This document shows, in pieces, positions 1-64,000 of a stretch of DNA of 64,000 nt. The notes under the pieces were generated by a model that ran no database searches, had not been told where the DNA came from, and saw nothing but the letters and a program-made list of their open reading frames with translations. The translations under genes and the position numbers were made by a program. The stretch lies in contig NZ_CP077077.1 in NCBI RefSeq assembly GCF_019139675.1, positions 4,588,001-4,652,000 of the forward strand, given 5' to 3'. This DNA is from Pseudomonas maumuensis (lineage in GTDB: Bacteria; Pseudomonadota; Gammaproteobacteria; Pseudomonadales; Pseudomonadaceae). Position 1 is the stretch's first letter, and each line of letters opens with the position of its first letter.

Positions 1-219
1 CCTGACCCCCAACGCTGCCCCGCCTGCGGCGCCCTCAACCAATGCGGCCTGGCCGATCCGCGCAACGCCACGCAAGGCTGCTGGTGCTTCGAGGTGGTCA
101 TCGACTCGGCAGTCATCGAAGCCCTGCCCGCCGAACTTCGCGACAAGGCCTGCCTGTGCCCGCGCTGCGCACAGGTAGACGCGCAGCTCAAGGCAGCGCA
201 GGCGCGCACTATCCGTTAG
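1..219 (+). CDS. Cysteine-rich CWC family protein (C-terminal part)
   Basis: Reading frame 1 is open from the first base to a TAG at 217-219, so the 5' end lies outside the window. The 72 visible residues contain CPAC, QCG, GCWC and CLCPRC, the cysteine spacing of the small CWC family, which probably binds zinc. The role of the family is not known. It ends 32 bp before the pseudouridine synthase start and is on the same strand, so the two may be co-transcribed. The identification rests on the cysteine pattern alone. Confidence 0.8.
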   Translation, partial: PDPQRCPACGALNQCGLADPRNATQGCWCFEVVIDSAVIEALPAELRDKACLCPRCAQVDAQLKAAQARTIR

Positions 220-251
220 ACTGCGCGCCGATTTCCCGCAAACGACCCTCC

Positions 252-944
252 ATGCGCCTCGACCGATTCCTCGGCAACCTGCCCTGCTACAACCGCCAGC
301 AAGTGCGCCTGCTGCTGGCCCAAGGGCGTGTGCGCGTGGACGGCATGGTGACCGCCGACCCACTGCTGGAGGTGCGCGAATTCAGCCGCGTCGAAGTGGA
401 CGAGCAGGTGTACCAAGCCGGTCGCCCGGCACGCTACCTGATGCTGCACAAGCCCGCCGGCTGCGTCAGCGCCACCCACGACCCGCAGCACCGCACCGTG
501 CTCGACCTGCTGCCGGCGGCGCTACGCGATGAGCTGCACATCGCCGGGCGCCTGGACTACAACACCACCGGGCTGATGATCCTGACCAACGATGGCCAGT
601 GGTCGCGGCGCCTGACCCAGCCCCGGACCAAGCAGCCCAAGACCTATCTGGTGCATACCGAGGACGAGATTGGTGCGCACTACGTCGACAAGTTCCGTGA
701 AGGCGTCTACTTCGCCTTCGAAGACCTCACCACCCTGCCCGCGCAGCTGGATGTCCTCGGCCCGCGCAGCGCGCGCCTGACCATCGTCGAGGGCCGCTAT
801 CACCAGGTGAAGCGGATGTTCGGACACTTCCAGAACAAGGTGGTGGCGCTGCATCGGGAAAGCATGGGGTCAATCACACTGGACCCGATATTGCATCCTG
901 GAGAGTTCAGGGCGCTGACCGACGAGGAAGTCGCCTCGGTCTGA
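252..944 (+). CDS. rsuA: RsuA-family 16S rRNA pseudouridine synthase
   Basis: This 230-residue protein has an N-terminal S4-like RNA-binding domain (about residues 1-58) and a pseudouridine synthase domain. The catalytic motif GRLDYNTTGL lies at about 99-108, with the expected aspartate at D102, and an LTNDG follows. In the RsuA family this enzyme converts U516 of 16S rRNA to pseudouridine during small-subunit assembly in the cytoplasm. The ATG at 252 is preferred because it starts directly at the S4 domain. An in-frame upstream start would overlap the CWC gene. RsuA is favoured over RluE/RluF because of the short length, but the paralogue is not proven from sequence. Confidence 0.87.
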   Translation: MRLDRFLGNLPCYNRQQVRLLLAQGRVRVDGMVTADPLLEVREFSRVEVDEQVYQAGRPARYLMLHKPAGCVSATHDPQHRTVLDLLPAALRDELHIAGRLDYNTTGLMILTNDGQWSRRLTQPRTKQPKTYLVHTEDEIGAHYVDKFREGVYFAFEDLTTLPAQLDVLGPRSARLTIVEGRYHQVKRMFGHFQNKVVALHRESMGSITLDPILHPGEFRALTDEEVASV

Positions 945-1322
945 GCCGATCACCATTCGGCGGTTTCCCACGAAAGATTGTCCCAACGGCACTTGCGCGA
1001 TCCTGCCCGCGCTGCTTGACTGCTAACTCGTCGGTCTGCATGTGACCAGCCAGTCACAACCGTAGTCCAAGACGCCCTTTACCGGCCACCCGGGGTCTCG
1101 ATGCCCTGGGGCACGGTAATCGCCCGCCACAACAATACCGTCGACACCAGCGTCAAGGATCGACACAAGGGCCCACCGGTTTTCAGTTCCAGGCGAATGC
1201 CTACCTGTCATAAAGCACGTGCATCCTGATGGCCAGTCCGGTCGGTTCGGCGCCAGCCCGCCAAGCGACCACGCAGGTCAGCAGGTGACGCGAATACCCT
1301 TTTTGCGCCAGGAGTCGATGAC
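945..1322. other. Intergenic region without a recognised gene
   Basis: This 378-bp gap separates the pseudouridine synthase from phaG. A 62-codon minus-strand open frame at 1023-1211 has no recognisable domain and no good ribosome-binding site, so I do not call it a gene. The end of the gap carries the phaG ribosome-binding site (CAGGAG, 8 nt before the ATG). I see no clear -24/-12 or -35/-10 promoter. Confidence 0.5.
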
Positions 1323-2207
1323 ATGAGGCCAGAAATCGCTGTACTTGATATCCAAGGGCAGTACCGGGTTTACACGGAGTTCCATCGCGCGCAGGGCGCC
1401 GAGAAGACGATCATCCTGATCAATGGCTCGTTGGCCACCACGGCGTCCTTTGCACAGACAGTGCGCAACCTGCACCCACAGTTCAACGTGGTGCTGTACG
1501 ACCAGCCGTACGCCGGCAAGTCGAAACCCCACAACCGCCATGAACGCTTGCTGACCAAGGAGACCGAGGCGCACATCCTGCTCGAGCTGATCGAGCACTT
1601 CCGCGCCGACCACGTGATGTCGTTCTCCTGGGGCGGCGCCTGCACCCTGCTGGCCCTGGCGCACCAGCCGCGGCTGGTGAAAAAGGCCATCGTCAGCTCG
1701 TTCTCGCCGGTGATCAACGAACCGATGCGCGACTACCTGGATCGCGGCTGCCAGTACCTGGCCGCCTGCGACCGCTACCAGGTGGGCAACCTGGTCAACG
1801 ACACCATCGGCAAGTACCTGCCGTCGTTGTTCAAGCGCTTCAACTACCGGCACGTCAGCAGCCTGGACAGCCACGAGTACGCGCAGATGCACTTCCACAT
1901 CAACCAGGTGCTCGAGCATGACCTTGAGCGGGCGCTGAAGGCCGCGCGCAACATCGACATCCCGGTGCTGTTCATCAACGGCGACCGCGACGAGTACACC
2001 ACCGTCGAGGATGCCCGCCAGTTCAGCCGCCATGTCGGGCGTAGCCAGTTCAGTGTGATCCGCGGGGCCGGTCACTTCCTGGACATGGAACACAAAAGCG
2101 CCTGCGAGGATACCCGCGATGCCATGCTCGGTTTCCTCAAGCCGGCCTTGCGTGAATCCCGCCAACGCTACGCACAGGAACCGGGGCAGCATGCACTGGC
2201 GATCTGA
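1323..2207 (+). CDS. phaG: (R)-3-hydroxyacyl-ACP:CoA transacylase / 3-hydroxyacyl-ACP thioesterase PhaG
   Basis: The 294-residue alpha/beta hydrolase closely follows P. putida PhaG as I know it (start MRPEIAVLDIQGQYRVYTEF, about 295 residues). It links de novo fatty acid synthesis to medium-chain polyhydroxyalkanoate by releasing or transferring (R)-3-hydroxyacyl groups from ACP. Both thioesterase and transacylase activity have been proposed for the family. The nucleophile elbow SFSWGG gives S102, and D223 (NGDRDEY) and H251 (GHFLDME) complete a plausible triad. There is no signal peptide. The gene stands alone, with a good AGGAG before the ATG and a stem-loop after it. Confidence 0.95.
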   Translation: MRPEIAVLDIQGQYRVYTEFHRAQGAEKTIILINGSLATTASFAQTVRNLHPQFNVVLYDQPYAGKSKPHNRHERLLTKETEAHILLELIEHFRADHVMSFSWGGACTLLALAHQPRLVKKAIVSSFSPVINEPMRDYLDRGCQYLAACDRYQVGNLVNDTIGKYLPSLFKRFNYRHVSSLDSHEYAQMHFHINQVLEHDLERALKAARNIDIPVLFINGDRDEYTTVEDARQFSRHVGRSQFSVIRGAGHFLDMEHKSACEDTRDAMLGFLKPALRESRQRYAQEPGQHALAI

Positions 2208-2213
2208 ACGCAT

Positions 2214-2268
2214 CGGCGTCCTGTAGCCCTCGTTACCCGCAGGCTACGGGCCGCCGACAGGCTTTTTT
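2214..2268 (+). terminator. Probable terminator of phaG
   Basis: Nested arms CGGCG/CGCCG (2214-2218 with 2252-2256) and GTAGCC/GGCTAC (2223-2228 with 2242-2247) form a stem-loop, and six T residues follow at 2263-2268. The stem is interrupted and the T-run is six bases downstream of it, so efficiency is uncertain. Confidence 0.55.
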
Positions 2269-2323
2269 ACAACCGTGGGGCTTCTCATTCGAGGAGGGTT
2301 CTGGTAAAAAGGCTGGCTTCGAA

Positions 2324-2397
2324 GCGGGTATAGTTTATTGGTAAAACTATAGCTTCCCAAGCTATTGAGGAGGGTTCGATTCCCTCTACCCGCTCCA
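2324..2397 (+). tRNA. tRNA-Gly (anticodon CCC)
   Basis: The sequence folds as a 74-nt tRNA. The 7-bp acceptor stem is GCGGGTA/TACCCGC. The anticodon stem ATAGC/GCTAT holds the loop TTCCCAA, giving anticodon CCC, and the T arm is GAGGG-TTCGATT-CCCTC. A U discriminator and an encoded CCA close the gene. It reads glycine GGG codons. Its 3' end and terminator are repeated in degenerate form at 2889-2969, which suggests past use as an integration site. Confidence 0.96.
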
Positions 2398-2470
2398 TCT
2401 CGCATTCCCCGCACGACGTTCCAATAACGTCGTCGCTGTCAAAAGGAGCCTCGGCTCCTTTTTTCGTTTC
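2374..2470 (+). repeat. Putative attL-like copy (tRNA-Gly 3' end plus terminator)
   Basis: This stretch, from the T loop of tRNA-Gly(CCC) through its terminator, recurs in degenerate form at 2889-2969. Shared blocks include GTTCGATTC, CCCGCTCCA, CTGTCAAAAGGAGC and TTTTTTCGTTTC in the same order. Such a duplication is the usual mark left by an integrase that targets a tRNA 3' end. Element boundaries are inferred. Confidence 0.65.
2441..2466 (+). terminator. Rho-independent terminator of tRNA-Gly
   Basis: The perfect stem AAAAGGAGCC/GGCTCCTTTT with a two-base loop ends in a run of T. It lies 44 bp after the tRNA CCA end. A damaged copy of the same hairpin is seen at 2941-2966. Confidence 0.9.
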
Positions 2471-2515
2471 TGCGCTTGAAACTCAAAGCACCGCTGAGAA
2501 TACCAAGGTCAATCC

Positions 2516-2743
2516 TCATTGCCCTTCTCGGTCTTCAAACGCCGACCGAACGGCCTCCCCGATTCGGGCTGCGAGGCGCTCGTCGTCGAGCTGCGGATAT
2601 TGCTTCTTGAGCTTGCCTGAAACATTCCAGCCATTCTCCTTCACCGCGCGAATGATGCGGCTTGCATCCTGGTCTGGCATCTCCACCACATTTTTCCGGA
2701 AGCCCAAAAACGCTAATATTTTTTGACTATCACCGCAAAACAA
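2516..2743 (-). pseudogene. Unrecognised small frame, possibly the remnant of an integrated element
   Basis: This 75-codon minus-strand frame lies between the two tRNA-derived repeats. From an internal methionine (MPDQDASRI) its product looks like a plausible helical, charged C-terminal domain with a sensible composition, whereas the first 21 residues do not. I do not recognise the family. The stretch upstream of its start (2690-2880) is AT-rich and has no long frame. I read it as the tail of a larger gene whose 5' part was lost. A short intact gene cannot be excluded. Confidence 0.35.
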
Positions 2744-2888
2744 TACCGCCAGCCGTCAAACGCAAAAATACTACGGGACACACAAATTCACTACCGATTC
2801 AGATGGTTTACTCAAAAACGATAATGAAAGCGCTCCTCGCGAATTCCTTGGCCGCTCATCTCCCCTGCCCGAAGTTTGTCCTATAACC

Positions 2889-2969
2889 GTTCGATTCACT
2901 CTCCCGCTCCAACTCGTATTCCGTCCACGTCGTCTCTGTCAAAAGGAGCGTCGACTGTTTTTTCGTTTC
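2889..2969 (+). repeat. Putative attR-like degenerate copy of the tRNA-Gly 3' end
   Basis: This is a decayed direct repeat of 2374-2470. The T-arm/acceptor segment and the terminator hairpin are both recognisable but mutated, and about six bases are missing in the middle. It marks the far side of a roughly 0.5-kb insert after tRNA-Gly. No integrase gene is present. Confidence 0.6.
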
Positions 2970-3084
2970 CAACGTGCCTTTGTTGATCTGGCCCATAGCC
3001 ATCGCCGCGCCAATTGGCTTGAATAGCCAGTCGTGCGCGGCGCCTGACCGCTACGCTTTCTGAAACATCTCCAAAGGACTGCGC

Positions 3085-4785
3085 ATGTTTCTCTCCCGCT
3101 GGCTACCGGGCCTGGCCAACCTGCTGCACTACCGCCGCGAGTGGTTCCATGCTGACCTGCAGGCCGGCCTGTCGGTGGCCGCGATCCAGATCCCCATCGC
3201 CATCGCCTATGCGCAGATCGTCGGCCTGCCGCCACAGTACGGCTTGTATGCCTGCGTGCTGCCGATGATGGTCTATGCCCTGGTCGGCAGCTCACGGCAA
3301 TTGATGGTCGGCCCGGACGCCGCCACCTGCGCCATGATCGGCGGCGCCGTGGCACCGCTGGCCATGGGCGACCCGCAACGCATCGCCGAGCTGTCGGTGA
3401 TCGTCACCGTGCTGGTGGGCGTGATGCTGATCGCCGCCGGGGTGGCGCGGGCCGGTTTTATCGCCAGCTTCTTCTCGCGGCCGATCCTCATCGGCTACCT
3501 CAATGGCATCGGCCTGAGCCTGCTCGCCGGGCAGTTGTCGAAGGTGGTGGGTTTCAAGATCGAAGGCGACGGTTTCATTCTCAGCCTGATCAACTTCTTC
3601 CAGCGTCTGGGCGAGATCCACTGGCTGACGCTAGCCATCGGACTGGCCGGCCTGAGCCTGCTGATCTGGCTACCACGGCGCTATCCGCGGCTGCCGGCGG
3701 CGCTGGTGACCGTGGTGGTATTCACCGCCCTGGCCGGACTGTTCGGCCTGGACCGTTTCGGCGTGGCGATCCTCGGCCCGGTGCCGGCGGGCATTCCCGA
3801 GCTGGCCTGGCCACAGAGCTCCCTGGCGGAAACCAAGAGCCTGCTGCGCGACGCCCTGGGTATCGCCACCATCAGTTTCTGCAGCGCCATGCTCACCGCC
3901 CGCAGCTTCGCCGCCCGCCACGGCTACGCGATCAACGCCAACCATGAGTTCCTCGCCCTGGGCGTGAGCAACCTGGCCGCCGGTATTTCCCAGGGCTTCG
4001 CCATCAGCGGCGCCGACTCGCGCACCGCAGTCAACGACATGGTCGGCGGCAAGAGCCAGCTGGTGGGCATCATCGCCGCACTGGTGATCGCCTTGATCCT
4101 GCTGTTCTTCACCGCGCCCATGGCCTGGATTCCCCAGGCTGCGCTGGGCGCGGTGCTGCTCATGGCCGGCTGGGGGTTGATCGACGTGAAGTCGCTCAAG
4201 ACCATCCGCAAGCTCAGCCGTTTCGAGTTCTGGCTGTGCCTGCTGACCACGGTCGGCGTACTCGGCCTGGGCGTGTTGCCGGGCATCGTGTTCGCCGTGA
4301 CCCTGGCCATCCTGCGCCTGCTCTACAGCATCTACCAGCCCACCGACGCCGTGCTTGGCTGGGTGCCGGGCATCGAGGGCCAGGTGGACGTGCGCCAGCA
4401 CAAGGATGCCCGCACCGTGCCAGGCCTGCTGGTGTACCGCTTCGACGACGCGATCCTGTTCTTCAACGCCGACTACTTCAAGATGCGCCTGCTCGAAGCC
4501 GTACAGAACGTGGAGAAAACCCAGGTGGTGCTGTTCGATGCGGAAGCTGTGACCAGCATCGACGTCAGCGGCATCGCCGCCCTGCGCGAGGTGCGCGACA
4601 CCCTCGCCGCCCAGGGCATCCACTTCGCCATCGCCCGCGCCCGCGGCACCTTCCTGCGCATGCTGGTGCGTTCCGGGATGGCGCGGGAGATGGAGGAGAA
4701 ACTGCTGTTCGGCTCGGTACGGGCGGGGATTCGGGCGTATCGGGTATGGCGCAACAGGGCTCGGCGGGAGGGTGCTGCGGATTGA
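3085..4785 (+). CDS. SulP-family anion transporter with STAS domain
   Basis: The 566-residue inner-membrane protein starts with the SulP transmembrane core (about residues 20-420). It includes the characteristic early segments AYAQIVGLPPQYGLYA and ALVGSSRQLMVGPDA. A cytoplasmic STAS domain follows (about 435-545), with the typical VVLFDAEAVTSIDVSG strand-helix. SulP proteins move sulfate, bicarbonate, nitrate or dicarboxylates, and the substrate cannot be read from sequence. There is no carbonic anhydrase or sulfur-assimilation gene beside it. The ATG at 3085 is preceded by CAAAGGACTGCGC, a reasonable ribosome-binding site. Confidence 0.9.
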   Translation: MFLSRWLPGLANLLHYRREWFHADLQAGLSVAAIQIPIAIAYAQIVGLPPQYGLYACVLPMMVYALVGSSRQLMVGPDAATCAMIGGAVAPLAMGDPQRIAELSVIVTVLVGVMLIAAGVARAGFIASFFSRPILIGYLNGIGLSLLAGQLSKVVGFKIEGDGFILSLINFFQRLGEIHWLTLAIGLAGLSLLIWLPRRYPRLPAALVTVVVFTALAGLFGLDRFGVAILGPVPAGIPELAWPQSSLAETKSLLRDALGIATISFCSAMLTARSFAARHGYAINANHEFLALGVSNLAAGISQGFAISGADSRTAVNDMVGGKSQLVGIIAALVIALILLFFTAPMAWIPQAALGAVLLMAGWGLIDVKSLKTIRKLSRFEFWLCLLTTVGVLGLGVLPGIVFAVTLAILRLLYSIYQPTDAVLGWVPGIEGQVDVRQHKDARTVPGLLVYRFDDAILFFNADYFKMRLLEAVQNVEKTQVVLFDAEAVTSIDVSGIAALREVRDTLAAQGIHFAIARARGTFLRMLVRSGMAREMEEKLLFGSVRAGIRAYRVWRNRARREGAAD

Positions 4786-4853
4786 GGGAGGGGGTGGCTT
4801 GCGATCCCACTTGGGCGGGCGGGTGCCAGGCGATGGTCTTGCAGCGCTCTCAA

Positions 4854-4883
4854 GATCGAGCGCCGCGCGGGCGGCGCTCGATC
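4854..4883. repeat. GC-rich palindrome (copy 1 of 2)
   Basis: The arms GATCGAGCGCC and GGCGCTCGATC form a perfect hairpin with a short GC-rich centre. It lies between the convergent SulP and esterase genes. A near-identical copy is at 17420-17447. It may be a small REP-type element or a bidirectional terminator, though there is no T-run. Confidence 0.7.
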
Positions 4884-4919
4884 TCATAGACGCAGACGAT
4901 CCATCGTTGAAAACTTGCG

Positions 4920-6515
4920 TTACGGCACACAAGCCCGCGCAACAGCCTGTGTCCCCTGCCCAAGCAAGCTGATCAACCCACAGGGCAGGCTCCCCCGCCA
5001 CTGCAGATAGTCATGCCCCGCCGGAAACTCCACCTGTTCCACCCGGTACCCTTTGGCCAGCAACACATCGCGCAAGTGGCGGTTGGTGTCGAGAATTTTC
5101 GGCCCTTCGAACAGACCCGACTGCAAGTAGAACCGCAGTGGCTGGCGTGGCGCCTTGACGTACTCGCGGGTCAGCCAGCCAGATTCGTCACCGGCCATCG
5201 GCCACCAGTAGGAACCGGACATGCTCAGCACATTGCCGAACAACTCCGGGTGCCTGAGGCCCAGGTAGGCCGACGCCAGGCCGCCGTAGCTGGACCCTGC
5301 TACCACAGTGCGCGAGGCCGGTGCCGCGAGCCCCTGGTGGCTGGCCCAAGGCATCAGTTCCTCGGCCATGAACCTTGCGAACAGTGGATTAGGCGGCAAC
5401 TCCCGCTCGCGGCTTTGGCTGCTGGGGTTGGCGATGATCAGCGCCGCAGTGGGCGGGATCAGGCCGTCGGCAATCAGGTTGTCGAGTATCGTCGGCGTCG
5501 GCACCTGGCGGGTGTAGGCATGGGCATCGAACAGCACCAGCAAGGCCTGGTCGGCCTTGCCCGGGCGCCAACCTGCCGGGCGGTAGAGGTAGATGTCGCG
5601 CTCGTTGCCCAGCACCTCGCTGGCCAGGCGCCTGCGCTCCAAACTGCCACGGGCCACCCCGGCACGCTCGGCCACCCACGGCTGGGGCGGCGCATCCACA
5701 AGTTCCAGCCGTGAGCGCGACAACCAGGCGTCGCCACTGGCGTCGGCGAAGGTATTCGGGTTCAACGGATCGCGCCGGGTACTGGCCAGGATCACCCGGC
5801 GGTCGTCGGACACCGGCACATCCGGCGCCATCTGATAACTCAGGCGGGTCGTCGCAGGTACCTCGAAGCTGTGGAACCAGACATCGCTCGTGCCCAGCCG
5901 AGACAGCGGTTCGTGATTGCCTGTGGGGGCGCCGAACATCCTCACGTTGTCCCGTGCCCCGCGCCAGAGGAAGGTGACCAGGCGCTTGCCGGGTTGCCCA
6001 GCAATGGCCTCGACCAATGGCGTTCCCTCAACGGCACGGGTCTGCCAGAAGCCTTCGCTGGTGCCACCCGTTGCCAGGTGCTGCTGCAGGGCGCGCAGGG
6101 TCGGGCTGAGCAGCGCCGCCGGTGTACGGCGTTGCTCGCCGACAGGCAGGACCTGTTCCAGGCTCAGGCTGAAACGCGCCGCCGGGCGTATCGCCAGGGG
6201 TTCGGCGCGCACCGCGTAACGGCCGTCCTGCGCCGCGACGAAGAGGAACTCGCGGGGCTGGTCCAGGCCGTCGATCAGCAGCCGCAACGGACGCCCTTCG
6301 GCGTCCAGCAGGCGCAGGCTGACGTCACCGTCGAGCCGACCACGCACCAGGTCCCCGGCCTTGAGCGCCACTTGCCAGGCTGGCGGATGCGCTGCGCCGA
6401 CCTGGCCGGCAACCGGTTTTCCAACCTCGAGATCGGCGTACGCGCCCGCCAAGGTCAGATTCGAATAGAGCATGGCCAGCAGGCATGCTCCGCCCAAGCG
6501 CTTCAATCGCTGCAT
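4920..6515 (-). CDS. Periplasmic enterochelin-esterase-like alpha/beta hydrolase
   Basis: The 531-residue protein has a probable signal peptide (residues 1 to about 27, ending AGAYA), an N-terminal beta-rich region, and a C-terminal esterase D/Fes-type hydrolase domain. The nucleophile motif GSSYGG gives S409, and GHDYLQW near the end supplies the likely histidine. Fes-type enzymes cut ferric catecholate siderophores to free iron. A periplasmic form has precedent in Pseudomonas PfeE. The gene follows the TonB receptor by 7 bp on the same strand, so one receptor/esterase operon is likely. The ATG at 6515 has GAGGTG upstream and gives the signal peptide. The exact siderophore is unknown. Confidence 0.85.
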   Translation of the reverse strand: MQRLKRLGGACLLAMLYSNLTLAGAYADLEVGKPVAGQVGAAHPPAWQVALKAGDLVRGRLDGDVSLRLLDAEGRPLRLLIDGLDQPREFLFVAAQDGRYAVRAEPLAIRPAARFSLSLEQVLPVGEQRRTPAALLSPTLRALQQHLATGGTSEGFWQTRAVEGTPLVEAIAGQPGKRLVTFLWRGARDNVRMFGAPTGNHEPLSRLGTSDVWFHSFEVPATTRLSYQMAPDVPVSDDRRVILASTRRDPLNPNTFADASGDAWLSRSRLELVDAPPQPWVAERAGVARGSLERRRLASEVLGNERDIYLYRPAGWRPGKADQALLVLFDAHAYTRQVPTPTILDNLIADGLIPPTAALIIANPSSQSRERELPPNPLFARFMAEELMPWASHQGLAAPASRTVVAGSSYGGLASAYLGLRHPELFGNVLSMSGSYWWPMAGDESGWLTREYVKAPRQPLRFYLQSGLFEGPKILDTNRHLRDVLLAKGYRVEQVEFPAGHDYLQWRGSLPCGLISLLGQGTQAVARACVP

Positions 6516-6522
6516 GTTCACC

Positions 6523-8886
6523 TCAGAAGTCGACGCTGGCGGAGAGTTTGAGCGTGCGCGGTTCGCTGACAGTCGCATAACCATCGTTGAACACACCGGC
6601 CCAGTAGGCGCGGTTCTCGACGTTCTCCAGGCTGGCGCGCAGGGTCACGTCCTTGCTCAGCACCTTGGTCGCATAGCGCGCGCCCAGGTCATAGCGGGTC
6701 CACTGTGGGATCTTCAGCTGGTTGGCGGAATCGAGGTACTGGGAGCTGCTGTGAATACCCAGCGCGGTCAGGGTCAGGCCCTCGACCCCAGGCAGATCCC
6801 ACTCGGCGCCGAGGTTGGCCGACCAGGCCGGTACGCCGCGGGCGGTGTTGCCGTCCATGGCGCCATTGGCGGTCTTGCTCAGCACCGCGCGGGTGTAGGT
6901 CACGCCACCGAGCAGGCGCACGCTGGGGACGATTTCGCCGAACATCGTCCACTCCACGCCACGGTTGCGCTGCTCGCCGTCGTCGTTGTAGCGATTGCTG
7001 GGCTTGTCGTAGATCATGCTGGGCTTGTCGATCTGGAACACCGCCAGCGTGTGGGTGAAGTCGCCCAGATCCCACTTCACCCCGGCCTCCATCTGCTTGG
7101 CGACATAGGGCGCGAACTGCTCGCCGTAGTTGGCGGCCTTCTGGTCGGTGACCATGCCACCCTGGGTCAGGCCCTCGATGTAGTTGGCATACAGCGATAC
7201 CGGCGCCTCCCAGGGCTTGAGCACGATACCCACGGCGGGGGTCAGCTTGCGCTCGTCGTACGAAGGGTTGCTCATCTTCTGCCGCACGCGCTGGGAACGC
7301 ACGCCGAGGGTGAGCAGCACACGCTCGTCCAGGAAGCCCAGGGTATCTGCCACGGCAAAGCTCGAAAGGGTGTTGTCGCCGGTCTTGTCGCTGCTGCCGT
7401 GGTCACCCGCGATGATCGCCTTGCCCGGGTGGTAGATGTTGGTGGGGTACTTGGCGCCGGTGACCGTCGGCGCACGGCCGATGTCCTGGTGCAGCAAGGT
7501 GGTGCTGAGCACCAGTTGGTGGCTGACCGGACCGGTCATGAAGTTGCCGCGCAGGCCGGCCTCGGTGGAAAGACTGTGGGTGTAGCCGGCCTGGTTGTAG
7601 GTTTCCCCCGTGGCCGTGCCGTCGGCCTTGTTCACCACCACCCGGGTGCCGTTGAGGAAACCATCGTAGCGGGTGCGCGCGCCGCCGACGCTGGCGTAGG
7701 CGGTCCAGCTGTCATCGAGCTGGTACTCGCCACGCACCACCACGGCCTTGCTGATCTGCCGGGCGTGGATGCCTTCGAGGATGTTGGTATCCGGCTTGGG
7801 CGCGCGGGTCACGTGCTTGAGGCCGCTGAAACCGGCCATCATCGGGCTGCCGTTCTCCAGCTTCTCGTGGCTTTCGTAGGCATCCAGTTCGAGCTTGAAG
7901 TCATCGCCCCGATAGTCCAGTGCCAACGCCGCCAGGGTGCGGTCCTTGGATTGTTCGTCGACACCCGTGTCGCCGCTGCCATAAACGCCGTTGAAGCGAA
8001 TGCCGAAGCGCCCCTCGGCAAAGCGCTGGCCGACATCGACGTGCTCGGCGACATAACCCTCGGACACGTAGCTGGTGGTCAGCCGGGTCAGCGGCGTATC
8101 GCCGGCGCGCTTGGGCACCAGGTTGACCACCCCGCCCACGCCACCGTTGGGCGCCATGCCATTGAGCAGCGCGCCCGGCCCCTTGAGCACTTCGACGCGC
8201 TCGAGGAATTCGGTCGGCACATGGCCATCGGGCGCCAGGCCGTACAGGCCACCCAGCGCCAGCTCGGTGGAGTCCAGCGCATAGCCGCGGATCATGAAGT
8301 TCTCGTAGGCATGCCCTTCGCCGGTGCTGAAGCGGATCGACGGGTCGTTGCGCAACACCGCGCCGACCGTGCCGCTCTGCTGGTTCTCGATGGTCTTGGC
8401 GGTGTAGGCGGTGACACTGAAGGGGGTGTCCATCAGGTCGCGATTGCCCAGCATGCCGATGCGCGCGCCGCGGGCCACCTGGCCACCACTGTAGCTTTCC
8501 GGCAGGTCACTGTTGAAGCCAGAGGCGTTGACCGTGGTCGCCCCCAAGGTCAGGGCACCCTGGTCAGTCGGGCCGCGCAGGATGATCACGCCGTTTTCCT
8601 CCACCGCCACCAGGTCGCTGCCGGCCAGCAGCTGGCGCAGCGCCTGCAGCACGGTGTAGCGCCCCTGCAAGGCAGGCGTGCTGCGCCCGGCCAATACACG
8701 GCTATCGGCGGCGATCGCAACTCCCGAGGCATGGGCCAGGGCATGCACCGTGGCCTCCAGCGACTGGCCCGGCAAGTCGAGGTTCAGCGGCTGGCTATCG
8801 GCCAGGGCCAGGCCGCTGCCACCCAGGGCGCAGGCCAGTGCCAGGCGCCGCAGGGTGCCGGGGAAGCGGGAGGTGAAAAGCGACAT
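6523..8886 (-). CDS. TonB-dependent siderophore receptor with signalling (STN) domain
   Basis: The 787-residue protein begins with a signal peptide (about residues 1-30, ending GLALA). A secretin/TonB short N-terminal signalling domain follows (about 35-105), then a plug (SVTAYTAKTIENQQSGTV, about 155-250) and a 22-strand barrel ending in F. The STN domain is what lets FecA/FpvA-type receptors signal through FecR to an ECF sigma factor, and both partners are encoded just upstream. The co-transcribed Fes-like esterase suggests a catecholate or enterobactin-like ligand. The ATG at 8886 has AGGA six bases upstream. An in-frame TTG six bases earlier is less likely. Confidence 0.92.
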   Translation of the reverse strand: MSLFTSRFPGTLRRLALACALGGSGLALADSQPLNLDLPGQSLEATVHALAHASGVAIAADSRVLAGRSTPALQGRYTVLQALRQLLAGSDLVAVEENGVIILRGPTDQGALTLGATTVNASGFNSDLPESYSGGQVARGARIGMLGNRDLMDTPFSVTAYTAKTIENQQSGTVGAVLRNDPSIRFSTGEGHAYENFMIRGYALDSTELALGGLYGLAPDGHVPTEFLERVEVLKGPGALLNGMAPNGGVGGVVNLVPKRAGDTPLTRLTTSYVSEGYVAEHVDVGQRFAEGRFGIRFNGVYGSGDTGVDEQSKDRTLAALALDYRGDDFKLELDAYESHEKLENGSPMMAGFSGLKHVTRAPKPDTNILEGIHARQISKAVVVRGEYQLDDSWTAYASVGGARTRYDGFLNGTRVVVNKADGTATGETYNQAGYTHSLSTEAGLRGNFMTGPVSHQLVLSTTLLHQDIGRAPTVTGAKYPTNIYHPGKAIIAGDHGSSDKTGDNTLSSFAVADTLGFLDERVLLTLGVRSQRVRQKMSNPSYDERKLTPAVGIVLKPWEAPVSLYANYIEGLTQGGMVTDQKAANYGEQFAPYVAKQMEAGVKWDLGDFTHTLAVFQIDKPSMIYDKPSNRYNDDGEQRNRGVEWTMFGEIVPSVRLLGGVTYTRAVLSKTANGAMDGNTARGVPAWSANLGAEWDLPGVEGLTLTALGIHSSSQYLDSANQLKIPQWTRYDLGARYATKVLSKDVTLRASLENVENRAYWAGVFNDGYATVSEPRTLKLSASVDF

Positions 8887-8964
8887 GATCAATCCTTGCA
8901 GGAGGTGGGTTCACAGCTGATGACGCGGCAGCGGCGGTTTACCCCTCAAACGTTTTTCAGAGGA

Positions 8965-9927
8965 TCAGCGCGGCACGATCAGACGTTGCCCACCCAACGC
9001 CTGCACGCTGACCGGCAGGATGCCCGGCAAGGCATCGAGCAGTACCTCAGGCCGGTCACTGGGGAAACTCCCGGTCAATCGCAGGTTGACCAGCCCGGGA
9101 TCGACCTTGACGGCCTGCGCGGCATAGGCGTTCAGCTCACCGATCACCTCTACCAGCGGCTGATCGGTGAACGACCACCAACCGCGCTGCCAATGCGCCT
9201 GGTCCGGCCCGTAATGGCCACCGGCACGCAGGCTGCCCAACCGCCCTTCTCCCTCCAGGCAGATGCGCTCGCCAGCCTGCAACACCTGTTCGCCGCCCTG
9301 CAGGTCGCGTACCTGCACCCACCCCCTGGCTACGGCCACCTGGACCTGGCCACCCCGGTCGCTGACCGTGAACGCGGTGCCCAGCACCTGTACCACGCCC
9401 AGGCGCGTGCTGATCAGGAATGGCCGCCACAGCTCATGAGCCACATCGAAGTAGACATTACCGTGCAGCAGCAGGACCTGGCGCTGGCCGTGATCGAAGC
9501 GCACCCGCAGGTTGCTTTCAGCGGCCACCAGCAGCTGGCTGCCATCGGGCAATGCCAAGGCCTGCGGCGCTTGCGCGTGGGCTGTCTGCAGGTCCTGCCG
9601 GAACGGCGCGGTGCGCTTGTACATCCAGCCCAGCCAGCCACCTGCGGCCAGCAGCAAGGCCAGCGCGCCGCCCTGGCGCAGCACCCGCCGACGCCCCACA
9701 TCACAGGCCTGCGGTTGCAAGGCGCCACGCAGTTGCGGAGCGAGGCGGTGAACCAGTTGCCAGCGCTGCTCGGCCTCCAGCCAGGCGCGCTCATGCTCGG
9801 CGCTGCGACCGCGCCAGCGCCGCGCCAGGCCATGGGTCTTGCGCACGCGTTCGGGATCATCCCCTTGCAGCGCCGCCAGGTAGACCAGCGCCTGCTGCAC
9901 CTTGCGTGGCGCGGCCGGCTCAATCAT
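8965..9927 (-). CDS. FecR-family anti-sigma regulator
   Basis: This 320-residue protein has a cytoplasmic N-terminal sigma-binding region with the DUF4880-type pattern. One transmembrane segment (GGALALLLAAGGWLGW, about residues 85-100) and a periplasmic FecR domain follow, with LPDGSQLLV and VLGTAFTV. It transmits ligand binding at the receptor STN domain to the cognate sigma factor. Its ATG at 9927 overlaps the sigma stop in an ATGATTGA arrangement, so the two are translationally coupled. The receptor start is 78 bp downstream. The upstream in-frame methionine lies wholly inside the sigma gene and is not used here. Confidence 0.92.
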   Translation of the reverse strand: MIEPAAPRKVQQALVYLAALQGDDPERVRKTHGLARRWRGRSAEHERAWLEAEQRWQLVHRLAPQLRGALQPQACDVGRRRVLRQGGALALLLAAGGWLGWMYKRTAPFRQDLQTAHAQAPQALALPDGSQLLVAAESNLRVRFDHGQRQVLLLHGNVYFDVAHELWRPFLISTRLGVVQVLGTAFTVSDRGGQVQVAVARGWVQVRDLQGGEQVLQAGERICLEGEGRLGSLRAGGHYGPDQAHWQRGWWSFTDQPLVEVIGELNAYAAQAVKVDPGLVNLRLTGSFPSDRPEVLLDALPGILPVSVQALGGQRLIVPR

Positions 9928-10453
9928 GACGGCTCGCCAGGCGCAGCTCGGACAGGTCGAAGACCGCCCGGGCGATATGCAGCTCGACCGCCTTGGCCGA
10001 CAGCCCCAGGGCCTCGCACACCTCACGATGACTGTGGCCGTGCAGGCGCACGCGGACGAACACTTCGCGACGCAGCTTGGGCATGCGTTCGATGCGGGCG
10101 ATCAGGTGTTGCAACTGTTCGCGCGCAATCATGATTTCTTCCACGCTGGGGCTGAGCCAATCGGCCCGCGCCAGCCAGTCTTCCAACGCCGCCAGTTCAG
10201 TGCTGCGCCGGCGGTACTGGTCGATGCACAGGTTGCGCGCCGCCTGGAACAGCAAGGCCCGGGCATTGATTACCGGTGCGTTGAGCGCATGGGCGTAGGC
10301 CTGGGCGAAGCTGGATTGGGCGATATCAGCGGCGTCGTCAGGATTGCGCAGCCGCCCGCAGAGGTAGCGGCGCAGATCACTGTAATGGGCAAGCAGGTCG
10401 TCGACGGCTGCCTTGAGGGCTGGCCGGGCCTGCCAACTGGAAAGGGAGGTCAT
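9920..10453 (-). CDS. ECF sigma-70 factor, FecI type
   Basis: The 177-residue protein has region 2 (DDAADIAQSSFAQAYAHAL, with ARNLCIDQYRRR) and region 4 (MPKLRREVFVRVRLHGHSHREVCEALGLS). This is the FecI/PupI/FiuI pattern of iron-starvation sigma factors. It directs RNA polymerase to its receptor operon when the receptor is loaded. It heads the minus-strand series sigma, FecR, receptor, esterase. A Fur-box-like sequence lies 23 bp upstream of the ATG. The Shine-Dalgarno match is weak. Confidence 0.92.
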   Translation of the reverse strand: MTSLSSWQARPALKAAVDDLLAHYSDLRRYLCGRLRNPDDAADIAQSSFAQAYAHALNAPVINARALLFQAARNLCIDQYRRRSTELAALEDWLARADWLSPSVEEIMIAREQLQHLIARIERMPKLRREVFVRVRLHGHSHREVCEALGLSAKAVELHIARAVFDLSELRLASRHD

Positions 10454-10475
10454 TGCGGATGTGGCGAGGACCGTT

Positions 10476-10498
10476 AATAGGAATCCCTATCATTCTCA
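10476..10498 (-). promoter_or_regulatory. Fur-box-like sequence upstream of the ECF sigma gene
   Basis: Read on the minus strand, the site is TGAGAATGATAGGGATTCCT followed by ATT, close to the 19-bp Fur consensus GATAATGATAATCATTATC. It lies between the glpQ-like stop and the sigma start. Iron repression through Fur is the standard control for FecI-type sigma genes in Pseudomonas. Confidence 0.7.
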
Positions 10499-10536
10499 CA
10501 CATGTCATTCGGCCATCGCCAGCATCATCTTGCCGA

Positions 10537-11595
10537 TCAGTAACCCAGCTTGCGCAGCAACTGGCCTTCGTTCTGTGGCATCGGTCGTTTATAGAAACGC
10601 ATCAGCTCACCGGCACGGTTGGTGAATATGCCGTCGACGCCGGCTTTCATCGCCTTGTCGAAATCCACCGCCTCGTCGAGGGTGTACACATGCACCAGCA
10701 GCCCCTTGTCGTGGCTGGCCTGGTTCATCCAAGGCTGGATCAGGTCGGAGTAGCTCTGCTCGCCGAGGTGGGTGCGGATTGCCGAAGGGCCGGTACCAAT
10801 GGCGCCGCCGGCCTTGGCATAGTCGAGCCAGCGCTGGAACTCGGCACGGTCCTTGGGTTGCTGACGGGCGTAGAAGGCCGACTTGTCCTGCTCACCGGAT
10901 TCGGCGAAGTCCTGCCCCGAGGCCGGCTCGATGCTGCCCTTGGCTACCCACAGCAAGAGGATCTTCGGCACCTGCGGCATGGCCTCGTGCAGCAGCTTGA
11001 GGCTGTTGCGATCGAATGTCTGCAAGATCACCTTGCCCGGCTTGTCGAGCCAGCCACGAGCCTCGAGGCGCTTTTTCAGGTCCTGTTCGATACCGGGAAA
11101 CTGCGCCGGCTCTTTGGTCTCGATGTACAGCCCCGGGTGACGCTCGGGGTTGCCTTCGGCGATATCGATCACTTCGTCCAGGGTCAGGATGCGCTGGCCC
11201 TTGAACGCTGCCCGGGCACGCTCGGGATAGGCCTTGTTGAACCAGCTGCCGGCGTCCAGCGCCTTGAGTTCGGCCAAGGTGAAGGCGCTGACCGGGCTTG
11301 CCTCGCGCTCGGGGTAACGTTCGGCGACGTCGCTGGTGCGTGCCAGCACATCGTCGTGGACCACCACCAGCACACCATCGCGGGTGCGCTGCAAGTCCAT
11401 TTCCAGGTAGTCGGCGCCCAGTTCGCGGGCCAGCAGGTAGGCGGGGGTGGTGGACTCGGGCGCGTCGAACGAGGCGCCACGGTGGGCGATCACGGCCGGA
11501 TGCGGGATGTCCTGGGCCTTGGCCAGGGCCTTGCCGTCGGTGGCATGGGCCGCGGTACTCGCCAGCAAGGTGGCCAGGAGAAGGGTCTTGTACAT
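10537..11595 (-). CDS. glpQ: Periplasmic glycerophosphodiester phosphodiesterase
   Basis: The 352-residue protein has a signal peptide (residues 1 to about 18, ending AAHA) and a GDPD TIM barrel. The catalytic HRGAS appears near residue 39, then E-L-G-A-D-Y-L-E-M-D-L and VHDDVL. GlpQ hydrolyses glycerophosphodiesters in the periplasm to glycerol 3-phosphate and an alcohol. The ATG at 11595 is chosen because it gives the signal peptide and has AGGAC upstream. A longer frame reaching 11817 would overlap the divergent DUF4917 gene. The gene precedes the sigma factor on the same strand, with a Fur box between them, so it is probably independent of the iron regulon. Confidence 0.9.
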   Translation of the reverse strand: MYKTLLLATLLASTAAHATDGKALAKAQDIPHPAVIAHRGASFDAPESTTPAYLLARELGADYLEMDLQRTRDGVLVVVHDDVLARTSDVAERYPEREASPVSAFTLAELKALDAGSWFNKAYPERARAAFKGQRILTLDEVIDIAEGNPERHPGLYIETKEPAQFPGIEQDLKKRLEARGWLDKPGKVILQTFDRNSLKLLHEAMPQVPKILLLWVAKGSIEPASGQDFAESGEQDKSAFYARQQPKDRAEFQRWLDYAKAGGAIGTGPSAIRTHLGEQSYSDLIQPWMNQASHDKGLLVHVYTLDEAVDFDKAMKAGVDGIFTNRAGELMRFYKRPMPQNEGQLLRKLGY

Positions 11596-11737
11596 GGGTA
11601 GTCCTTTGCAGATCGGGGCCGGCCTCTGGAAGACGCCGGCAAGGTCAACGGTGCAGTCCTTGAGGGCGCAAGCCTCGCACACTCTGCATGACATGCTAAA
11701 GTCCCCGGCGTTTTCCGCCCCACCCATTGGATCGCCC

Positions 11738-12754
11738 ATGCCCGCACTCGACGCCCACCTGCCCACCTGGGCCGACCTCAACCAGCGCCACCCCAGCACC
11801 GCCCTGCTGCTGGGCAATGGTGCCAGCCGCGCGTTGTGGAAACCGTTCGGCTACTTCTCGCTGTTCGAGGAAGCCCAGCGGGTGCGGCACAAGGCATTGG
11901 GGGTGAGCGACCAGGCACTGTTCAAGGCCTTGGGCAGCGAACTGTTCGAGCCGCTGCTCAGCACCCTGAACACCACGGTACGGGCCAACGCCGCGCTGGC
12001 GATCAACTCCACCGCACCGCTGAATCGCTATTACTCGATCAAGGAAGCGCTGATCCACGCGGTGCGCGCCGTGCATCTGCCCTGGCCGCGCTTCCCCAGC
12101 GCGACGCGCGCGGCCATCAACCAGGCGCTGCGCCAGTACCGCAGCGTCTACACCAGCAACTACGACCTGATCCTGCCCTGGGCCGTGGCCGAAGATACGC
12201 AAGGTTTCGCCAGCCTGTTCGACGAACAGGGCTTCTTCGATGTGCGCCGCAGCCAGGCCGACGGTATCCGCATCCTCCATCTGCACGGCGGCATGCACCT
12301 GCTCAAGCTGCCCGACGGCAGTACCCGCCAACGCAGCGCGGAACAGGCCGAACTGCTCGAAGGCTTCGCCGTGAACATTCCCGGCGAAGTACCGCTGTTC
12401 GTCAACGAAAGCCGCAGCGAAGACAAGCTGCGCGCCATCCGCAACTCCGACTACCTGTCCTGGAGCCTGGGACAGCTGGCCCGCGAACACGACGGATTAT
12501 GCTTGTTCGGCCAGCACCTGGACGCCAGCGACCAGCACCTGCTCGACGCCATTCGCCAGGCGCGGCCCAAGCACCTGGCCATCGCCATCCGGCCGCTGAG
12601 CGAGGCATCGGTCATCAACCAAAAGCAGCACTTCATTGATCGCTTTGGCGATCTTTCGCAGGTTCCGCTGCACTTTTTCGATGCTTCCAGCCACCCCCTG
12701 GGCTTGGCTGAACTGGCCATCCCCGTTCCGGCCGCACAGGATCGACGGCGCTGA
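11738..12754 (+). CDS. DUF4917 family protein with SIR2-like motifs
   Basis: The 338-residue soluble protein belongs to the DUF4917 type. Motifs arrive in the order seen in SIR2-like NAD-binding folds: GNGAS near residue 28, TSNYD near 140, ILHLHGG near 182, and LFGQHLDASDQHLL near 257. The family has no settled function known to me. Similar SIR2-like domains hydrolyse NAD in phage-defence proteins, but no partner gene is visible here. The ATG at 11738 starts just before the first motif. Start choice is uncertain because no clear ribosome-binding site is seen. Confidence 0.75.
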   Translation: MPALDAHLPTWADLNQRHPSTALLLGNGASRALWKPFGYFSLFEEAQRVRHKALGVSDQALFKALGSELFEPLLSTLNTTVRANAALAINSTAPLNRYYSIKEALIHAVRAVHLPWPRFPSATRAAINQALRQYRSVYTSNYDLILPWAVAEDTQGFASLFDEQGFFDVRRSQADGIRILHLHGGMHLLKLPDGSTRQRSAEQAELLEGFAVNIPGEVPLFVNESRSEDKLRAIRNSDYLSWSLGQLAREHDGLCLFGQHLDASDQHLLDAIRQARPKHLAIAIRPLSEASVINQKQHFIDRFGDLSQVPLHFFDASSHPLGLAELAIPVPAAQDRRR

Positions 12755-12766
12755 GCAACACACTTT

Positions 12767-12789
12767 GCAAATGTAAATAATTCTCGATA
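12767..12789 (+). promoter_or_regulatory. Fur-box-like sequence upstream of the second ECF sigma gene
   Basis: GCAAATGTAAATAATTCTCG plus ATA resembles the Pseudomonas Fur box and lies 42 bp before the sigma start at 12832. It predicts induction under iron starvation. Confidence 0.7.
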
Positions 12790-12831
12790 AGATCCGCACC
12801 CTTTCCTCCCCGCCAGCCCCGGAAAGCGTGC

Positions 12832-13353
12832 ATGCAGCGCCCCAAGCCCGACCCCGTCGCCCACGGTTTCTATGCCGACATCCTGCATTTCCTGCGCAAG
12901 CGCATGGACAATGCCAGTGACGCTGCGGACATGACCCAGGATGTGTTCGCCCAATGGCTGGGTTACCGGGATCGGGCCAAGGTGGAGCAGCCGCGCGCGT
13001 TCCTGTTCCAGGTGGCGCGCAACCTGCTGAGCGACCATTGGCGCAGGCAGAAAGTGCGCCATGCGGCGTTGGCCGACGACACCCTGCCCGAGCAGCAGGG
13101 CGCGCCGGCCAACGACCCGCTGGACCACGCCCAGCAGCAGCAACGGCTGAATCAATTGCGTCAGGTACTCGCGGAACTCTCGCCGCGACGCCGCGAAGCC
13201 CTTATGCTGCACCGTTTCGAAGGCCTGACCCAGGCCCAGATCGCCGAGCGCATGAACATTTCCGTCAGCATGGTCGAGAAGCACATCGCCGCCGCCCTGC
13301 TGCAATGCAAGCAACGCCTGGACAGTGACAACGGCACGGAGCAGTTCCCATGA
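12832..13353 (+). CDS. ECF sigma-70 factor, FecI/HasI type
   Basis: The 173-residue protein shows ECF region 2 (DAADMTQDVFAQWLGY and ARNLLSDHWRRQK) and region 4 (LSPRRREALMLHRFEGLTQAQIAERMNISVSMVEKHI). This is the second iron-type sigma in the window. Its stop overlaps the FecR start by 4 bp (ATGA), which indicates coupling. The STN-containing receptor downstream is its probable target. Because that receptor looks haem-related, a HasI-like role is possible but unproven. Confidence 0.92.
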   Translation: MQRPKPDPVAHGFYADILHFLRKRMDNASDAADMTQDVFAQWLGYRDRAKVEQPRAFLFQVARNLLSDHWRRQKVRHAALADDTLPEQQGAPANDPLDHAQQQQRLNQLRQVLAELSPRRREALMLHRFEGLTQAQIAERMNISVSMVEKHIAAALLQCKQRLDSDNGTEQFP

Positions 13354-14297
13354 TTCCCACCGACGAGCTCGACCCGCGCCCGATCGACGCCCAGGCGGCG
13401 AGCTGGTTCAGCCGCAACCGCAACCAGCCTTCACGAGAGGACCGCAAGGCGTTCGCCCAGTGGATGCAGACGCCCGAGCACACCCGCGCCTATCGTCAGT
13501 TCGAACAACTGTGGGATGACCTGGCCGCGCTCAAGCAAGCCAGTCGTCCCCTGCCGTTGCCGGTACGCCGGACGCGACACTGGCGCCCGGCCCTGGCAAC
13601 GGCGGCGGCCCTGCTCTGCACGGTGCTGGCCGGTAACCTGGGGGCAGGCAGCGAAGCCTTCAGCCAAACCATCAGCGCCGGTCAGACACTGCAGGCACTG
13701 CAACTGCCCGACGGCAGCCAGCTGCATGTCAATGCCCAGACCCGGCTGCGCCTGGACTTCAACGCCGAACAGCGACTGATCCACCTCGATCACGGCCAGC
13801 TGTACATCGAGGTGGCGCCCGACAAGGAGCGGCCACTGTTCGTCGATGCCGGCAGCGGCCGCGTGCGTGTGGTCGGCACTGGCTTCGATGTGCGCCGAGG
13901 CGACCGGGAACTGGTGGTGGCGGTGGCCCATGGCCAAGTGGCATTCGACACTCCCGGCGAACGGCAACCGCCCTTGCTGCTCAGTGCCCGCCAAGGTGCC
14001 ACCTACGACCTGGCACGCGGCACCCTGACCCAGCGTGAGTTGGGCGAGCAACAAGTGGCCGACTGGCGCGAGGGCCACGTGAGTTTTCGCAACCGCGAAC
14101 TGGCCAGCCTGATCGACGAACTCGACCTGTATCGCCAGCACCCGGTGGTACTGGCCGATCCAGCGCTTGGCCGCTACAAGGTGTCCGGCAATCTCGACGT
14201 CCACGACCCGGATGCCCTGCTCAATGCCCTGCCCGCCCTGTTACCGGTCAAGACCACCTTGCTGGCGGACGGTCGCGTGCGTATCGAGCGCCGCTAA
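13350..14297 (+). CDS. FecR/HasS-type anti-sigma regulator
   Basis: This 315-residue protein has an N-terminal DUF4880-like segment with the family pattern SWFSRNRNQPSREDRKAFAQWM. One membrane segment follows near 85-102 (PALATAAALLCTVLAGNLGA), then a periplasmic FecR domain (LPDGSQLHVNAQTRL, VVGTGFDV). It should hold the upstream sigma factor inactive, or help activate it, according to receptor occupancy. It overlaps the sigma gene by 4 bp. The receptor begins 119 bp later, after a hairpin and a second Fur-box-like sequence. Confidence 0.92.
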   Translation: MIPTDELDPRPIDAQAASWFSRNRNQPSREDRKAFAQWMQTPEHTRAYRQFEQLWDDLAALKQASRPLPLPVRRTRHWRPALATAAALLCTVLAGNLGAGSEAFSQTISAGQTLQALQLPDGSQLHVNAQTRLRLDFNAEQRLIHLDHGQLYIEVAPDKERPLFVDAGSGRVRVVGTGFDVRRGDRELVVAVAHGQVAFDTPGERQPPLLLSARQGATYDLARGTLTQRELGEQQVADWREGHVSFRNRELASLIDELDLYRQHPVVLADPALGRYKVSGNLDVHDPDALLNALPALLPVKTTLLADGRVRIERR

Positions 14298-14309
14298 AAA
14301 ATAATTTGA

Positions 14310-14332
14310 GAATTTTTATCATTCGCAGGTGA
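14310..14332 (+). promoter_or_regulatory. AT-rich Fur-box-like sequence before the receptor
   Basis: TTGAGAATTTTTATCATTCG resembles a Fur operator and sits in an otherwise GC-rich region between the FecR stop and the receptor start. It may let iron control the receptor separately from the sigma/FecR pair. This is a pattern match only. Confidence 0.5.
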
Positions 14333-14360
14333 GGTTTTGTCGCAACATCGCGTCTTCCTC

Positions 14361-14389
14361 CCCGCCTGCCGCGTGATGGCGGGCTTTTT
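14361..14389 (+). terminator. Hairpin with T-run between fecR-like gene and receptor
   Basis: The arms CCCGCC (14361-14366) and GGCGGG (14378-14383) are followed by CTTTTTC. The hairpin lies 28 bp before the receptor ATG, so it could terminate sigma/FecR transcripts or act as an attenuator in the receptor leader. Confidence 0.55.
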
Positions 14390-14416
14390 CCGGCCTTTTG
14401 CCGTTTGGGGGAAACC

Positions 14417-16969
14417 ATGTTGTCCGCGTTGCGTCCATTGCACTGCCTGCCTGTCCGACCCACATTGCTGGCCCTGTGCCTGGCCATGAGCCTGGCCGCC
14501 GAAGCCGCCCCGGTACCGTTCGACCTGCCGGCGCAACCGCTGGCGCGCTCGCTGAGCCAACTGGCCCAGCAGGCCAAGGTCCAGTTGCTGTTCGACGAAG
14601 CGCTGCTCGGCAGCGCCCAGGCACCGGCCCTGAAAGGGGACTTCGAAGCCGAAGCGGCGATCAGCCGTCTGCTGGTGGGCAGCCGCTTCAACGTGGTGCG
14701 CATGGGCAATACCTACGTGGTGCGCCTGCGCGAAGACGACCCAACGGCAGACAACAGCCTGCAACTCAGTGCCGTGAGCATCGTTGGTGACGGTCAGCAA
14801 GTCGATGCCGGCAACGTAGGGCGCTCGACGCTCGACCAGGAGCAGATCGACCGCTACCAGCCCAGCAACATTCCCAGCGTGCTGGCAACCCTACCGGGGG
14901 TGAACATGGGCGGCTCGTCCAAGCCCGGCGGCCAGACCATCAACATCTGGGGCTTCGGCGACGCCGAGGACGTGCCGATGACCCTCGACGGTGCGCCCAA
15001 GAGCGGCTTCGAGCGCTATCAGCAAGGCACCATCTTCATCGAGCCCGAGCTGATCAAGCACATCGAGGTCGAAAAAGGGCCGCACTCGGTCAAGACCGGC
15101 AACGGCGGTTTCGGCGGCAGCGTCAACATGGAAACCAAGGACGCCGGCGACCTGCTGCAAGAGGGCCGCAACAGCGGTGCGATGCTCAAGTACGGCTATG
15201 GCAGCAACGACCACCAGCAGATCTACAGCTCGGCATTGTTCGGCCGTACCGACGATGGTCGCATCGACGGCCTGGTGTATTACACCAAGCGCGACGGCGG
15301 CAATCTGAAGATGGCCGACAGCCTGCCCGACCCCACCGGCAAATGGCCGATCAACCCCCAGCGCATCCCCTACAGCGCCCTGGACCTGGACGGCGCCCTG
15401 CTCAAGACCAACATCCATTTCACCGACGAGCACAGCCTGGGGCTGTCCTGGGCACAATCGGAAAGCCAGCGCTGGACCACCTTCTCGTCGACCGCCTTCA
15501 GCACGCCCCCCACCGCGGCGGATATCAAGAAGTACGGCTACGAAGCCGCCCTCAAGCGCTTCCTCGCCAACCGCCGCACCATCGACACCACCTGGTCGGC
15601 CACCTACAAGTACCAACCGATCGAGAACCCGTGGGTGGACCTGCAGGTGAAGTACTCCGAATCGGACACCAAGCAGACCGATGAACGCGACGCCACGGCG
15701 TTCTTCCAGCCCGCCACTGGCGGGCGCAAGATGGACACCGAATACAAGGACCGCATGCTCGATGTGAAGAACACCAGCACCTTCCTCACCGGTCCCCTGG
15801 AACATGCGCTCACCGCAGGTGTGCAGGTGCGTCGCCATGACCGCGACACGCAGATGTGGATGCCCGGCAAGACCTACGAAGTACCCAAGTACAACTATGG
15901 TCACTACCAGCCGTACTTCATGCCCAGCGGCCAGGTCGACAGCCAGGGCTACTACCTGCAGGACGCCATCACCCTGGGCGACCTGACCATCACCCCGTCG
16001 TTGCGCTACGACCATGTGACCAACGAGGGCAAACCCAACCAGGCGCCGTACTACAACAACCCGGCGGCTGGCCACGACTACAGCGACAAGACCTACAGCG
16101 GCTGGTCGCCACGTCTGTCGCTGTTCTGGAAGATGAACGAACAGACCGCGTTGTTCGCCGACTACAGCAAGACCTGGCGCGCCCCGGTGCTGGATGAACA
16201 GTATGAAGTTCAGGGTGTCGGCAGCCGCACCGCCACCAGTCGCAACCTCGATCCCGAGCGCATCACCGGTGTGCGGGTGGGCAGCATCAGCACCTTCAAC
16301 AACGTGTTCAGCCAGGGCGACAGCGCGCAGATTCGCACCATGGCGTTCCACAACAAGGTCACCGACGAGATCTTCAAGGCCACCGGCATCGGCTGCCAGG
16401 CGCAACTGGTCAGCGGCGGCACCATCGCCAACACCTGTGGCGACGGGCTGATGGGCAACTACCGCAACATCGGCGACGTGACCTACAAGGGTTTCGAAAT
16501 CGAGACCTTCTACGACGCCACCTACTGGTTCGGCGCGGTGTCGTACTCGTGGATGGAAGGCCGCCACGAGGGCGCGTACACCAACCCCTGGGGCCCGGAT
16601 GTATGGGCCAAGGATGTACCGGCACCGAAATGGATCACCACCCTGGGCGTGAAGATCCCGGCCTGGGACGCCCGGGTCGGCTGGACCGCGCAGTTCGTCG
16701 GCGCCACCCACCACCTGCCCAGCGACAAGTACTTCGAGGGCCCCGCGAGTGCGCTCGGTGACCGTTACTACGACAACTTCGGCAACGAGAAGTACCAGAT
16801 CCACGGCCTGTTCGCCAACTGGAAACCGCAGCAACCCTACCTCAAGGGCACCGAGGTCAACCTGACCGTGGACAACCTGTTCAACAAGGCCATCCGGCCG
16901 GAGCTGTCGGGCGAGAACGCCTATACCCAGGGACGCAATGCCAAGATCAGCGTGACCCGGTTCTTCTGA
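14417..16969 (+). CDS. TonB-dependent receptor with STN domain, haem/haemophore (HasR-like) type
   Basis: The 850-residue outer-membrane protein has a signal peptide (about 1-30, ending LAAEA) and an STN signalling domain (about 33-105, QPLARSLSQLAQQAKVQLLF). A plug follows (SNIPSVLATLPGVNMGG, LIKHIEVEKGPHSVKTG), then a barrel ending RFF. Plug and barrel wording resemble the haemoglobin/haemophore receptor group rather than ferric-siderophore receptors. With the adjacent sigma/FecR pair this resembles HasI-HasS-HasR. No hasA haemophore or hasDEF exporter is in the window, so the ligand is inferred. The ATG at 14417 has GGGGGA upstream. A TTG 12 bases earlier is less likely. Confidence 0.85.
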   Translation: MLSALRPLHCLPVRPTLLALCLAMSLAAEAAPVPFDLPAQPLARSLSQLAQQAKVQLLFDEALLGSAQAPALKGDFEAEAAISRLLVGSRFNVVRMGNTYVVRLREDDPTADNSLQLSAVSIVGDGQQVDAGNVGRSTLDQEQIDRYQPSNIPSVLATLPGVNMGGSSKPGGQTINIWGFGDAEDVPMTLDGAPKSGFERYQQGTIFIEPELIKHIEVEKGPHSVKTGNGGFGGSVNMETKDAGDLLQEGRNSGAMLKYGYGSNDHQQIYSSALFGRTDDGRIDGLVYYTKRDGGNLKMADSLPDPTGKWPINPQRIPYSALDLDGALLKTNIHFTDEHSLGLSWAQSESQRWTTFSSTAFSTPPTAADIKKYGYEAALKRFLANRRTIDTTWSATYKYQPIENPWVDLQVKYSESDTKQTDERDATAFFQPATGGRKMDTEYKDRMLDVKNTSTFLTGPLEHALTAGVQVRRHDRDTQMWMPGKTYEVPKYNYGHYQPYFMPSGQVDSQGYYLQDAITLGDLTITPSLRYDHVTNEGKPNQAPYYNNPAAGHDYSDKTYSGWSPRLSLFWKMNEQTALFADYSKTWRAPVLDEQYEVQGVGSRTATSRNLDPERITGVRVGSISTFNNVFSQGDSAQIRTMAFHNKVTDEIFKATGIGCQAQLVSGGTIANTCGDGLMGNYRNIGDVTYKGFEIETFYDATYWFGAVSYSWMEGRHEGAYTNPWGPDVWAKDVPAPKWITTLGVKIPAWDARVGWTAQFVGATHHLPSDKYFEGPASALGDRYYDNFGNEKYQIHGLFANWKPQQPYLKGTEVNLTVDNLFNKAIRPELSGENAYTQGRNAKISVTRFF

Positions 16970-17002
16970 GCCCACTGGCAGGCAATGATGCAATGGAGTG
17001 CA

Positions 17003-17362
17003 TCACCTGCCGTTCGCCACCCGCTCCTGGGCCCTGGCGACATTCACCTGCATCGCCACGATGGCCAGCTCATGGACTGCCTGGGCAACGGCATGCGTGC
17101 CGCGCGTCTGCATCCACGACAGGATGTCGGCGAGGTGCCAGAGCGAGAGCGTGCCGTCATGCACCGGGGCCGGAAAGCTGCGGTGATGGGTGAGCATGAG
17201 CTTGCGCATGTTCTGCCGGGAAACACCCACCAGCTCCGCAACATCGGTCAGGCCGACCAGGTCGGGACTGACCTCGATCAGCCGGGCATCCGGCAACACT
17301 TGCCGCACATCCACGACCGGCGGCCCTCGGAACAGACCGACTCCATTACATCCCGGAGCCAT
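17003..17362 (-). pseudogene. N-terminally truncated HTH DNA-binding protein
   Basis: The frame encodes about 119 residues. The core from DARLIEVSPDLVGL through AELVGVSRQNMRKLML to SLWHLADILSWMQ is a winged-helix/excisionase-type DNA-binding domain of a known small Pseudomonas protein type. Members I recall carry roughly 60-80 further residues in front of this point. Here the frame upstream is closed by TGA and TAG within about 50 bp, in a stretch that also contains a GC-rich palindrome. The first 15 residues look unrelated. I read it as a truncated gene, although a short functional regulator is possible. It is convergent with the HasR-like receptor. Confidence 0.55.
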
Positions 17363-17419
17363 GAGAGCCCTCGTATGAGGGCTGCCAGGTGCTTGGCGAC
17401 AGCCTTTCAGCGCCTATCA

Positions 17420-17447
17420 GATCGAGCGCCGCGCGGGCGGCGCTCGG
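17420..17447. repeat. GC-rich palindrome (copy 2 of 2)
   Basis: The core GATCGAGCGCCGCGCGGGCG and the following GCGCTCG match 4854-4880 exactly for 27 bases. It lies between the methyltransferase stop and the truncated HTH gene. Confidence 0.7.
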
Positions 17448-17510
17448 TATCCCAGGCGCTGCATCTTTCCAGTCAACCGACCGGTAGCCCACGCAAAGCA
17501 TGAATGGACC

Positions 17511-18731
17511 TTAACCAGCGATCAGCCCATCCGCCTTCAGCAGGGTCTCCAGGCAATGCTCGCGCACCCCATAGAACGCCTTGAGCTCGGCGATTTTCTC
17601 CAGCAGACCCGCATTGTCCTGGGGCTGACGGCGCTTGACCGCAAGGATCATCTTGTTCTTGTTGGTGTGCTCGAGCGAGATGAACTCGAACACCTTGGTC
17701 TCGTAGCCGCAAGCTTCCAGGTACAGGGCGCGCAGGCTGTCGGTGAGCATCTCGGCCTGCTGGCCCAGGTGCAGCCCGTACTGCAGCATCGGTTGCAACA
17801 ACCCCGGGCTGTGCAACTGCGGGCGGATCTGCTTGTGGCAGCACGGCGAGCACATGATGATCGCAGCGTTACAGCGAATACCGGTGTGGATGGCATAGTC
17901 GGTGGCGATGTCGCAGGCATGCAAGGCGATCATCACATCGATGGCCTCAGGCACCACGCTGCGCACATCGCCGCATTCGAACACCAGGCCCGGATGCTCC
18001 AGGCGCGCGGCGGCGGCATTGCACAACTCGACCATGTCCGGGCGCAGTTCGACGCCAGTGACCTGCGCCTCACGCCCGAGGGTGTTGCGCAGGTAATCGT
18101 GCATGGCGAACGTCAGGTAGCCCTTGCCCGAACCGAAGTCGGCGACCTTCAGGCTTTGCTGCGCGTCCACGGGCGCACCGCTCAAGGCATGGTCGAAGAC
18201 TTCGATGAACTTGTTGATCTGCTTCCATTTGCGCGACATCGACGGGATCAACGCACCTTGCGCGTCGGTCACCCCAAGGTCGCGCAGGAACGGCCGCGAC
18301 AGCGCCAGATAACGCTTCTTCTCCCGATCATGCCCGCCAGCGCCCGCCTCGCGTGGGGCCGGCTGTGCCACGTGCCGGCGCAACATCGGCTTGCCCTTCT
18401 TGCTGAACTCCAGCTGCACCTCGCCGGCAGCGGTGAACAGGTGTGCGTTGCGAAAGCTCTCCGGCAACAATTCGGCCACCAACGCCTGCGCCTCGTCCAA
18501 CCCCAGGTTGCGGGTGATGTCACGGGTCTGGTGACGGTAGACCAGCGACAAGCAGGCCTGGCCCTTGATCTGCACCGGCTTGGCGATGATCCGCTGCAGG
18601 GTCTGGTCGGCGCCGACATGGCGGGCCAGTACCAGCTTGCTCAGGCTGCCGTCGCCCAGGGCATCGGCGAGCAGGCTCAGGAACTGGGCGCGCGCGTCCG
18701 GCGCGCCAGGGGCGAAGGAAGGGGAAGACAT
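17511..18731 (-). CDS. Class I SAM-dependent methyltransferase
   Basis: The 406-residue cytoplasmic protein has an N-terminal domain of about 170 residues and a Rossmann methyltransferase domain. Motif I is VADFGSGKGYLTFAMHDYL, motif II is VTGVELRPDMVELC, and the acceptor region is IALHACDIATDYAI with a CSPCCHKQ cluster. The HACD and CCHK pattern is typical of the Methyltransf_32/GSTCD-like group, whose substrate is not established and may be RNA. It stands alone. Its ATG at 18731 is 98 bp from the end of the TPM-domain gene, which is transcribed toward it on the same strand. Confidence 0.82.
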   Translation of the reverse strand: MSSPSFAPGAPDARAQFLSLLADALGDGSLSKLVLARHVGADQTLQRIIAKPVQIKGQACLSLVYRHQTRDITRNLGLDEAQALVAELLPESFRNAHLFTAAGEVQLEFSKKGKPMLRRHVAQPAPREAGAGGHDREKKRYLALSRPFLRDLGVTDAQGALIPSMSRKWKQINKFIEVFDHALSGAPVDAQQSLKVADFGSGKGYLTFAMHDYLRNTLGREAQVTGVELRPDMVELCNAAAARLEHPGLVFECGDVRSVVPEAIDVMIALHACDIATDYAIHTGIRCNAAIIMCSPCCHKQIRPQLHSPGLLQPMLQYGLHLGQQAEMLTDSLRALYLEACGYETKVFEFISLEHTNKNKMILAVKRRQPQDNAGLLEKIAELKAFYGVREHCLETLLKADGLIAG

Positions 18732-18829
18732 GGGAACGGGTGCCTCGAAATGCGGGGAGCGCGATGCGCAATGCCGGGCATTCTACGTCGATGGTGCCCC
18801 TGGCGAAACACACCCCTGCTCACCAACGG

Positions 18830-19438
18830 TCAGTCGAGAATCACCAGGCGGTTGGGCAGCTCGTTGCGCGCATGGGTCGGAGGAACATGTTCACTGAGCA
18901 GCTCGCCGCAAGCCTCGATACATTCGACGAAGCCTTGCAAGGTATGGCCCTGGCGCACCTGGTCGGTGAAACGGGCGACGATCGCCTCGCGTGCCTGCTC
19001 GGGCAAATGCCGGGCAATGCCCTCGTCCACCAGGATCTCGACATGACGCTCGGCTTCACTGACGAAGATCAGCACCCCCGTGGCACCGGCGGTACGCTGC
19101 AGGTTGAGCTCGAGAAACTGCTGGCGGGCCAGGCCCGAAGCGCGCCGGCGTCGCAGTATGGACGGCACCACCCAGGCGGCCAGGCGCGGATGGCGCAACA
19201 CCAGACACAGGCTGATGAAGGTCAGCATCTGCGCCAGCAACAGGCCATTGACGCCGATACCACCCAGCCACAGGTGCAACACGCCGGGTATCAACAAGGC
19301 CAGCAAGGCGGCCCAAAGTAACGGCAGGTAGGGAAAATCATCGGCACGGCGAGCCAGCACGGTCACAAGCTCGGCGTCGGTGCGCCGTTCGGCACGGGCG
19401 ATCGCCTCGGCGATCTGGCGCTGTTCGTATTCGGTCAT
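18830..19438 (-). CDS. TPM-domain (Psb32/YgcG-like) membrane protein
   Basis: This 202-residue protein begins with EYEQRQIAEAIARAERRTDAELV, the start of a TPM domain. Two hydrophobic segments follow (about 37-60 and 66-90), then a second TPM part with GVLIFVSEAERHVEILVDEGIA. Such proteins are membrane-anchored and often sit after lemA. Here lemA is not adjacent. The family role is poorly defined. The start at 19438 keeps the complete TPM N terminus. Confidence 0.8.
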   Translation of the reverse strand: MTEYEQRQIAEAIARAERRTDAELVTVLARRADDFPYLPLLWAALLALLIPGVLHLWLGGIGVNGLLLAQMLTFISLCLVLRHPRLAAWVVPSILRRRRASGLARQQFLELNLQRTAGATGVLIFVSEAERHVEILVDEGIARHLPEQAREAIVARFTDQVRQGHTLQGFVECIEACGELLSEHVPPTHARNELPNRLVILD

Positions 19439-19638
19439 GCCATCGTCTCTCGAGCGTTCTTATCATTGTTATCCCGGCAATCGGGTGGGCGAGAGTGTAT
19501 CTCAACAAGTGCCTCAGATAAGGCATAATCCGCGACTGCGTCGGATCATGGATGAATGATCCACTGAACGGCCAGCGGACTCGACAACAAGGCGTACGAA
19601 ACGTCTCGGCCCACCGCTATCACTCGACAACGGAATTG

Positions 19639-21930
19639 ATGATGAAACTGTCTTTGCTGGGCCTGGCCATGGGCCTTGCCAGTCAGGCGGCCCTTGCCGC
19701 CCCTACCGCCCCGCCCCTGCAGGACAAGCAGGCGTTCGTCGACCATCTGATCAGCCAGATGACCGAGGCCGAGAAGATCGGCCAGCTGCGCCTGATCAGC
19801 ATCGGCCCCGAGATGCCCCACGCGAAGATCCGCGAGGAAATCGCCGCCGGGCGCATCGGCGGCACCTTCAACTCGCGTACCGCCCCCGAGAACCGGCCGA
19901 TGCAGGACGCGGCCATGCGCAGCCGCCTGAAGATCCCGATGTTCTTCGCCTACGACACCATCCATGGCGAGCGCACCATCTTCCCGATCGGTCTGGGCCT
20001 GGCGTCGTCCTGGGACATGGACGCCATCGCCAAGGTCGGCCGCACCTCAGCCATCGAGGCCGCTGCCGATTCGCTGGACATGACCTTCGCACCGATGGTC
20101 GACATCGCCCGCGACCCGCGCTGGGGGCGCACCAGCGAAGGCTTCGGCGAAGACACCTACCTGACCTCGAAGATCGGCCAGGTGATGGTCAAGTCGTTCC
20201 AGGGCTCGAGCCCGGCCAACCCCGACAGCATCATGGCCATCGTCAAGCACTTCGCCCTGTACGGCGCGGTGGAAGGCGGGCGCGACTACAACACGGTCGA
20301 TATGAGCCTGCCGAAGATGTACAACGACTACCTGCCGCCCTATCGCGCCGCGCTCGACGCCGGTGCCGGCGGGGTGATGGTGGCACTTAACTCGATCAAC
20401 GGCGTGCCGGCCACCTCCAACACCTGGCTGATGAACGACCTGCTGCGCAAGGAGTGGGGCTTCAAGGGCGTGACCATCAGCGACCACGGCGCCATCCAGG
20501 AACTGATCCGTCACGGCGTCGCCCAGGACGGCCGCGAAGCCGCCAAGCTGGCGATCAAGGCCGGCATCGACATGAGCATGAACGACACCCTCTACGGCGA
20601 AGAACTGCCAGGGCTGTTGAAGTCCGGCGAAGTCAGCCAGGCCGAACTGGACCAGGCGGTGCGTGAAGTGCTGGGTGCCAAGTACGACATGGGTCTGTTC
20701 AAGGATCCCTACGTGCGCATTCCCAAGCCTGAGACCGACCTTACGGACTACTACGCCGAGGACCGCCTGCACCGTGAAGCCGCGCGTGATGTGGCACGCC
20801 GTGGCCTGGTGTTGCTGGAGAACCGCGAACAGACCTTGCCCCTGAAGAAGGCCGGCACCATCGCCCTGGTCGGCCCACTGGCCGATGCGCCGATCGACAT
20901 GATGGGCAGCTGGGCCGCCGACGGCAAACCGCAGCATTCGGTCACCGTGCGCGAAGGCCTGCGTCGCGCCGTCGAAGGCAAGGCCAAGCTGGTCTACGCC
21001 AAGGGCTCGAACGTCACCGGCGACAAGGCGATGTTCGATTACCTGAACTTCCTCAACTTCGACGCCCCGGAAATCGTCGACGACCCACGCCCGGCCGCCG
21101 TGCTGATCGACGAAGCGGTCAAGGCCGCCAAGCAATCGGACGTCGTCGTGGCGGTGGTCGGCGAATCCCGTGGCATGTCCCACGAGTCCTCGAGCCGCAC
21201 CACCCTGGAGATCCCGGCGGTGCAACGCGAGCTGATCAAGGCGCTGAAAGCCACCGGCAAGCCCCTGGTGCTGGTGCTGATGAACGGTCGTCCACTGTCG
21301 ATCGCCTGGGAACGCGAACAGGCCGACGCCATCCTCGAAACCTGGTTCAGCGGCACCGAGGGCGGCAACGCCATCGCCGACGTGCTGTTCGGCGACTACA
21401 ACCCATCCGGGCGCCTGGCCATCACCTTCCCGCGTTCGGTCGGGCAGATCCCGATGTACTACAACCATATGCGCATCGGCCGCCCGTTCACTCCAGGCAA
21501 GCCGGGCAACTACACCTCGCAATACTTCGAGGAGCCCAACGGCCCGCTGTATCCATTCGGCTACGGCCTGAGCTACACCAGCTTCGAGCTGTCAGGTCTG
21601 GCGCTGTCGCAGAAGGAACTCAAGCGCGGCGGCACCCTGCAGGCCAAGGTAACGGTGAAGAACACCGGCAAGCGTGACGGCGAGACCGTGGTGCAGCTGT
21701 ACATCCAGGACCAGAGTGCGTCGATGAGCCGCCCGGTCAAGGAATTGAAGAACTTCCAAAAGCTGATGCTCAAGGCCGGTGAAGCGCGAACCTTGACCTT
21801 CGACATCAGTGAGCAGGACCTGAAGTTCTACAATGGCCAACTGCAGCACGTCGCCGAGGCTGGCCAGTTCAATGTGCAGGTCGGCCTCGACTCGCAAGCG
21901 GTGCAGCAGCAGAGCTTCGAGCTGCGTTAA
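19639..21930 (+). CDS. bglX: Periplasmic beta-glucosidase BglX (GH3)
   Basis: The 763-residue protein carries a signal peptide (about 1-20, ending AALAA) and a glycoside hydrolase family 3 catalytic domain. KHFALYG is the GH3 Lys-His motif, and GVTISDHGAI holds the likely nucleophilic aspartate. The GH3 C-terminal domain and a fibronectin-III-like tail (LQAKVTVKNTGKRDGETVVQLY) follow. Length matches E. coli BglX. It hydrolyses terminal beta-D-glucosyl residues in the periplasm. Start choice between ATGs at 19639 and 19642 is open, and the longer upstream frame lacks a signal peptide. A strong REP hairpin follows the stop. Confidence 0.93.
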   Translation: MMKLSLLGLAMGLASQAALAAPTAPPLQDKQAFVDHLISQMTEAEKIGQLRLISIGPEMPHAKIREEIAAGRIGGTFNSRTAPENRPMQDAAMRSRLKIPMFFAYDTIHGERTIFPIGLGLASSWDMDAIAKVGRTSAIEAAADSLDMTFAPMVDIARDPRWGRTSEGFGEDTYLTSKIGQVMVKSFQGSSPANPDSIMAIVKHFALYGAVEGGRDYNTVDMSLPKMYNDYLPPYRAALDAGAGGVMVALNSINGVPATSNTWLMNDLLRKEWGFKGVTISDHGAIQELIRHGVAQDGREAAKLAIKAGIDMSMNDTLYGEELPGLLKSGEVSQAELDQAVREVLGAKYDMGLFKDPYVRIPKPETDLTDYYAEDRLHREAARDVARRGLVLLENREQTLPLKKAGTIALVGPLADAPIDMMGSWAADGKPQHSVTVREGLRRAVEGKAKLVYAKGSNVTGDKAMFDYLNFLNFDAPEIVDDPRPAAVLIDEAVKAAKQSDVVVAVVGESRGMSHESSSRTTLEIPAVQRELIKALKATGKPLVLVLMNGRPLSIAWEREQADAILETWFSGTEGGNAIADVLFGDYNPSGRLAITFPRSVGQIPMYYNHMRIGRPFTPGKPGNYTSQYFEEPNGPLYPFGYGLSYTSFELSGLALSQKELKRGGTLQAKVTVKNTGKRDGETVVQLYIQDQSASMSRPVKELKNFQKLMLKAGEARTLTFDISEQDLKFYNGQLQHVAEAGQFNVQVGLDSQAVQQQSFELR

Positions 21931-21938
21931 GCAGGTTC

Positions 21939-22016
21939 GGCCTCATCGCGGGGCAAGCCCGCTCCCACAGGGTTGCGAATTGTCCTGTGGGAGCGGGCTT
22001 GCCCCGCGATGAGGCC
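21939..22016. repeat. REP inverted pair (type A), near-perfect 32-bp arms
   Basis: The arms run 21939-21971 and 21984-22016, containing GCGGGGCAAGCCCGCTCCCA and its complement, separated by 12 bp. This is the classic P. putida REP palindrome, here between bglX and the histidine kinase. It may end bglX transcription or stabilise its mRNA. Confidence 0.9.
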
Positions 22017-22048
22017 GGCACAGACAACCGAGATCCCGGATCCGCTCC

Positions 22049-23806
22049 ATGCCCTCATCCTTCCGCACCCTGCGCCTGGGTTTGATCATCCTGCTGATTC
22101 TGGTCGGCACCACCCTCAGCGCTGGCTGGGCCATGCACCAGGCCAAGCGCCAGGCCATGGAAACCGACGCCCGCCGGGCCGGCCAGCAACTGGGCCTGTA
22201 CGCCAACGCCCTGCACACCTTGATCGAGCGCTACCGTGCGTTGCCTGCGGTACTGGCGCTGGACCCGGAGCTGATCGCCGCCCTGCGCGGCCCGGTCACC
22301 GAACCGGTGCAGGACGCCCTGAACCGCAAGCTCGAACGGATCAATGGCGCTGCCAACTCCTCCACCTTGGAGCTACTGGACCGCACGGGCCTGGCCATCG
22401 CCGCCAGCAACTGGCGTCTGCCGACCACCTACGTCGGCTCCAACTACGGCTTTCGCCCCTATTTCAAACAGACCCGCAGCCAGGGTAGCGGGCGCTTCTA
22501 CGCCGTCGGCGTGACCAGCGGCGTGCCGGGCTATTTCCTGTCGAGCGCGGTGAACGATGAGCAAGGGCGTTTCCTCGGCGCCATGGTGGTCAAGCTGGAG
22601 TTCCCCGAGCTCGAACGTGAATGGCGTCAGGGCAGCGATATCCTGCTGGTCAGCGATGCCCGCGGCATCACCTTCATCGCCAACCAGGACGGCTGGCGTT
22701 ACCGCGAGCTGCAACCGCTGTCCGGTGCCGACCGCGCCGAGCTGGCCGAAACCCGCCAGTATGACAAGCAGCCGCTGGTGCCCCTGCAGCACCAGGCCCT
22801 GACCCGCTTCACCGACACCAGCCACCTCACCCGTGTGCAAGGCCCGGACGGCACCGCCGAATACCTGTGGGAGCGCCTGCCCCTGGAGGCCGAAGGCTGG
22901 ACCCTGCACCTGCTGCGCAAGCCGCAGGTCGCCGAGGATGGGCGCAACGCCGCCCTCGCCGCCGCGGCGGTCTGGCTGAGCCTGGTGTTCGCCGCGCTGT
23001 TCGTCAGCCAGCGGTTGCGCCTGGCCCGTCTGCGCCAACGCAGCCGCGAGGAGCTCAAGCGCCAGGTCGAGGAGCGTACCCGCGAGCTGCGCACGGCCCA
23101 GGAAGGCTTGGTGCAGTCGGCCAAACTGGCGGCGCTGGGACAGATGTCGGCCGCCCTGGCCCATGAGATCAATCAGCCGCTGACCACCCAGCGCATGCAA
23201 CTGGAAACCCTGCGCCTGCTGCTTGATCATGGCCGCCATGAAGAAGCCCGCCAGGCCCTTGAGCCGCTCGAGCAGATGCTGACCCGCATGGCCGCGCTCA
23301 CCGGCCACCTGAAGACTTTCGCCCGCAACAGCCCCGGCGGCCTGCGCGAACGCCTGGACCTGGCGACCGTGGTCGACCAGGCATTGCACCTGCTGGACAC
23401 CCGCATTCGCGCCGAAGGCGTCGAAGTCGCGCTGTACCTGGCACGCCCGGCCTGGGTCCGTGGCGATGCGATCCGCCTGGAGCAGGTGCTGATCAACCTG
23501 CTGCGCAACGCCCTCGACGCCATGGCCGACAAGCGCTACAAACGTCTGGAGATCCGTATCGAGGCGGACGATGCACAGTGGCGCCTGAGCGTGCTCGACT
23601 CTGGTGGCGGTATCCTCGACACCGACCTGTGCCGGGTCTTCGACCCGTTCTTCACCACCAAGCCGGTCGGCGAGGGGCTCGGCCTGGGCCTGGCGATCTC
23701 CTACGGCATCGTCATCGACGCCGGCGGCCATCTGCAGGTCGAGAACCTGCCGGGGGGCGCTCGCTTCAGCCTCACCCTGCCCCGCGACCTGGAGACGGTA
23801 TGTTGA
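22049..23806 (+). CDS. Sensor histidine kinase, DctB/MifS type
   Basis: The 585-residue protein has a first membrane segment (about 8-28), a periplasmic dCache-like sensor (about 30-290), and a second membrane segment (about 308-328). A coiled linker leads to the kinase core. The phosphoacceptor is H372 in [10 protein letters not shown], the N box is LLRNALDAM, and G boxes DSGGGI and GLGLGLAIS flank FDPFFTTK. In this family it senses a C4- or C5-dicarboxylate in the periplasm. It overlaps its response regulator by 7 bp. The 2-oxoglutarate permease behind a sigma-54 promoter downstream suggests that 2-oxoglutarate is the signal. Confidence 0.92.
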
Positions 23807-25134
23807 ATTCAGTGATCGTCGTCGATGACGAAGCCAGTATCCGCGCGGCGGTGGAACAATGGCTGAGCCTGTCGGGCTTCAACGTGCAACTGTTCGAGCG
23901 TGCCGAGGAGTGCCTGGCGCAACTCCCGGCGCACTTTCCCGGCGTGATCCTCAGCGACGTGCGCATGCCCGGCATGTCCGGCCTGCAGCTGCTCGACCGG
24001 TTACAGCAGGCCGACCCTGATCTACCGGTGATCCTGCTCACCGGCCATGGCGATGTACCCATGGCGGTGGAGGCGATGCGCAACGGTGCCTACGATTTCC
24101 TGGAAAAACCCTTCACCCCGCAGCACCTGATGGGCAGCCTGCGCCGGGCCCTGGAAAAACGCCAGCTGGTCTTGGAAAACCGCCGCCTTCATGAGCAGGC
24201 CGACCTCAAGGCACAGCTGGAGAACACCTTGCTGGGCATGTCCCAGGGGCTGCAGCAGTTGCGTCGCCAGGTACTCGAGCTGGCCAGCCTGCCGGTCAAC
24301 GTGCTGATCCGGGGTGAAACCGGCAGTGGCAAGGAGCGCGTGGCCCGCTGCCTGCACGACTTCGGCCCGCGCGCCGACAAACCCTTTGTCGCGCTCAACT
24401 GCGCAGCCATTCCCGAGACGCTCTTCGAGGCCGAGCTGTTCGGCCATGAGAGCGGCGCCTTCACCGGCGCCCAGGGCAAGCGCATCGGCAAGCTGGAGTA
24501 CGCCAATGGCGGAACGGTGTTCCTCGACGAAATCGAGAGCATGCCCCTGGCCCAGCAAGCCAAGCTACTGCGGGTGATCCAGGAGCAGAAGCTCGAACGA
24601 CTGGGCGCCAACCAGAGCATCGCCGTCGACCTGCGCATCATCGCTGCGACCAAACCGGACCTGCTCGAGGAAGCCCGCGCCGGGCGTTTCCGCGAGGATC
24701 TGGCCTATCGCCTGAACGTCGCCGAGTTGCGCCTGGCCCCTTTGCGCGAGCGGCGGGAGGATATCCCGTTGCTGTTCGAGCATTTCGCCCGTGCTGCCAG
24801 CGAACGTCTCGGGCGCAACGCCCCGTCACTTGGCGGCGTACAACTGGCGGGCCTGTTGGCCCACGATTGGCCAGGCAATGTGCGCGAACTGGCCAATGCC
24901 GCTGAACGTCATGCCCTGGGGCTGGGGTCGCCGAACCTTGAGAGCCTGCCAGGAGGGGAGTCTCTGAGCGAACAGATGGAGGCCTTCGAGGCCCAGTGTC
25001 TGCGTGCCGCGCTGCGCCAGCACAAGGGCGAGATCAAGGGGGTGATGGAGGCGCTGCAACTGCCGCGGCGCACGTTGAACGAGAAGATGCAGCGGCATGG
25101 GCTGGTGCGCGAGGACTTTCTCGGCAGCGAATGA
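23800..25134 (+). CDS. Sigma-54-dependent response regulator, DctD/MifR type
   Basis: The 444-residue protein has a receiver domain (phosphorylated aspartate D53 in ILSDVRMPG) and an AAA+ sigma-54 interaction domain. Walker A is GETGSGKE (about 172-179), and the sigma-54 contact loop GAFTGA is near 219-224. A Fis-type HTH closes the protein (GVMEALQLPRRTLNEKM). All elements needed for open-complex formation at -24/-12 promoters are present. Its ATG overlaps the kinase stop. Two related short sites begin right at its stop codon, and a canonical sigma-54 promoter lies 195 bp further on, before kgtP. The kgtP-like gene is therefore its likely target. Confidence 0.93.
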   Translation: MLNSVIVVDDEASIRAAVEQWLSLSGFNVQLFERAEECLAQLPAHFPGVILSDVRMPGMSGLQLLDRLQQADPDLPVILLTGHGDVPMAVEAMRNGAYDFLEKPFTPQHLMGSLRRALEKRQLVLENRRLHEQADLKAQLENTLLGMSQGLQQLRRQVLELASLPVNVLIRGETGSGKERVARCLHDFGPRADKPFVALNCAAIPETLFEAELFGHESGAFTGAQGKRIGKLEYANGGTVFLDEIESMPLAQQAKLLRVIQEQKLERLGANQSIAVDLRIIAATKPDLLEEARAGRFREDLAYRLNVAELRLAPLRERREDIPLLFEHFARAASERLGRNAPSLGGVQLAGLLAHDWPGNVRELANAAERHALGLGSPNLESLPGGESLSEQMEAFEAQCLRAALRQHKGEIKGVMEALQLPRRTLNEKMQRHGLVREDFLGSE

Positions 25135-25181
25135 GCGGATTTCCGCCTATAGATCCAGGCAAATGAGCGGAAGTTCGCTCA
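25132..25181 (+). promoter_or_regulatory. Putative tandem activator sites (UAS) for the response regulator
   Basis: Two related half-palindromes, TGAGCGGATTTCCGC (25132-25146) and TGAGCGGAAGTTCGCTCA (25164-25181), are spaced about three helical turns apart. The second is an inverted repeat TGAGCG/CGCTCA. They lie 150-200 bp upstream of the -24/-12 element, the usual position for enhancer sites of DctD-type activators. Assignment to this regulator is inferred. Confidence 0.6.
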
Positions 25182-25216
25182 CTGCATGCTGAATCGCCGG
25201 GGCTGTCTTGCAGACC

Positions 25217-25287
25217 ATCGCAGGCAAGCCAGCTCCCGCAAAGCACCACGCCAAGCCAGTCACTGTGGGAGCTGGCCTGCCAGCGGT
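25217..25287. repeat. REP inverted pair (type B)
   Basis: CAGGCAAGCCAGCTCCCGCA and TGTGGGAGCTGGCCTGCCAG are imperfect inverted arms. The element sits between the putative activator sites and the sigma-54 promoter, in the stretch expected to loop. Confidence 0.8.
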
Positions 25288-25328
25288 GGGGCACAAGACG
25301 CCCCCAAATGGATCACTGCGCACCCATC

Positions 25329-25344
25329 TGGCACACCTTCTGCA
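25329..25344 (+). promoter_or_regulatory. Sigma-54 (-24/-12) promoter of kgtP
   Basis: TGGCACACCTTCTGCA keeps the invariant GG and GC dinucleotides exactly 10 bp apart (consensus TGGCAC-N5-TTGCA, one mismatch). Transcription should begin near 25355, about 50 bp before the kgtP ATG. Confidence 0.85.
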
Positions 25345-25404
25345 AAACCCTTCTCAACTTGCGCCCCGAGCGCACCCCACAAAAACAACGAGAAGGTATC
25401 CCTG

Positions 25405-26724
25405 ATGGATAACGCCAGCACTCTGCCCACCGGGGCAGCCGTCGCGCCCGCCACGGAAAAGTCCACCGCCAGCCGCCTCAAATCGATCTTCAGTGGTTCC
25501 ATCGGCAACATGGTCGAATGGTACGACTGGTACGTCTACGCCGCGTTCTCGCTGTACTTCGCCAAGGCCTTCTTCCCCGCCGGCGACACCACCGCCCAAC
25601 TGCTCAACACCGCCGCAATCTTCGCCGTGGGCTTCCTCATGCGCCCGATCGGTGGCTGGCTGATGGGCCTGTACGCCGACCGCAAGGGCCGCAAGGCGGC
25701 GCTGATGGCCTCGGTGCTGCTGATGTGCGCAGGCTCGCTGGTCATCGCCCTGACGCCAGGGTACGAGACCATCGGCGTCGCCGCGCCGATCCTGCTGGTC
25801 ATCGCCCGCTTGATGCAGGGCCTGTCGGTAGGCGGCGAGTACGGCACGTCGGCCACCTACCTGAGCGAGATGGCCAGCAAGGAACGCCGCGGCTTCTTCT
25901 CCAGCTTCCAGTACGTCACCCTGATCTCCGGCCAGCTCATCGCCCTGGCAGTGCTGATCGTCCTGCAGAACACGCTGACCACCGAGGAGCTGTACGCCTG
26001 GGGCTGGCGTGTGCCCTTCGTGATCGGCGCGCTGTGCGCGGTAGTCGCCTTGTACCTGCGCCGTGGCATGGAAGAGACCGCCTCCTTCACCAAGAAGGAA
26101 AAGTCCAAAGAGAGTCTGATGCGCACCCTGCTGCGCCATCCCAAGGAACTGATGACCGTGGTCGGCCTGACCATGGGCGGCACCCTGGCCTTCTACACCT
26201 ATACCACCTACATGCAGAAGTACCTGGTCAACACGGTGGGGATGAGCATCAGCGACTCGACCACCATCTCGGCGGCCACACTGTTCCTGTTCATGTGCCT
26301 GCAGCCGGTGATCGGCGGCCTGTCCGACAAGATCGGCCGGCGCCCGATCCTGATCGCCTTCGGTGTGCTCGGCACCCTGTTCACCGTGCCGATCCTCAGC
26401 ACCCTGCACACCATCCAGACCTGGTGGGGCGCGTTCTTCCTGATCATGGCCGCGCTGATCATCGTCAGCGGCTACACCTCGATCAACGCTGTGGTGAAGG
26501 CCGAGCTGTTCCCCACCGAAATCCGCGCCCTGGGCGTCGGCCTGCCGTACGCGCTGACCGTGTCGATCTTCGGCGGCACCGCCGAGTACGTGGCCCTGTG
26601 GTTCAAGAGCATCGGCATGGAGACCGGCTTCTACTGGTACGTCACCGCCTGCATCGCCTGTTCGCTGCTGGTGTACGCAACCATGAAGGACACCAAGCAA
26701 CATTCGCGGATCACCACTGACTGA
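25405..26724 (+). CDS. kgtP: MHS-family MFS transporter, 2-oxoglutarate permease
   Basis: The 439-residue, 12-helix inner-membrane protein is a metabolite:H+ symporter of the KgtP/ShiA type. Loop motifs are IGNMVEWYDWYVYAAFSLYF at the start, LMGLYADRKGRKAAL between helices 2 and 3, and [17 protein letters not shown]. It matches the 2-oxoglutarate permease class in length and wording. The sigma-54 promoter and the upstream DctB/DctD-like pair fit substrate-induced uptake of a C5-dicarboxylate. The ATG at 25405 has GAAGG nine bases upstream. A related MHS transporter (pcaT) is at 53184-54473. Exact substrate needs assay. Confidence 0.85.
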   Translation: MDNASTLPTGAAVAPATEKSTASRLKSIFSGSIGNMVEWYDWYVYAAFSLYFAKAFFPAGDTTAQLLNTAAIFAVGFLMRPIGGWLMGLYADRKGRKAALMASVLLMCAGSLVIALTPGYETIGVAAPILLVIARLMQGLSVGGEYGTSATYLSEMASKERRGFFSSFQYVTLISGQLIALAVLIVLQNTLTTEELYAWGWRVPFVIGALCAVVALYLRRGMEETASFTKKEKSKESLMRTLLRHPKELMTVVGLTMGGTLAFYTYTTYMQKYLVNTVGMSISDSTTISAATLFLFMCLQPVIGGLSDKIGRRPILIAFGVLGTLFTVPILSTLHTIQTWWGAFFLIMAALIIVSGYTSINAVVKAELFPTEIRALGVGLPYALTVSIFGGTAEYVALWFKSIGMETGFYWYVTACIACSLLVYATMKDTKQHSRITTD

Positions 26725-26745
26725 TCACTGCTCACCAAACGTGAG

Positions 26746-26780
26746 AAGGGGCGCTCCGGATGACGGGCCGCCCCTTTTTT
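26746..26780 (+). terminator. Rho-independent terminator after kgtP
   Basis: The arms AAGGGGCG and CGCCCCTT enclose a 15-base loop and end in a six-base T-run. It lies 22 bp after the kgtP stop. Confidence 0.88.
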
Positions 26781-26787
26781 AATGGAT

Positions 26788-26820
26788 TGTGAGCCGAATA
26801 ATAGTGCTATTCGGCTCACA
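26788..26820. repeat. Perfect 13-bp inverted repeat, function unknown
   Basis: TGTGAGCCGAATA and TATTCGGCTCACA are separated by ATAGTGC. It follows the kgtP terminator, has no T-run and does not match the REP families here. It could be an operator or a structured RNA end. Confidence 0.6.
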
Positions 26821-27158
26821 TAATGAGCCGCATCTGAAAATCTCGATCGCGCTACACCTTGCGCACGGGTAACCGGTCGCCATCTCGGGAAAAGCCACCT
26901 ATTCCCTTAATTCCCAATTAACTGCCTAGGCCCAAGCTGAAATGGCCCTGTCACCGGCCTGGCCCTGCGCAAACCGATGGTAACGGCATTGGACGGTGGC
27001 TAGGGCGCCAGCGGCAGTTTCCTGAAGTTACCCGCGCCGAAAAAGATCAATTTAATCGATTTTTATACGTGATTTTTTGCGCTTTTTAATCAATTTAATT
27101 GGCGTAGCATTGAACCCATAGAAACAACAACCCCTAGCAACTCACCGGAGCAACGACC
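26821..27158. other. Long leader or intergenic region before the repeat-protein gene
   Basis: The first 200 bp contain no gene that I recognise. From about 27040 the sequence becomes AT-rich (ATCAATTTAATCGATTTTTA, then TTTTTTGCGCTTTTTAATCA), unlike its neighbours, as expected for a promoter or a nucleoid-protein-bound region. No confident -35/-10 pair can be fixed. CACCGGAGCAACGACC supplies the ribosome-binding site for the gene at 27159. Confidence 0.5.
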
Positions 27159-27524
27159 ATGAAAAACAAACTGATCCTCACCCTTGTCCTCTCTGTTCTG
27201 GCCACTGGCGCCTTCGCCGAAGACGGTTTTGACCGTACCGGCGCCCACACCTTCGCTGCTGTGCAGAGTCAATCGGCCACCTATGCAGAAGATGGCTTCG
27301 ATCGTACCGGCGGCCAGCGGTTCGCCGAAGACGGCTTCGATCGCACCGGCGGCCAGCGTTTCGCCGAAGACGGCTTCGATCGCACCGGCGGCCAACGCTT
27401 CGCTGAAGACGGTTTTGATCGCACCGGCGGCCAGCGCTTCGCGGAGGATGGTTTCGACCGCACCGGTGGCCAGCGCTTCGCGGAGGATGGTTTCGACCGC
27501 ACCAACGGCCACCGCATCAGCTGA
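27159..27524 (+). CDS. Secreted tandem-repeat protein (seven EDGFDRT units)
   Basis: The 121-residue product begins with a signal peptide of 20 residues (MKNKLILTLVLSVLATGAFA), so the mature N terminus would be EDGFDRTG. A first unit and a 10-residue spacer (AAVQSQSATY) are followed by five identical 13-residue units AEDGFDRTGGQRF and a variant last unit ending NGHRIS. EDGFDRT thus occurs seven times. At DNA level the units are 39-bp tandem repeats that differ at silent positions, so the protein sequence is under selection. No cysteine or membrane anchor is present. Short Pseudomonas proteins with similar AEDG/AEGG repeats exist, but I know of no established function. A ribosome-binding site (GGAG) precedes the ATG. 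Confidence 0.85.
   Translation: MKNKLILTLVLSVLATGAFAEDGFDRTGAHTFAAVQSQSATYAEDGFDRTGGQRFAEDGFDRTGGQRFAEDGFDRTGGQRFAEDGFDRTGGQRFAEDGFDRTGGQRFAEDGFDRTNGHRIS
27285..27519 (+). repeat. 39-bp coding tandem repeats
   Basis: Six consecutive in-frame 39-bp units encode AEDGFDRT-type peptides, the last one diverged at its end. The last two share a nearly identical version of the unit (CGGAGGATGGTTTCGACCGC), pointing to recent duplication. There are no non-repeated spacers, so this is not a CRISPR array. Confidence 0.9.
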
Positions 27525-27542
27525 TTGCTGATGCGCGCTACC

Positions 27543-27570
27543 AGCCCGGCTTTGGCCGGGCTTGATCATT
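27543..27570 (+). terminator. Probable terminator of the repeat-protein gene
   Basis: AGCCCGGC and GCCGGGCT form an 8-bp stem with a 4-base loop, followed by TGATCATTTT. The T-run is delayed, so strength is moderate. Confidence 0.6.
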
Positions 27571-27642
27571 TTCAGTTGAGCCAAGCCTTGGCACACTAGG
27601 CGCCTCGTCCCCCACCAGGAAGGGCCTCACGGCCTTGCGCAG

Positions 27643-28248
27643 ATGTACTACTACGAACCCGCCAAAGGCCACGGCCTGCCCCACGACCCGTTCAACGCCA
27701 TCGTCGGCCCACGGCCCATCGGCTGGATCTCCAGCCACGACCGCGAAGGCCGCTTGAATTTGGCGCCCTACAGCTTCTTCAACGCCTTCAACTACATCCC
27801 ACCGATCATCGGTTTCTGCAGCGTCGGGCGCAAAGACAGCCTGAACAACATCGAGCAGACCGGCGAGTTCGTCTGGAACCTGGCTACCCGACCGCTGGCC
27901 GAGCAGATGAACCAGAGCTGTGCCGCGGTGGCGGCAGATATCGACGAGTTCGCGCTCAGTGGCCTGACCCCGGCCATGTCCAACGTGGTCAAGGTGCCAC
28001 GCGTGGGCGAGAGCCCGGTGAGCTTCGAATGCAAGGTCAGCCAGATCGTCCAGCTCAAGCGCGCCGACCAGGAGGTGGTTCCCAGCTGGCTGATCCTCGG
28101 AGAGGTAGTGGCGGTACACATTGCAGAACACCTGCTCAAGGACGGCATCTACGACACCGCCGCCGCCGAGCCTATCCTGCGTGGCGGCGGCCCAGCCGAC
28201 TACTTTGCGCTGGGCGAGCTGTTCAAGATGGCCCGGCCGCAAGCCTGA
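27643..28248 (+). CDS. Flavin reductase-like domain protein
   Basis: The 201-residue protein has the FMN-binding split-barrel fold of the DIM6/NTAB group. An N-terminal HDPFNAIVGPRPIGWISS is followed by NLAPYSFFNAFNYIPPIIGF and NIEQTGEFVWNLAT, which are the usual FMN contacts. Members bind FMN and may act as flavin reductases or esterase-like flavoproteins. The substrate is unknown. It is convergent with the small gene at 28249, and the two stop codons are adjacent (28248/28249). A weak AGGAAGGG lies well upstream, and the ATG at 27643 begins directly at the fold. Confidence 0.85.
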   Translation: MYYYEPAKGHGLPHDPFNAIVGPRPIGWISSHDREGRLNLAPYSFFNAFNYIPPIIGFCSVGRKDSLNNIEQTGEFVWNLATRPLAEQMNQSCAAVAADIDEFALSGLTPAMSNVVKVPRVGESPVSFECKVSQIVQLKRADQEVVPSWLILGEVVAVHIAEHLLKDGIYDTAAAEPILRGGGPADYFALGELFKMARPQA

Positions 28249-28482
28249 TCAGAAGATCAACTCGCCTTCCTCGCCCACACCCTGCAGGCGTTCGAGTTCA
28301 GCACAAGCGGCCTCGTCGGCCGCGATCGCCGACTGGAACACCTGCCCGTCGAGCACTTTGTGAAAGCGCGGCGCACCGCCCATGCCCAGGGCCTTCACGG
28401 CGATCGCCGCGTGGTAGCCGCCGCCTTGCACCGGGACCATCGCCGAGACCGCTTCGAAGTGGGGGAATTCTCTACGTGCCAT
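28249..28482 (-). CDS. Small conserved hypothetical protein (77 aa)
   Basis: This compact protein starts MARREFPHFEAVSAMVPVQG and ends GEEGELIF, with no signal peptide or membrane segment. It has the look of a conserved Pseudomonas hypothetical, but I know no function. GGAG seven bases before the ATG supports translation. It lies downstream of the monooxygenase-like gene on the same strand, 42 bp away, and may share its transcript. Confidence 0.65.
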   Translation of the reverse strand: MARREFPHFEAVSAMVPVQGGGYHAAIAVKALGMGGAPRFHKVLDGQVFQSAIAADEAACAELERLQGVGEEGELIF

Positions 28483-28524
28483 GCTGCACTCCGCCTGAAT
28501 GATGTAGGGGCGGCATTCTACACA

Positions 28525-28818
28525 TCAGGCGAAGGTATGCAGGTCCAGGCTGCTGACCACCTGCGCCTGAACCAGCTCGCCAAACACCTCCAGGGTGGGC
28601 GAGGCGAAATAGCCGCTCATCGCCTGCTGGTCGCTCCAGCTGCCGCTGAGCAGCCACAGATCGGCATCGACCTGCGAACGCTGCACACTGAAGCTCAGGC
28701 AGCCGGGCGCCCGCAGCGACGGCTCCAGCAGGTCGCGCAGACGCATGCCGAGTTCCGCCGAACGACCGTTGCTGGCGCGGATGAAAGCCAGGTGAGTGAC
28801 CGGTTGAGGCTGGGTCAT
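28525..28818 (-). CDS. ABM-domain (antibiotic biosynthesis monooxygenase-like) protein
   Basis: The 97-residue product matches the small dimeric ferredoxin-like ABM fold (VTHLAFIRASNGRSAELGMRL, then LWLLSGSWSDQQAMSGYFAS). Such proteins are cofactor-free quinone or hydroxyanthrone monooxygenases or stress-linked relatives, so activity cannot be assigned. AAGGAG eight bases before the ATG at 28818 fixes the start. A longer frame would run through the palindrome. The AraC gene at 29020 is divergent and a likely regulator. Confidence 0.8.
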   Translation of the reverse strand: MTQPQPVTHLAFIRASNGRSAELGMRLRDLLEPSLRAPGCLSFSVQRSQVDADLWLLSGSWSDQQAMSGYFASPTLEVFGELVQAQVVSSLDLHTFA

Positions 28819-28908
28819 GAACGATCTCCTTGAAGCGCTACGGACGGGAAAACAGGCTGCCAAGATTAGGGCCCGCCCCTCGCGCGACGTTAGGCCATTA
28901 CTGCCGAG

Positions 28909-28948
28909 CGATTGCCTGATCCTGCCGCGCGACAGGATCAGGCAATCG
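28909..28948. promoter_or_regulatory. Perfect 16-bp inverted repeat between divergent genes
   Basis: CGATTGCCTGATCCTG (28909-28924) and its exact complement at 28933-28948 are separated by CCGCGCGA. It sits 90 bp before the ABM gene and 71 bp before the AraC regulator. It differs from the REP families and has no T-run. An operator or a recombination relic are the main possibilities. Confidence 0.6.
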
Positions 28949-29019
28949 AACGACAGCATTCGACTAGCGCCCGACATTGCCCATACCTATGCTGGCCCGG
29001 TCAGTAGAGGAACCACGCC

Positions 29020-29940
29020 ATGACCACGCTCCCGCCACCCGACTCGACCCTTGAGCTGCAGCGCCAGGAACTGGCCGCGCTGATCCAGCGCCACGCCGGC
29101 CAGCCCCATGGCCCGGCGTCGGCCATCGAAGACCTTTACCTCACCTGTTACAAGGAGGAGATCCGCGGCATGCCTGCGCTGGCCCAGCCGGCGTTGTGCA
29201 TTCTTGCCCAAGGCAGCAAGACCCTGATCCTCGGCGACGAACATTACGCCTATGATCCGCTGCACTACATGGTGGTGTCGGTCACCTTGCCGATCAGCGG
29301 CGCCCTGCTCAAGGCCAGCCCCGAGCATCCCGCATTGGGCTTGCGCCTGGACATCGACCCGGCGCAACTGAGCCAGCTGATCGCCGAAAGCAGCCCGATG
29401 GTGGTGCCAAACCGGCCATCAGGCCTCGGCCTGTACGTGGAGAAAAGCGATCCGCAGCTTCTGGACGCGTTGATCCGCCTGATCAAACTGCTGGACTCGC
29501 CACGCGACATTGCCATCCTTGCGCCGATGATCCGCCGGGAAATCTTCTACCGCCTGTTGCGCGGCCCCCAGGGTTACCGGCTGTACGAAATCGCCCTGGC
29601 CAACAGCCAGACCCATCGGGTCTGCCAGGCGATTACCTGGCTCAACAACCATTACCACCAGCCATTGCGTATCGAAGACCTCGCCCGGGAAGTGAACCTC
29701 AGCGTCTCCACCCTGCATCACCGCTTCAAGTCGGTGACGTCGATGAGCCCGTTGCAGTACCAGAAGCAACTGCGCCTGCAGGAGGCCAGACGCCTGATGT
29801 TCAACGAGGGGTTGGAGGCTGCCGTGGCCGGCTACCGGGTGGGCTACGAGAGCCCATCCCAGTTCAGCCGCGAATACAGCCGGCTGTACGGCGCGCCGCC
29901 GATCCGTGACGTGGCAAGGTTGCGCGCCAGCGCCAGCTGA
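29020..29940 (+). CDS. AraC-family transcriptional regulator
   Basis: The 306-residue protein has an N-terminal AraC_N-type sensing domain (about 25-185, LCILAQGSKTLILGDEHYAYDP) and a C-terminal double HTH (about 205-300). The C-terminal part includes LAREVNLSVSTLHHRFKSVTSMSPLQYQK and VGYESPSQFSREYSRLYG. This arrangement is typical of regulators of adjacent oxidoreductase genes. The divergent ABM-domain gene is the nearest target. GAGGA before the ATG at 29020 supports the start. The ligand is unknown. Confidence 0.9.
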   Translation: MTTLPPPDSTLELQRQELAALIQRHAGQPHGPASAIEDLYLTCYKEEIRGMPALAQPALCILAQGSKTLILGDEHYAYDPLHYMVVSVTLPISGALLKASPEHPALGLRLDIDPAQLSQLIAESSPMVVPNRPSGLGLYVEKSDPQLLDALIRLIKLLDSPRDIAILAPMIRREIFYRLLRGPQGYRLYEIALANSQTHRVCQAITWLNNHYHQPLRIEDLAREVNLSVSTLHHRFKSVTSMSPLQYQKQLRLQEARRLMFNEGLEAAVAGYRVGYESPSQFSREYSRLYGAPPIRDVARLRASAS

Positions 29941-29987
29941 GTAACCAACCACACCTGGGGGAGCAACAATCTTGTGTGGTTTGTAAT

Positions 29988-30080
29988 GGCCTCATCGCTG
30001 GCAAGCCAGCTCCCACAGGGATGGCGCTTAACCTGAGGGCGGCGCGATAGAGGGGAGCCGGCCTGCCGGCGAATCGAGGG
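29988..30080. repeat. REP inverted pair (type B, diverged)
   Basis: ATCGCTGGCAAGCCAGCTCC and an imperfect opposite copy, GGAGCCGGCCTGCCGGCGAA, lie between the convergent AraC and decarboxylase genes. It may serve both as an intergenic terminator or stabiliser. Confidence 0.75.
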
Positions 30081-30099
30081 CATAGCCCTCGTGTCGCAG

Positions 30100-31740
30100 T
30101 CAGCCTTGCACAGCCAACTGCCATTGCCCCTGATCCACCTGGATCAGCGTCGGCCCCGGGCGCTCCACCGCTCGGCCCAGCGCCGCCTGCAACTGCGCCA
30201 CGTCAGCCACCGACTCGGCATCGGCCCCCAGCGCCCGTGCCACGCCGATGAAGTCCGGGGTGTGGATGTCCACACCGACCGGCTCGATCGCCCGGTTGAC
30301 CATGTATTTCTTGATTTCCTCGTACCCCTGGTTGTTCCACAGCAGCACGATCAGCGGCACCTGCGCCTCGACGGCACTGGCCAGCTCGGGCAGGGTGAAC
30401 TGCAGCCCGCCATCACCGATCAGGCATACCGTGGGTACACGTGCGGCGCGTGCTTCGGCACTGCCGAGCCAGGCGCCCATGGCCGCCGGCAACGCATAGC
30501 CCAGCGTGCCGTAGCCGGTCGAGGCATTGAACCAGCGACGCGGTCGGGTCATGTCCAGGGTCAGGTTGCCGGTGTAGACCGGCTGGGTCGAATCGCCCAC
30601 CAGCACAGCGTCCGGCAGGGTTTCCAGGATGCCATGCAGCAAACGGGTCTGGCTCAGGGTCGGCTGATCCCAGGTTGCGGCGTTGTCCTGGCGAAGCCGA
30701 GCGGCCCGAGCAGCGCCCCAGTTATCATCACGCGGGGGTTGCGCCTGCATGTGCAAGGCCACCAGAAGGGCCTCGGTCGCCTGTGCGGCATCGGCCACCA
30801 GGGCCAGCTCGGGCAGATAGTTGCGCACCGTCTGGTCCGGGTCGATATCGATCCGCAGCAGGCTGCCAGGGATTTCGAAACCGCCCTTGAACGTCACGTC
30901 ATAGTCGGTCTCGGCCAGCTCGGTACCGATGGCCAGCACCACATCGGCCTCGGCGACCAACGCACGGGTGGCCGGCAAAGTCTGGGTCGAGCCGATCTGC
31001 AGCGGATGGTTGGCCGGCAGCAGCCCCTTGGCATTGATGGTCAGCGCCACCGGCGCCTGCAGGTGCTCGGCCAGCCTGGCCAGCCCGGCGCCGGCTTCCA
31101 GGGCACCACCGCCGGCGAGGATCAACGGTCGGCGCGCCTTGGCCAGGCGCAGGGCCATCTGCTGCACGGTCTGCGGCGCCGCGCCCGCGCGCGCGGTGCG
31201 CACCGGGCGGCCCGGCAGCAGGTGATCGGCGGGCTCCACCAGCACATCCAGCGGGATCTCGATATGCACCGGGCGCGGGCGGCCTCCGTCGAACACGGCA
31301 AAGGCACGGGCCAATGCCTCGGGCAGGTCATCGGCACTCATCAAGGTGTGCGAAAACGCCGCCACCCCCGCCACCAGCCCGGCCTGGTTGGGCAGTTCGT
31401 GCAACTTGCCGCGCCCACCACCCAGCTGGCTGCGCGACTGCACGCTGGAAATCACCAGCATCGGGATCGAGTCGGCGTAGGCCTGGCCCATGGCGGTGGT
31501 GATGTTGGTCATGCCCGGGCCGGTGATGATGAAGCACACCCCAGGCTTGCCCCGGGTACGCGAGTAGCCATCGGCCATGAACCCGGCGCCCTGCTCGTGG
31601 CGCGGGGTGATGTGGCGGATCGAGGAGGCAGCCAGGCCGCGGTAGAGTTCCACGGTATGCACGCCGGGAATGCCGAAGACATGATCGACACCATAGCCTT
31701 CGAGGAGTTTGACCAGCACTTCACCACAGGTTGCCATCAT
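30100..31740 (-). CDS. aruI: TPP-dependent decarboxylase, AruI/acetolactate-synthase-like
   Basis: The 546-residue protein has the three-domain thiamine diphosphate enzyme fold. The pyrimidine-binding domain holds HEQGAGFMADGYSR with the catalytic glutamate near residue 49. A central domain follows, and a PP domain carries GDGGLQFTLPELASAVE to WNN for Mg-TPP binding. Length and wording match Pseudomonas AruI, 5-guanidino-2-oxopentanoate decarboxylase of the arginine transaminase pathway, rather than IlvB/IlvI, because no small subunit is adjacent. The aruH transaminase is not adjacent, so the pathway role is inferred. The LysR gene at 31850 is divergent and likely controls it. The first two codons are both ATG, and the start is uncertain by one. 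Confidence 0.75.
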   Translation of the reverse strand: MMATCGEVLVKLLEGYGVDHVFGIPGVHTVELYRGLAASSIRHITPRHEQGAGFMADGYSRTRGKPGVCFIITGPGMTNITTAMGQAYADSIPMLVISSVQSRSQLGGGRGKLHELPNQAGLVAGVAAFSHTLMSADDLPEALARAFAVFDGGRPRPVHIEIPLDVLVEPADHLLPGRPVRTARAGAAPQTVQQMALRLAKARRPLILAGGGALEAGAGLARLAEHLQAPVALTINAKGLLPANHPLQIGSTQTLPATRALVAEADVVLAIGTELAETDYDVTFKGGFEIPGSLLRIDIDPDQTVRNYLPELALVADAAQATEALLVALHMQAQPPRDDNWGAARAARLRQDNAATWDQPTLSQTRLLHGILETLPDAVLVGDSTQPVYTGNLTLDMTRPRRWFNASTGYGTLGYALPAAMGAWLGSAEARAARVPTVCLIGDGGLQFTLPELASAVEAQVPLIVLLWNNQGYEEIKKYMVNRAIEPVGVDIHTPDFIGVARALGADAESVADVAQLQAALGRAVERPGPTLIQVDQGQWQLAVQG

Positions 31741-31819
31741 CGAGTACCCGATTCTTGTTGAGACTGGTGCTCATGGAACCAAGGGCCGACTACCGCCACA
31801 ATGCAAAAAAACACATACT

Positions 31820-31842
31820 AGCCATGACTTCATATCATGGCT
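31820..31842. promoter_or_regulatory. Inverted repeat in the aruI-lysR divergent promoter
   Basis: AGCCATGA and TCATGGCT are spaced by 7 bp and end 8 bp before the LysR ATG. Position and symmetry suit an autoregulatory LysR operator. This is inferred. Confidence 0.5.
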
Positions 31843-31849
31843 TGTCACA

Positions 31850-32716
31850 ATGAAACGCCTGCCGCCCCTCCCCGCCCTGCACACCTTCCTGGTGACCGCT
31901 CAGCACTGCAACTTCACCCGTGCCGCGCAGCAGCTGCACATCACCCAAGGCGCGGTCAGCCGACAGATCGCCGGCCTCGAGGAACACCTGGGCTATGCGC
32001 TGTTCCAGCGCCAGGCCCGAGGCCTGGCCCTAACCCGCGAAGGACAGGACTGGCTGCCCCGGGTACAGCAGGTCTTCGTCCTGATCGAGCAAGGCGTGCG
32101 CGAAGTCGGCGGACGCAGCACGACGCTGCAGCTCAAGGCGCCGACCTGTGTGATGCGTTGGCTGCTGCCACGCTTGCTGGAGTGGCAGGCGCTACGCCCG
32201 GACGTGCCAGTGGAATTGACCACCACGGTGCAGCATGGCGTGGATTTTCGCCGCGAGGGCTTCGATGCGGCCGTTGTGTATGGCGCGGTGCCGAACCATG
32301 GGCTGCAGGTACGCAAGCTGTTCGATGAACAACTGACACCGGTCTGCGCACCATCAATATCGGGCGGCCCCTTGCAGTTGCAGGATCTGGCGCGGCAGAT
32401 GCTGCTGCACCCCTCTCGGGACGAGCACGACTGGCGGTTGTGGTTGCAGGCGGCCAATGCCGGCTTCGACCCCCAGGGGCCGAAGCAGCACTTCGAGACG
32501 CTGGACATGGCAATGGCCATGGCCTCCCAGGGGACCGGGATCGCCATCGGCGACTTTGCGCTGATTGGTGATGACCTGCGCGCCGGGCGTTTGTGCATGC
32601 CGTTCGAGCTGAAGGTGACGACCGGGAAGGGGTATTACCTGGTCAGCCCGTCGAAGAGCATGCCCACGGGGTTGGTCGAGTTGATGGAATGGCTGCAAGG
32701 GCGTGCCCGTACATGA
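31850..32716 (+). CDS. LysR-family regulator (GcvA-like)
   Basis: The 288-residue protein has an N-terminal winged HTH (about 5-65, FLVTAQHCNFTRAAQQLHITQGAVSRQIAGLE) and a periplasmic-binding-like effector domain of the GcvA/AmpR subgroup. It is divergent from the TPP decarboxylase, and a palindrome lies just before its ATG. LysR regulators usually control the divergent gene. An upstream in-frame ATG at 31709 would extend into the neighbour's coding region and is rejected. Confidence 0.9.
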   Translation: MKRLPPLPALHTFLVTAQHCNFTRAAQQLHITQGAVSRQIAGLEEHLGYALFQRQARGLALTREGQDWLPRVQQVFVLIEQGVREVGGRSTTLQLKAPTCVMRWLLPRLLEWQALRPDVPVELTTTVQHGVDFRREGFDAAVVYGAVPNHGLQVRKLFDEQLTPVCAPSISGGPLQLQDLARQMLLHPSRDEHDWRLWLQAANAGFDPQGPKQHFETLDMAMAMASQGTGIAIGDFALIGDDLRAGRLCMPFELKVTTGKGYYLVSPSKSMPTGLVELMEWLQGRART

Positions 32717-32755
32717 CATCAATCGCGACCGGACTTGCCCCGCGGTGCAGACGAC

Positions 32756-33370
32756 TCAGTAGCCGACCGTGAAGCGTGCCCGTGAATGCGCCGGCTTTTC
32801 CAGCTCGTCGAGCATGGCGATGGCATAGTCGGCAAAGGTGATCCAGCTTTTGCCATCGGCACCGATCAGCAGGTGATCCTTGCCCAGGGCGTAGTGCCCG
32901 CTGCGCTGACCTTCGACGAACTCCGCCGACGGCGACAGGAAGGTCCAGTCCAGGGTCGGCTCCTGGCGCAGCGTATCGAGGAAGCGCACACCGGCATTGG
33001 CCTCGGCCTTGTAGGCTTCCGGGAAATCCGGGCTGTCGATCACCCGGTGCCCGGACGGCAGCAGCAGGCTGCCGGCCCCGCCCACCACCAGCAGGCGCTT
33101 GACCCCAGCACGCTTGACCGGCTCGATGATCGCTTCAGGCTCGATGGTCGAGAAATGCGCCGCGCTCAGCACCGCGTCACAGCCTGTCACGGCCGCCTGC
33201 AGGGCGGCACTGTCCTTGGCATCCAGCGCCTTGACCGTCACGCCGTCACGGCCTTGCAGCGCACTCGGATTGCGGGCGATGGCCACCACACTGTGACCCC
33301 GACGCAGGGCCTCTTCCAGCAACTGGCTGCCGGCGCGCCCGGTGGCGCCGATGATTGCGATCTTGCTCAT
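32756..33370 (-). CDS. NAD(P)-binding NmrA/YwnB-like oxidoreductase
   Basis: The 204-residue protein starts with a Rossmann fold (KIAIIGATGRAGSQLLEEAL), the GATGxxG signature of atypical short-chain reductases. It continues with VVAIARNPSAL and a later VVGGAGSLLL. Members are NAD(P)H-dependent flavin or quinone reductase-like proteins or redox sensors. GGAG eight bases upstream supports the ATG at 33370. It follows the MBL-fold gene on the same strand by 28 bp, so they are probably one operon controlled by the divergent LysR at 34378. Confidence 0.88.
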   Translation of the reverse strand: MSKIAIIGATGRAGSQLLEEALRRGHSVVAIARNPSALQGRDGVTVKALDAKDSAALQAAVTGCDAVLSAAHFSTIEPEAIIEPVKRAGVKRLLVVGGAGSLLLPSGHRVIDSPDFPEAYKAEANAGVRFLDTLRQEPTLDWTFLSPSAEFVEGQRSGHYALGKDHLLIGADGKSWITFADYAIAMLDELEKPAHSRARFTVGY

Positions 33371-33398
33371 GGGAAACACTCCAACAGGTTGAAAGGGG

Positions 33399-34274
33399 TT
33401 ACCACTTCATCTCGCCCTTGGCGACCTTGGCACCCAATTCAAGGGAGCTCTCGTCACCCAGGTTCGGGTAGCGCTGCTTCATCGCCGCGATCAGCGCGGC
33501 GCCATTGGCAGCCTTGGCGGCCTCGGTATCGAAGTCACGAATGTAGCCGGCGGTGAAACGCACTGCGTCCAGCGAACGGCTGCTGTCCCCCAGGTAGTGC
33601 CCCGGGATCACCGTGCGCGGTGCGAGTTGCTCGATCTTCGCCAGGGTCTTCAGCCAGTCGGCGTGGGATTGCGCGGTCTGGGTGTCGGCCATCCACACAT
33701 GGATGCCCTCGGAAACCACCACGCCACCGACCACTGCCTTGATCGAGGGAATCCACACGAAGCTACGGTCCGGCTGCGGACCGTCCAGGCCGACGACCTG
33801 CAGTGCCTGGCCTTCCAATTCCAGGCGATCACCCTGCAGTACCTGGGGCACCACCAGACGTGCCGGCTTGTCCGCGCCCATCTGCGGGCCCCAGTAGGCC
33901 AGCTTGGCGTCCATGGTCTTGCGAATGTGCTCGACCGTGGCGGCCGAGGCGACCACGCGGGCCTTGGGGAACGCCTGGGTGATGGTGTCCAGGCCGAAGT
34001 AGTAGTCCGGGTCGCCATGGCTGACGTAGATGGTGGTCAGCTGCTTGCCGCTGGCACGCAGGCGCTCGACCACCTGCTCGGCCTGGGCCTTGCCGAACTG
34101 GGCGTCGACCAGGATGGCGTCGTGGGCACCGCTGACGATCACCGAGCTGACCGGGAAGATCGCCGCGTGACCGGGGTTGTAGGCTTCCAGTTTGAGCGGT
34201 TCGGCAGCCATGGCCTGGCCACCGAGGGTAAGGCAGGCCAGCAGCAGGCCGCGAAGGGGCGTGAAGAGAGACAT
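33399..34274 (-). CDS. Secreted MBL-fold metallo-hydrolase
   Basis: The 291-residue protein carries a signal peptide (about 1-24, ending QAMAA) and a metallo-beta-lactamase fold. The metal motif reads SHGDPDYYFG instead of the usual HxHxDH, a variant known in periplasmic Vmh-like members. VIPGHYLGD supplies a further histidine. Substrate is unknown. It is the first gene of a likely two-gene operon with the NmrA-like protein. The start at 34274 has AGGATC before it, and a longer frame would enter the divergent LysR gene. Confidence 0.83.
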   Translation of the reverse strand: MSLFTPLRGLLLACLTLGGQAMAAEPLKLEAYNPGHAAIFPVSSVIVSGAHDAILVDAQFGKAQAEQVVERLRASGKQLTTIYVSHGDPDYYFGLDTITQAFPKARVVASAATVEHIRKTMDAKLAYWGPQMGADKPARLVVPQVLQGDRLELEGQALQVVGLDGPQPDRSFVWIPSIKAVVGGVVVSEGIHVWMADTQTAQSHADWLKTLAKIEQLAPRTVIPGHYLGDSSRSLDAVRFTAGYIRDFDTEAAKAANGAALIAAMKQRYPNLGDESSLELGAKVAKGEMKW

Positions 34275-34377
34275 TGCAAGATCCTGTGAGCGGGAAGATG
34301 GATGCAAGCTTAGTTGCCCCATCCAATACAAAAAATGCGATGCTTCGACACAGTTTGTTTCTAAAATCGGACAGATC

Positions 34378-35289
34378 ATGGACCGACTCAACGCCATGCG
34401 CGTATTCGTCACCGTCGTCGACCTGGGCAGCCAGTCGGCCGCCGCGGACCACCTGGAACTCTCCAGGCCCGTGGTATCCCGCTACCTGGCGGAGTTGGAG
34501 GACTGGGTCGGGGCACGCCTGATGCAACGCACCACCCGCAAGCTCAGCCTGACCGCGGCAGGCCTCGAGACCCTGCCACGCTGTCGACAGTTGCTGGAGC
34601 TGGCCGGCGACCTGCAAAGCGCCGTGCGCCAACCGGACGACGCGCCCCGTGGCGAGCTGCGCATCAGCGTCAGCACCTCGTTCGGCCAGGCCCAGTTGGT
34701 GAATGCGCTGGCGGCCTACGTCAAACGCTACCCTGGGGTGAAGGTTGAGCTGCAGATGCTCGACCGCACCGTCAACCTGGTGGACGAACGCATCGACCTG
34801 GCGATCCGCACCAGCAACGATGTCGACCCCAACCTCATCGCCCGGCGCCTGAGCGTGTGCCGTTCGGTGGTCTGCGCCAGCCCCGCCTACCTGCGCGAGC
34901 ACGGTACGCCGGACCGGGTCGAGGCGTTGAGCCAGCACAACTGCCTGACCCACGCCTACTTCGGTCACAGCCTGTGGCACTTCGAGGTGGACGGGCAGAA
35001 CGTCGCCGTGCCGGTGCAGGGCAACATCAGCGCCAACGAGGCCATGACCCTGCAGAAAGCCGCCCTGGCCCATGCCGGCATCGCCATGCTGCCCACCTAC
35101 CAGGCGGCCGCCGCGCTGCGCAGTGGCGAGCTGGTGCGATTGCTGCCGCAAGCCAAGCCACGGGAACTGACCCTGAATGCGGTGTACACCTCGCGCAAAC
35201 ACATGCCGGCGACGTTGCGCAGCATGCTGGACTTTCTTGCTCAGCGGTTTGGTGACGAACCGGAGTGGGACAATGATCTGGGAGGGTAA
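34378..35289 (+). CDS. LysR-family transcriptional regulator
   Basis: The 303-residue protein has an N-terminal winged HTH (RVFVTVVDLGSQSAAADHLELSRPVVSRYLAELE, about 8-42) and a LysR effector domain (about 90-290) with the INxRxTN-type region replaced by AIRTSNDVDPNLIARRL. The group with MDRLNAMRVFV starts typically regulates divergent NADPH-dependent or MBL-fold genes. It is divergent from the MBL/NmrA pair. The ATG at 34378 begins at the conserved MDRLNAM. Confidence 0.9.
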   Translation: MDRLNAMRVFVTVVDLGSQSAAADHLELSRPVVSRYLAELEDWVGARLMQRTTRKLSLTAAGLETLPRCRQLLELAGDLQSAVRQPDDAPRGELRISVSTSFGQAQLVNALAAYVKRYPGVKVELQMLDRTVNLVDERIDLAIRTSNDVDPNLIARRLSVCRSVVCASPAYLREHGTPDRVEALSQHNCLTHAYFGHSLWHFEVDGQNVAVPVQGNISANEAMTLQKAALAHAGIAMLPTYQAAAALRSGELVRLLPQAKPRELTLNAVYTSRKHMPATLRSMLDFLAQRFGDEPEWDNDLGG

Positions 35290-35404
35290 TTATTCCCTCT
35301 ATGGAAGGGGCCTTGCCATGGCCCTGACCGCAGCGGCAGGGCCATACGGCCTCAGCCCCGAGCTGTCAACAGCTACCAGCAGGCATGACGCATACTTCAT
35401 AGCG

Positions 35405-35450
35405 CACCTTTAATCGCGCCGTCCGTTGAGTGGACGGCGCGATAAAGGTG
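35405..35450. terminator. Strong hairpin between LysR and phospholipase genes
   Basis: The arms CACCTTTAATCGCGCCGTCC and GGACGGCGCGATAAAGGTG pair along about 19 bp with one bulged base. It ends 1 bp from the phospholipase stop. The AT-containing outer stem allows it to work as a terminator for the minus-strand gene and possibly both strands. Confidence 0.65.
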
Positions 35451-35451
35451 A

Positions 35452-36963
35452 TTACTTGAGGCTTTTCTTCACTTCAAAACGTGCTTTGGTCGATGCATCC
35501 GCGGGGAAGTTCCGGAGGATGATATACGCTGCAACGTCCGCATTGATAAAATCCAGATAGACAATGTTGGGCATTTTCGTCAGGTCAGCTAGACCTTGTG
35601 GTAACCATTTGTTGGCCAGCCTGGCCATTTGCTCAACACTTGACCAAAACTCGGACCCATTAGCTGTCAACGTCCAGGACAGGAGGAACAAGAATCCTTG
35701 ACCAAGCCCACCGGTTTTATTGAGCTTATCCAGCTGATCAGCCCGCATCTCCTTGTAGTCAGTTGTATTCGTATATTTGTCATACACTACAAGATTTGAG
35801 CCTCTGGCGGAGCCATCACGGTAAGAGAAGTAACCACGTTCAGGCTCAGGCTCCAAAGCCTCGCTAAGTACCAACAGCACCTTACCCTTGACATCACCGA
35901 GCGTCAGCTCAGCCAAATTGACCCCCCTGTCAGCGTTCTTATAGAGAATACTGGCATAACTATCCATCAAAGATTTTACGTCTTTTTCAACAGCAAGGTC
36001 TTTAAAATGGCTAATTTTCAGAATAACGACTTCAGAAGGAGACTCGCCCAAAAACTTCTTTACATCATCCATGATTACTTGCAGTTTAGCCCCATCACAA
36101 CCTTTACCCGTCGTATTGTTTTCTCGATGAGTAGTAATGAGATTGCCATCATGTTTTTTGATTCGCAAATCAAAATACCTTGATCCAACACTCAGCTGCG
36201 TATAGATGCTCTGGCCTTGAGTCTTGGACATCCAGCGTGTGATATCCATATCAGGGGAGCAGTTTTTGGTCTCGTACATACCCGCATTATGGCTCCCCGG
36301 CATGACAATCCTGTCGAGTCGCGTGCTAGGATCCAGCTCCCCCATCCAATGCGTGAAGTCATCATAGGTAAGGTTGCGGAGATCATATCGATCGACCGCA
36401 TTGCTCCCCCCACGCCTGAAATCCATTCTAACCGGGGCATGATTAAGCGTAGATTCCCCCCTACAGCTTACGGTATGGTCACCGATATTTTCACAGTGCG
36501 GCCCGCCAAACCACCAGTTATTATTAAACCATGTGGAACCTTGGCCTACCCAGACATCCCTAAACAAGAATTCCCGCTTATCAGCACCAAACTCTCCATC
36601 CGTCAGCGTTAACAGCAAGTCCCCTTCAAAGGCAAAATTCAGATCACCTGGATCATCGTCAAAAGTATTGTTCTTCCGCTTAACAATTTCCGACCAGCTC
36701 TTGGCTACGTCCTTGGACCCGGAGCGCCCCACCTCAAACAACATCTTGCCGTCATTAGAAAATCTCTTCACATCGCCTTTTTTATTCTTCTGATCAGGAT
36801 CTTCACCCTCGCTGATGTAAACCTCGTTTAGTGTATAACTCCCACTCGCGATCGTGTAACGAGAGGTGCCATCATGCCAATCGGGTGAAAAGTTAACCTC
36901 ATTATCACGGTATGTCTGCTTAGTCTCTGACAATCCATCTTTCTTAGTATTTTCGTCGTTCAT
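35452..36963 (-). CDS. Phosphatidylinositol-specific phospholipase C-like protein, AT-rich
   Basis: The 503-residue protein has an unrecognised N-terminal part (about 1-225, rich in W, N and G) and a PI-PLC X-type domain. The domain begins LDRIVMPGSHNAGM and includes YFDLRIKKHDGNLITTHREN, which place the two catalytic histidines in GSHNAG and TTHR. A secreted or surface enzyme acting on phosphatidylinositol or similar lipids is the family role. I see no clear signal peptide from the chosen start. GGAG seven bases before the ATG at 36963 fixes that start. Codon use is AT-rich (many AAA, AAT, GAT, TTA) unlike every neighbour, which suggests horizontal acquisition. No mobile-element gene flanks it. 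Confidence 0.8.
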   Translation of the reverse strand: MNDENTKKDGLSETKQTYRDNEVNFSPDWHDGTSRYTIASGSYTLNEVYISEGEDPDQKNKKGDVKRFSNDGKMLFEVGRSGSKDVAKSWSEIVKRKNNTFDDDPGDLNFAFEGDLLLTLTDGEFGADKREFLFRDVWVGQGSTWFNNNWWFGGPHCENIGDHTVSCRGESTLNHAPVRMDFRRGGSNAVDRYDLRNLTYDDFTHWMGELDPSTRLDRIVMPGSHNAGMYETKNCSPDMDITRWMSKTQGQSIYTQLSVGSRYFDLRIKKHDGNLITTHRENNTTGKGCDGAKLQVIMDDVKKFLGESPSEVVILKISHFKDLAVEKDVKSLMDSYASILYKNADRGVNLAELTLGDVKGKVLLVLSEALEPEPERGYFSYRDGSARGSNLVVYDKYTNTTDYKEMRADQLDKLNKTGGLGQGFLFLLSWTLTANGSEFWSSVEQMARLANKWLPQGLADLTKMPNIVYLDFINADVAAYIILRNFPADASTKARFEVKKSLK

Positions 36964-37223
36964 TGCAAGCTCCATGATTAAGTGAACCACGGACTCAATT
37001 AACCATGATGGCAACGCAAAAAAAACTAGCATTTTTACTAGGTGAGAGACGGACAGCTCGGAAGCGCCAAACATTGTGACTTGCTCTGAACGCTGACAAG
37101 CACAACTGCTGTGCATGCTGCTGGCGGTGGAGCCATTGCGCTTAAGCTCCACCTTCCACAGACGTTGACTGGACCTATCACCCAGTACCTATCAACGCCC
37201 CTCGAACGCTTTCAGGAACCTGC

Positions 37224-38093
37224 TCATTCCTCGACACTCATGTATTCCTTGGCCCAACGGATGTAGTCCTCGGGCTGGGTATAGGTGTGCGAAAGCTCGG
37301 TGGCACCGAGGCTGTCCGCCTTGTGCTGCAGGCCACGCTGCTGGCGCAGGCAGTCGTAGGTGGCCTTGATCGCGGCGAAGTAGGCGGCATGGCCGTCGAC
37401 CACGATACGCACGCCCAGGCGCGCCAGGCGCTCATCGTCGCGCAGGTTGGGGTTGGCGTAGGTCACCAGCATCAACGGCACGCTCAGGTGTTCGGCGATC
37501 TGCTCGAGTTGCTCGAAGTCCTTCACCCCCACCATGCAGATGCCATCGGCACCAGCCTTCTGGTAGCTCTGGGTGCGCACGATGATTTCCTCGGTGCTCA
37601 ACACGCCAGCATTGGTGCGGGCAATGATCGCCAGGGCCGAATCGACCCGCGCCTCCAGCGCCGCGCGAATCTTGCCCACGCCCTCCTCCACCGAGATCAG
37701 GTCGGTGGACTTGCGACCGAACTGCGCCGGCAGCAGGGTATCCTCGATGGTCAGCGCGGCAACGCCGGCGCGTTCCAGTTCGATCACCGTGCGCATCACG
37801 TTGAGCGCATTGCCGTAGCCGTGGTCGGCGTCGGCAAGCACCGGCAACTGGGCGACACGGCCAATACGGGTGGCCTGCTCGACGAACTCGCTCAGGGTGA
37901 TCAGGGCGAAATCCGGCGCGGCCAGAACCTGCAACGAGGCGACCGAACCGCCGAGAATGCCGACTTCAAAACCAAGGTCGGCGGCAATACGAGCTGACAT
38001 CGGATCGAAGACCGACGCGGTGTGATAGCACGAACCGGAAGCAAGCAGTTCGCGGAAGGCAAAACGCAGATCGTGGTGGGAAGCCTTGGGCAT
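37224..38093 (-). CDS. Oxaloacetate decarboxylase-like protein (ICL/PEP mutase family)
   Basis: The 289-residue TIM-barrel protein belongs to the isocitrate lyase/PEP mutase superfamily. [15 protein letters not shown] supplies the Mg-binding aspartates, and [14 protein letters not shown] follows. No ICL KKCGH loop is present. Length and wording match the P. aeruginosa enzyme shown to be an oxaloacetate decarboxylase, so this activity is favoured over 2-methylisocitrate lyase. GGAG before the ATG at 38093 supports the start. The phospholipase gene is downstream on the same strand, but 260 bp away. Confidence 0.85.
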
Positions 38094-38496
38094 GATCACT
38101 CCGCTTGTAATGAGAAATTGTGAACGGCTGACAACCGACCCCTGTATCGGGTCTACCTGACTGTTCCAACCGTCGCCATCAGGGCGGTCATGCACGACAT
38201 GCAGGCAGAGGAATAGAAGGTGTGGACATACAGCAACGCGAAACCCGCTGGAAAATGGTTGCACCAAGCTGGTGCAGCCCCCGGATTTCAGCCTCTGCGG
38301 CCAAGCCACGATATCACGCGGCCATGCAGCACTGGATGAATGCGCCAATGCCGATCTTGCATAGGGGATGCACGAAGTACATAGGCAGCTATGTAACTCA
38401 GCGTACAATGCCCCATCATGAATGAGCCCATCGCGGGGCAAGCCCACTCCCACGATGCCTCGCGATCGCGCCAGCTCTGACTACAAGGTACTCACC
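38094..38496. other. Divergent intergenic region with a REP half
   Basis: This 403-bp stretch holds the promoters of the decarboxylase (minus) and the transporter (plus). A single type-A REP unit sits at 38422-38454, just before an ATG at 38455 that I do not use. No gene is recognised in it. TTGCACCAAGCTGGTGCAGC at about 38259 forms a short inverted repeat (GCACCA/TGGTGC). Confidence 0.5.
38422..38454. repeat. Single REP unit (type A)
   Basis: ATCGCGGGGCAAGCCCACTC is one arm of the palindrome seen in full at 21939-22016. No inverted partner is close. Confidence 0.7.
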
Positions 38497-39948
38497 GTGA
38501 CCGCCGCCCTGCCCCCAACCGTTCTGCGCAGCGTCCTCACCGCCCTGATGCTGGCGATCCTCCTTGGCGCCCTCGACCAGACCATCGTCGCCGTCTCCCT
38601 GCCGGCTATCTCCGCGCAGTTCAACGATGTCGGCCTTCTGGCCTGGGTCATCTCCGGCTACATGGTCGCGATGACCATCGCCGTGCCGATCTACGGCAAG
38701 CTCGGTGACCTGTACGGGCGGCGACGCATGATCCTCACCGGCACCGCCCTGTTCACCCTCGCCTCGGTGGCCTGCGGCCTGGCCCAGGACATGCCGCAAC
38801 TGGTGCTGGCCCGGGTGCTTCAGGGTATCGGCGCCGGCGGTATGGTGTCGGTCAGCCAGGCAATCATCGGCGACTTCGTGCCGCCCCGCGAACGCGGACG
38901 CTATCAGGGCTACTTCAGCAGCATGTACGCACTGGCCAGCGTCGCCGGGCCGGTGCTGGGCGGCTGGCTGACCGAGTACCTGTCCTGGCGCTGGGTGTTC
39001 TGGATCAACCTGCCGCTGGGACTGACCGCGCTGTGGGTGATCCACCGGGCGCTGGACGGCCTGCCGGTCAAGCATCGCCTGGCCCAGGTCGACTACCTCG
39101 GCGCGGTGCTGATGATCATCGGCCTGGGCAGCCTGCTGCTGGGCATCACCCTGGTCGGCCAGGGACATGCCTGGCAGTCGTCCGAGGTCCTGGCGTTGCT
39201 GGCCTGCGCACTGCTGGGGCTGGCAGCGTTCATAGCCCACGAGCGGCGCTGCCGCGAGCCGCTGTTGCCTCTGGGCCTGTTCGGCAACCGGGTCGCGGTA
39301 CTGTGCTGGTGCGTGATCTTCTTCGCCAGCTTCCAGTCAATCTCGTTGACCATGCTGATGCCCCTGCGTTACCAGGGCATCACTGGTGCCGGCGCCGATA
39401 GCGCGGCGCTGCACCTGCTGCCGCTGGCCATGGGGCTGCCCATCGGCGCCTTCACCGGTGGACGCATGACCAGCCGCACCGGCCGCTTCAAGCCGCAAAT
39501 CCTCACCGGAGCGCTGCTGATGCCGCTGGCGATCGCCGCCATAGCGCTGACACCGCCGCAGGCGGGGTTACTCAGCGCATTGTTCATGCTGCTGACCGGC
39601 ATCGCCTGCGGCCTGCAGTTCCCCACTTCACTGGTAGGCACCCAGAGTGCGGTGCAGAGCAAGGATATTGGCGTGGCGACCAGCACCACCAACCTGTTCC
39701 GCTCGTTGGGTGGGGCGATGGGGGTGGCGTGCATGTCCAGCCTGTTACTGGCGCTGTTGCACCAGGGAGGCTTTGAACTGCTGGGCAACCCGCTGCTGGG
39801 CAGCCTCAAGGCGGGCGAGGCGGATCCACTGACCCAGTCGCGTCTACTTGAAACCTTCCGCCACTTGTTGCTGATCAGTGCCGCAGCTTCGCTGATTGGG
39901 CTGCTGGCGGCGCTGGCATTGCCGGACCGGCAATTGCGCGGCTATTGA
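38497..39948 (+). CDS. DHA2-family (EmrB/QacA-like) MFS efflux transporter
   Basis: The predicted 483-residue inner-membrane protein has about 14 hydrophobic helices. DHA2 motifs are LGALDQTIVAVSLPAI (helix 1, motif D1), GKLGDLYGRRRMILTG (loop 2-3) and LARVLQGIGAGGM. Proton-driven drug export is the family role. There is no adaptor gene beside it. The divergent position relative to the ttg locus and the convergent TetR gene ttgR do not show shared control. The GTG at 38497 is chosen because AAGG lies upstream and the ATG at 38455 is inside a REP unit. That choice is not certain. Confidence 0.85.
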   Translation: MTAALPPTVLRSVLTALMLAILLGALDQTIVAVSLPAISAQFNDVGLLAWVISGYMVAMTIAVPIYGKLGDLYGRRRMILTGTALFTLASVACGLAQDMPQLVLARVLQGIGAGGMVSVSQAIIGDFVPPRERGRYQGYFSSMYALASVAGPVLGGWLTEYLSWRWVFWINLPLGLTALWVIHRALDGLPVKHRLAQVDYLGAVLMIIGLGSLLLGITLVGQGHAWQSSEVLALLACALLGLAAFIAHERRCREPLLPLGLFGNRVAVLCWCVIFFASFQSISLTMLMPLRYQGITGAGADSAALHLLPLAMGLPIGAFTGGRMTSRTGRFKPQILTGALLMPLAIAAIALTPPQAGLLSALFMLLTGIACGLQFPTSLVGTQSAVQSKDIGVATSTTNLFRSLGGAMGVACMSSLLLALLHQGGFELLGNPLLGSLKAGEADPLTQSRLLETFRHLLLISAAASLIGLLAALALPDRQLRGY

Positions 39949-40041
39949 AAGCCCGCTTGTACGGGGTATGTGCCTGCCTTAAGCGTTAATCCCCGCTTAA
40001 CCAGATGGGAATAACACTTCCTCACAATCCTTAACAAAGTG

Positions 40042-40674
40042 TCATTTGCGCAAGGCCGGGCTCAAGCGCAGCATATCCAGCCCGGTATCGACCCATTTTT
40101 CGACATCGACCAGCAGGTCGAAGCTGTCCGGCAACAGCAGCCAGCGGCCGATCAGGCCATCGACATAGGCGAACATGGCCACCGCGGCCCGGTCGATATC
40201 AAGCCCGGCAGGCAACTGACCGCGGCGAACTGCATTACCCAAGGCCAGGGCAATGCTTTGATGACAATCCAGCACCGCGCCCTGGCGCTGCTGGCGAATC
40301 TCACACATGTCGTCGGTGAACTCGCACTTGTGATGCAGGATTTCGTTGATACGCCGGGTTCGGGCATCGAGCACCAACTCGTTGAACACTTGCAGCAACA
40401 GCTTGCGCATGCAGCCGAGCGGATCAAGCTCATCCTCGCGTTCACTGGCGCGTGCCAAGTGATCGTGGGTCTCATGCAGGCTGTCGAGCAACGCCTGCAC
40501 CAGTTCGGCCTTGTTGCTGAAGTGCCAGTAGATCGCTCCACGAGTAACGCCCGCGAGCTCAGCGATGTCGGCCAGGGTGGTACGCGCCACCCCGCGCTTG
40601 TAGAAGGCCTTCTCCGCCGCCTCGATGATCTGGGCACGGGTTTCCTGGGCTTCTTCTTTGGTTCGACGGACCAT
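40042..40674 (-). CDS. ttgR: TetR-family repressor TtgR
   Basis: The 210-residue protein matches TtgR of P. putida, from the start [21 protein letters not shown] TetR HTH (about 12-58, [20 protein letters not shown]) and a large all-helical ligand-binding domain follow. TtgR binds flavonoids and antibiotics such as chloramphenicol, then leaves the shared operator to derepress ttgABC and itself. It is divergent from ttgA, with the operator between. All domains look complete. Confidence 0.96.
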
Positions 40675-40803
40675 GGCAGTACAACCTCATCAAGTCCCGC
40701 ACGCTCAATCTGGCGAGCGGGAATCGGGTCGGGGCAGGCGCTTTCAGGGCCGCTCCCGGGTGGATTTGGGTGATCGGCGGTGGTCATGCACGACACACCG
40801 ACA

Positions 40804-40838
40804 CTATTTACAAACAACCATGAATGTAAGTATATTCC
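40804..40838. promoter_or_regulatory. TtgR operator
   Basis: CTATTTACAAACAACCATGA followed by ATGTAAGTATATTCC corresponds to the known TtgR site of the ttgABC promoter, with its quasi-palindromic TTTACA/TGTAAG half-sites. It overlaps the promoters of both ttgR and ttgA, so bound TtgR blocks both. Confidence 0.88.
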
Positions 40839-40932
40839 TTAGCAAGCTATTTATCCACCGGATAGCGTTTTTCTGAAAAAGCACTTCCACTATATTCTTG
40901 AGCTCCCCTGCTCCTGCGACCCGAGGATCCTC

Positions 40933-42087
40933 ATGCAATTCAAGCCAGCCGTAACCGCCCTGGTTTCCGCCGTGGCCCTGGCAACCCTGCTCAGTGGCTG
41001 TAAGAAAGAGGAAGCAGCGCCTGCGCCGCAGGCTCCTCAGGTCGGCGTCGTAACCGTACAACCGCAAGCCTTCACCCTGACCTCGGAACTGCCGGGGCGC
41101 ACCAGCGCCTATCGTGTGGCCGAGGTCCGCCCACAGGTGAACGGCATAATTCTCAAGCGCCTGTTCAAGGAAGGCAGCGACGTCAAGGAAGGGCAACAGC
41201 TCTACCAGATCGATCCAGCCGTCTACGAGGCGACCCTGGCCAACGCCCAGGCCAACCTGCAGGCTACCCGTTCGCTGGCCGAGCGCTACAAGCAGCTGAT
41301 CGACGAGCAGGCCGTCTCCAAGCAGGAATACGACGATGCCAATGCCAAACGATTGCAGGCCGAGGCATCGCTCAAGAGCGCCCAGATCGACCTGCGCTAC
41401 ACCAAGGTTCTGGCACCGATCAGTGGCCGTGTAGGCCGCTCCTCGGTCACCGAAGGTGCCCTGGTGAACAACGGCCAGACCAACGCCATGGCCACCATCC
41501 AGCAGCTCGACCCAATCTACGTCGACGTCACCCAGTCCACTGCCGAGCTGCTCAAGCTGCGCCGTGACCTGGAAAGCGGCCAGTTGCAGAAGGCCGGCGA
41601 CAACGCCGCCCAGGTTCAGCTGGTGCTGGAAGACGGCAGCCTGTTCAAGCAACAGGGCCGCCTGGAGTTCTCCGAAGTCGCGGTCGACGAAACCACCGGT
41701 TCCGTCACCCTGCGCGCGATCTTCCCCAACCCCGACCACACCCTGCTGCCCGGCATGTTCGTGCATGCGCGGCTCAAGGCCGGGGTCAACGCCAACGCCA
41801 TCCTGGTCCCGCAACAGGGCGTGACCCGTGACCTCAAGGGCGCGCCGACCGCGCTGGTGGTCAACCAGGAAAACAAGGTCGAACTGCGCCAGCTCAAGGC
41901 CAGCCGTACCCTGGGCAGCGACTGGCTGATCGAGGAAGGCCTGAACCCGGGCGACCGTCTGATCACCGAAGGGCTGCAGTTCGTGCGACCGGGCGTCGAG
42001 GTCAAGGTCAGCGAAGCCACCAACGTCAAGAAGCCGGCCGGCCCTGCTCAGGCCAACACGGCCAAAGCTGACGCCAAAGCGGAGTAA
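40933..42087 (+). CDS. ttgA: RND efflux periplasmic adaptor lipoprotein TtgA
   Basis: The 384-residue membrane fusion protein has a lipoprotein signal peptide ending LLSGC (C23). A biotinyl-lipoyl domain, alpha-helical hairpin and beta-barrel follow (VRPQVNGIILKRLFKEGSDVKEGQ, then RYTKVLAPISGRVGRSSV). It is anchored in the inner membrane and links TtgB with TtgC, as MexA does in P. aeruginosa. It is the first gene of ttgABC. TtgB begins 3 bp after its stop, so translation is probably coupled. Confidence 0.95.
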   Translation: MQFKPAVTALVSAVALATLLSGCKKEEAAPAPQAPQVGVVTVQPQAFTLTSELPGRTSAYRVAEVRPQVNGIILKRLFKEGSDVKEGQQLYQIDPAVYEATLANAQANLQATRSLAERYKQLIDEQAVSKQEYDDANAKRLQAEASLKSAQIDLRYTKVLAPISGRVGRSSVTEGALVNNGQTNAMATIQQLDPIYVDVTQSTAELLKLRRDLESGQLQKAGDNAAQVQLVLEDGSLFKQQGRLEFSEVAVDETTGSVTLRAIFPNPDHTLLPGMFVHARLKAGVNANAILVPQQGVTRDLKGAPTALVVNQENKVELRQLKASRTLGSDWLIEEGLNPGDRLITEGLQFVRPGVEVKVSEATNVKKPAGPAQANTAKADAKAE

Positions 42088-42090
42088 ACC

Positions 42091-45000
42091 ATGTCGAAGT
42101 TCTTTATCGATCGCCCGATCTTCGCCTGGGTGATCGCCCTGGTGATCATGCTGGTCGGCGCCCTGTCGATCCTGAAGCTGCCGATCAACCAGTACCCGAG
42201 CATCGCCCCGCCGGCCATCGCCATTTCCGTGACCTACCCGGGCGCCTCGGCGCAGACGGTGCAGGACACCGTGGTGCAGGTGATCGAGCAGCAGCTCAAC
42301 GGTATCGACAACCTGCGTTATGTGTCGTCGGAAAGTAACTCCGACGGCAGCATGACCATCACTGCCACCTTCGAGCAGGGCACCAACTCGGACACCGCGC
42401 AGGTCCAGGTACAGAACAAGCTGAACCTGGCCACCCCGCTGTTGCCGCAGGAAGTGCAGCAGCAAGGTATCCGCGTCACCAAGGCAGTGAAGAACTTCCT
42501 GCTGGTGATCGGCCTGGTATCCGAAGACGGCAGCATGACCAAGGACGACCTGGCCAACTACATCGTCTCCAACATGCAGGACCCGATCTCGCGGACCGCA
42601 GGCGTGGGCGACTTCCAGGTGTTCGGTGCGCAGTACGCCATGCGTATCTGGCTGGATCCGGCCAAGCTGAACAAGTTCCAGCTGACCCCGGTCGACGTGC
42701 GCACCGCGGTCGCCGCGCAGAACGTGCAGGTATCCTCCGGCCAGCTCGGCGGCCTGCCGGCACTGCCAGGTACCCAGCTCAACGCCACCATCATCGGCAA
42801 GACCCGTCTGCAGACCGCCGAGCAGTTCGAGAAGATCCTGCTCAAGGTCAATGCCGATGGTTCCCAGGTACGCCTGGGCGACGTGGCCCAGGTTGGCCTT
42901 GGCGGCGAAAACTACGCCATCAGCGCCCAGTACAACGGCAAGCCGGCCTCGGGCCTGGCGGTCAAGCTGGCCACCGGCGCCAACGCCCTGGATACCGCCA
43001 AGGCGCTGCGCACGACCATCAGCGACCTGGAGCCGTTCTTCCCACCGGGGGTGAAGGCCGTATTCCCGTATGACACCACCCCGGTGGTCACCGAATCGAT
43101 CAGCGGGGTGATCCACACCCTGATCGAAGCCGTGGTCCTGGTGTTCCTGGTGATGTACCTGTTCCTGCAGAACTTCCGCGCCACCATCATCACCACCATG
43201 ACCGTACCGGTGGTATTGCTGGGTACCTTCGGCATCCTCGCCGCCGCCGGCTTCAGCATCAACACCCTGACCATGTTCGCCATGGTCCTGGCCATCGGCC
43301 TGCTGGTGGACGATGCCATCGTCGTGGTGGAGAACGTCGAGCGGGTGATGTCCGAGGAAGGATTGCCGCCCAAGGAAGCGACCAAGCGCTCCATGGAGCA
43401 GATCCAGGGCGCCCTGGTGGGTATCGCCCTGGTCCTGTCGGCGGTACTGCTGCCGATGGCCTTCTTCGGCGGTTCCACCGGTGTGATCTATCGCCAGTTC
43501 TCCATCACCATCGTCTCGGCCATGGGCCTGTCGGTGCTGGTGGCGCTGATCTTCACCCCGGCCCTGTGCGCCACCATGCTCAAGCCGCTGAAGAAGGGCG
43601 AGCACCATGTGGCCAAGCGCGGCTTCTTCGGCTGGTTCAACCGCAACTTCGACCGCAGCGTCGTCGGCTACGAGCGTAGCGTCGGCACCATCCTGCGCAA
43701 CAAGATCCCGTTCCTGCTGGCCTACGCGCTGATCGTGGTCGGCATGATCTGGCTGTTCGCTCGTATCCCCACCGCATTCCTGCCGGAAGAAGACCAGGGC
43801 GTGCTGTTCGCCCAGGTGCAGACCCCGGCCGGCTCCAGTGCCGAGCGCACCCAGGTGGTGGTCGACCAGATGCGCGAGTACCTGCTCGACAAGGAAGCCG
43901 ACACCGTGGCATCGGTGTTCACCGTCAACGGCTTCAACTTCGCCGGTCGTGGCCAGAGTTCGGGCATGGCGTTCATCATGCTCAAGCCATGGGGCGAGCG
44001 CTCGAAGGAGAACAGCGTGTTCGCCCTCGCCCAGCGCGCGCAGATGCACTTCTTCAGCTTCCGCGACGCGATGGTGTTCGCCTTCGCCCCGCCGGCGGTG
44101 CTCGAACTGGGTAACGCCACCGGCTTCGACGTGTTCCTCCAGGACCGCGCCGGGGTCGGCCATGCGAAGCTGATGGAAGCGCGCAACCAGTTCCTGGCCA
44201 AGGCCGCGCAGAGCAAGATCCTCAGCGCCGTGCGTCCGAACGGCCTGAACGACGAGCCGCAGTACCAGCTGACCATCGACGACGAACGCGCCAGCGCCCT
44301 GGGCGTGACCATCGCCGATATCAACAACACCCTGTCGATTGCCCTCGGCGGTAGCTACGTCAACGACTTCATCGACCGTGGCCGGGTCAAGAAGGTCTAC
44401 ATCCAGGGTGCGCCAAATGCCCGGATGAGCCCGGAAGACCTGCAGAAGTGGTACGTGCGCAACGGCAAGGGCGAGATGGTGCCATTCTCCTCCTTCGCCA
44501 AGGGCGAGTGGAGCTATGGCTCGCCGAAACTGTCGCGCTACAACGGCGTGGAAGCGGTCGAGATCCTCGGCACCCCGGCGCCGGGCTACAGTACCGGTGA
44601 GGCCATGGCCGAAGTCGAGCGCATCGCCGGCGAACTGCCAACCGGCATCGGTTACTCCTGGACCGGCATGTCCTACGAGGAAAAACTCTCCGGCTCGCAG
44701 ATGCCGGCGCTGTTCGCCCTCTCGGTGCTGTTCGTGTTCCTCTGCCTGGCGGCGCTGTACGAGAGCTGGTCGATCCCGATCGCGGTCGTGCTGGTGGTGC
44801 CGCTGGGTATCATCGGTGCCCTGCTAGCCACCAGCCTGCGCGGCTTGTCCAACGACGTGTACTTCCTGGTCGGCCTGCTCACCACCATCGGCCTGGCGGC
44901 GAAGAACGCCATCCTGATCGTCGAGTTCGCCAAGGAGCTGCACGAACAGGGCAAAAGCCTGTACGACGCGGCCATCGAGGCCTGCCGTATGCGTCTGCGC

Positions 45001-45243
45001 CCGATCATCATGACCTCGCTGGCGTTCATCCTCGGCGTGGTACCGTTGACCATCGCCAGTGGCGCTGGCGCCGGCAGCCAGCACGCCATCGGCACCGGTG
45101 TGATCGGCGGCATGATCAGCGCCACCGTGCTGGCCATCTTCTGGGTACCGCTATTCTTCGTCGCAGTGTCGTCGCTGTTCGGCAGCAAAGAGCCGAAAGA
45201 ACACGCCACCCCTGAAACTCCACGTTATGAGGCTGGGCAATGA
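42091..45243 (+). CDS. ttgB: RND efflux inner-membrane transporter TtgB
   Basis: The 1050-residue protein is a hydrophobe/amphiphile-efflux RND pump of the AcrB/MexB class. The proton-relay aspartates D407 and D408 sit in [14 protein letters not shown], and the start [21 protein letters not shown] is standard. It exports antibiotics and solvents such as toluene from the periplasm using proton motive force. It overlaps ttgC by 4 bp (ATGA). Length equals the family norm, and no break is seen. Confidence 0.96.
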
Positions 45244-46685
45244 CCAAGTCTTTGTTGTCCCTGGCGGTAACCGCCTTCATCCTCGGCGGTTGCTCGCTGA
45301 TCCCCGACTACCAGACGCCAGAGGCGCCGGTGGCCGCGCAGTGGCCGCAAGGCCCTGCGTACTCGCCGACCCAATCGGCCGACGTCGCCGCAGCCGAACA
45401 GGGCTGGCGCCAGTTCTTCCACGACCCGGCGCTGCAGCAACTGATCCAGACGTCGCTGGAAAACAACCGCGACCTGCGGGTCGCGGCGTTGAACATCGAC
45501 GCCTACCGCGCGCAGTACCGCATCCAGCGCGCCGACCTGCTGCCAGCGGTTTCCGCCAATGGCAGCGGCAGCCGCCAACGGGTGCCGGCGAACATGTCGC
45601 AGACCGGCGAGGCGAACATCACCAGCCAGTACTCGGCCACCCTGGGTGTCAGCGCCTATGAGCTGGACCTGTTCGGCCGGGTGCGCAGCCTGACCCAGCA
45701 GGCCCTGGAAACCTACCTGTCCAGCGAACAGGCGCGCCGCTCCACGCAGATCAGCCTGGTGGCCAGCGTGGCCAACGCCTATTACACCTGGCAGGCCGAC
45801 CAGGCGCTGCTGAAGCTGACCGAGGAAACGCTCAAGACGTACGAAGAGAGCTACAACCTGACCCGCCGCAGCAATGAGGTGGGCGTGGCCTCGGCCCTGG
45901 ACCTGAGCCAGGCGCGCACTGCCGTCGAAGGCGCTCGCGTCAAGCTGTCGCAGTACCAGCGCCTGGTCGCCCAGGACCTGAACAGCCTCACCGTGCTGGT
46001 AGGTACCGGCGTGCCGGCCAACCTGCCCAAGCCGCTGGAGCTCAATGCCGACCAGCTGGCCGAAGTGCCGGCCGGCCTGCCGTCCGACATCCTGCAGCGC
46101 CGCCCCGACATCCAGGAGGCCGAGCACCTGCTCAAGGCCGCCAACGCCAACATCGGCGCGGCCCGGGCCGCGTTCTTCCCGAGCATCAGCCTGACCGCCA
46201 ACGCCGGTACTCTGAGCCCGGATATGGGCGGGCTGTTCAAGGGCGGTTCGGGCACCTGGCTGTTCCAGCCGCAGATCAACCTGCCGATCTTCAACGCCGG
46301 CAGCCTGCGGGCCAGCCTGGACTACTCGAAGATCCAGAAGGACATCAACGTCGCCAAGTACGAAAAGACCATCCAGACCGCCTTCCAGGAAGTCGCCGAT
46401 GGCCTGGCCGCACGCAAGACGTTCGAAGAGCAGTTGCAGGCCCAGCGTGACCTGGTGGCCGCCAACCAGGACTACTACCGCCTGGCCGAGCGCCGCTACC
46501 GCATCGGTATCGACAGCAACCTGACCTTCCTCGATGCCCAGCGCAACCTGTTCAGCGCCCAGCAGTCGTTGATCGGTGATCGCCTGTCGCAGTTGGTCAG
46601 CGAGGTCAACCTGTACAAGGCCCTCGGCGGCGGCTGGTACGAGCAGACCCAGCAGCAGGCTTCGATCCAGACACCGAAAGGCTGA
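45240..46685 (+). CDS. ttgC: RND efflux outer-membrane channel TtgC
   Basis: The 481-residue outer-membrane factor has a lipoprotein signal ending ILGGC (C18) and two OEP repeats. These cover about 60-250 and 270-465 ([19 protein letters not shown], then [10 protein letters not shown] and [17 protein letters not shown]). It forms the TolC-type trimer that completes TtgABC, equivalent to OprM. Its ATG overlaps the ttgB stop. A strong terminator follows. Confidence 0.95.
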
Positions 46686-46705
46686 CTGGACCGCTGACAG
46701 CATCA

Positions 46706-46731
46706 AGCCCACCCTTGCGGTGGGCTTTTTG
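46706..46731 (+). terminator. Rho-independent terminator of ttgABC
   Basis: AGCCCACC and GGTGGGCT form an 8-bp stem with a 5-base loop, followed by TTTTTG. It lies 21 bp after the ttgC stop. Confidence 0.92.
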
Positions 46732-46914
46732 TTGCGCGGTCACATTGCGTTCGATAACCGCCCCGTTCCGCTTGCAACGAATTGCCTAGCCCCCACCCTC
46801 CCCCGCACCATCGCCCCCGCAACGTTGCACAAGTTCTCTCTAAAGACGCCTTTCCCTGCGGCCCGCACCCGCAGAGACCCGGCTCGCCCAATAAAAACAA
46901 GAGATCCACGACAG

Positions 46915-48168
46915 ATGAGCACTTTGCAACCCGCACGCCAGCTGCTGCCCGGCCTGTTGGCCCTGTCCTGCGCCCTGCCCGGCGTGGCCGCCGAAGGTGG
47001 CTTCCTGGAAGACGCCAAGGCCAGCCTCAACCTGCGCAACTTCTACATCAACCGCAACTTCATCGACCCGGCCAACCCCCAGGGCAAGGCCGAGGAATGG
47101 ACCCAGAGCTTCATTCTCGACGCCCGCTCCGGCTTTACCCAGGGCACCGTCGGTTTCGGCATCGATGTGCTGGGGCTGTACTCGATCAAGCTCGATGGCG
47201 GCAAGGGTACAGCCGGCACCCACCTGCTGCCGGTGCATGACGACGGTCGCCCGGCGGACGATTTCGGCCGCCTGGGGGTGGCGTTCAAGACGCGCCTGTC
47301 GCAGACCGAACTCAAAGTCGGCGAGTGGATGCCGGTGCTGCCGATCCTGCGTTCGGACGATGGCCGCTCGCTGCCACAGACGTTCCGTGGCGGTCAGCTC
47401 ACCTCGAAGGAGATCGACGGCCTGACCCTGTACGCCGGCCAGTTCCGCGGCAACAGCCCGCGCAACGATGCGAGCATGGAAGACATGTTCATGCAGGGGC
47501 GCGCTGGTATCACCTCCGACCGCTTCAACTTCGCCGGCGGCGAATACAGCTTCAACGACAAGCACACGATGGTCGGTCTGTGGGACGCCCGGCTGAAAGA
47601 CATCTATCGCCAGCAGTACCTGAACCTGGTGCATAGCCAGCCGTTGGGCGATTGGACCCTGGGCGCCAACCTCGGCTACTTCCTCGGCAAGGAGGATGGC
47701 AGCGCACGCGCCGGCGACCTGGACAACCGTACCGCCTCGGCCATGCTCTCGGCGCGCTACCGGGGCCACACCTTCTATGTCGGCCTGCAGAAGGTCAGTG
47801 GCGACGACGCCTGGATGCGGGTCAACGGCACAAGTGGCGGCACGCTGGCCAACGACAGTTACAACGCCAGCTTCGACAACGCCAAGGAGCGCTCCTGGCA
47901 ACTGCGTCACGACTTCAATTTCGTCACCGTCGGCATCCCCGGCCTGACCTTGATGAACCGCTACATCAAAGGCGACAACGTGCATGCCGGGGGAGCGGAC
48001 GATGGCAAGGAATGGGCCCGGGAGACCGAGCTGGCCTATGTGGTGCAGGCCGGGACGTTCAAGGACCTGTCGGTAAAATGGCGCAACTCGACCATGCGCA
48101 GGGATTTCAGCAGCAACGCGTTCGATGAGAACCGCTTGATCGTCAGCTATCCGTTGAACCTGCTATAG
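46915..48168 (+). CDS. OprD-family outer-membrane porin (BenF-like)
   Basis: The 417-residue protein has a signal peptide (about 1-26, ending PGVAA). The first mature residues, EGGFLEDAKASLNLRNFYIN, are the OprD-family start. The rest forms a monomeric 18-strand barrel ending in a hydrophobic L residue. Such channels take up amino acids or aromatic acids. The nearby pca genes suggest an aromatic acid, but this is inferred. The ATG at 46915 gives the signal peptide. The longer upstream frame overlaps ttgC and is rejected. Confidence 0.9.
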   Translation: MSTLQPARQLLPGLLALSCALPGVAAEGGFLEDAKASLNLRNFYINRNFIDPANPQGKAEEWTQSFILDARSGFTQGTVGFGIDVLGLYSIKLDGGKGTAGTHLLPVHDDGRPADDFGRLGVAFKTRLSQTELKVGEWMPVLPILRSDDGRSLPQTFRGGQLTSKEIDGLTLYAGQFRGNSPRNDASMEDMFMQGRAGITSDRFNFAGGEYSFNDKHTMVGLWDARLKDIYRQQYLNLVHSQPLGDWTLGANLGYFLGKEDGSARAGDLDNRTASAMLSARYRGHTFYVGLQKVSGDDAWMRVNGTSGGTLANDSYNASFDNAKERSWQLRHDFNFVTVGIPGLTLMNRYIKGDNVHAGGADDGKEWARETELAYVVQAGTFKDLSVKWRNSTMRRDFSSNAFDENRLIVSYPLNLL

Positions 48169-48173
48169 CAGAT

Positions 48174-48209
48174 CCGGCCTCATCGCGGATTTGCCCACGA
48201 TGAGGCCGG
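48174..48209. repeat. REP-like hairpin after the porin gene
   Basis: CCGGCCTCATCG and CGATGAGGCCGG are paired around CGGATTTGCCCA. It retains the type-A outer arms but has lost most of the inner REP sequence. Confidence 0.7.
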
Positions 48210-48317
48210 GCAATCCAATAAAGAACAAAAATGAATATACAAAGCAAATAACATTCTTTGACGGCATAAGCATCGAGCCGCTAAAACCCAGCTTCAGCCT
48301 CGCACCAGAGCCCGAGC

Positions 48318-49301
48318 ATGGACCTCCGCCAACTGCGCTATTTCATCGCACTCACCGAATACCGCAGTTTCGTCCGCGCCGCCGACGCCATGGGTATCAC
48401 CCAACCCGCCTTCAGCCGCGCAATCCAGAACCTCGAACATACCTTTGGCTGTGCCCTGGTCGATCGCGCCAGCAAGGCATTGCCCCCCACCCCCGAGGGC
48501 CAGGTGGTGTTGCAACATGCCCGTCGCCTGGTCCAGGGCGCCGCGCAACTGAACAACGACGTCCTGCAGATGACCAAGCTCGATGCCGGAGAGCTGCGCT
48601 TCGGCAGCGGCCCGGCCCTGGCCGTACGCCTGGTGCCCCAGGCCCTGCACCATTTCATCGGGGCTCATCCCGGCATCCGCACCGACTTGCTGGTGGACAA
48701 TGCCGAGCGCCTGGGACAGGCACTGCGTCGCGAGCAGATCGAGTTTTTCGTCGATGACGTGCGGCCCTTCGAGGCCGATCCCAACTTCCACACCGAGGCA
48801 CTGTCCCCACGCCCAGGCCTGTTCTTCTGCCGCCCCGGGCACCCATTGCTGGCCAAGGACAGCCTGTCGACCAACGACCTGTTCGCCTACCCGCTGGCCA
48901 GCGCCCTGCTGGCCCCCGGCGTGCGCAAACGCCTGGCCAATCTCAGCGGACGCACCGACTTCACCCCGCACCTGCAGACCGAGCACCTGGCGGTGTTGCG
49001 CAGCGTGGTGCTGGCCAGCGACGCCATCGGCACGGCCAGTGAGGAAGCGGTGGCCGAGGACTTGGCCGCCGGCAACCTGGTACGCCTGCACTGGCGCAAC
49101 CTGCCGCCGGGCCTGGAAGTGCTCAGCGTGTACTGCGGGATCATCAGCCGCAGCGGCCAGCGCCTGTCACCGGCGGCGCGGGCAATGATCGACACCCTGG
49201 TCAGCCTGGATGCTGCCCCATCGCCCGCAGACGTGGCGCATCGACAATCTCCACCTCGCCATAGCCCAGGCGCACCACGCCGTCCTGTTCGAGGCTCCTG
49301 A
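48318..49301 (+). CDS. LysR-family regulator with extended C terminus
   Basis: The 327-residue protein has an N-terminal HTH (YFIALTEYRSFVRAADAMGITQPAFSRAIQNLE, about 8-40) and a LysR effector domain to about residue 296. The last 30 residues are basic, proline-rich and antisense to the end of the Crp-like gene, overlapping it by 101 bp. They do not look like a normal LysR tail, so the original stop may have been lost. The target is unknown. The porin upstream is a candidate. Confidence 0.87.
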   Translation: MDLRQLRYFIALTEYRSFVRAADAMGITQPAFSRAIQNLEHTFGCALVDRASKALPPTPEGQVVLQHARRLVQGAAQLNNDVLQMTKLDAGELRFGSGPALAVRLVPQALHHFIGAHPGIRTDLLVDNAERLGQALRREQIEFFVDDVRPFEADPNFHTEALSPRPGLFFCRPGHPLLAKDSLSTNDLFAYPLASALLAPGVRKRLANLSGRTDFTPHLQTEHLAVLRSVVLASDAIGTASEEAVAEDLAAGNLVRLHWRNLPPGLEVLSVYCGIISRSGQRLSPAARAMIDTLVSLDAAPSPADVAHRQSPPRHSPGAPRRPVRGS

Positions 49302-49887
49302 GGATCTGGTTGATGGTCTGGCGCGACAGCGACAGCATCAAGGCCAGCTGTTCCTGGGACACCTGCAAGCGCCATTGGGCGACATCGCGCTCACCATAGC
49401 CTTCGGCCATCTGCAACAGCCGTTGCGCCACCCGCGGCGCGGCGGCCAGCAGGCTCTGCTGCTCGAGGGCGACGAACACCCAGCGTAACTTGTGGCTCAT
49501 CAACAGGGCCAGGTCGCGCCAGTGTTCTGGCTCGCACGCCAACCATTCCAGCAACGGCGCCTGGGGAATCCACAGCAGGCGTGTCGGCCCCTCGGCATAG
49601 GCATCATGGGTGCGCGGCTGGCCATCGAACAGGCTGATCTCGCCGAACCAGTGGGGTGACTCGACCAGCGTCAGCAACGCCTCCTTGCCTGCGCTGCTGA
49701 CCGCCCCGACCCGCATCGCCCCTTCGAGTACCGCATACAGGCCACACGGCGCATCGCCGCGCTGGAACAGGCGCTGCCCCGCGGCCAGCTCACGCAAACG
49801 GCCCAGGGCCAGCAGACTATCCTGAACGGTAACGGGCAACTGCCGGAACCATTGGCCATGCAGCAGCTGAGTACGCGGATCGTGCAT
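49201..49887 (-). CDS. Crp/Fnr-family transcriptional regulator
   Basis: The 228-residue protein has a cNMP-binding-type jelly roll (about 15-125, LFQRGDAPCGLYAVLEGAMRV, then WFGEISLFDGQPRTHDA). A dimer helix and a C-terminal HTH follow (VSQEQLALMLSLSRQTINQILRSLEQDGVV, about 180-209). There are no Fnr cysteines, so an oxygen-sensing iron-sulfur cluster is unlikely. Effector and targets are unknown. GAGG before the ATG at 49887 supports the start; a TTG 12 bases upstream is less likely. Its 3' end overlaps the convergent LysR gene. Confidence 0.9.
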   Translation of the reverse strand: MHDPRTQLLHGQWFRQLPVTVQDSLLALGRLRELAAGQRLFQRGDAPCGLYAVLEGAMRVGAVSSAGKEALLTLVESPHWFGEISLFDGQPRTHDAYAEGPTRLLWIPQAPLLEWLACEPEHWRDLALLMSHKLRWVFVALEQQSLLAAAPRVAQRLLQMAEGYGERDVAQWRLQVSQEQLALMLSLSRQTINQILRSLEQDGVVRLGYGEVEIVDAPRLRAMGQHPG

Positions 49888-49979
49888 GGCACCTCGCAAA
49901 GCGAACTCTGTCGGCCAGGCGACAGACGACGATGAATGAACAGGGGCAAGCTGTGCTCACCCCTGATGGAGGAACAACA

Positions 49980-50504
49980 ATGAAAAACCTCGTCGAGCAT
50001 CTGAGTCAATACGCGGCCTACCACCGCGATCCACGCAACATCGCCACCCACTTCATCGGCATTCCGCTGATCGTGCTGGCCGTGGCCGTGCTGCTGTCAC
50101 GCCCGGGCTGGGACGTGGTGGGCCTCTGGCTGTCGCCGGCACTGCTGCTGGCGATCTGGTCGGTGTGGTTCTACCTGCGCCTGGACCTGCGCTTCGGCCT
50201 GGTGATGGGCCTGCTGCTGGGCTTGTGCCTGTGGGCCGGCCAGGCGCTGGCCGTGCAGAGTACCGGGCTGTGGCTGAGCGCCGGTCTGGGAGCATTCGTG
50301 GTGGGCTGGATCATCCAGTTCGTCGGACATGCCTACGAAGGGCGCAAGCCGGCATTCGTCGATGACCTGAGCGGGCTGATCGTCGGGCCGCTGTTCGTGG
50401 TGGCGGAGCTGGCGTTCATGGCTGGGCTGTGCGGCGAGCTGAAAAAGGCCGTGGAGGCCAATGCCGGGCCTGTCGCCGTTCGCCAGAAGAAAGCCGCAGT
50501 ATGA
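49980..50504 (+). CDS. Mpo1-like (DUF962) membrane protein
   Basis: The 174-residue protein has four hydrophobic helices and conserved histidines in YAAYHRDPRNIATHFIGIPL and FVGHAYEGRKPAF. This is the DUF962/Mpo1 pattern. Yeast Mpo1 is an iron-dependent dioxygenase of 2-hydroxy fatty acids, so a lipid role is plausible here but unproven. GGAGG nine bases before the ATG at 49980 fixes the start. It is divergent from the Crp-like gene. Confidence 0.85.
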   Translation: MKNLVEHLSQYAAYHRDPRNIATHFIGIPLIVLAVAVLLSRPGWDVVGLWLSPALLLAIWSVWFYLRLDLRFGLVMGLLLGLCLWAGQALAVQSTGLWLSAGLGAFVVGWIIQFVGHAYEGRKPAFVDDLSGLIVGPLFVVAELAFMAGLCGELKKAVEANAGPVAVRQKKAAV

Positions 50505-50521
50505 CGGTGGCATTGCGTATT

Positions 50522-50597
50522 CCTCATCGCTGGCAAGCCAGCTCCCACAAGAGCAGCTGATGCCGGTCCCTGTGGGAGCTGGCTTGCCAGCGATGAA
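50522..50597. repeat. REP inverted pair (type B)
   Basis: TCATCGCTGGCAAGCCAGCT and AGCTGGCTTGCCAGCGATGA are near-perfect inverted arms about 20 bp apart. They separate the Mpo1-like gene from convergent pcaC. Confidence 0.88.
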
Positions 50598-50614
50598 GGC
50601 GACACCAATTCACC

Positions 50615-51007
50615 TCACTGCCGCGACTCAACCCCCAACTCATCCCACACCGACTCGGCCAGGTGAAACGTGGCATTGGCTGCCGGGATCCCGCAGTAGA
50701 TCGCGCTCTGCATGATCACTTCCTTGATCTCTTCCCGCGTCACGCCATTGTTGGCGGCCGCGCGCAGGTGCAGCTTGAGTTCGTCGTTGCGGTTCATGCC
50801 GATCAGCATGGCGATGGTGATCAAGCTGCGAGTGTGCCGGGGCAGGCCGGGGCGGGTCCAGATATCGCCCCAGGCGTGCCGGGTGATCATCTCCTGGAAC
50901 TCGCCGTTGAAGTCGTTGAGCTTCTCCAGGCTGCGGTCGACATGGGCATCGCCGAGCACCGCACGGCGTACCTGCATGCCCGCCTCGTAGCGTTGTTTCT
51001 CGTCCAC
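50615..51007 (-). CDS. pcaC: 4-carboxymuconolactone decarboxylase PcaC
   Basis: The 130-residue protein is a CMD-family decarboxylase (FQEMITRHAWGDIWTRPGLP, RSLITIAMLIGMNRNDELKLHL). It converts 4-carboxymuconolactone to beta-ketoadipate enol-lactone in the protocatechuate branch. The start is GTG at 51007 with AGGA upstream. It is the last gene of the pca series, 10 bp after pcaD. Length equals P. putida PcaC. Confidence 0.95.
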   Translation of the reverse strand: MDEKQRYEAGMQVRRAVLGDAHVDRSLEKLNDFNGEFQEMITRHAWGDIWTRPGLPRHTRSLITIAMLIGMNRNDELKLHLRAAANNGVTREEIKEVIMQSAIYCGIPAANATFHLAESVWDELGVESRQ

Positions 51008-51017
51008 GGTGTATTCC

Positions 51018-51809
51018 TCAAAGGCTCAGCAGGAAGTCGAGCACTCGGCGGCTGAATGGCGCGCCAATCTCGACGTTGGACAGGTGCGCGGCCGGGAACT
51101 CGACATATTCGGCACCGAGGATTCCAGTTTGCATGAAGCGACCGTGCTCGGGGGTGGTCACCGCATCGGCGCAGCCGGCAACGATCAGCGTCGGCACCTG
51201 GATAGCGTTGAGCTGGTCTCGGAAGTCGGCATCGCGCACTGCGGCGCAGTTGGCGGCGTAGCCTTCGGGCGAGGTCTGCGCCAACATCTGGCAGATGCGC
51301 AAGGTCCGTTCCGGTTCGGCGGCGGCGAACGCCGGGGTAAACCAGCGAGCGATGGAAGCATCGCGCAAATCGGCCATGGCCTGCCGGCCGCCCGCGAGCA
51401 CAGTGTCGATACGGCTGTTCCACACCTCGTCATTGCCGATCTTCGCCGCGGTATTGCACAAGGTCAGGCTGAGCAGGCGGCTGCCGGCATTGATGCCCAG
51501 CCACTGACCGATCAACCCGCCCATGGACAGGCCGATGAAGTGGGCTTTTTCGATGTCCAGCGCATCGAGCATCGCCAGCACGTCGTGACCCAGTTGCTCG
51601 ATGCTGTAAGGGCCCTCGGTGACCAGCGATTGGCCATGGCCACGGGTGTCGTAGCGCAATACACGGAAGTGCTCGGTCCACGTCGGGATCTGCGCATCCC
51701 ACATCTGCAGGTCGGTGCCCAACGAGTTGGACAAGACCAGCACCGGGGCATCGGCCGGGCCGTCGAGTCGGTAATGCAATGCGCCATCGGCCAGTTGCAC
51801 ATGTGCCAC
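51018..51809 (-). CDS. pcaD: Beta-ketoadipate enol-lactone hydrolase PcaD
   Basis: The 263-residue alpha/beta hydrolase has an oxyanion region NSLGTDLQMW and the nucleophile elbow GLSMGG near residue 93. DAVT and HLSNVE lie near the end, supplying the likely aspartate and histidine. It opens beta-ketoadipate enol-lactone to beta-ketoadipate in the cytoplasm. It lies between pcaB (12 bp upstream) and pcaC, as in other P. putida strains. Confidence 0.94.
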   Translation of the reverse strand: MAHVQLADGALHYRLDGPADAPVLVLSNSLGTDLQMWDAQIPTWTEHFRVLRYDTRGHGQSLVTEGPYSIEQLGHDVLAMLDALDIEKAHFIGLSMGGLIGQWLGINAGSRLLSLTLCNTAAKIGNDEVWNSRIDTVLAGGRQAMADLRDASIARWFTPAFAAAEPERTLRICQMLAQTSPEGYAANCAAVRDADFRDQLNAIQVPTLIVAGCADAVTTPEHGRFMQTGILGAEYVEFPAAHLSNVEIGAPFSRRVLDFLLSL

Positions 51810-51821
51810 AGCGGTCTCCTT

Positions 51822-53174
51822 TCAGGCAGTGAAACGTTGATGTTCGGCTACGGCGCGCGCCACCCAGACGCGGGCCTGGCCCAGGTAATGGGTGGGGTCG
51901 AGCAGACGGTCGAGCTCTTCGCCGGACAACTCGGCGTTGACCTGCGGTTCATCGCCGAGCACGGCACGCAGATGGCGTCCTTCGGCCACGGCGCGCTGGC
52001 AGCACTGCTCCAGCAGGTGATGGGCACGGTCGCGGCCCAGGCGCTGGGCGAGGACGATGCTGACCGCCTCGGCCAGCACCAGGCCCTGGGTGAGGTCGAG
52101 GTTGCGGCGCATGCGCTCGGCGTCCACTTCCATGCCTTCGGCGATCACCTGGGCCTGGCGCAGGGCGCCGGAGACCAGGCAGCAGATCTCCGGCAGAGTT
52201 TCCCACTCGGCGTGCCACAGGCCGAGGCTGCGTTCGTGCTCCTGGGGCATCGCGCTGAACAAGGTCGAGAGCAGCCCGGGCACCCGGGTGGCGGCGCCGA
52301 TCAGCACCGCCGCCCCGACCGGATTGCGCTTGTGCGGCATGGTCGAGGAACCGCCTTTGCCCGGCGCGGCAGGCTCGAACAACTCGCCCGCCTCGGTCTG
52401 CATCAGCAGGCTGACGTCACGGCCAAACTTGCCCAGGCTACCGGCGACCAGGCCCAGTACCGAGGCGAACTCCACCAGGCGGTCACGCTGGGTGTGCCAC
52501 GGTTGTTCGGGCAAGGACAGCTTCAGTTGCGCGGCCAGGGCCTCGGCCACCGGCAGCGCTTTGCTGCCCAGCGCCGCCAGGCTGCCGGAAGCGCCACCGA
52601 ACTGCAGCACCAGCAGGCGCGGGCGCAGTTCCTTGAGGCGTTGCCGATGGCGAGTCAGGGCGCCAAGCACACCGGCCAGCTTCATGCCCAGCGTCACCGG
52701 CGTGGCATGCTGCAGCCAGGTCCGCCCCACCAGCGGCGTGTCGGCATGTTGCAATGCCTGACGCGCCAGGGTGTCGGCCAGCTTGCCCAGATCGCTTTCG
52801 AGCAACCCCAGGGCATCGCGCAGTTGCAGCACCAGGCCGCTGTCCATCGCATCCTGGCTGGTGGCGCCCAGGTGTACGTAGCGCTCGGCTTCGGCCACGC
52901 CACTGGCGACCACCTTGCCCAGGGCCTTGACCAGCGGGATCGCCGAATTGCCGGCCACCGCGATGGCCTCGGCCAGCGCCCGGGCATCGTAGCGCTCGGC
53001 CTTGCAGGCCGCCTCGATGGCAGTCACCGCCGTGTGCGGCACCAGCCCGGCGGCCGCTTCGGCGCGGGCCAGGGCCGCCTCGAAGTCGAGCATGCCCTGT
53101 AACCGGCCCCGGTCGGAGAAAACCTCGCGCATGGCCGGGGCGGTGAAGTAGGCGTCGAACAGTTGGTTGCTCAT
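51822..53174 (-). CDS. pcaB: 3-carboxy-cis,cis-muconate cycloisomerase PcaB
   Basis: The 450-residue protein belongs to the fumarase/aspartase superfamily, with the signature GSSTMPHKRNP near residue 266. It cyclises 3-carboxy-cis,cis-muconate to 4-carboxymuconolactone. GATSQDAMDSG is the substrate loop. It follows pcaT by 9 bp. The pcaGH genes for protocatechuate 3,4-dioxygenase, the preceding step, are not in the window. Confidence 0.95.
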   Translation of the reverse strand: MSNQLFDAYFTAPAMREVFSDRGRLQGMLDFEAALARAEAAAGLVPHTAVTAIEAACKAERYDARALAEAIAVAGNSAIPLVKALGKVVASGVAEAERYVHLGATSQDAMDSGLVLQLRDALGLLESDLGKLADTLARQALQHADTPLVGRTWLQHATPVTLGMKLAGVLGALTRHRQRLKELRPRLLVLQFGGASGSLAALGSKALPVAEALAAQLKLSLPEQPWHTQRDRLVEFASVLGLVAGSLGKFGRDVSLLMQTEAGELFEPAAPGKGGSSTMPHKRNPVGAAVLIGAATRVPGLLSTLFSAMPQEHERSLGLWHAEWETLPEICCLVSGALRQAQVIAEGMEVDAERMRRNLDLTQGLVLAEAVSIVLAQRLGRDRAHHLLEQCCQRAVAEGRHLRAVLGDEPQVNAELSGEELDRLLDPTHYLGQARVWVARAVAEHQRFTA

Positions 53175-53183
53175 GCAACGTCC

Positions 53184-54473
53184 TTAGTGATCGTGGTGCA
53201 GGTACGCCGCCTGCTTCGGCAGGCGCAGGCTGAACAGGAAAGCCACCGCCATCATGGCGGTCACGTACCAGTAGAAGGTGTTCTCCATCCCCAAGGTTTT
53301 CAAGCCCAGTGCCACGTATTCGGCCGAGCCGCCGAACACCGCGTTGGCCACGGCGTAGGCCAGCCCCACGCCCAATGCGCGAACCTGTGGCGGGAACATC
53401 TCGGCCTTCACCAGGCCGCTGATGGAGGTGTAGAAGCTGACAATGCACAAGGCCAGGGTAACCAGCACGAAGGCCATGAACGGGCTGGTCACGGTCTTCA
53501 GCGCCATCAGCAAGGGGACGGTGAATAGCGTCCCCAGTGCGCCGAAAAGCAGCATCGAATTACGCCGACCGATGCGGTCGGAGAGCATGCCGAACAGCGG
53601 CTGCAGGATCATGAACAGGAACAGCGCGCCGGTCATGACGAAACTGGCACTCTTGGCGTTCATGCCGGCGGTGTTGACCAGGTACTTCTGCATGTAGGTG
53701 GTGAAGGTATAGAAGATCAGCGAGCCACCGGCGGTATAACCCAGCACGGTGATGAACGCGGCGGCATGATTGCGGAACAACCCGCTGATGCTGCCGGCAT
53801 CCTTGTCCTGGCGGGTCTCGGCGCTGCTGGTCTCTTTCAGCGAACGGCGCAGCATCAGCGAAATCAACGCGGCGATGGCACCGACCACGAACGGGATGCG
53901 CCAGCCGTAGGCGCGCAGTTCCTCCTCGGTGAGCAGTTGCTGCAGGATCACCACCACCAGCACCGCCAGCAACTGGCCGCCGATCAGGGTGACGTACTGG
54001 AACGAGGCGAAGAAACCGCGCTGGCCGCGCAGCGCCACTTCACTCATGTAGGTGGCGGTGGTGCCGTACTCACCGCCCACCGACAGCCCCTGGATCAGCC
54101 GCGCCAGCAACAACAGCGCCGGCGCCCAGGTGCCGATGCTGGCGTAGGTGGGCAGGCAGGCGATGATCAACGAGCCGCCGCACATCATCAGTACCGAGAT
54201 CATCAGCGAGTTCTTGCGCCCGTGACGGTCGGCCAGACGGCCGAAGATCCAGCCGCCGATAGGGCGCATCAGGAAGCCCGCAGCGAACACGCCGGCGGTG
54301 TTGAGCAACTGCACCGTGGGGTCGTCGGAGGGGAAGAAGGCCGGGGCGAAGTAGATGGCGCAGAAGGCGTAGACATAGAAGTCGAACCATTCCACCAGGT
54401 TGCCCGACGAGGCGCCGACGATGGCGAAGATACGCTTGCTGCGTTCTTCGCCGGTGTAATAGCTGGAAGTCAT
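53184..54473 (-). CDS. pcaT: MHS-family transporter PcaT
   Basis: The 429-residue, 12-helix MFS protein belongs to the metabolite:H+ symporter group ([51 protein letters not shown]). In P. putida PcaT takes up beta-ketoadipate and related dicarboxylates. Its place between pcaF and pcaB matches the pcaRKFTBDC order. It is a clear paralogue of the kgtP-like protein at 25405-26724. Confidence 0.92.
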
Positions 54474-54559
54474 GGTTTATTACTCCTGGGAGGTCACTGC
54501 AAAGTCTAGACATACCCAGTAATAGTCTCGTTCCACAGAAGGCCTGATCGCGGGGCAGG

Positions 54560-55762
54560 TCAAACCCGCTCGATGGCCAATGCCAGGCCCTGACCGACGC
54601 CCACGCACATGGTTGCCAGCCCTTTGCGCCCACCGCTCCTCTCCAACTGGTGCAACGCCGTCAGCACCAGCCGTGCCCCGCTCATGCCCAGCGGATGCCC
54701 CAGGGCGATGGCGCCACCGTTGGGGTTCACCTGTGGCGCATCGTCCGCCACACCGAGCTCGCGCAGCACCGCCAGCCCCTGGCTGGCGAACGCCTCATTG
54801 AGCTCGATGACATCGAAATCACTCACCGCCATGCCCAGACGCTCGGTCAGTTTGCGCACCGCCGGCACCGGGCCGATGCCCATCACCCGCGGCGCCACGC
54901 CGGCACTGGACATGCCCAACACCCGGGCCCGTGGGGTCAGGCCATGTTTCTTCACCGCCTCGGCCGAGGCCAGGATCAGTGCGGCGGCGCCATCGTTGAC
55001 GCCCGAGGCATTGCCTGCGGTAACCGTATGCTCCGGGCCATTGACCGGTCTGAGTCTGCTCAACGCCTCTAGCGTGGTGTCCGGGCGCAGGTGCTCGTCC
55101 TGCTCGACCACGGTCTCGCCCTTCTTGTGCCGGATACGCACCGGCACGATCTCTTCGGCAAAGTAACCGGCAGCCTGAGCGGCGGCGGCCTTCTGCTGGC
55201 TGCGCAGGGCGAAGGCATCCTGGTCGGCACGCGACACCTGGTAATCGTCGGCGACGTTGTCGGCGGTCTCGGGCATCGAGTCCACACCGAACTGGGCATT
55301 CATCAACGGATTGACGAAGCGCCAGCCGATGGTGGTGTCCTCGAGCTTCATATTGCGCGAGTAGCCGCTCTCGGCCTTGCCCATCACGAACGGTGCGCGG
55401 GACATCGACTCGACGCCACCGGCAATCGCCAGCTCCATCTCGCCGCTGGCGATGGCCCGGAAGGCGCTGCCGACGGCGTCCATGCCCGAGGCGCACAGGC
55501 GGTTGAGGGTCACGCCCGGGACGCTGTGTGGCAAGCCGGCCAGCAACAGCGCCATGCGCGCCACGTTACGGTTGTCCTCGCCAGCCTGGTTGGCGCAGCC
55601 GAAGAACACTTCGTCGAGCCGATCCCATTGCACACCCGGGTTACGCTCGATCAATGCCTTGAGCGGCACTGCCGCCAGGTCGTCGGCGCGCACGCCGGCC
55701 AGGGCCCCGCCGAAACGGCCGATAGGAGTACGAACAGCGTCGCAGATGAAGACTTCACGCAT
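54560..55762 (-). CDS. pcaF: Beta-ketoadipyl-CoA thiolase PcaF
   Basis: The 400-residue thiolase has the acyl-accepting cysteine in NRLCASGMD (near residue 90), the histidine in [16 protein letters not shown] and the second cysteine in TMCVGVGQG. It cleaves beta-ketoadipyl-CoA to succinyl-CoA and acetyl-CoA. Its start overlaps the pcaJ stop by one base. An 86-bp gap follows before pcaT, with a fragment of REP-like sequence. Confidence 0.95.
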
Positions 55763-56541
55763 CAGGCTTCTCCTGCCGTCTGGCCATGGGCGGCGGCGGT
55801 ACGCGCTTCGAGGTCGCGCAAAGCGGACAGCTCTACCTCGCTTGGTGCCGCAGTTTGCTGCACGTCCTCGGCAAAGCGGATCGCCCAGCCGGTGGCTTTG
55901 ATGATCTGCTCGCGGGTCACGCCTGGGTGGATCGAGGTGACCACGAACTCGTGGCTACCCGCCTCCGGCTCCATGATGCACAGGTCGGTAATGATGCCGA
56001 CCGGCCCCTCACCCGGCAGGCCCAGGCGCTGGCGCGAATCGCCGCCTTCGCCATGGCCGACCGAGGTGATGAAGTCGAGCTTGTCGACGAAGGCCCGCGG
56101 CGACTGCTTGAGGATGATCAGCACCTGCTTGGCGGAGCCGGCGATCTCTGGCGCGCCGCCTGCACCCGGCAGACGGGTCTTCGGTGCGTGATAGTCACCG
56201 ACCACGGTGGTGTTGATGTTGCCGAAGCGATCAACCTGGGCGGCGCCGAGAAAGCCCACGTCGATACGCCCGCCTTGCAGCCAGTAGCGGAAGATCTCGC
56301 CGGTCGGCACCACGGTGTCGGCGGTCTCGGCCAGCTCGCCGTCGCCGATGGACAACGGCAGCACGCTCGGTTTGGCACCGATCGGGCCGGATTCGTAGAT
56401 CAGCACCACATCGGGCGAGGAGGTCAGACGCGCCAGGTTGGCCGCCTTGGACGGCAGGCCGATGCCAACGAAGCAGACGGCGCCGTTGCGTAGGCGACGG
56501 GCGGCGGCGACGGTCATCATTTCGGAAGTGGAGTAGCTCAT
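55762..56541 (-). CDS. pcaJ: Beta-ketoadipate:succinyl-CoA transferase subunit B PcaJ
   Basis: The 259-residue protein is the beta subunit of a class I CoA-transferase. The catalytic glutamate lies in [10 protein letters not shown] near residue 51. With PcaI it moves CoA from succinyl-CoA to beta-ketoadipate. It overlaps pcaI by 4 bp and abuts pcaF, so the three are one translational unit. Confidence 0.95.
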
Positions 56542-57398
56542 TGCGCGGCCTCCGCGGTGCTGGCCAGCCTGGCCTGGAATTCGGTGAAGTCGGCAGTGCC
56601 ACGGATATAGGTGTCGATCCAGGCGCTGAACGACTCACGGTTGCGGGCAATCGGGTCCCAGGCCTGGTAGAAGCGGTTGTCGCGCTCGTAGTAGCCGTGG
56701 GCGTAGGACGGGTGGGCGCCGCCGGGCACCAGGCACACCGCGCTGAGGGCCCAGGTCGGCAACACACAGGCATTCATCGGCGCCTGCAGGTCATCGACGA
56801 TCTCCTCGACGGTGACAATGCAGCGCTTGGCTGCCAGCGCCGCTTCCTTCTGCACACCGAGGATGCCCCACAGCAACACGTTGCCCTTGCGGTCGGCCTT
56901 CTGCGCATGGATCACGGTGACGTCCGGGCGCACCGACGGCACGGCGGCGAGCACTTCGCCGGTGAACGGGCAAGTGACGGACTTGATCAGCGGGTTGACC
57001 TTCGGCAGGTCGGAGCCGGCGTAGGCGCGCAGCACCGCGAACGGCAGGCCGGAAGCACCGGCGACATAAGCGTTGGCCAGGTCGGCGTGGCTGTGCTCCT
57101 CGATCTCGATGGCGTGGGGCCACTGTTTCTCCACCGCGTCGCGCAGGCGGTGCAGCGAACCGACGCCGGGGTTGCCGCCCCAGGAGAAGATCAATTTGCG
57201 CGCGCAGCCAGCGCCGATCAGTTGGTCGTAGATCAGGTCCGGGGTCATGCGCACCAGGGTCAGGTCGCGCTTGCCCTGGCGGATGATCTCATGGCCGGCG
57301 GCGATCGGGATCAGGTGGGTGAAGCCTTCGAGGGCGACACTGTCGCCATCCTGTATGAACTGCTTCACGGCCTCGTGAAGCGAGAGGATTGCTGCCAT
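56538..57398 (-). CDS. pcaI: Beta-ketoadipate:succinyl-CoA transferase subunit A PcaI
   Basis: The 286-residue protein is the alpha subunit of the CoA-transferase, opening with MAAILSLHEAVKQFIQDGDS and containing IFSWGGNPGVGSLHRLRDAV. It heads the minus-strand unit pcaI, J, F, T, B, D, C. A palindromic PcaR box lies about 100 bp upstream. The start at 57398 has GGAGTC close upstream, and the longer frame reaches into the control region. Confidence 0.94.
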   Translation of the reverse strand: MAAILSLHEAVKQFIQDGDSVALEGFTHLIPIAAGHEIIRQGKRDLTLVRMTPDLIYDQLIGAGCARKLIFSWGGNPGVGSLHRLRDAVEKQWPHAIEIEEHSHADLANAYVAGASGLPFAVLRAYAGSDLPKVNPLIKSVTCPFTGEVLAAVPSVRPDVTVIHAQKADRKGNVLLWGILGVQKEAALAAKRCIVTVEEIVDDLQAPMNACVLPTWALSAVCLVPGGAHPSYAHGYYERDNRFYQAWDPIARNRESFSAWIDTYIRGTADFTEFQARLASTAEAAQ

Positions 57399-57498
57399 TG
57401 GAGACTCCTGGTCAGGTCGAGTCGGGTCTGTGAGCAGCGGGCCGATGCATCGCTGCGATGGGCCCAGATTAAGGAGGCTGACGGGTTCGTTACAATCC

Positions 57499-57528
57499 GA
57501 TAATCGCACTTACGTGCGATTATCGAAC
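57499..57528 (-). promoter_or_regulatory. PcaR operator upstream of pcaI
   Basis: GATAATCGCAC and GTGCGATTATC form a perfect 11-bp inverted repeat with a 4-base centre. The extension GTGCGATTATCGAAC (57514-57528) equals the known PcaR box apart from orientation. PcaR with beta-ketoadipate would activate pcaIJF-TBDC from here. Confidence 0.82.
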
Positions 57529-57580
57529 CATTTGTTGCTCTGCTATTTATATGTTCCTGCAGCAGCACACCGCACAGGCT

Positions 57581-58927
57581 TCAGGTCGCATCTGCGTGGC
57601 TGACCAACCCTTTCACGACAACGCCCACGGTGGCCAATGCCGCCGGCACCAGCAGCGCCGTCAACACCTGCTCGAAATTCCACCCCAACCCCAGCAGCGT
57701 AGCCCCGCTCCAGGCGCCGAGAATCGCGCCGAAGCGACCGATCCCGAGCATCCAGGAAACGCCCGTGGCACGGCCTTGGGTCGGATAAAAGCGCGCCGCC
57801 AGAGACGGCATGGCCGATTGCGCGCCGTTCACGCACATGCCGGCAACCAGAACCAGGGTCGCCAGTAAGGTGATGTTGCCCAGGCTCTGTCCAACCGCGT
57901 AGGCGAACACGCCTGCCAGCAAGTAGAAGATGCCGATCACTTTGTGCGGGTTGAAACGGTCCATGGCCCAACCTACTCCCACCGCGCTGAGCACCCCGCC
58001 AAACTGGAACAGAGCGCCGATGAAAGCGGCCTGCTCCATGCTCGCGCCGCTGTCACGCATCAGAGTCGGCAGCCAGCTGGTCAGCAGATACACGATCACC
58101 AGGCCCATGAAATAGGTCAGCCACAGCAAGACGGTGCCCAGGCCATAGGTACCCGAGAAGATCACCGCAAACACGTTGCGCGCCGCCGCGGCCTTCTGTT
58201 CCGGCACACTGAAACTCGATGCCTGGGCTACCAGTTCAGGGTTGATTGGCGCCAGGGTCTTGCGCACCTTGTCGGCGCCGCGATTGCGTACCACCAGGAA
58301 GCGCGCCGACTCCGGCAACCAGGCCAACAGCACCACTGCCAGCAGCAGCGGCAGCACCCCGCCGATCACCAGCAGGCTGTGCCAGCCGTAGGCCGGGATG
58401 AGCTTCGCCGAGATGAAGCCACCGCCGGCCATGCCCAGGTTGAAACCACAGAACATGCTGGTCACCAGCAACGACTTGAGGCGCTCCGGGGTGTATTCCG
58501 ATAGCAAGGTGGTGGCGTTAGGCATGCCAGCCCCAAGACCCAGACCGGTCAGAAAGCGCAACACCAGCAACTGGTCGACATTGGTCGCGTAGGCCGAGGC
58601 CAAGCTGAAGCCACCGAACACCAGTACCGCGCCCACCAGCACGCCCTTGCGTCCGAAGCGGTCGGCCAGCGGGCCGGAGCCGAGGGCGCCGAACACCATG
58701 CCGATCAGCGCGGCGCTCATCACCGGGCCGAGACTGGCGCGGTCGATGCCCCACTCCTGGGACAGCGCCGGGGCGATGAAGCCCATGGCGGCGGTGTCCA
58801 GGCCGTCGAGGAAGACGATCAGAAAGCACAGGACCACCACCCGCCATTGATAGCGAGACAACGGCTGGGCGTTGATGAAGGACTGGACGTCGAGGCAGTT
58901 GCCGACAACGGATTGCGGTTTGTTCAT
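57581..58927 (-). CDS. pcaK: 4-hydroxybenzoate/protocatechuate transporter PcaK
   Basis: The 448-residue MFS protein belongs to the aromatic acid:H+ symporter group. DGLDTAAMGFIAPAL in helix 1 corresponds to the DGxD signature, and LADRFGRKGVL is the loop 2-3 motif. P. putida PcaK imports 4-hydroxybenzoate and protocatechuate and supports chemotaxis to them. The start at 58927 matches the known 448-residue length. The gene is on the same strand as pcaR and pcaI, but a PcaR-like box upstream suggests its own promoter. Confidence 0.94.
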   Translation of the reverse strand: MNKPQSVVGNCLDVQSFINAQPLSRYQWRVVVLCFLIVFLDGLDTAAMGFIAPALSQEWGIDRASLGPVMSAALIGMVFGALGSGPLADRFGRKGVLVGAVLVFGGFSLASAYATNVDQLLVLRFLTGLGLGAGMPNATTLLSEYTPERLKSLLVTSMFCGFNLGMAGGGFISAKLIPAYGWHSLLVIGGVLPLLLAVVLLAWLPESARFLVVRNRGADKVRKTLAPINPELVAQASSFSVPEQKAAAARNVFAVIFSGTYGLGTVLLWLTYFMGLVIVYLLTSWLPTLMRDSGASMEQAAFIGALFQFGGVLSAVGVGWAMDRFNPHKVIGIFYLLAGVFAYAVGQSLGNITLLATLVLVAGMCVNGAQSAMPSLAARFYPTQGRATGVSWMLGIGRFGAILGAWSGATLLGLGWNFEQVLTALLVPAALATVGVVVKGLVSHADAT

Positions 58928-59181
58928 TATTGTTATCCGGGAGTTGGGCACAGGCAGGCTACCGCGCAGGGCGGATGCACTGGAACAGGAAACAGCGGAT
59001 ACGACGGCCGTGGTTCAGCCGGAGTGCAGCAGCACCGTGCGCGGGCACAGCCGCGACAGCGAAGGGAAAGTGGTCATGGGGATGCCCTCGGGCCTGTTGT
59101 TATTGTCCGGTCGGCGTAGCCGACACGTGCAACAGACATTAATCAGCGGGCGTGGGTGGCGCAATTCGTCGACAACGACAC

Positions 59182-59198
59182 TGTGCGTTTATCGAACA
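59182..59198 (+). promoter_or_regulatory. PcaR-like box upstream of pcaK
   Basis: GTGCGTTTATCGAAC differs at one position from the 15-bp box GTGCGATTATCGAAC at 57514-57528. It lies about 255 bp upstream of the pcaK ATG, so either the leader is long or the site acts at a distance. Confidence 0.6.
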
Positions 59199-59259
59199 GG
59201 AAACGGCGGGGCGTATCCAACGCTTCGCGCAAGAGCAACTGTCTTGCGTTGTTGGTCAT

Positions 59260-59350
59260 GGCCTCATCGCTGGCAAGCCCCACACAGCAATGACGCTTGG
59301 CTTGAAACCAGCGCCGTCGGTGTGGGAGCCGGCTTGCCGGCGATGGGGCG
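59260..59350. repeat. REP inverted pair (type B)
   Basis: CCTCATCGCTGGCAAGCCCC and GGGAGCCGGCTTGCCGGCGA are opposed copies with a 40-bp spacer. They follow the pcaR stop region. Confidence 0.75.
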
Positions 59351-59371
59351 CAACGCGCACCCCGTCATACC

Positions 59372-60241
59372 TCAACCAAAAAGCTGATGGCACAAGTCTC
59401 TGCTGGCCGCCAACAGGATCGGCAGGAAGCGCTGCTCCAGCTCTCCGCGGCTGACGCGGCCGACATGGGTGCTGACATTCAGCGCCGCCAGTACCTGACC
59501 CGACGCGTCATAGATTGGCACGGCAATCGAACGCAAGCCCTGCTCCAGCTCCTGGTCGACCACGCACCAGCCCTGCTCACGCACCTGCTGGATACACGCG
59601 AACAACGAGGCCGGATCATGCAGGGTGCGGCTGGTCCGGGCCTTGAGGTCGGCGCGCTCCAGATACTCGTGCAGGCTGGCATCGTCCAGCGCCGCCAGCA
59701 GGATACGGCCCATCGAAGTGCAGTAGGCCGGCAATCGCCCGCCGACCGAAAGGTCGACCGAGATCAGCCGTTCGACCGTGGCGGATCGCGCGATATAAAG
59801 GATGTCGTCGCCCTCCAGCGTGGCCATGTTGGCCGCTTCGTGGAGCTGGTCGCTGATGCGATCCAGATAAGGCTGGGCCGACACCGCCAATGGCGTGGAT
59901 GACAGGTAGGCATGGCCAAGGGTCAGGACTTTGGGCAACAGCGAATAGGTACGCCCGTCAGTAGTCGCGTAACCCAGCTTCATGAGGGTATGCAGACAGC
60001 GCCGCACCGCAGCACGAGGGATCTCCGTACGGTGGCTGATCTGGGCGATGGTCAGGTGCCGCTTGCGCTCCTGGAATGCCTGGATAACTGCCAGACCACG
60101 GGCCAGGGAAGTCATGAAGTCCGGGTCGCCGGTGAACGCCTGGATACGCTTGGCCGCAGACGCCACGATTGGCGGCGCCAGGGTGGGACTGCTGGTGCGT
60201 GCGGGCTCGTTCGCTGGCGGGCCGCTGGTTTCTTCGCTCAT
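59372..60241 (-). CDS. pcaR: IclR-family activator PcaR
   Basis: The 289-residue protein has an N-terminal winged HTH (LTIAQISHRTEIPRAAVRRCLHTLMKLGY, about 62-92) and an IclR effector domain (about 115-285). It matches P. putida PcaR, which activates the pca regulon with beta-ketoadipate. GAGG seven bases before the ATG at 60241 favours it over the ATG six bases upstream. Palindromic boxes just upstream suggest autoregulation. Confidence 0.94.
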   Translation of the reverse strand: MSEETSGPPANEPARTSSPTLAPPIVASAAKRIQAFTGDPDFMTSLARGLAVIQAFQERKRHLTIAQISHRTEIPRAAVRRCLHTLMKLGYATTDGRTYSLLPKVLTLGHAYLSSTPLAVSAQPYLDRISDQLHEAANMATLEGDDILYIARSATVERLISVDLSVGGRLPAYCTSMGRILLAALDDASLHEYLERADLKARTSRTLHDPASLFACIQQVREQGWCVVDQELEQGLRSIAVPIYDASGQVLAALNVSTHVGRVSRGELEQRFLPILLAASRDLCHQLFG

Positions 60242-60268
60242 GGACATGCCTCAAAAAAATCGCTACCT

Positions 60269-60300
60269 CGTTCGATTATCGAACGAACGGCCGATAATCG
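60269..60300 (-). promoter_or_regulatory. PcaR boxes upstream of pcaR
   Basis: CGTTCGATTATCGAACG (60269-60285) is a perfect palindrome containing the GATTATCGAAC core. CCGATAATCG (60291-60300) repeats the other half. Both match the pcaI operator. They lie 28-59 bp upstream of the pcaR ATG, a position suited to autorepression. Confidence 0.7.
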
Positions 60301-60303
60301 CAA

Positions 60304-60330
60304 TTGACCGCTGACACTTTTACTTATACC
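60304..60330 (+). promoter_or_regulatory. Putative promoter of the sRNA candidate
   Basis: TTGACC and TATACC are 15 bp apart, short for sigma-70. The -10 area CTTATACC also fits a stationary-phase sigma type. It overlaps the pcaR control region on the opposite strand. Confidence 0.4.
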
Positions 60331-60336
60331 TTTCCC

Positions 60337-60427
60337 CTGCCACATGTGGCTTCTTTGGAGAGACTGGTCAGGTACCCACCGTAGAAGTCCCAGGCAACGG
60401 CCTCGCCCCTCAGCGAGGCCGTTTTCA
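60337..60427 (+). ncRNA. Probable small regulatory RNA (RgsA/P16 is one possibility)
   Basis: No ORF occupies this stretch, yet it has sRNA architecture. A -10-like sequence lies just before it, and a 5' hairpin CCACATGTGG follows at once. The next, unpaired-looking segment includes TTCTTTGGAGAGACTGG. The 3' end is a strong terminator, AACGGCCTCG/CGAGGCCGTT with TTCATTT after it. The predicted transcript is about 90 nt. The wording reminds me of Pseudomonas RgsA/P16, but I cannot verify that. It is divergent from pcaR. Confidence 0.55.
60397..60425 (+). terminator. Terminator of the sRNA candidate
   Basis: AACGGCCTCG and CGAGGCCGTT form a perfect 10-bp stem with a six-base loop, and the strand continues TTCATTT. 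No protein gene lies upstream on this strand. Confidence 0.85.
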
Positions 60428-60805
60428 TTTCCGATTGCCGCCGGCAAACTTAGCCTCACGACAACTTGAACTTTCACTACACCTTCAGACAACCCTATTG
60501 TCCGCCCACGATAACTTCCGTTCTATTGTCAATGGCGGGTAAAGAACGATAGCCTTCGATTGGGCGATTGCTATACTCGCTCAGGCTGGTTGACAGCACT
60601 GCATAATGGATCCAATCGAAAAACTTTCGTTGCCCTCAGACACCTGCAAACTGTTCCAGCAGTGGCTTGTCGTGGGGTGCGCCAGCAGTCGCCCTCCCAC
60701 ATTCTGTCATTTCGGTGCAACGGAATATTTGCGTTGCCGGTATATCCACACCCTGTGTGTGTATTAGAAGGCTGACGCTCAACGTCAAACTATTCAGGTA
60801 TTAAT
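60428..60805. other. Upstream region of the small conserved gene
   Basis: CTATACTCG near 60573 resembles an extended or stationary-phase -10 element, and TTGACAGC-N-GCATAATGG (60591-60607) is a further promoter-like patch. I see no gene in this 378-bp stretch. It probably carries the promoter of the gene at 60806. Confidence 0.45.
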
Positions 60806-61006
60806 GTGACGAAAGAAGAACTGCGCGCGGAACTCGAGCGCCAGGCTGAACGTTACAAGGAAGTATACGGTGGTGAAGTCACCACCTACGCCGCACAACC
60901 CGAGCCGGAACGCAAGCCCTGGCGTAAACGCGCTAGCATCCTCGACCAAGCCTTTGCCCAGGAAATCGAGAAGATCGAGAAGGAACTGCGCAGCGACGAC
61001 GACTGA
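60806..61006 (+). CDS. Small conserved hypothetical protein (66 aa)
   Basis: The product starts MTKEELRAELERQAERYKEV from a GTG codon and is highly charged and helical. It has no signal or membrane segment. It resembles a conserved small Pseudomonas protein found near pit, but I know no function. The GTG overlaps an out-of-frame ATGTGA. AGG lies nine bases upstream. Composition and the position before pit support a real gene. Confidence 0.7.
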   Translation: MTKEELRAELERQAERYKEVYGGEVTTYAAQPEPERKPWRKRASILDQAFAQEIEKIEKELRSDDD

Positions 61007-61319
61007 AACCCAACGATGCCACAGAGCCATCATCGAGGGACGGTTCACCGAGGCACATCCTGGCCTAAACCGGTGATATGAAATGGAATCACACAAATTT
61101 CATACAGTCGTTTAAATTGCGTGCGCTTTATAAAAACAGCCTCAAAACGCTGATTTTTCTGAATTTTATCGAATTTTTACGACTGTTTTCCGTGCGAAGT
61201 CACCCGCGAGATGCACGCTTAGGCTCGACATTCTCCTGCCATCGGTCAGTGTCGGGTGCATCGATTGCCATGGTTTTCTGGCATAATCCGCCCCCCCTAA
61301 AGACCGCCAGACAACCTTC
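61007..61319. other. AT-rich region upstream of pit
   Basis: Between 61080 and 61200 the sequence is markedly AT-rich (GATTTTTCTGAATTTTATCG). An extended -10, TGGCATAAT, is at 61279-61287, and transcription could start near 61294, about 25 bp before the pit ATG. No gene is seen. Confidence 0.55.
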
Positions 61320-62792
61320 ATGATCGATTTATTCAGCGGACTGGATGCCTGGGTTATCGTGAGCCTGACGCTCGCCTTGACCTTCGTGCTCGCATTCGAG
61401 TTCATCAATGGCTTTCATGACACCGCCAACGCGGTAGCCACCGTCATCTACACCAAGGCCATGCCACCGCACCTGGCCGTGTTCTTCTCCGGGGTGTTCA
61501 ACTTCCTCGGCGTTCTGCTCGGCGGTGTCGGGGTGGCCTATGCCATCGTCCACCTGTTGCCGGTCGAACTGCTGATCAATGTGAACACCGGCCACGGCCT
61601 GGCCATGGTCTTCTCGTTGCTGGCCGCGGCCATCACCTGGAACCTGGGCACTTGGTACTTCGGCATTCCGGCCTCCAGCTCGCACACCCTGATCGGCTCG
61701 ATCCTCGGCGTCGGCCTGGCCAACGCCCTGCTCAGCGACATTCCACTGGGTGACGGCGTCAACTGGCAGAAGGCCATTGATATCGCCATGTCCCTGGTGC
61801 TCTCGCCAATGGCCGGCTTCGCAGTCGCCGCCCTGGTGCTGATCGGCCTCAAATGGTGGCGTCCGCTGTCGAAGATGCACAAGACCCCGGACCAGCGCCG
61901 CAAGCTCGACGACAAGAAGCACCCGCCGTTCTGGAACCGCCTGGTACTGGTAATCTCGGCCATGGGCGTGAGCTTCGTGCATGGTTCCAACGATGGTCAA
62001 AAAGGCATCGGCCTGATCATGCTGGTACTGATCGGTATCGTCCCGGCCAAGTTCGTCCTCGACTTGAACAGCACCACCTACCAGATCGAGCGTACCCGCG
62101 ACGCCACCTTGCACCTCAGCCAGTTCTACCAGCGCAACGCCGCCACCCTGGGCGAGTTCCTGGCACTGGGCAAGGCGCAGGCGAGCGACCTGCCCGAGCA
62201 GTTCAGCTGCAACCCGCAGCAGACCGAGCCGACCATCGCCGCCCTGCAATCGTCGCTGGCCGGAGTGACCGACTACCGCGCCCTGAGCGCTGAGAAGCGC
62301 GTCGAAGTGCGCCGTTACCTGCTCTGCCTGGATGACACGGCGAAGAAGGTCGGTAAGCTGCCTGGCCTGGAGGCTCGTGAAAAGGCTGACCTCGATAAAC
62401 TGCGCAAGGACCTGACCGCCACCACCGAGTATGCCCCGTTCTGGGTGATCGTCGCCGTCGCCCTGGCCCTGGGCCTGGGCACCATGGTTGGCTGGAAACG
62501 CGTGGTACTGACCGTCGGCGAGAAGATCGGCAAGCAAGGCATGACCTATGCACAGGGCATGTCGGCGCAGATCACCGCGGCCTGCGCCATCGGCATGGCC
62601 AACGTGTTCAGCCTGCCGGTGTCCACCACCCACGTACTGTCGTCGGGTGTGGCCGGCACCATGGTCGCCAACAAGAGCGGCCTGCAGGGCGGCACCGTGA
62701 AGACCATCCTGCTGGCCTGGGTACTTACCCTGCCGGCATCGATGGGCCTGGCGGCCGGCCTGTTCTGGCTGGCGTCCAAGGCCATCGGCTGA
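61320..62792 (+). CDS. pit: Low-affinity inorganic phosphate transporter Pit
   Basis: The 490-residue inner-membrane protein belongs to the PiT family. The inverted-repeat signatures are EFINGFHDTANAVATVIYT near the start and SFVHGSNDGQKGIGL near the middle, each with the conserved asparagine. About ten hydrophobic helices surround a large central loop (about 245-370). It imports metal-phosphate complexes by proton symport. The gene is monocistronic between an extended -10 promoter and a strong terminator. The length is near the bacterial norm. Confidence 0.94.
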   Translation: MIDLFSGLDAWVIVSLTLALTFVLAFEFINGFHDTANAVATVIYTKAMPPHLAVFFSGVFNFLGVLLGGVGVAYAIVHLLPVELLINVNTGHGLAMVFSLLAAAITWNLGTWYFGIPASSSHTLIGSILGVGLANALLSDIPLGDGVNWQKAIDIAMSLVLSPMAGFAVAALVLIGLKWWRPLSKMHKTPDQRRKLDDKKHPPFWNRLVLVISAMGVSFVHGSNDGQKGIGLIMLVLIGIVPAKFVLDLNSTTYQIERTRDATLHLSQFYQRNAATLGEFLALGKAQASDLPEQFSCNPQQTEPTIAALQSSLAGVTDYRALSAEKRVEVRRYLLCLDDTAKKVGKLPGLEAREKADLDKLRKDLTATTEYAPFWVIVAVALALGLGTMVGWKRVVLTVGEKIGKQGMTYAQGMSAQITAACAIGMANVFSLPVSTTHVLSSGVAGTMVANKSGLQGGTVKTILLAWVLTLPASMGLAAGLFWLASKAIG

Positions 62793-62810
62793 TTGCCATT
62801 GCCGCACTGC

Positions 62811-62838
62811 AAAGGCGCCCTACGGGGCGCCTTTTTTG
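62811..62838 (+). terminator. Rho-independent terminator of pit
   Basis: AAAGGCGCCC and GGGCGCCTTT surround a short TAC loop, and a six-base T-run ends the structure. It lies 18 bp after the stop and may also stop the opposing HerA-like gene. Confidence 0.93.
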
Positions 62839-62855
62839 TATCTGCTATCGGACCG

Positions 62856-64000
62856 CTAGCGTTTCTTCCCGCCCAGCAACGACCCCATCAACCCACGCAC
62901 CAGCTGGCGCCCCAACTGATTGGCCGCCTGGCGTACCGCCGACTTGATCGCCTGCCCAGCCGCGCTCTGCAGAAACTCGCCGGCCTTGTCGGCGAAGCTG
63001 TCTTCATCGGCCTTGGCCTGAGGTACCGGTTCCACCGGCTCGCCCTTGCGTTGTGTGAGCATTTCATAGGCCGACTCTCGGTCGATCGGCTTGTCATAAC
63101 GCCCAGCCAGCGGCGATGCCGCAACCAACGCACTGCGCTCAGCCGCACTCAACGGCCCGATTCGCGACTGCGGCGGCGCGATCAGCACCCGCTGGACCAT
63201 GGCCGGCGTCCCCTTTTCTTCCAGGGTTCCGACCAAGGCTTCGCCGATACCCAGTTCAGTGAGCACTGCCAGGCTGTCGAAAGCCGGGTTGGGTCGGAAA
63301 CCATCGGCCACGGCGCGCAGCGACTTCTGCTCCTTGGCGGTGAATGCCCGCAGGCCATGCTGGATGCGCAACCCCAACTGGGCTAGTACCGCATCCGGTA
63401 AATCGCCGGGTGACTGAGTGACAAAATACACACCCACGCCTTTGGAGCGGATAAGCCGCACCACCTGCTCCAGGCGATCCTGCAGAGCCTTGGGCGTGCC
63501 ATTGAACAGTAGATGCGCCTCATCGAAGAACAGCGCCAGTACGGGCTTGTCGGCATCGCCACGTTCCGGCAACTGCTCGAACAGTTCGGCCAGTAACCAC
63601 AGCAGGAACGTCGCATAAACCTTGGGAGCCTCATGCACCAGGCGGCTGGCATCGAGCAGGTGGATGCGACCTTGCCCGTCGCCCTCCGGGCGCAGCAGAT
63701 CCTCTAGTTGCAACGCCGGCTCGCCGAACAGCGCCTCGGCCCCTTGTTGTTCCAGGGTCGCCAGCCGGCGCAAGAGTGCCTGGGTGGAGGCACTGGTCAT
63801 CAAAGCGCTGTCCTCGCCCAGCATCTGGGGGTTGTCCTTCAGATGCGCCAGCAGGGCCTTGAGGTCTTTCAGGTCGAGCAACAGCAGCCCCTCACGGTCG
63901 GCCACCTTGAACGCCGCATACAAGGCAGCCTGCTGGCTGTCGGTGAGTTCCAGCAGATTGCCCAACAGCAATGGCCCCATTTCGCTCAGCGTGGTGCGCA
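62856..64000 (-). CDS. HerA-like ATPase, DUF853 family (5' end outside window)
   Basis: The frame is open across the right edge, so only the C-terminal 380 or so residues are seen. They contain PVLALFFDEAHLLFN, a Walker B with its acidic pair, and VRLIRSKGVGVYFVTQSP, the sensor region typical of DUF853/HerA-like ATPases. The Walker A part must lie beyond the window. The frame continues upstream as RTTLSEMGPLL without a stop, so the ATG at 63980 is not the true start. The tail has the low-complexity helix typical of the family. The cellular role is not established. Confidence 0.87.
   Translation of the reverse strand, partial: RTTLSEMGPLLLGNLLELTDSQQAALYAAFKVADREGLLLLDLKDLKALLAHLKDNPQMLGEDSALMTSASTQALLRRLATLEQQGAEALFGEPALQLEDLLRPEGDGQGRIHLLDASRLVHEAPKVYATFLLWLLAELFEQLPERGDADKPVLALFFDEAHLLFNGTPKALQDRLEQVVRLIRSKGVGVYFVTQSPGDLPDAVLAQLGLRIQHGLRAFTAKEQKSLRAVADGFRPNPAFDSLAVLTELGIGEALVGTLEEKGTPAMVQRVLIAPPQSRIGPLSAAERSALVAASPLAGRYDKPIDRESAYEMLTQRKGEPVEPVPQAKADEDSFADKAGEFLQSAAGQAIKSAVRQAANQLGRQLVRGLMGSLLGGKKR

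Follow-up and report, generated by a model that had tools for sequence, protein, structure and literature searches.

An exported tandem-repeat protein of Pseudomonas shares a promoter element with azoR and yqjG and most likely belongs to a quinone/electrophile stress regulon

Within the window, by which we mean the whole 64,000-nucleotide stretch of Pseudomonas maumuensis DNA that was analysed, lies a short gene whose product is built largely from copies of one small unit. What would such a protein do, and does it act whole or is it cut into many peptides, as the original prediction had suggested? The gene is an ORF for 121 aa on the plus strand (27159..27524, with the ATG at 27159 and the stop codon ending at 27524), preceded by the Shine-Dalgarno sequence GGAG at 27147..27150 (+). 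As first predicted, a signal peptide of 20 residues (MKNKLILTLVLSVLATGAFA, 27159..27218, +; putatively a Sec signal, and alike in the listed relatives) is followed by seven EDGFDRT units, five of them identical 13-mers. Unit 1 (AEDGFDRTGAHTF), whose A is the final residue of the signal peptide, is joined to a Q/S-rich spacer of 10 residues (together 27216..27284, +), units 2 to 6 are the identical copies of AEDGFDRTGGQRF (27285..27479, +), and unit 7 (AEDGFDRTNGHRI), which like unit 1 deviates from these copies, forms with the C-terminus the segment AEDGFDRTNGHRIS (27480..27521, +). An AHRIS/GHRIS-like C-terminal end is common among putida-group orthologues. In the DNA, Tandem Repeats Finder placed the array at 27288-27515 with a period of 39 bp, 5.8 copies and 89% matches.

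Pairwise comparison of the five identical units gave pS = 0.574 per silent site and pN = 0, the mark of purifying selection on the peptide. An antisense ORF of 168 codons (27090-27596, minus strand) was rejected as a gene, as its repeat copies differ in sequence; because the antisense copies differ, it is the plus frame of the array that is coding and under selection. The antisense frame across the array is also open in relatives (for example L007), which is explained by the composition of the sense repeats.

To place the protein among its relatives we searched proteins and genomes. There were 182 relatives at E <= 10, and the organisms among the 120 matches listed were Pseudomonas, Stutzerimonas and one Pantoea-labelled record. 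Members of the family turned up in 284 of the 298 Pseudomonas genomes that were sampled (E <= 0.001; match counts per genome refer to pieces, not genes), and in an order-level sample 3 of 115 genomes matched, the source genome included, all of one bacterial family. Two loci and one protein labelled Paucimonas or Pantoea (L080, L109 and P0037) carry the gene and probably come from mislabelled genomes; L080 and L109 show the Pseudomonas gene order around it.

Unit statistics were drawn from the window gene and the best 80 of 103 relatives, and are thereby weighted to close orthologues; two of the 80 loci (L116 and L125) are truncated by contig ends. The number of units per gene ranged from 3 to 16 in these 81 genes, with 5 to 7 in 58 of them, and the 3-unit gene ends at a contig edge. 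Among the extremes in other genomes, one member reaches 244 residues and 16 units, and in one set (L224, G028:C5) three paralogues in tandem measure 70, 106 and 322 residues, the longest showing, by eye, a three-unit higher-order repeat. In one metagenomic record (P0093) the start of the neighboring flavin reductase is fused to a repeat protein, probably as an assembly chimera.

Among 368 units of 13 residues, D3 and G4 were invariant, T8 was kept in 99.7%, D6 in 98.4%, A1 in 96.2%, E2 and R7 in 93.8% each and F5 in 91.8%, while positions 9 to 13 varied. The octapeptide core AEDGFDRT is therefore nearly invariant, with an identity of 0.95 within a gene and 0.94 between genes and pN/pS values of 0.062 and 0.052, respectively. 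For the linkers, identity was 0.917 within a gene as against 0.568 between genes, and pN/pS was 0.164 within and 0.671 between. Judged from these ratios, the uniformity of the linkers inside a gene exceeds what silent-site divergence alone would give. We infer that gene conversion accounts for part of it, and the rest would reflect common selection on all units, whether through the same partner or through mutual contacts. The octapeptide thus stays fixed while the linkers, which differ from species to species, change together within any one gene. Several elements of the original prediction hold up on these data, namely that the protein is secreted (as its predicted signal peptide and those of its relatives indicate), that silent variation underlies a conserved peptide, that the copy number changes, and that related AEDG and AEGG proteins occur in Pseudomonas, 9 of 217 fetched relatives carrying both types of unit.

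Known families offered little guidance. The window protein had no Pfam or NCBIfam match above cut-off, a PDB profile search gave a best E of 0.68 and no relative, and Rfam at gathering thresholds gave no match in 26000-29000. A Pfam HA2_N match on the relative P0113 (23.9 bits, cut-off 21) seems to arise by chance from the spacing of the repeats and was set aside. Several relatives bear the database names “heme utilization protein” or “phage infection protein”. We regard both names as unsupported, given that the window protein has neither a Pfam match over cut-off nor a PDB relative, and our literature searches found no basis for them: the passage seen in PMC7466150 concerns a different protein, and the part of PMC7921472 available to us reports a P. 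fragi “heme utilization protein” that is down in one biofilm comparison and could not be linked to the repeat family. Six short peptide strings from the units were absent from the literature searched. As far as that literature shows (most subscription journals lay outside its scope), the repeat family as such and the promoter link to azoR and yqjG described below are new, while the partial coverage of the unit by the PtrA N-terminal model and the existence of LysR quinone regulons are already known.

The mature protein has 101 residues (11.1 kDa, pI 4.6, GRAVY -1.20), including 14 Asp, 7 Glu, 13 Arg, 13 Phe, 19 Gly and 2 His; Cys, Lys, Leu, Met, Pro and Trp do not occur. AlphaFold, run with a shallow 43-sequence alignment of repeats, returned no confident fold (pLDDT 48.5, pTM 0.15); the sole helix in the model is the signal peptide and there are a few short strands of low confidence. 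A confident repeated fold, such as a solenoid or a calcium-binding repeat, did not appear in this model, which is weak evidence, as AlphaFold with a shallow repeat alignment can miss a repeat fold. The mature protein is likely to be disordered, and the model lends no support to a solenoid.

The gene neighborhood, read from the calls of a simple ORF picker, is conserved. The repeat gene sits between an MFS transporter (cluster present in 77 of 81 loci) and a flavin-reductase-like gene (27643..28248, +, PF01613; cluster in 74 of 81 loci), which is followed by an AraC regulator (75 of 81). These three were the neighbors with a Pfam identity, and no peptidase or exporter partner was seen among them. 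Being adjacent and conserved, the flavin reductase gene may be functionally linked to the repeat gene or form an operon with it. At least 42 of 80 relatives have a divergent gene for a DUF347 membrane protein just upstream, between the MFS and repeat genes (for example L050:6906-7793); it is absent upstream of the repeat gene in the window. Three relatives (L114, L123 and L126) have a different context and a different promoter.

The strongest clue to function came from the promoter, which lies outside the region covered by the original prediction. The upstream regions of the orthologues have a long conserved block in common, a bipartite element with an inverted-repeat LysR-type box in its distal part and, 30 bp on, TTTGCGCTTTTTAATC. 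In the window the T-N11-A box is ATCAATTTAATCGAT (27046..27060, +), which agrees with the consensus ATCGAWTNAWTCGAT at 13 of 14 scored positions; the exact palindrome has no match in this genome, the window box being off at that one position. The second conserved element, TTTGCGCTTTTTAATCA (27076..27092, +), came out of the comparison of orthologue upstream regions and of genome pattern searches and is presumed to be an activator site or -35 region. A putative -10-like TAGCAT at 27105..27110 (+) was picked by eye within the conserved GGCGTAGCATT. Allowing at most 2 mismatches, 76 of 81 orthologue loci have the element, and in 75 of these 76 genes exactly 30 bp separate the start of the box from the TTTGCGC that follows.

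Searching the source genome with the 17-mer (<=3 mismatches) gave five places, compared to one for the reversed control: the repeat gene, the regions upstream of azoR and yqjG, and two places that are seemingly ORF-internal. The azoR and yqjG promoters fit this loose pattern only, with 3 mismatches, and the strict bipartite pattern is found at the repeat gene alone. A box lies 30 bp away in all three genes, with scores of 13 (repeat gene), 10 (azoR) and 11 (yqjG) out of 14; of 2000 shuffles, 0, 2 and 0, respectively, reached these scores at that place. The YqjG of this genome is 58% identical to E. coli YqjG. Its AzoR matches Pfam Flavodoxin_2 with 187.6 bits and scored at best E 1.7e-36 and 126 bits against azoreductase models, where the model cut-off of 188 was not reached.

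The same association recurred across Pseudomonas. With at most 2 mismatches, the 17-mer gave 129 hits in 52 of 59 genomes, compared to 15 for the reversed control. We read 69 of the about 129 places listed, 40 of them hand-picked, and a script labelled them as repeat family (16), azoR (17), yqjG (7) and other (29); by eye, four of the last (L153, L164, L185 and L200) are azoR. With the 17-mer alone, 25 of the 69 loci belong to none of the three genes and some look ORF-internal. The box was present at 30 bp in all 40 labelled loci and reached a score of at least 11 in 16/16 repeat-family, 13/17 azoR and 7/7 yqjG loci, so that the azoR boxes are the weaker ones. Requiring the bipartite pattern (<=1 mismatch) gave matches in 133 of 149 Pseudomonas genomes, with none for the reversed control in all 149. 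In 70 loci, part of the places listed (40 hand-picked, and the last few partly for unusual-looking sequence), the gene that follows was azoR in 29, yqjG in 19, a repeat-family gene in 19 and another gene in 3. One of these three (L248) has an intact regulon promoter ahead of a decayed azoR. We are confident that the repeat gene belongs to one regulon with azoR and yqjG.

Which protein would act on this element? A LysR-type gene (L205:4584-5507, minus) lies near azoR in the source genome with one small ORF between them, and each of the 17 azoR loci that the script had labelled has a homologue with 87-92% identity to it. The intervening ORF (L205:5498-5872) encodes a small predicted exported protein without a Pfam match. 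We take PA0784/PA0785 to be the P. aeruginosa counterparts of the LysR-azoR pair; our literature search found no paper naming both. When E. coli YhaJ was used as the query, the azoR-adjacent LysR gene was the best match in the source genome (E 7.7e-26; the next was 1.7e-18), with 29% identity over 257 residues. On re-check, a clear YhaJ orthology was weakened by near-equal scores against PunR: BLASTP gave 103 bits for E. coli PunR and 99.8 for YhaJ and phmmer gave 90.7 and 93.6, respectively, and the best NCBIfam model was PunR at 121.7 bits, far below its cut-off of 345. By sequence the protein would best be called a YhaJ/PunR-like regulator, about equally close to both, and it is most likely the activator of azoR, yqjG and the repeat gene.

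According to the part of PMC5031710 available to us, YhaJ regulates yqjF, yhaK, yhhW, ygiD and ybiJ, is linked to a hydroquinone response, responds to quinol-like compounds and has the proposed box T-N11-A with TCA-N7-TGA. The consensus that we scored in Pseudomonas promoters holds TCG-N7-CGA. In E. coli K-12, yqjG lies near yhaJ and next to yqjF. Judging from the partner enzymes and from E. coli YhaJ, the inducers of the Pseudomonas regulon are probably of the quinone type. A published experiment provides a lead here. In P. fluorescens In5 confronted with Rhizoctonia solani, the accessible text of PMC5557065 lists an azoreductase as induced 142x and YqjG 23.5x, along with a pirin, a quercetin dioxygenase, LigB, DoxX and, at 32x, a “Phage infection protein”. 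Co-induced with these were several small hypothetical proteins, all but one of which the authors predict to be secreted. UniRef gives the name “Phage infection protein” to our relative P0113 as well. The In5 genes were not matched by sequence to the repeat family, and we treat the induction as a lead rather than as proof.

These observations are most likely explained by a disordered repeat protein that the cell exports as part of a quinone/electrophile stress regulon. Four features read from the DNA and its relatives underlie this: the export signal, the near-invariant octapeptide, the common bipartite promoter and the LysR gene conserved beside azoR. We moderately favor the more specific reading that it is an envelope stress protein with a protective role, co-induced with AzoR and YqjG by the LysR regulator. 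Quinone- or hydroquinone-type aromatics would reach the cytosol and the LysR regulator, most likely the azoR-adjacent one, would turn on AzoR, YqjG and the repeat protein. The AzoR and YqjG families reduce quinones and glutathionyl-hydroquinones inside the cell. The repeat protein would pass via Sec to the periplasm or beyond, where its AEDGFDRT cores, strung along a soluble chain, might each bind weakly and to the same degree; such a chain could keep redox-cycling aromatics, free or complexed with metal, from reaching the envelope, and the number of units would set its capacity. This multivalent buffering as the means of protection is a conjecture, and we hold it with considerable reserve. 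A wider form of it, in which the exported disordered repeat proteins found throughout Pseudomonas are tunable multivalent buffers for quinones, polyphenols or complexes of these with metals, binding them through AEDGFDRT and gaining capacity with the number of units, is likewise doubtful speculation. The polyphenol-binding proline-rich proteins of saliva are an analogy in principle. Covalent trapping of quinones is unlikely, given that Cys, Lys and Met are all missing from the core.

Another possibility is that the protein is a precursor which an envelope protease cuts between units, freeing near-identical 13-mers as signals or antimicrobials. The protein is secreted and its copy number changes, and the 13-mer is nearly uniform in each gene despite silent divergence, as the linker pN/pS values given above indicate, as if it met one species-specific partner. 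Antifungal peptides were also raised by the In5 authors for their small secreted proteins, in the available part of PMC5557065. The junctions between units are where this explanation runs into difficulty. A resemblance of the signal cleavage site to these junctions had been part of the original prediction, and it stands for the minority that have a small residue (T, A, S or G) at -3 (120 of 438); 309 of 438 have R or K there, unlike signal peptidase sites, and the signal cleavage site itself has A or T at -3 in 77 of the 77 loci scored (of 80). The unit-start Ala is also kept where the first unit sits inside the mature protein (for example P0052), and because such relatives retain it, the Ala belongs to the unit. 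No dedicated protease or exporter was recognised beside the gene, and its promoter partners are detoxification enzymes. On account of the junctions, the neighbors and the regulon, we do not favor cutting into many peptides and consider a precursor unlikely. A surface, matrix or adhesion protein whose copy number tunes stickiness is highly improbable. It would account for secretion, for repetitiveness, for a variable unit number and for Phe/Arg-rich units, but the protein is short, no anchor is seen in its sequence, and the promoter is common to detoxification enzymes.

It could also be speculated that the protein serves in metal stress, its PtrA-like units binding Cu(II) or Fe(III) via carboxylates, and that a quinone regulon calls on it because catechol-metal complexes redox-cycle. 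Kinship with PtrA speaks for this explanation. A paralogue in the source genome (5070378-5070833, L038:1501-1956) has seven AEGG units of the AEGGSDRLIERNNR type and passes the PtrA N-terminal domain model NF041599 with 59.1 bits (cut-off 31). The same genome has single-unit genes at 2668300 and 4447453, and the latter, a PtrA-like gene (L043, L208), is transcribed divergently from the gene for a heavy-metal response regulator (TIGR01387, 348 bits, cut-off 279). The nine relatives with both unit types combine AEGGxDR (PtrA-type) with AEDG-type units, and the accessible part of a review calls PtrA a periplasmic, CopRS-controlled copper storage protein (PMC8872213). On the other hand, the absence of Cys and Met and the presence of only 2 His in the mature protein argue against a soft-metal site, and the window protein scored 15.6 bits (E 0.011) against NF041599, its residues 4-44 (signal peptide and first unit) aligning with profile positions 6-45. 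All four mixed proteins scanned also fell below the cut-off (P0009 20.4, P0018 25.2, P0080 22.7 and P0107 17.4 bits). PA2808 was not observed in a copper proteome, as far as the available part of that study goes (PMC6444534). We consider a metal-stress role possible at low probability. As the L038 paralogue matches neither the loose nor the strict promoter pattern, the repeat module is not bound to this regulon alone. This paralogue adjoins a TetR-family gene (FabR-like, below cut-off), and by eye its upstream region resembles those of L114 and L123.

The preferred reading, an exported, disordered protein of a quinone/electrophile stress regulon, can be set beside three known systems. The family it concerns is carried by nearly all Pseudomonas genomes sampled, under no name or under unsupported ones, and the promoter gives it a testable context; quinone and electrophile stress matters to bacteria that live with plant phenolics, fungi and lignin products. 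The E. coli YhaJ regulon is similar in its LysR protein (here the putative activator), its T-N11-A inverted box and its quinol-like inducers (here presumed), and the fixed-spacing box in a promoter that the repeat gene has in common with a quinone and a hydroquinone reductase gene, azoR and yqjG, fits a YhaJ-like regulon. It differs in its targets: those in Pseudomonas are azoR, yqjG and the repeat protein, and no E. coli counterpart of the last was seen in the material read.

Hydrophilins are defined by more than 6% Gly and a hydrophilicity index above 1, and the mature protein falls within these bounds (Gly 19/101, GRAVY -1.20). Like hydrophilins and LEA-like stress proteins it is Gly-rich, very hydrophilic and predicted to be disordered, with a short tandem motif. 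In contrast to them it is exported and its octapeptide is nearly fixed, and Pfam gave no sequence relation.

PtrA (PA2808) is likewise exported, with a signal peptide followed by A-E-G/D-G-x-D/E-R, the pattern that the window protein also shows at its mature N-terminus, and the mixed members carry both types of unit. Where PtrA has a metal two-component neighbor, the window gene has a LysR-type box, and its product is set apart by seven units and an FDRT core. The AEDG and AEGG motifs are most readily understood as two forms of a single exported unit, and the PtrA motif, known from copper tolerance, becomes connected with a more general repeat unit of exported proteins.
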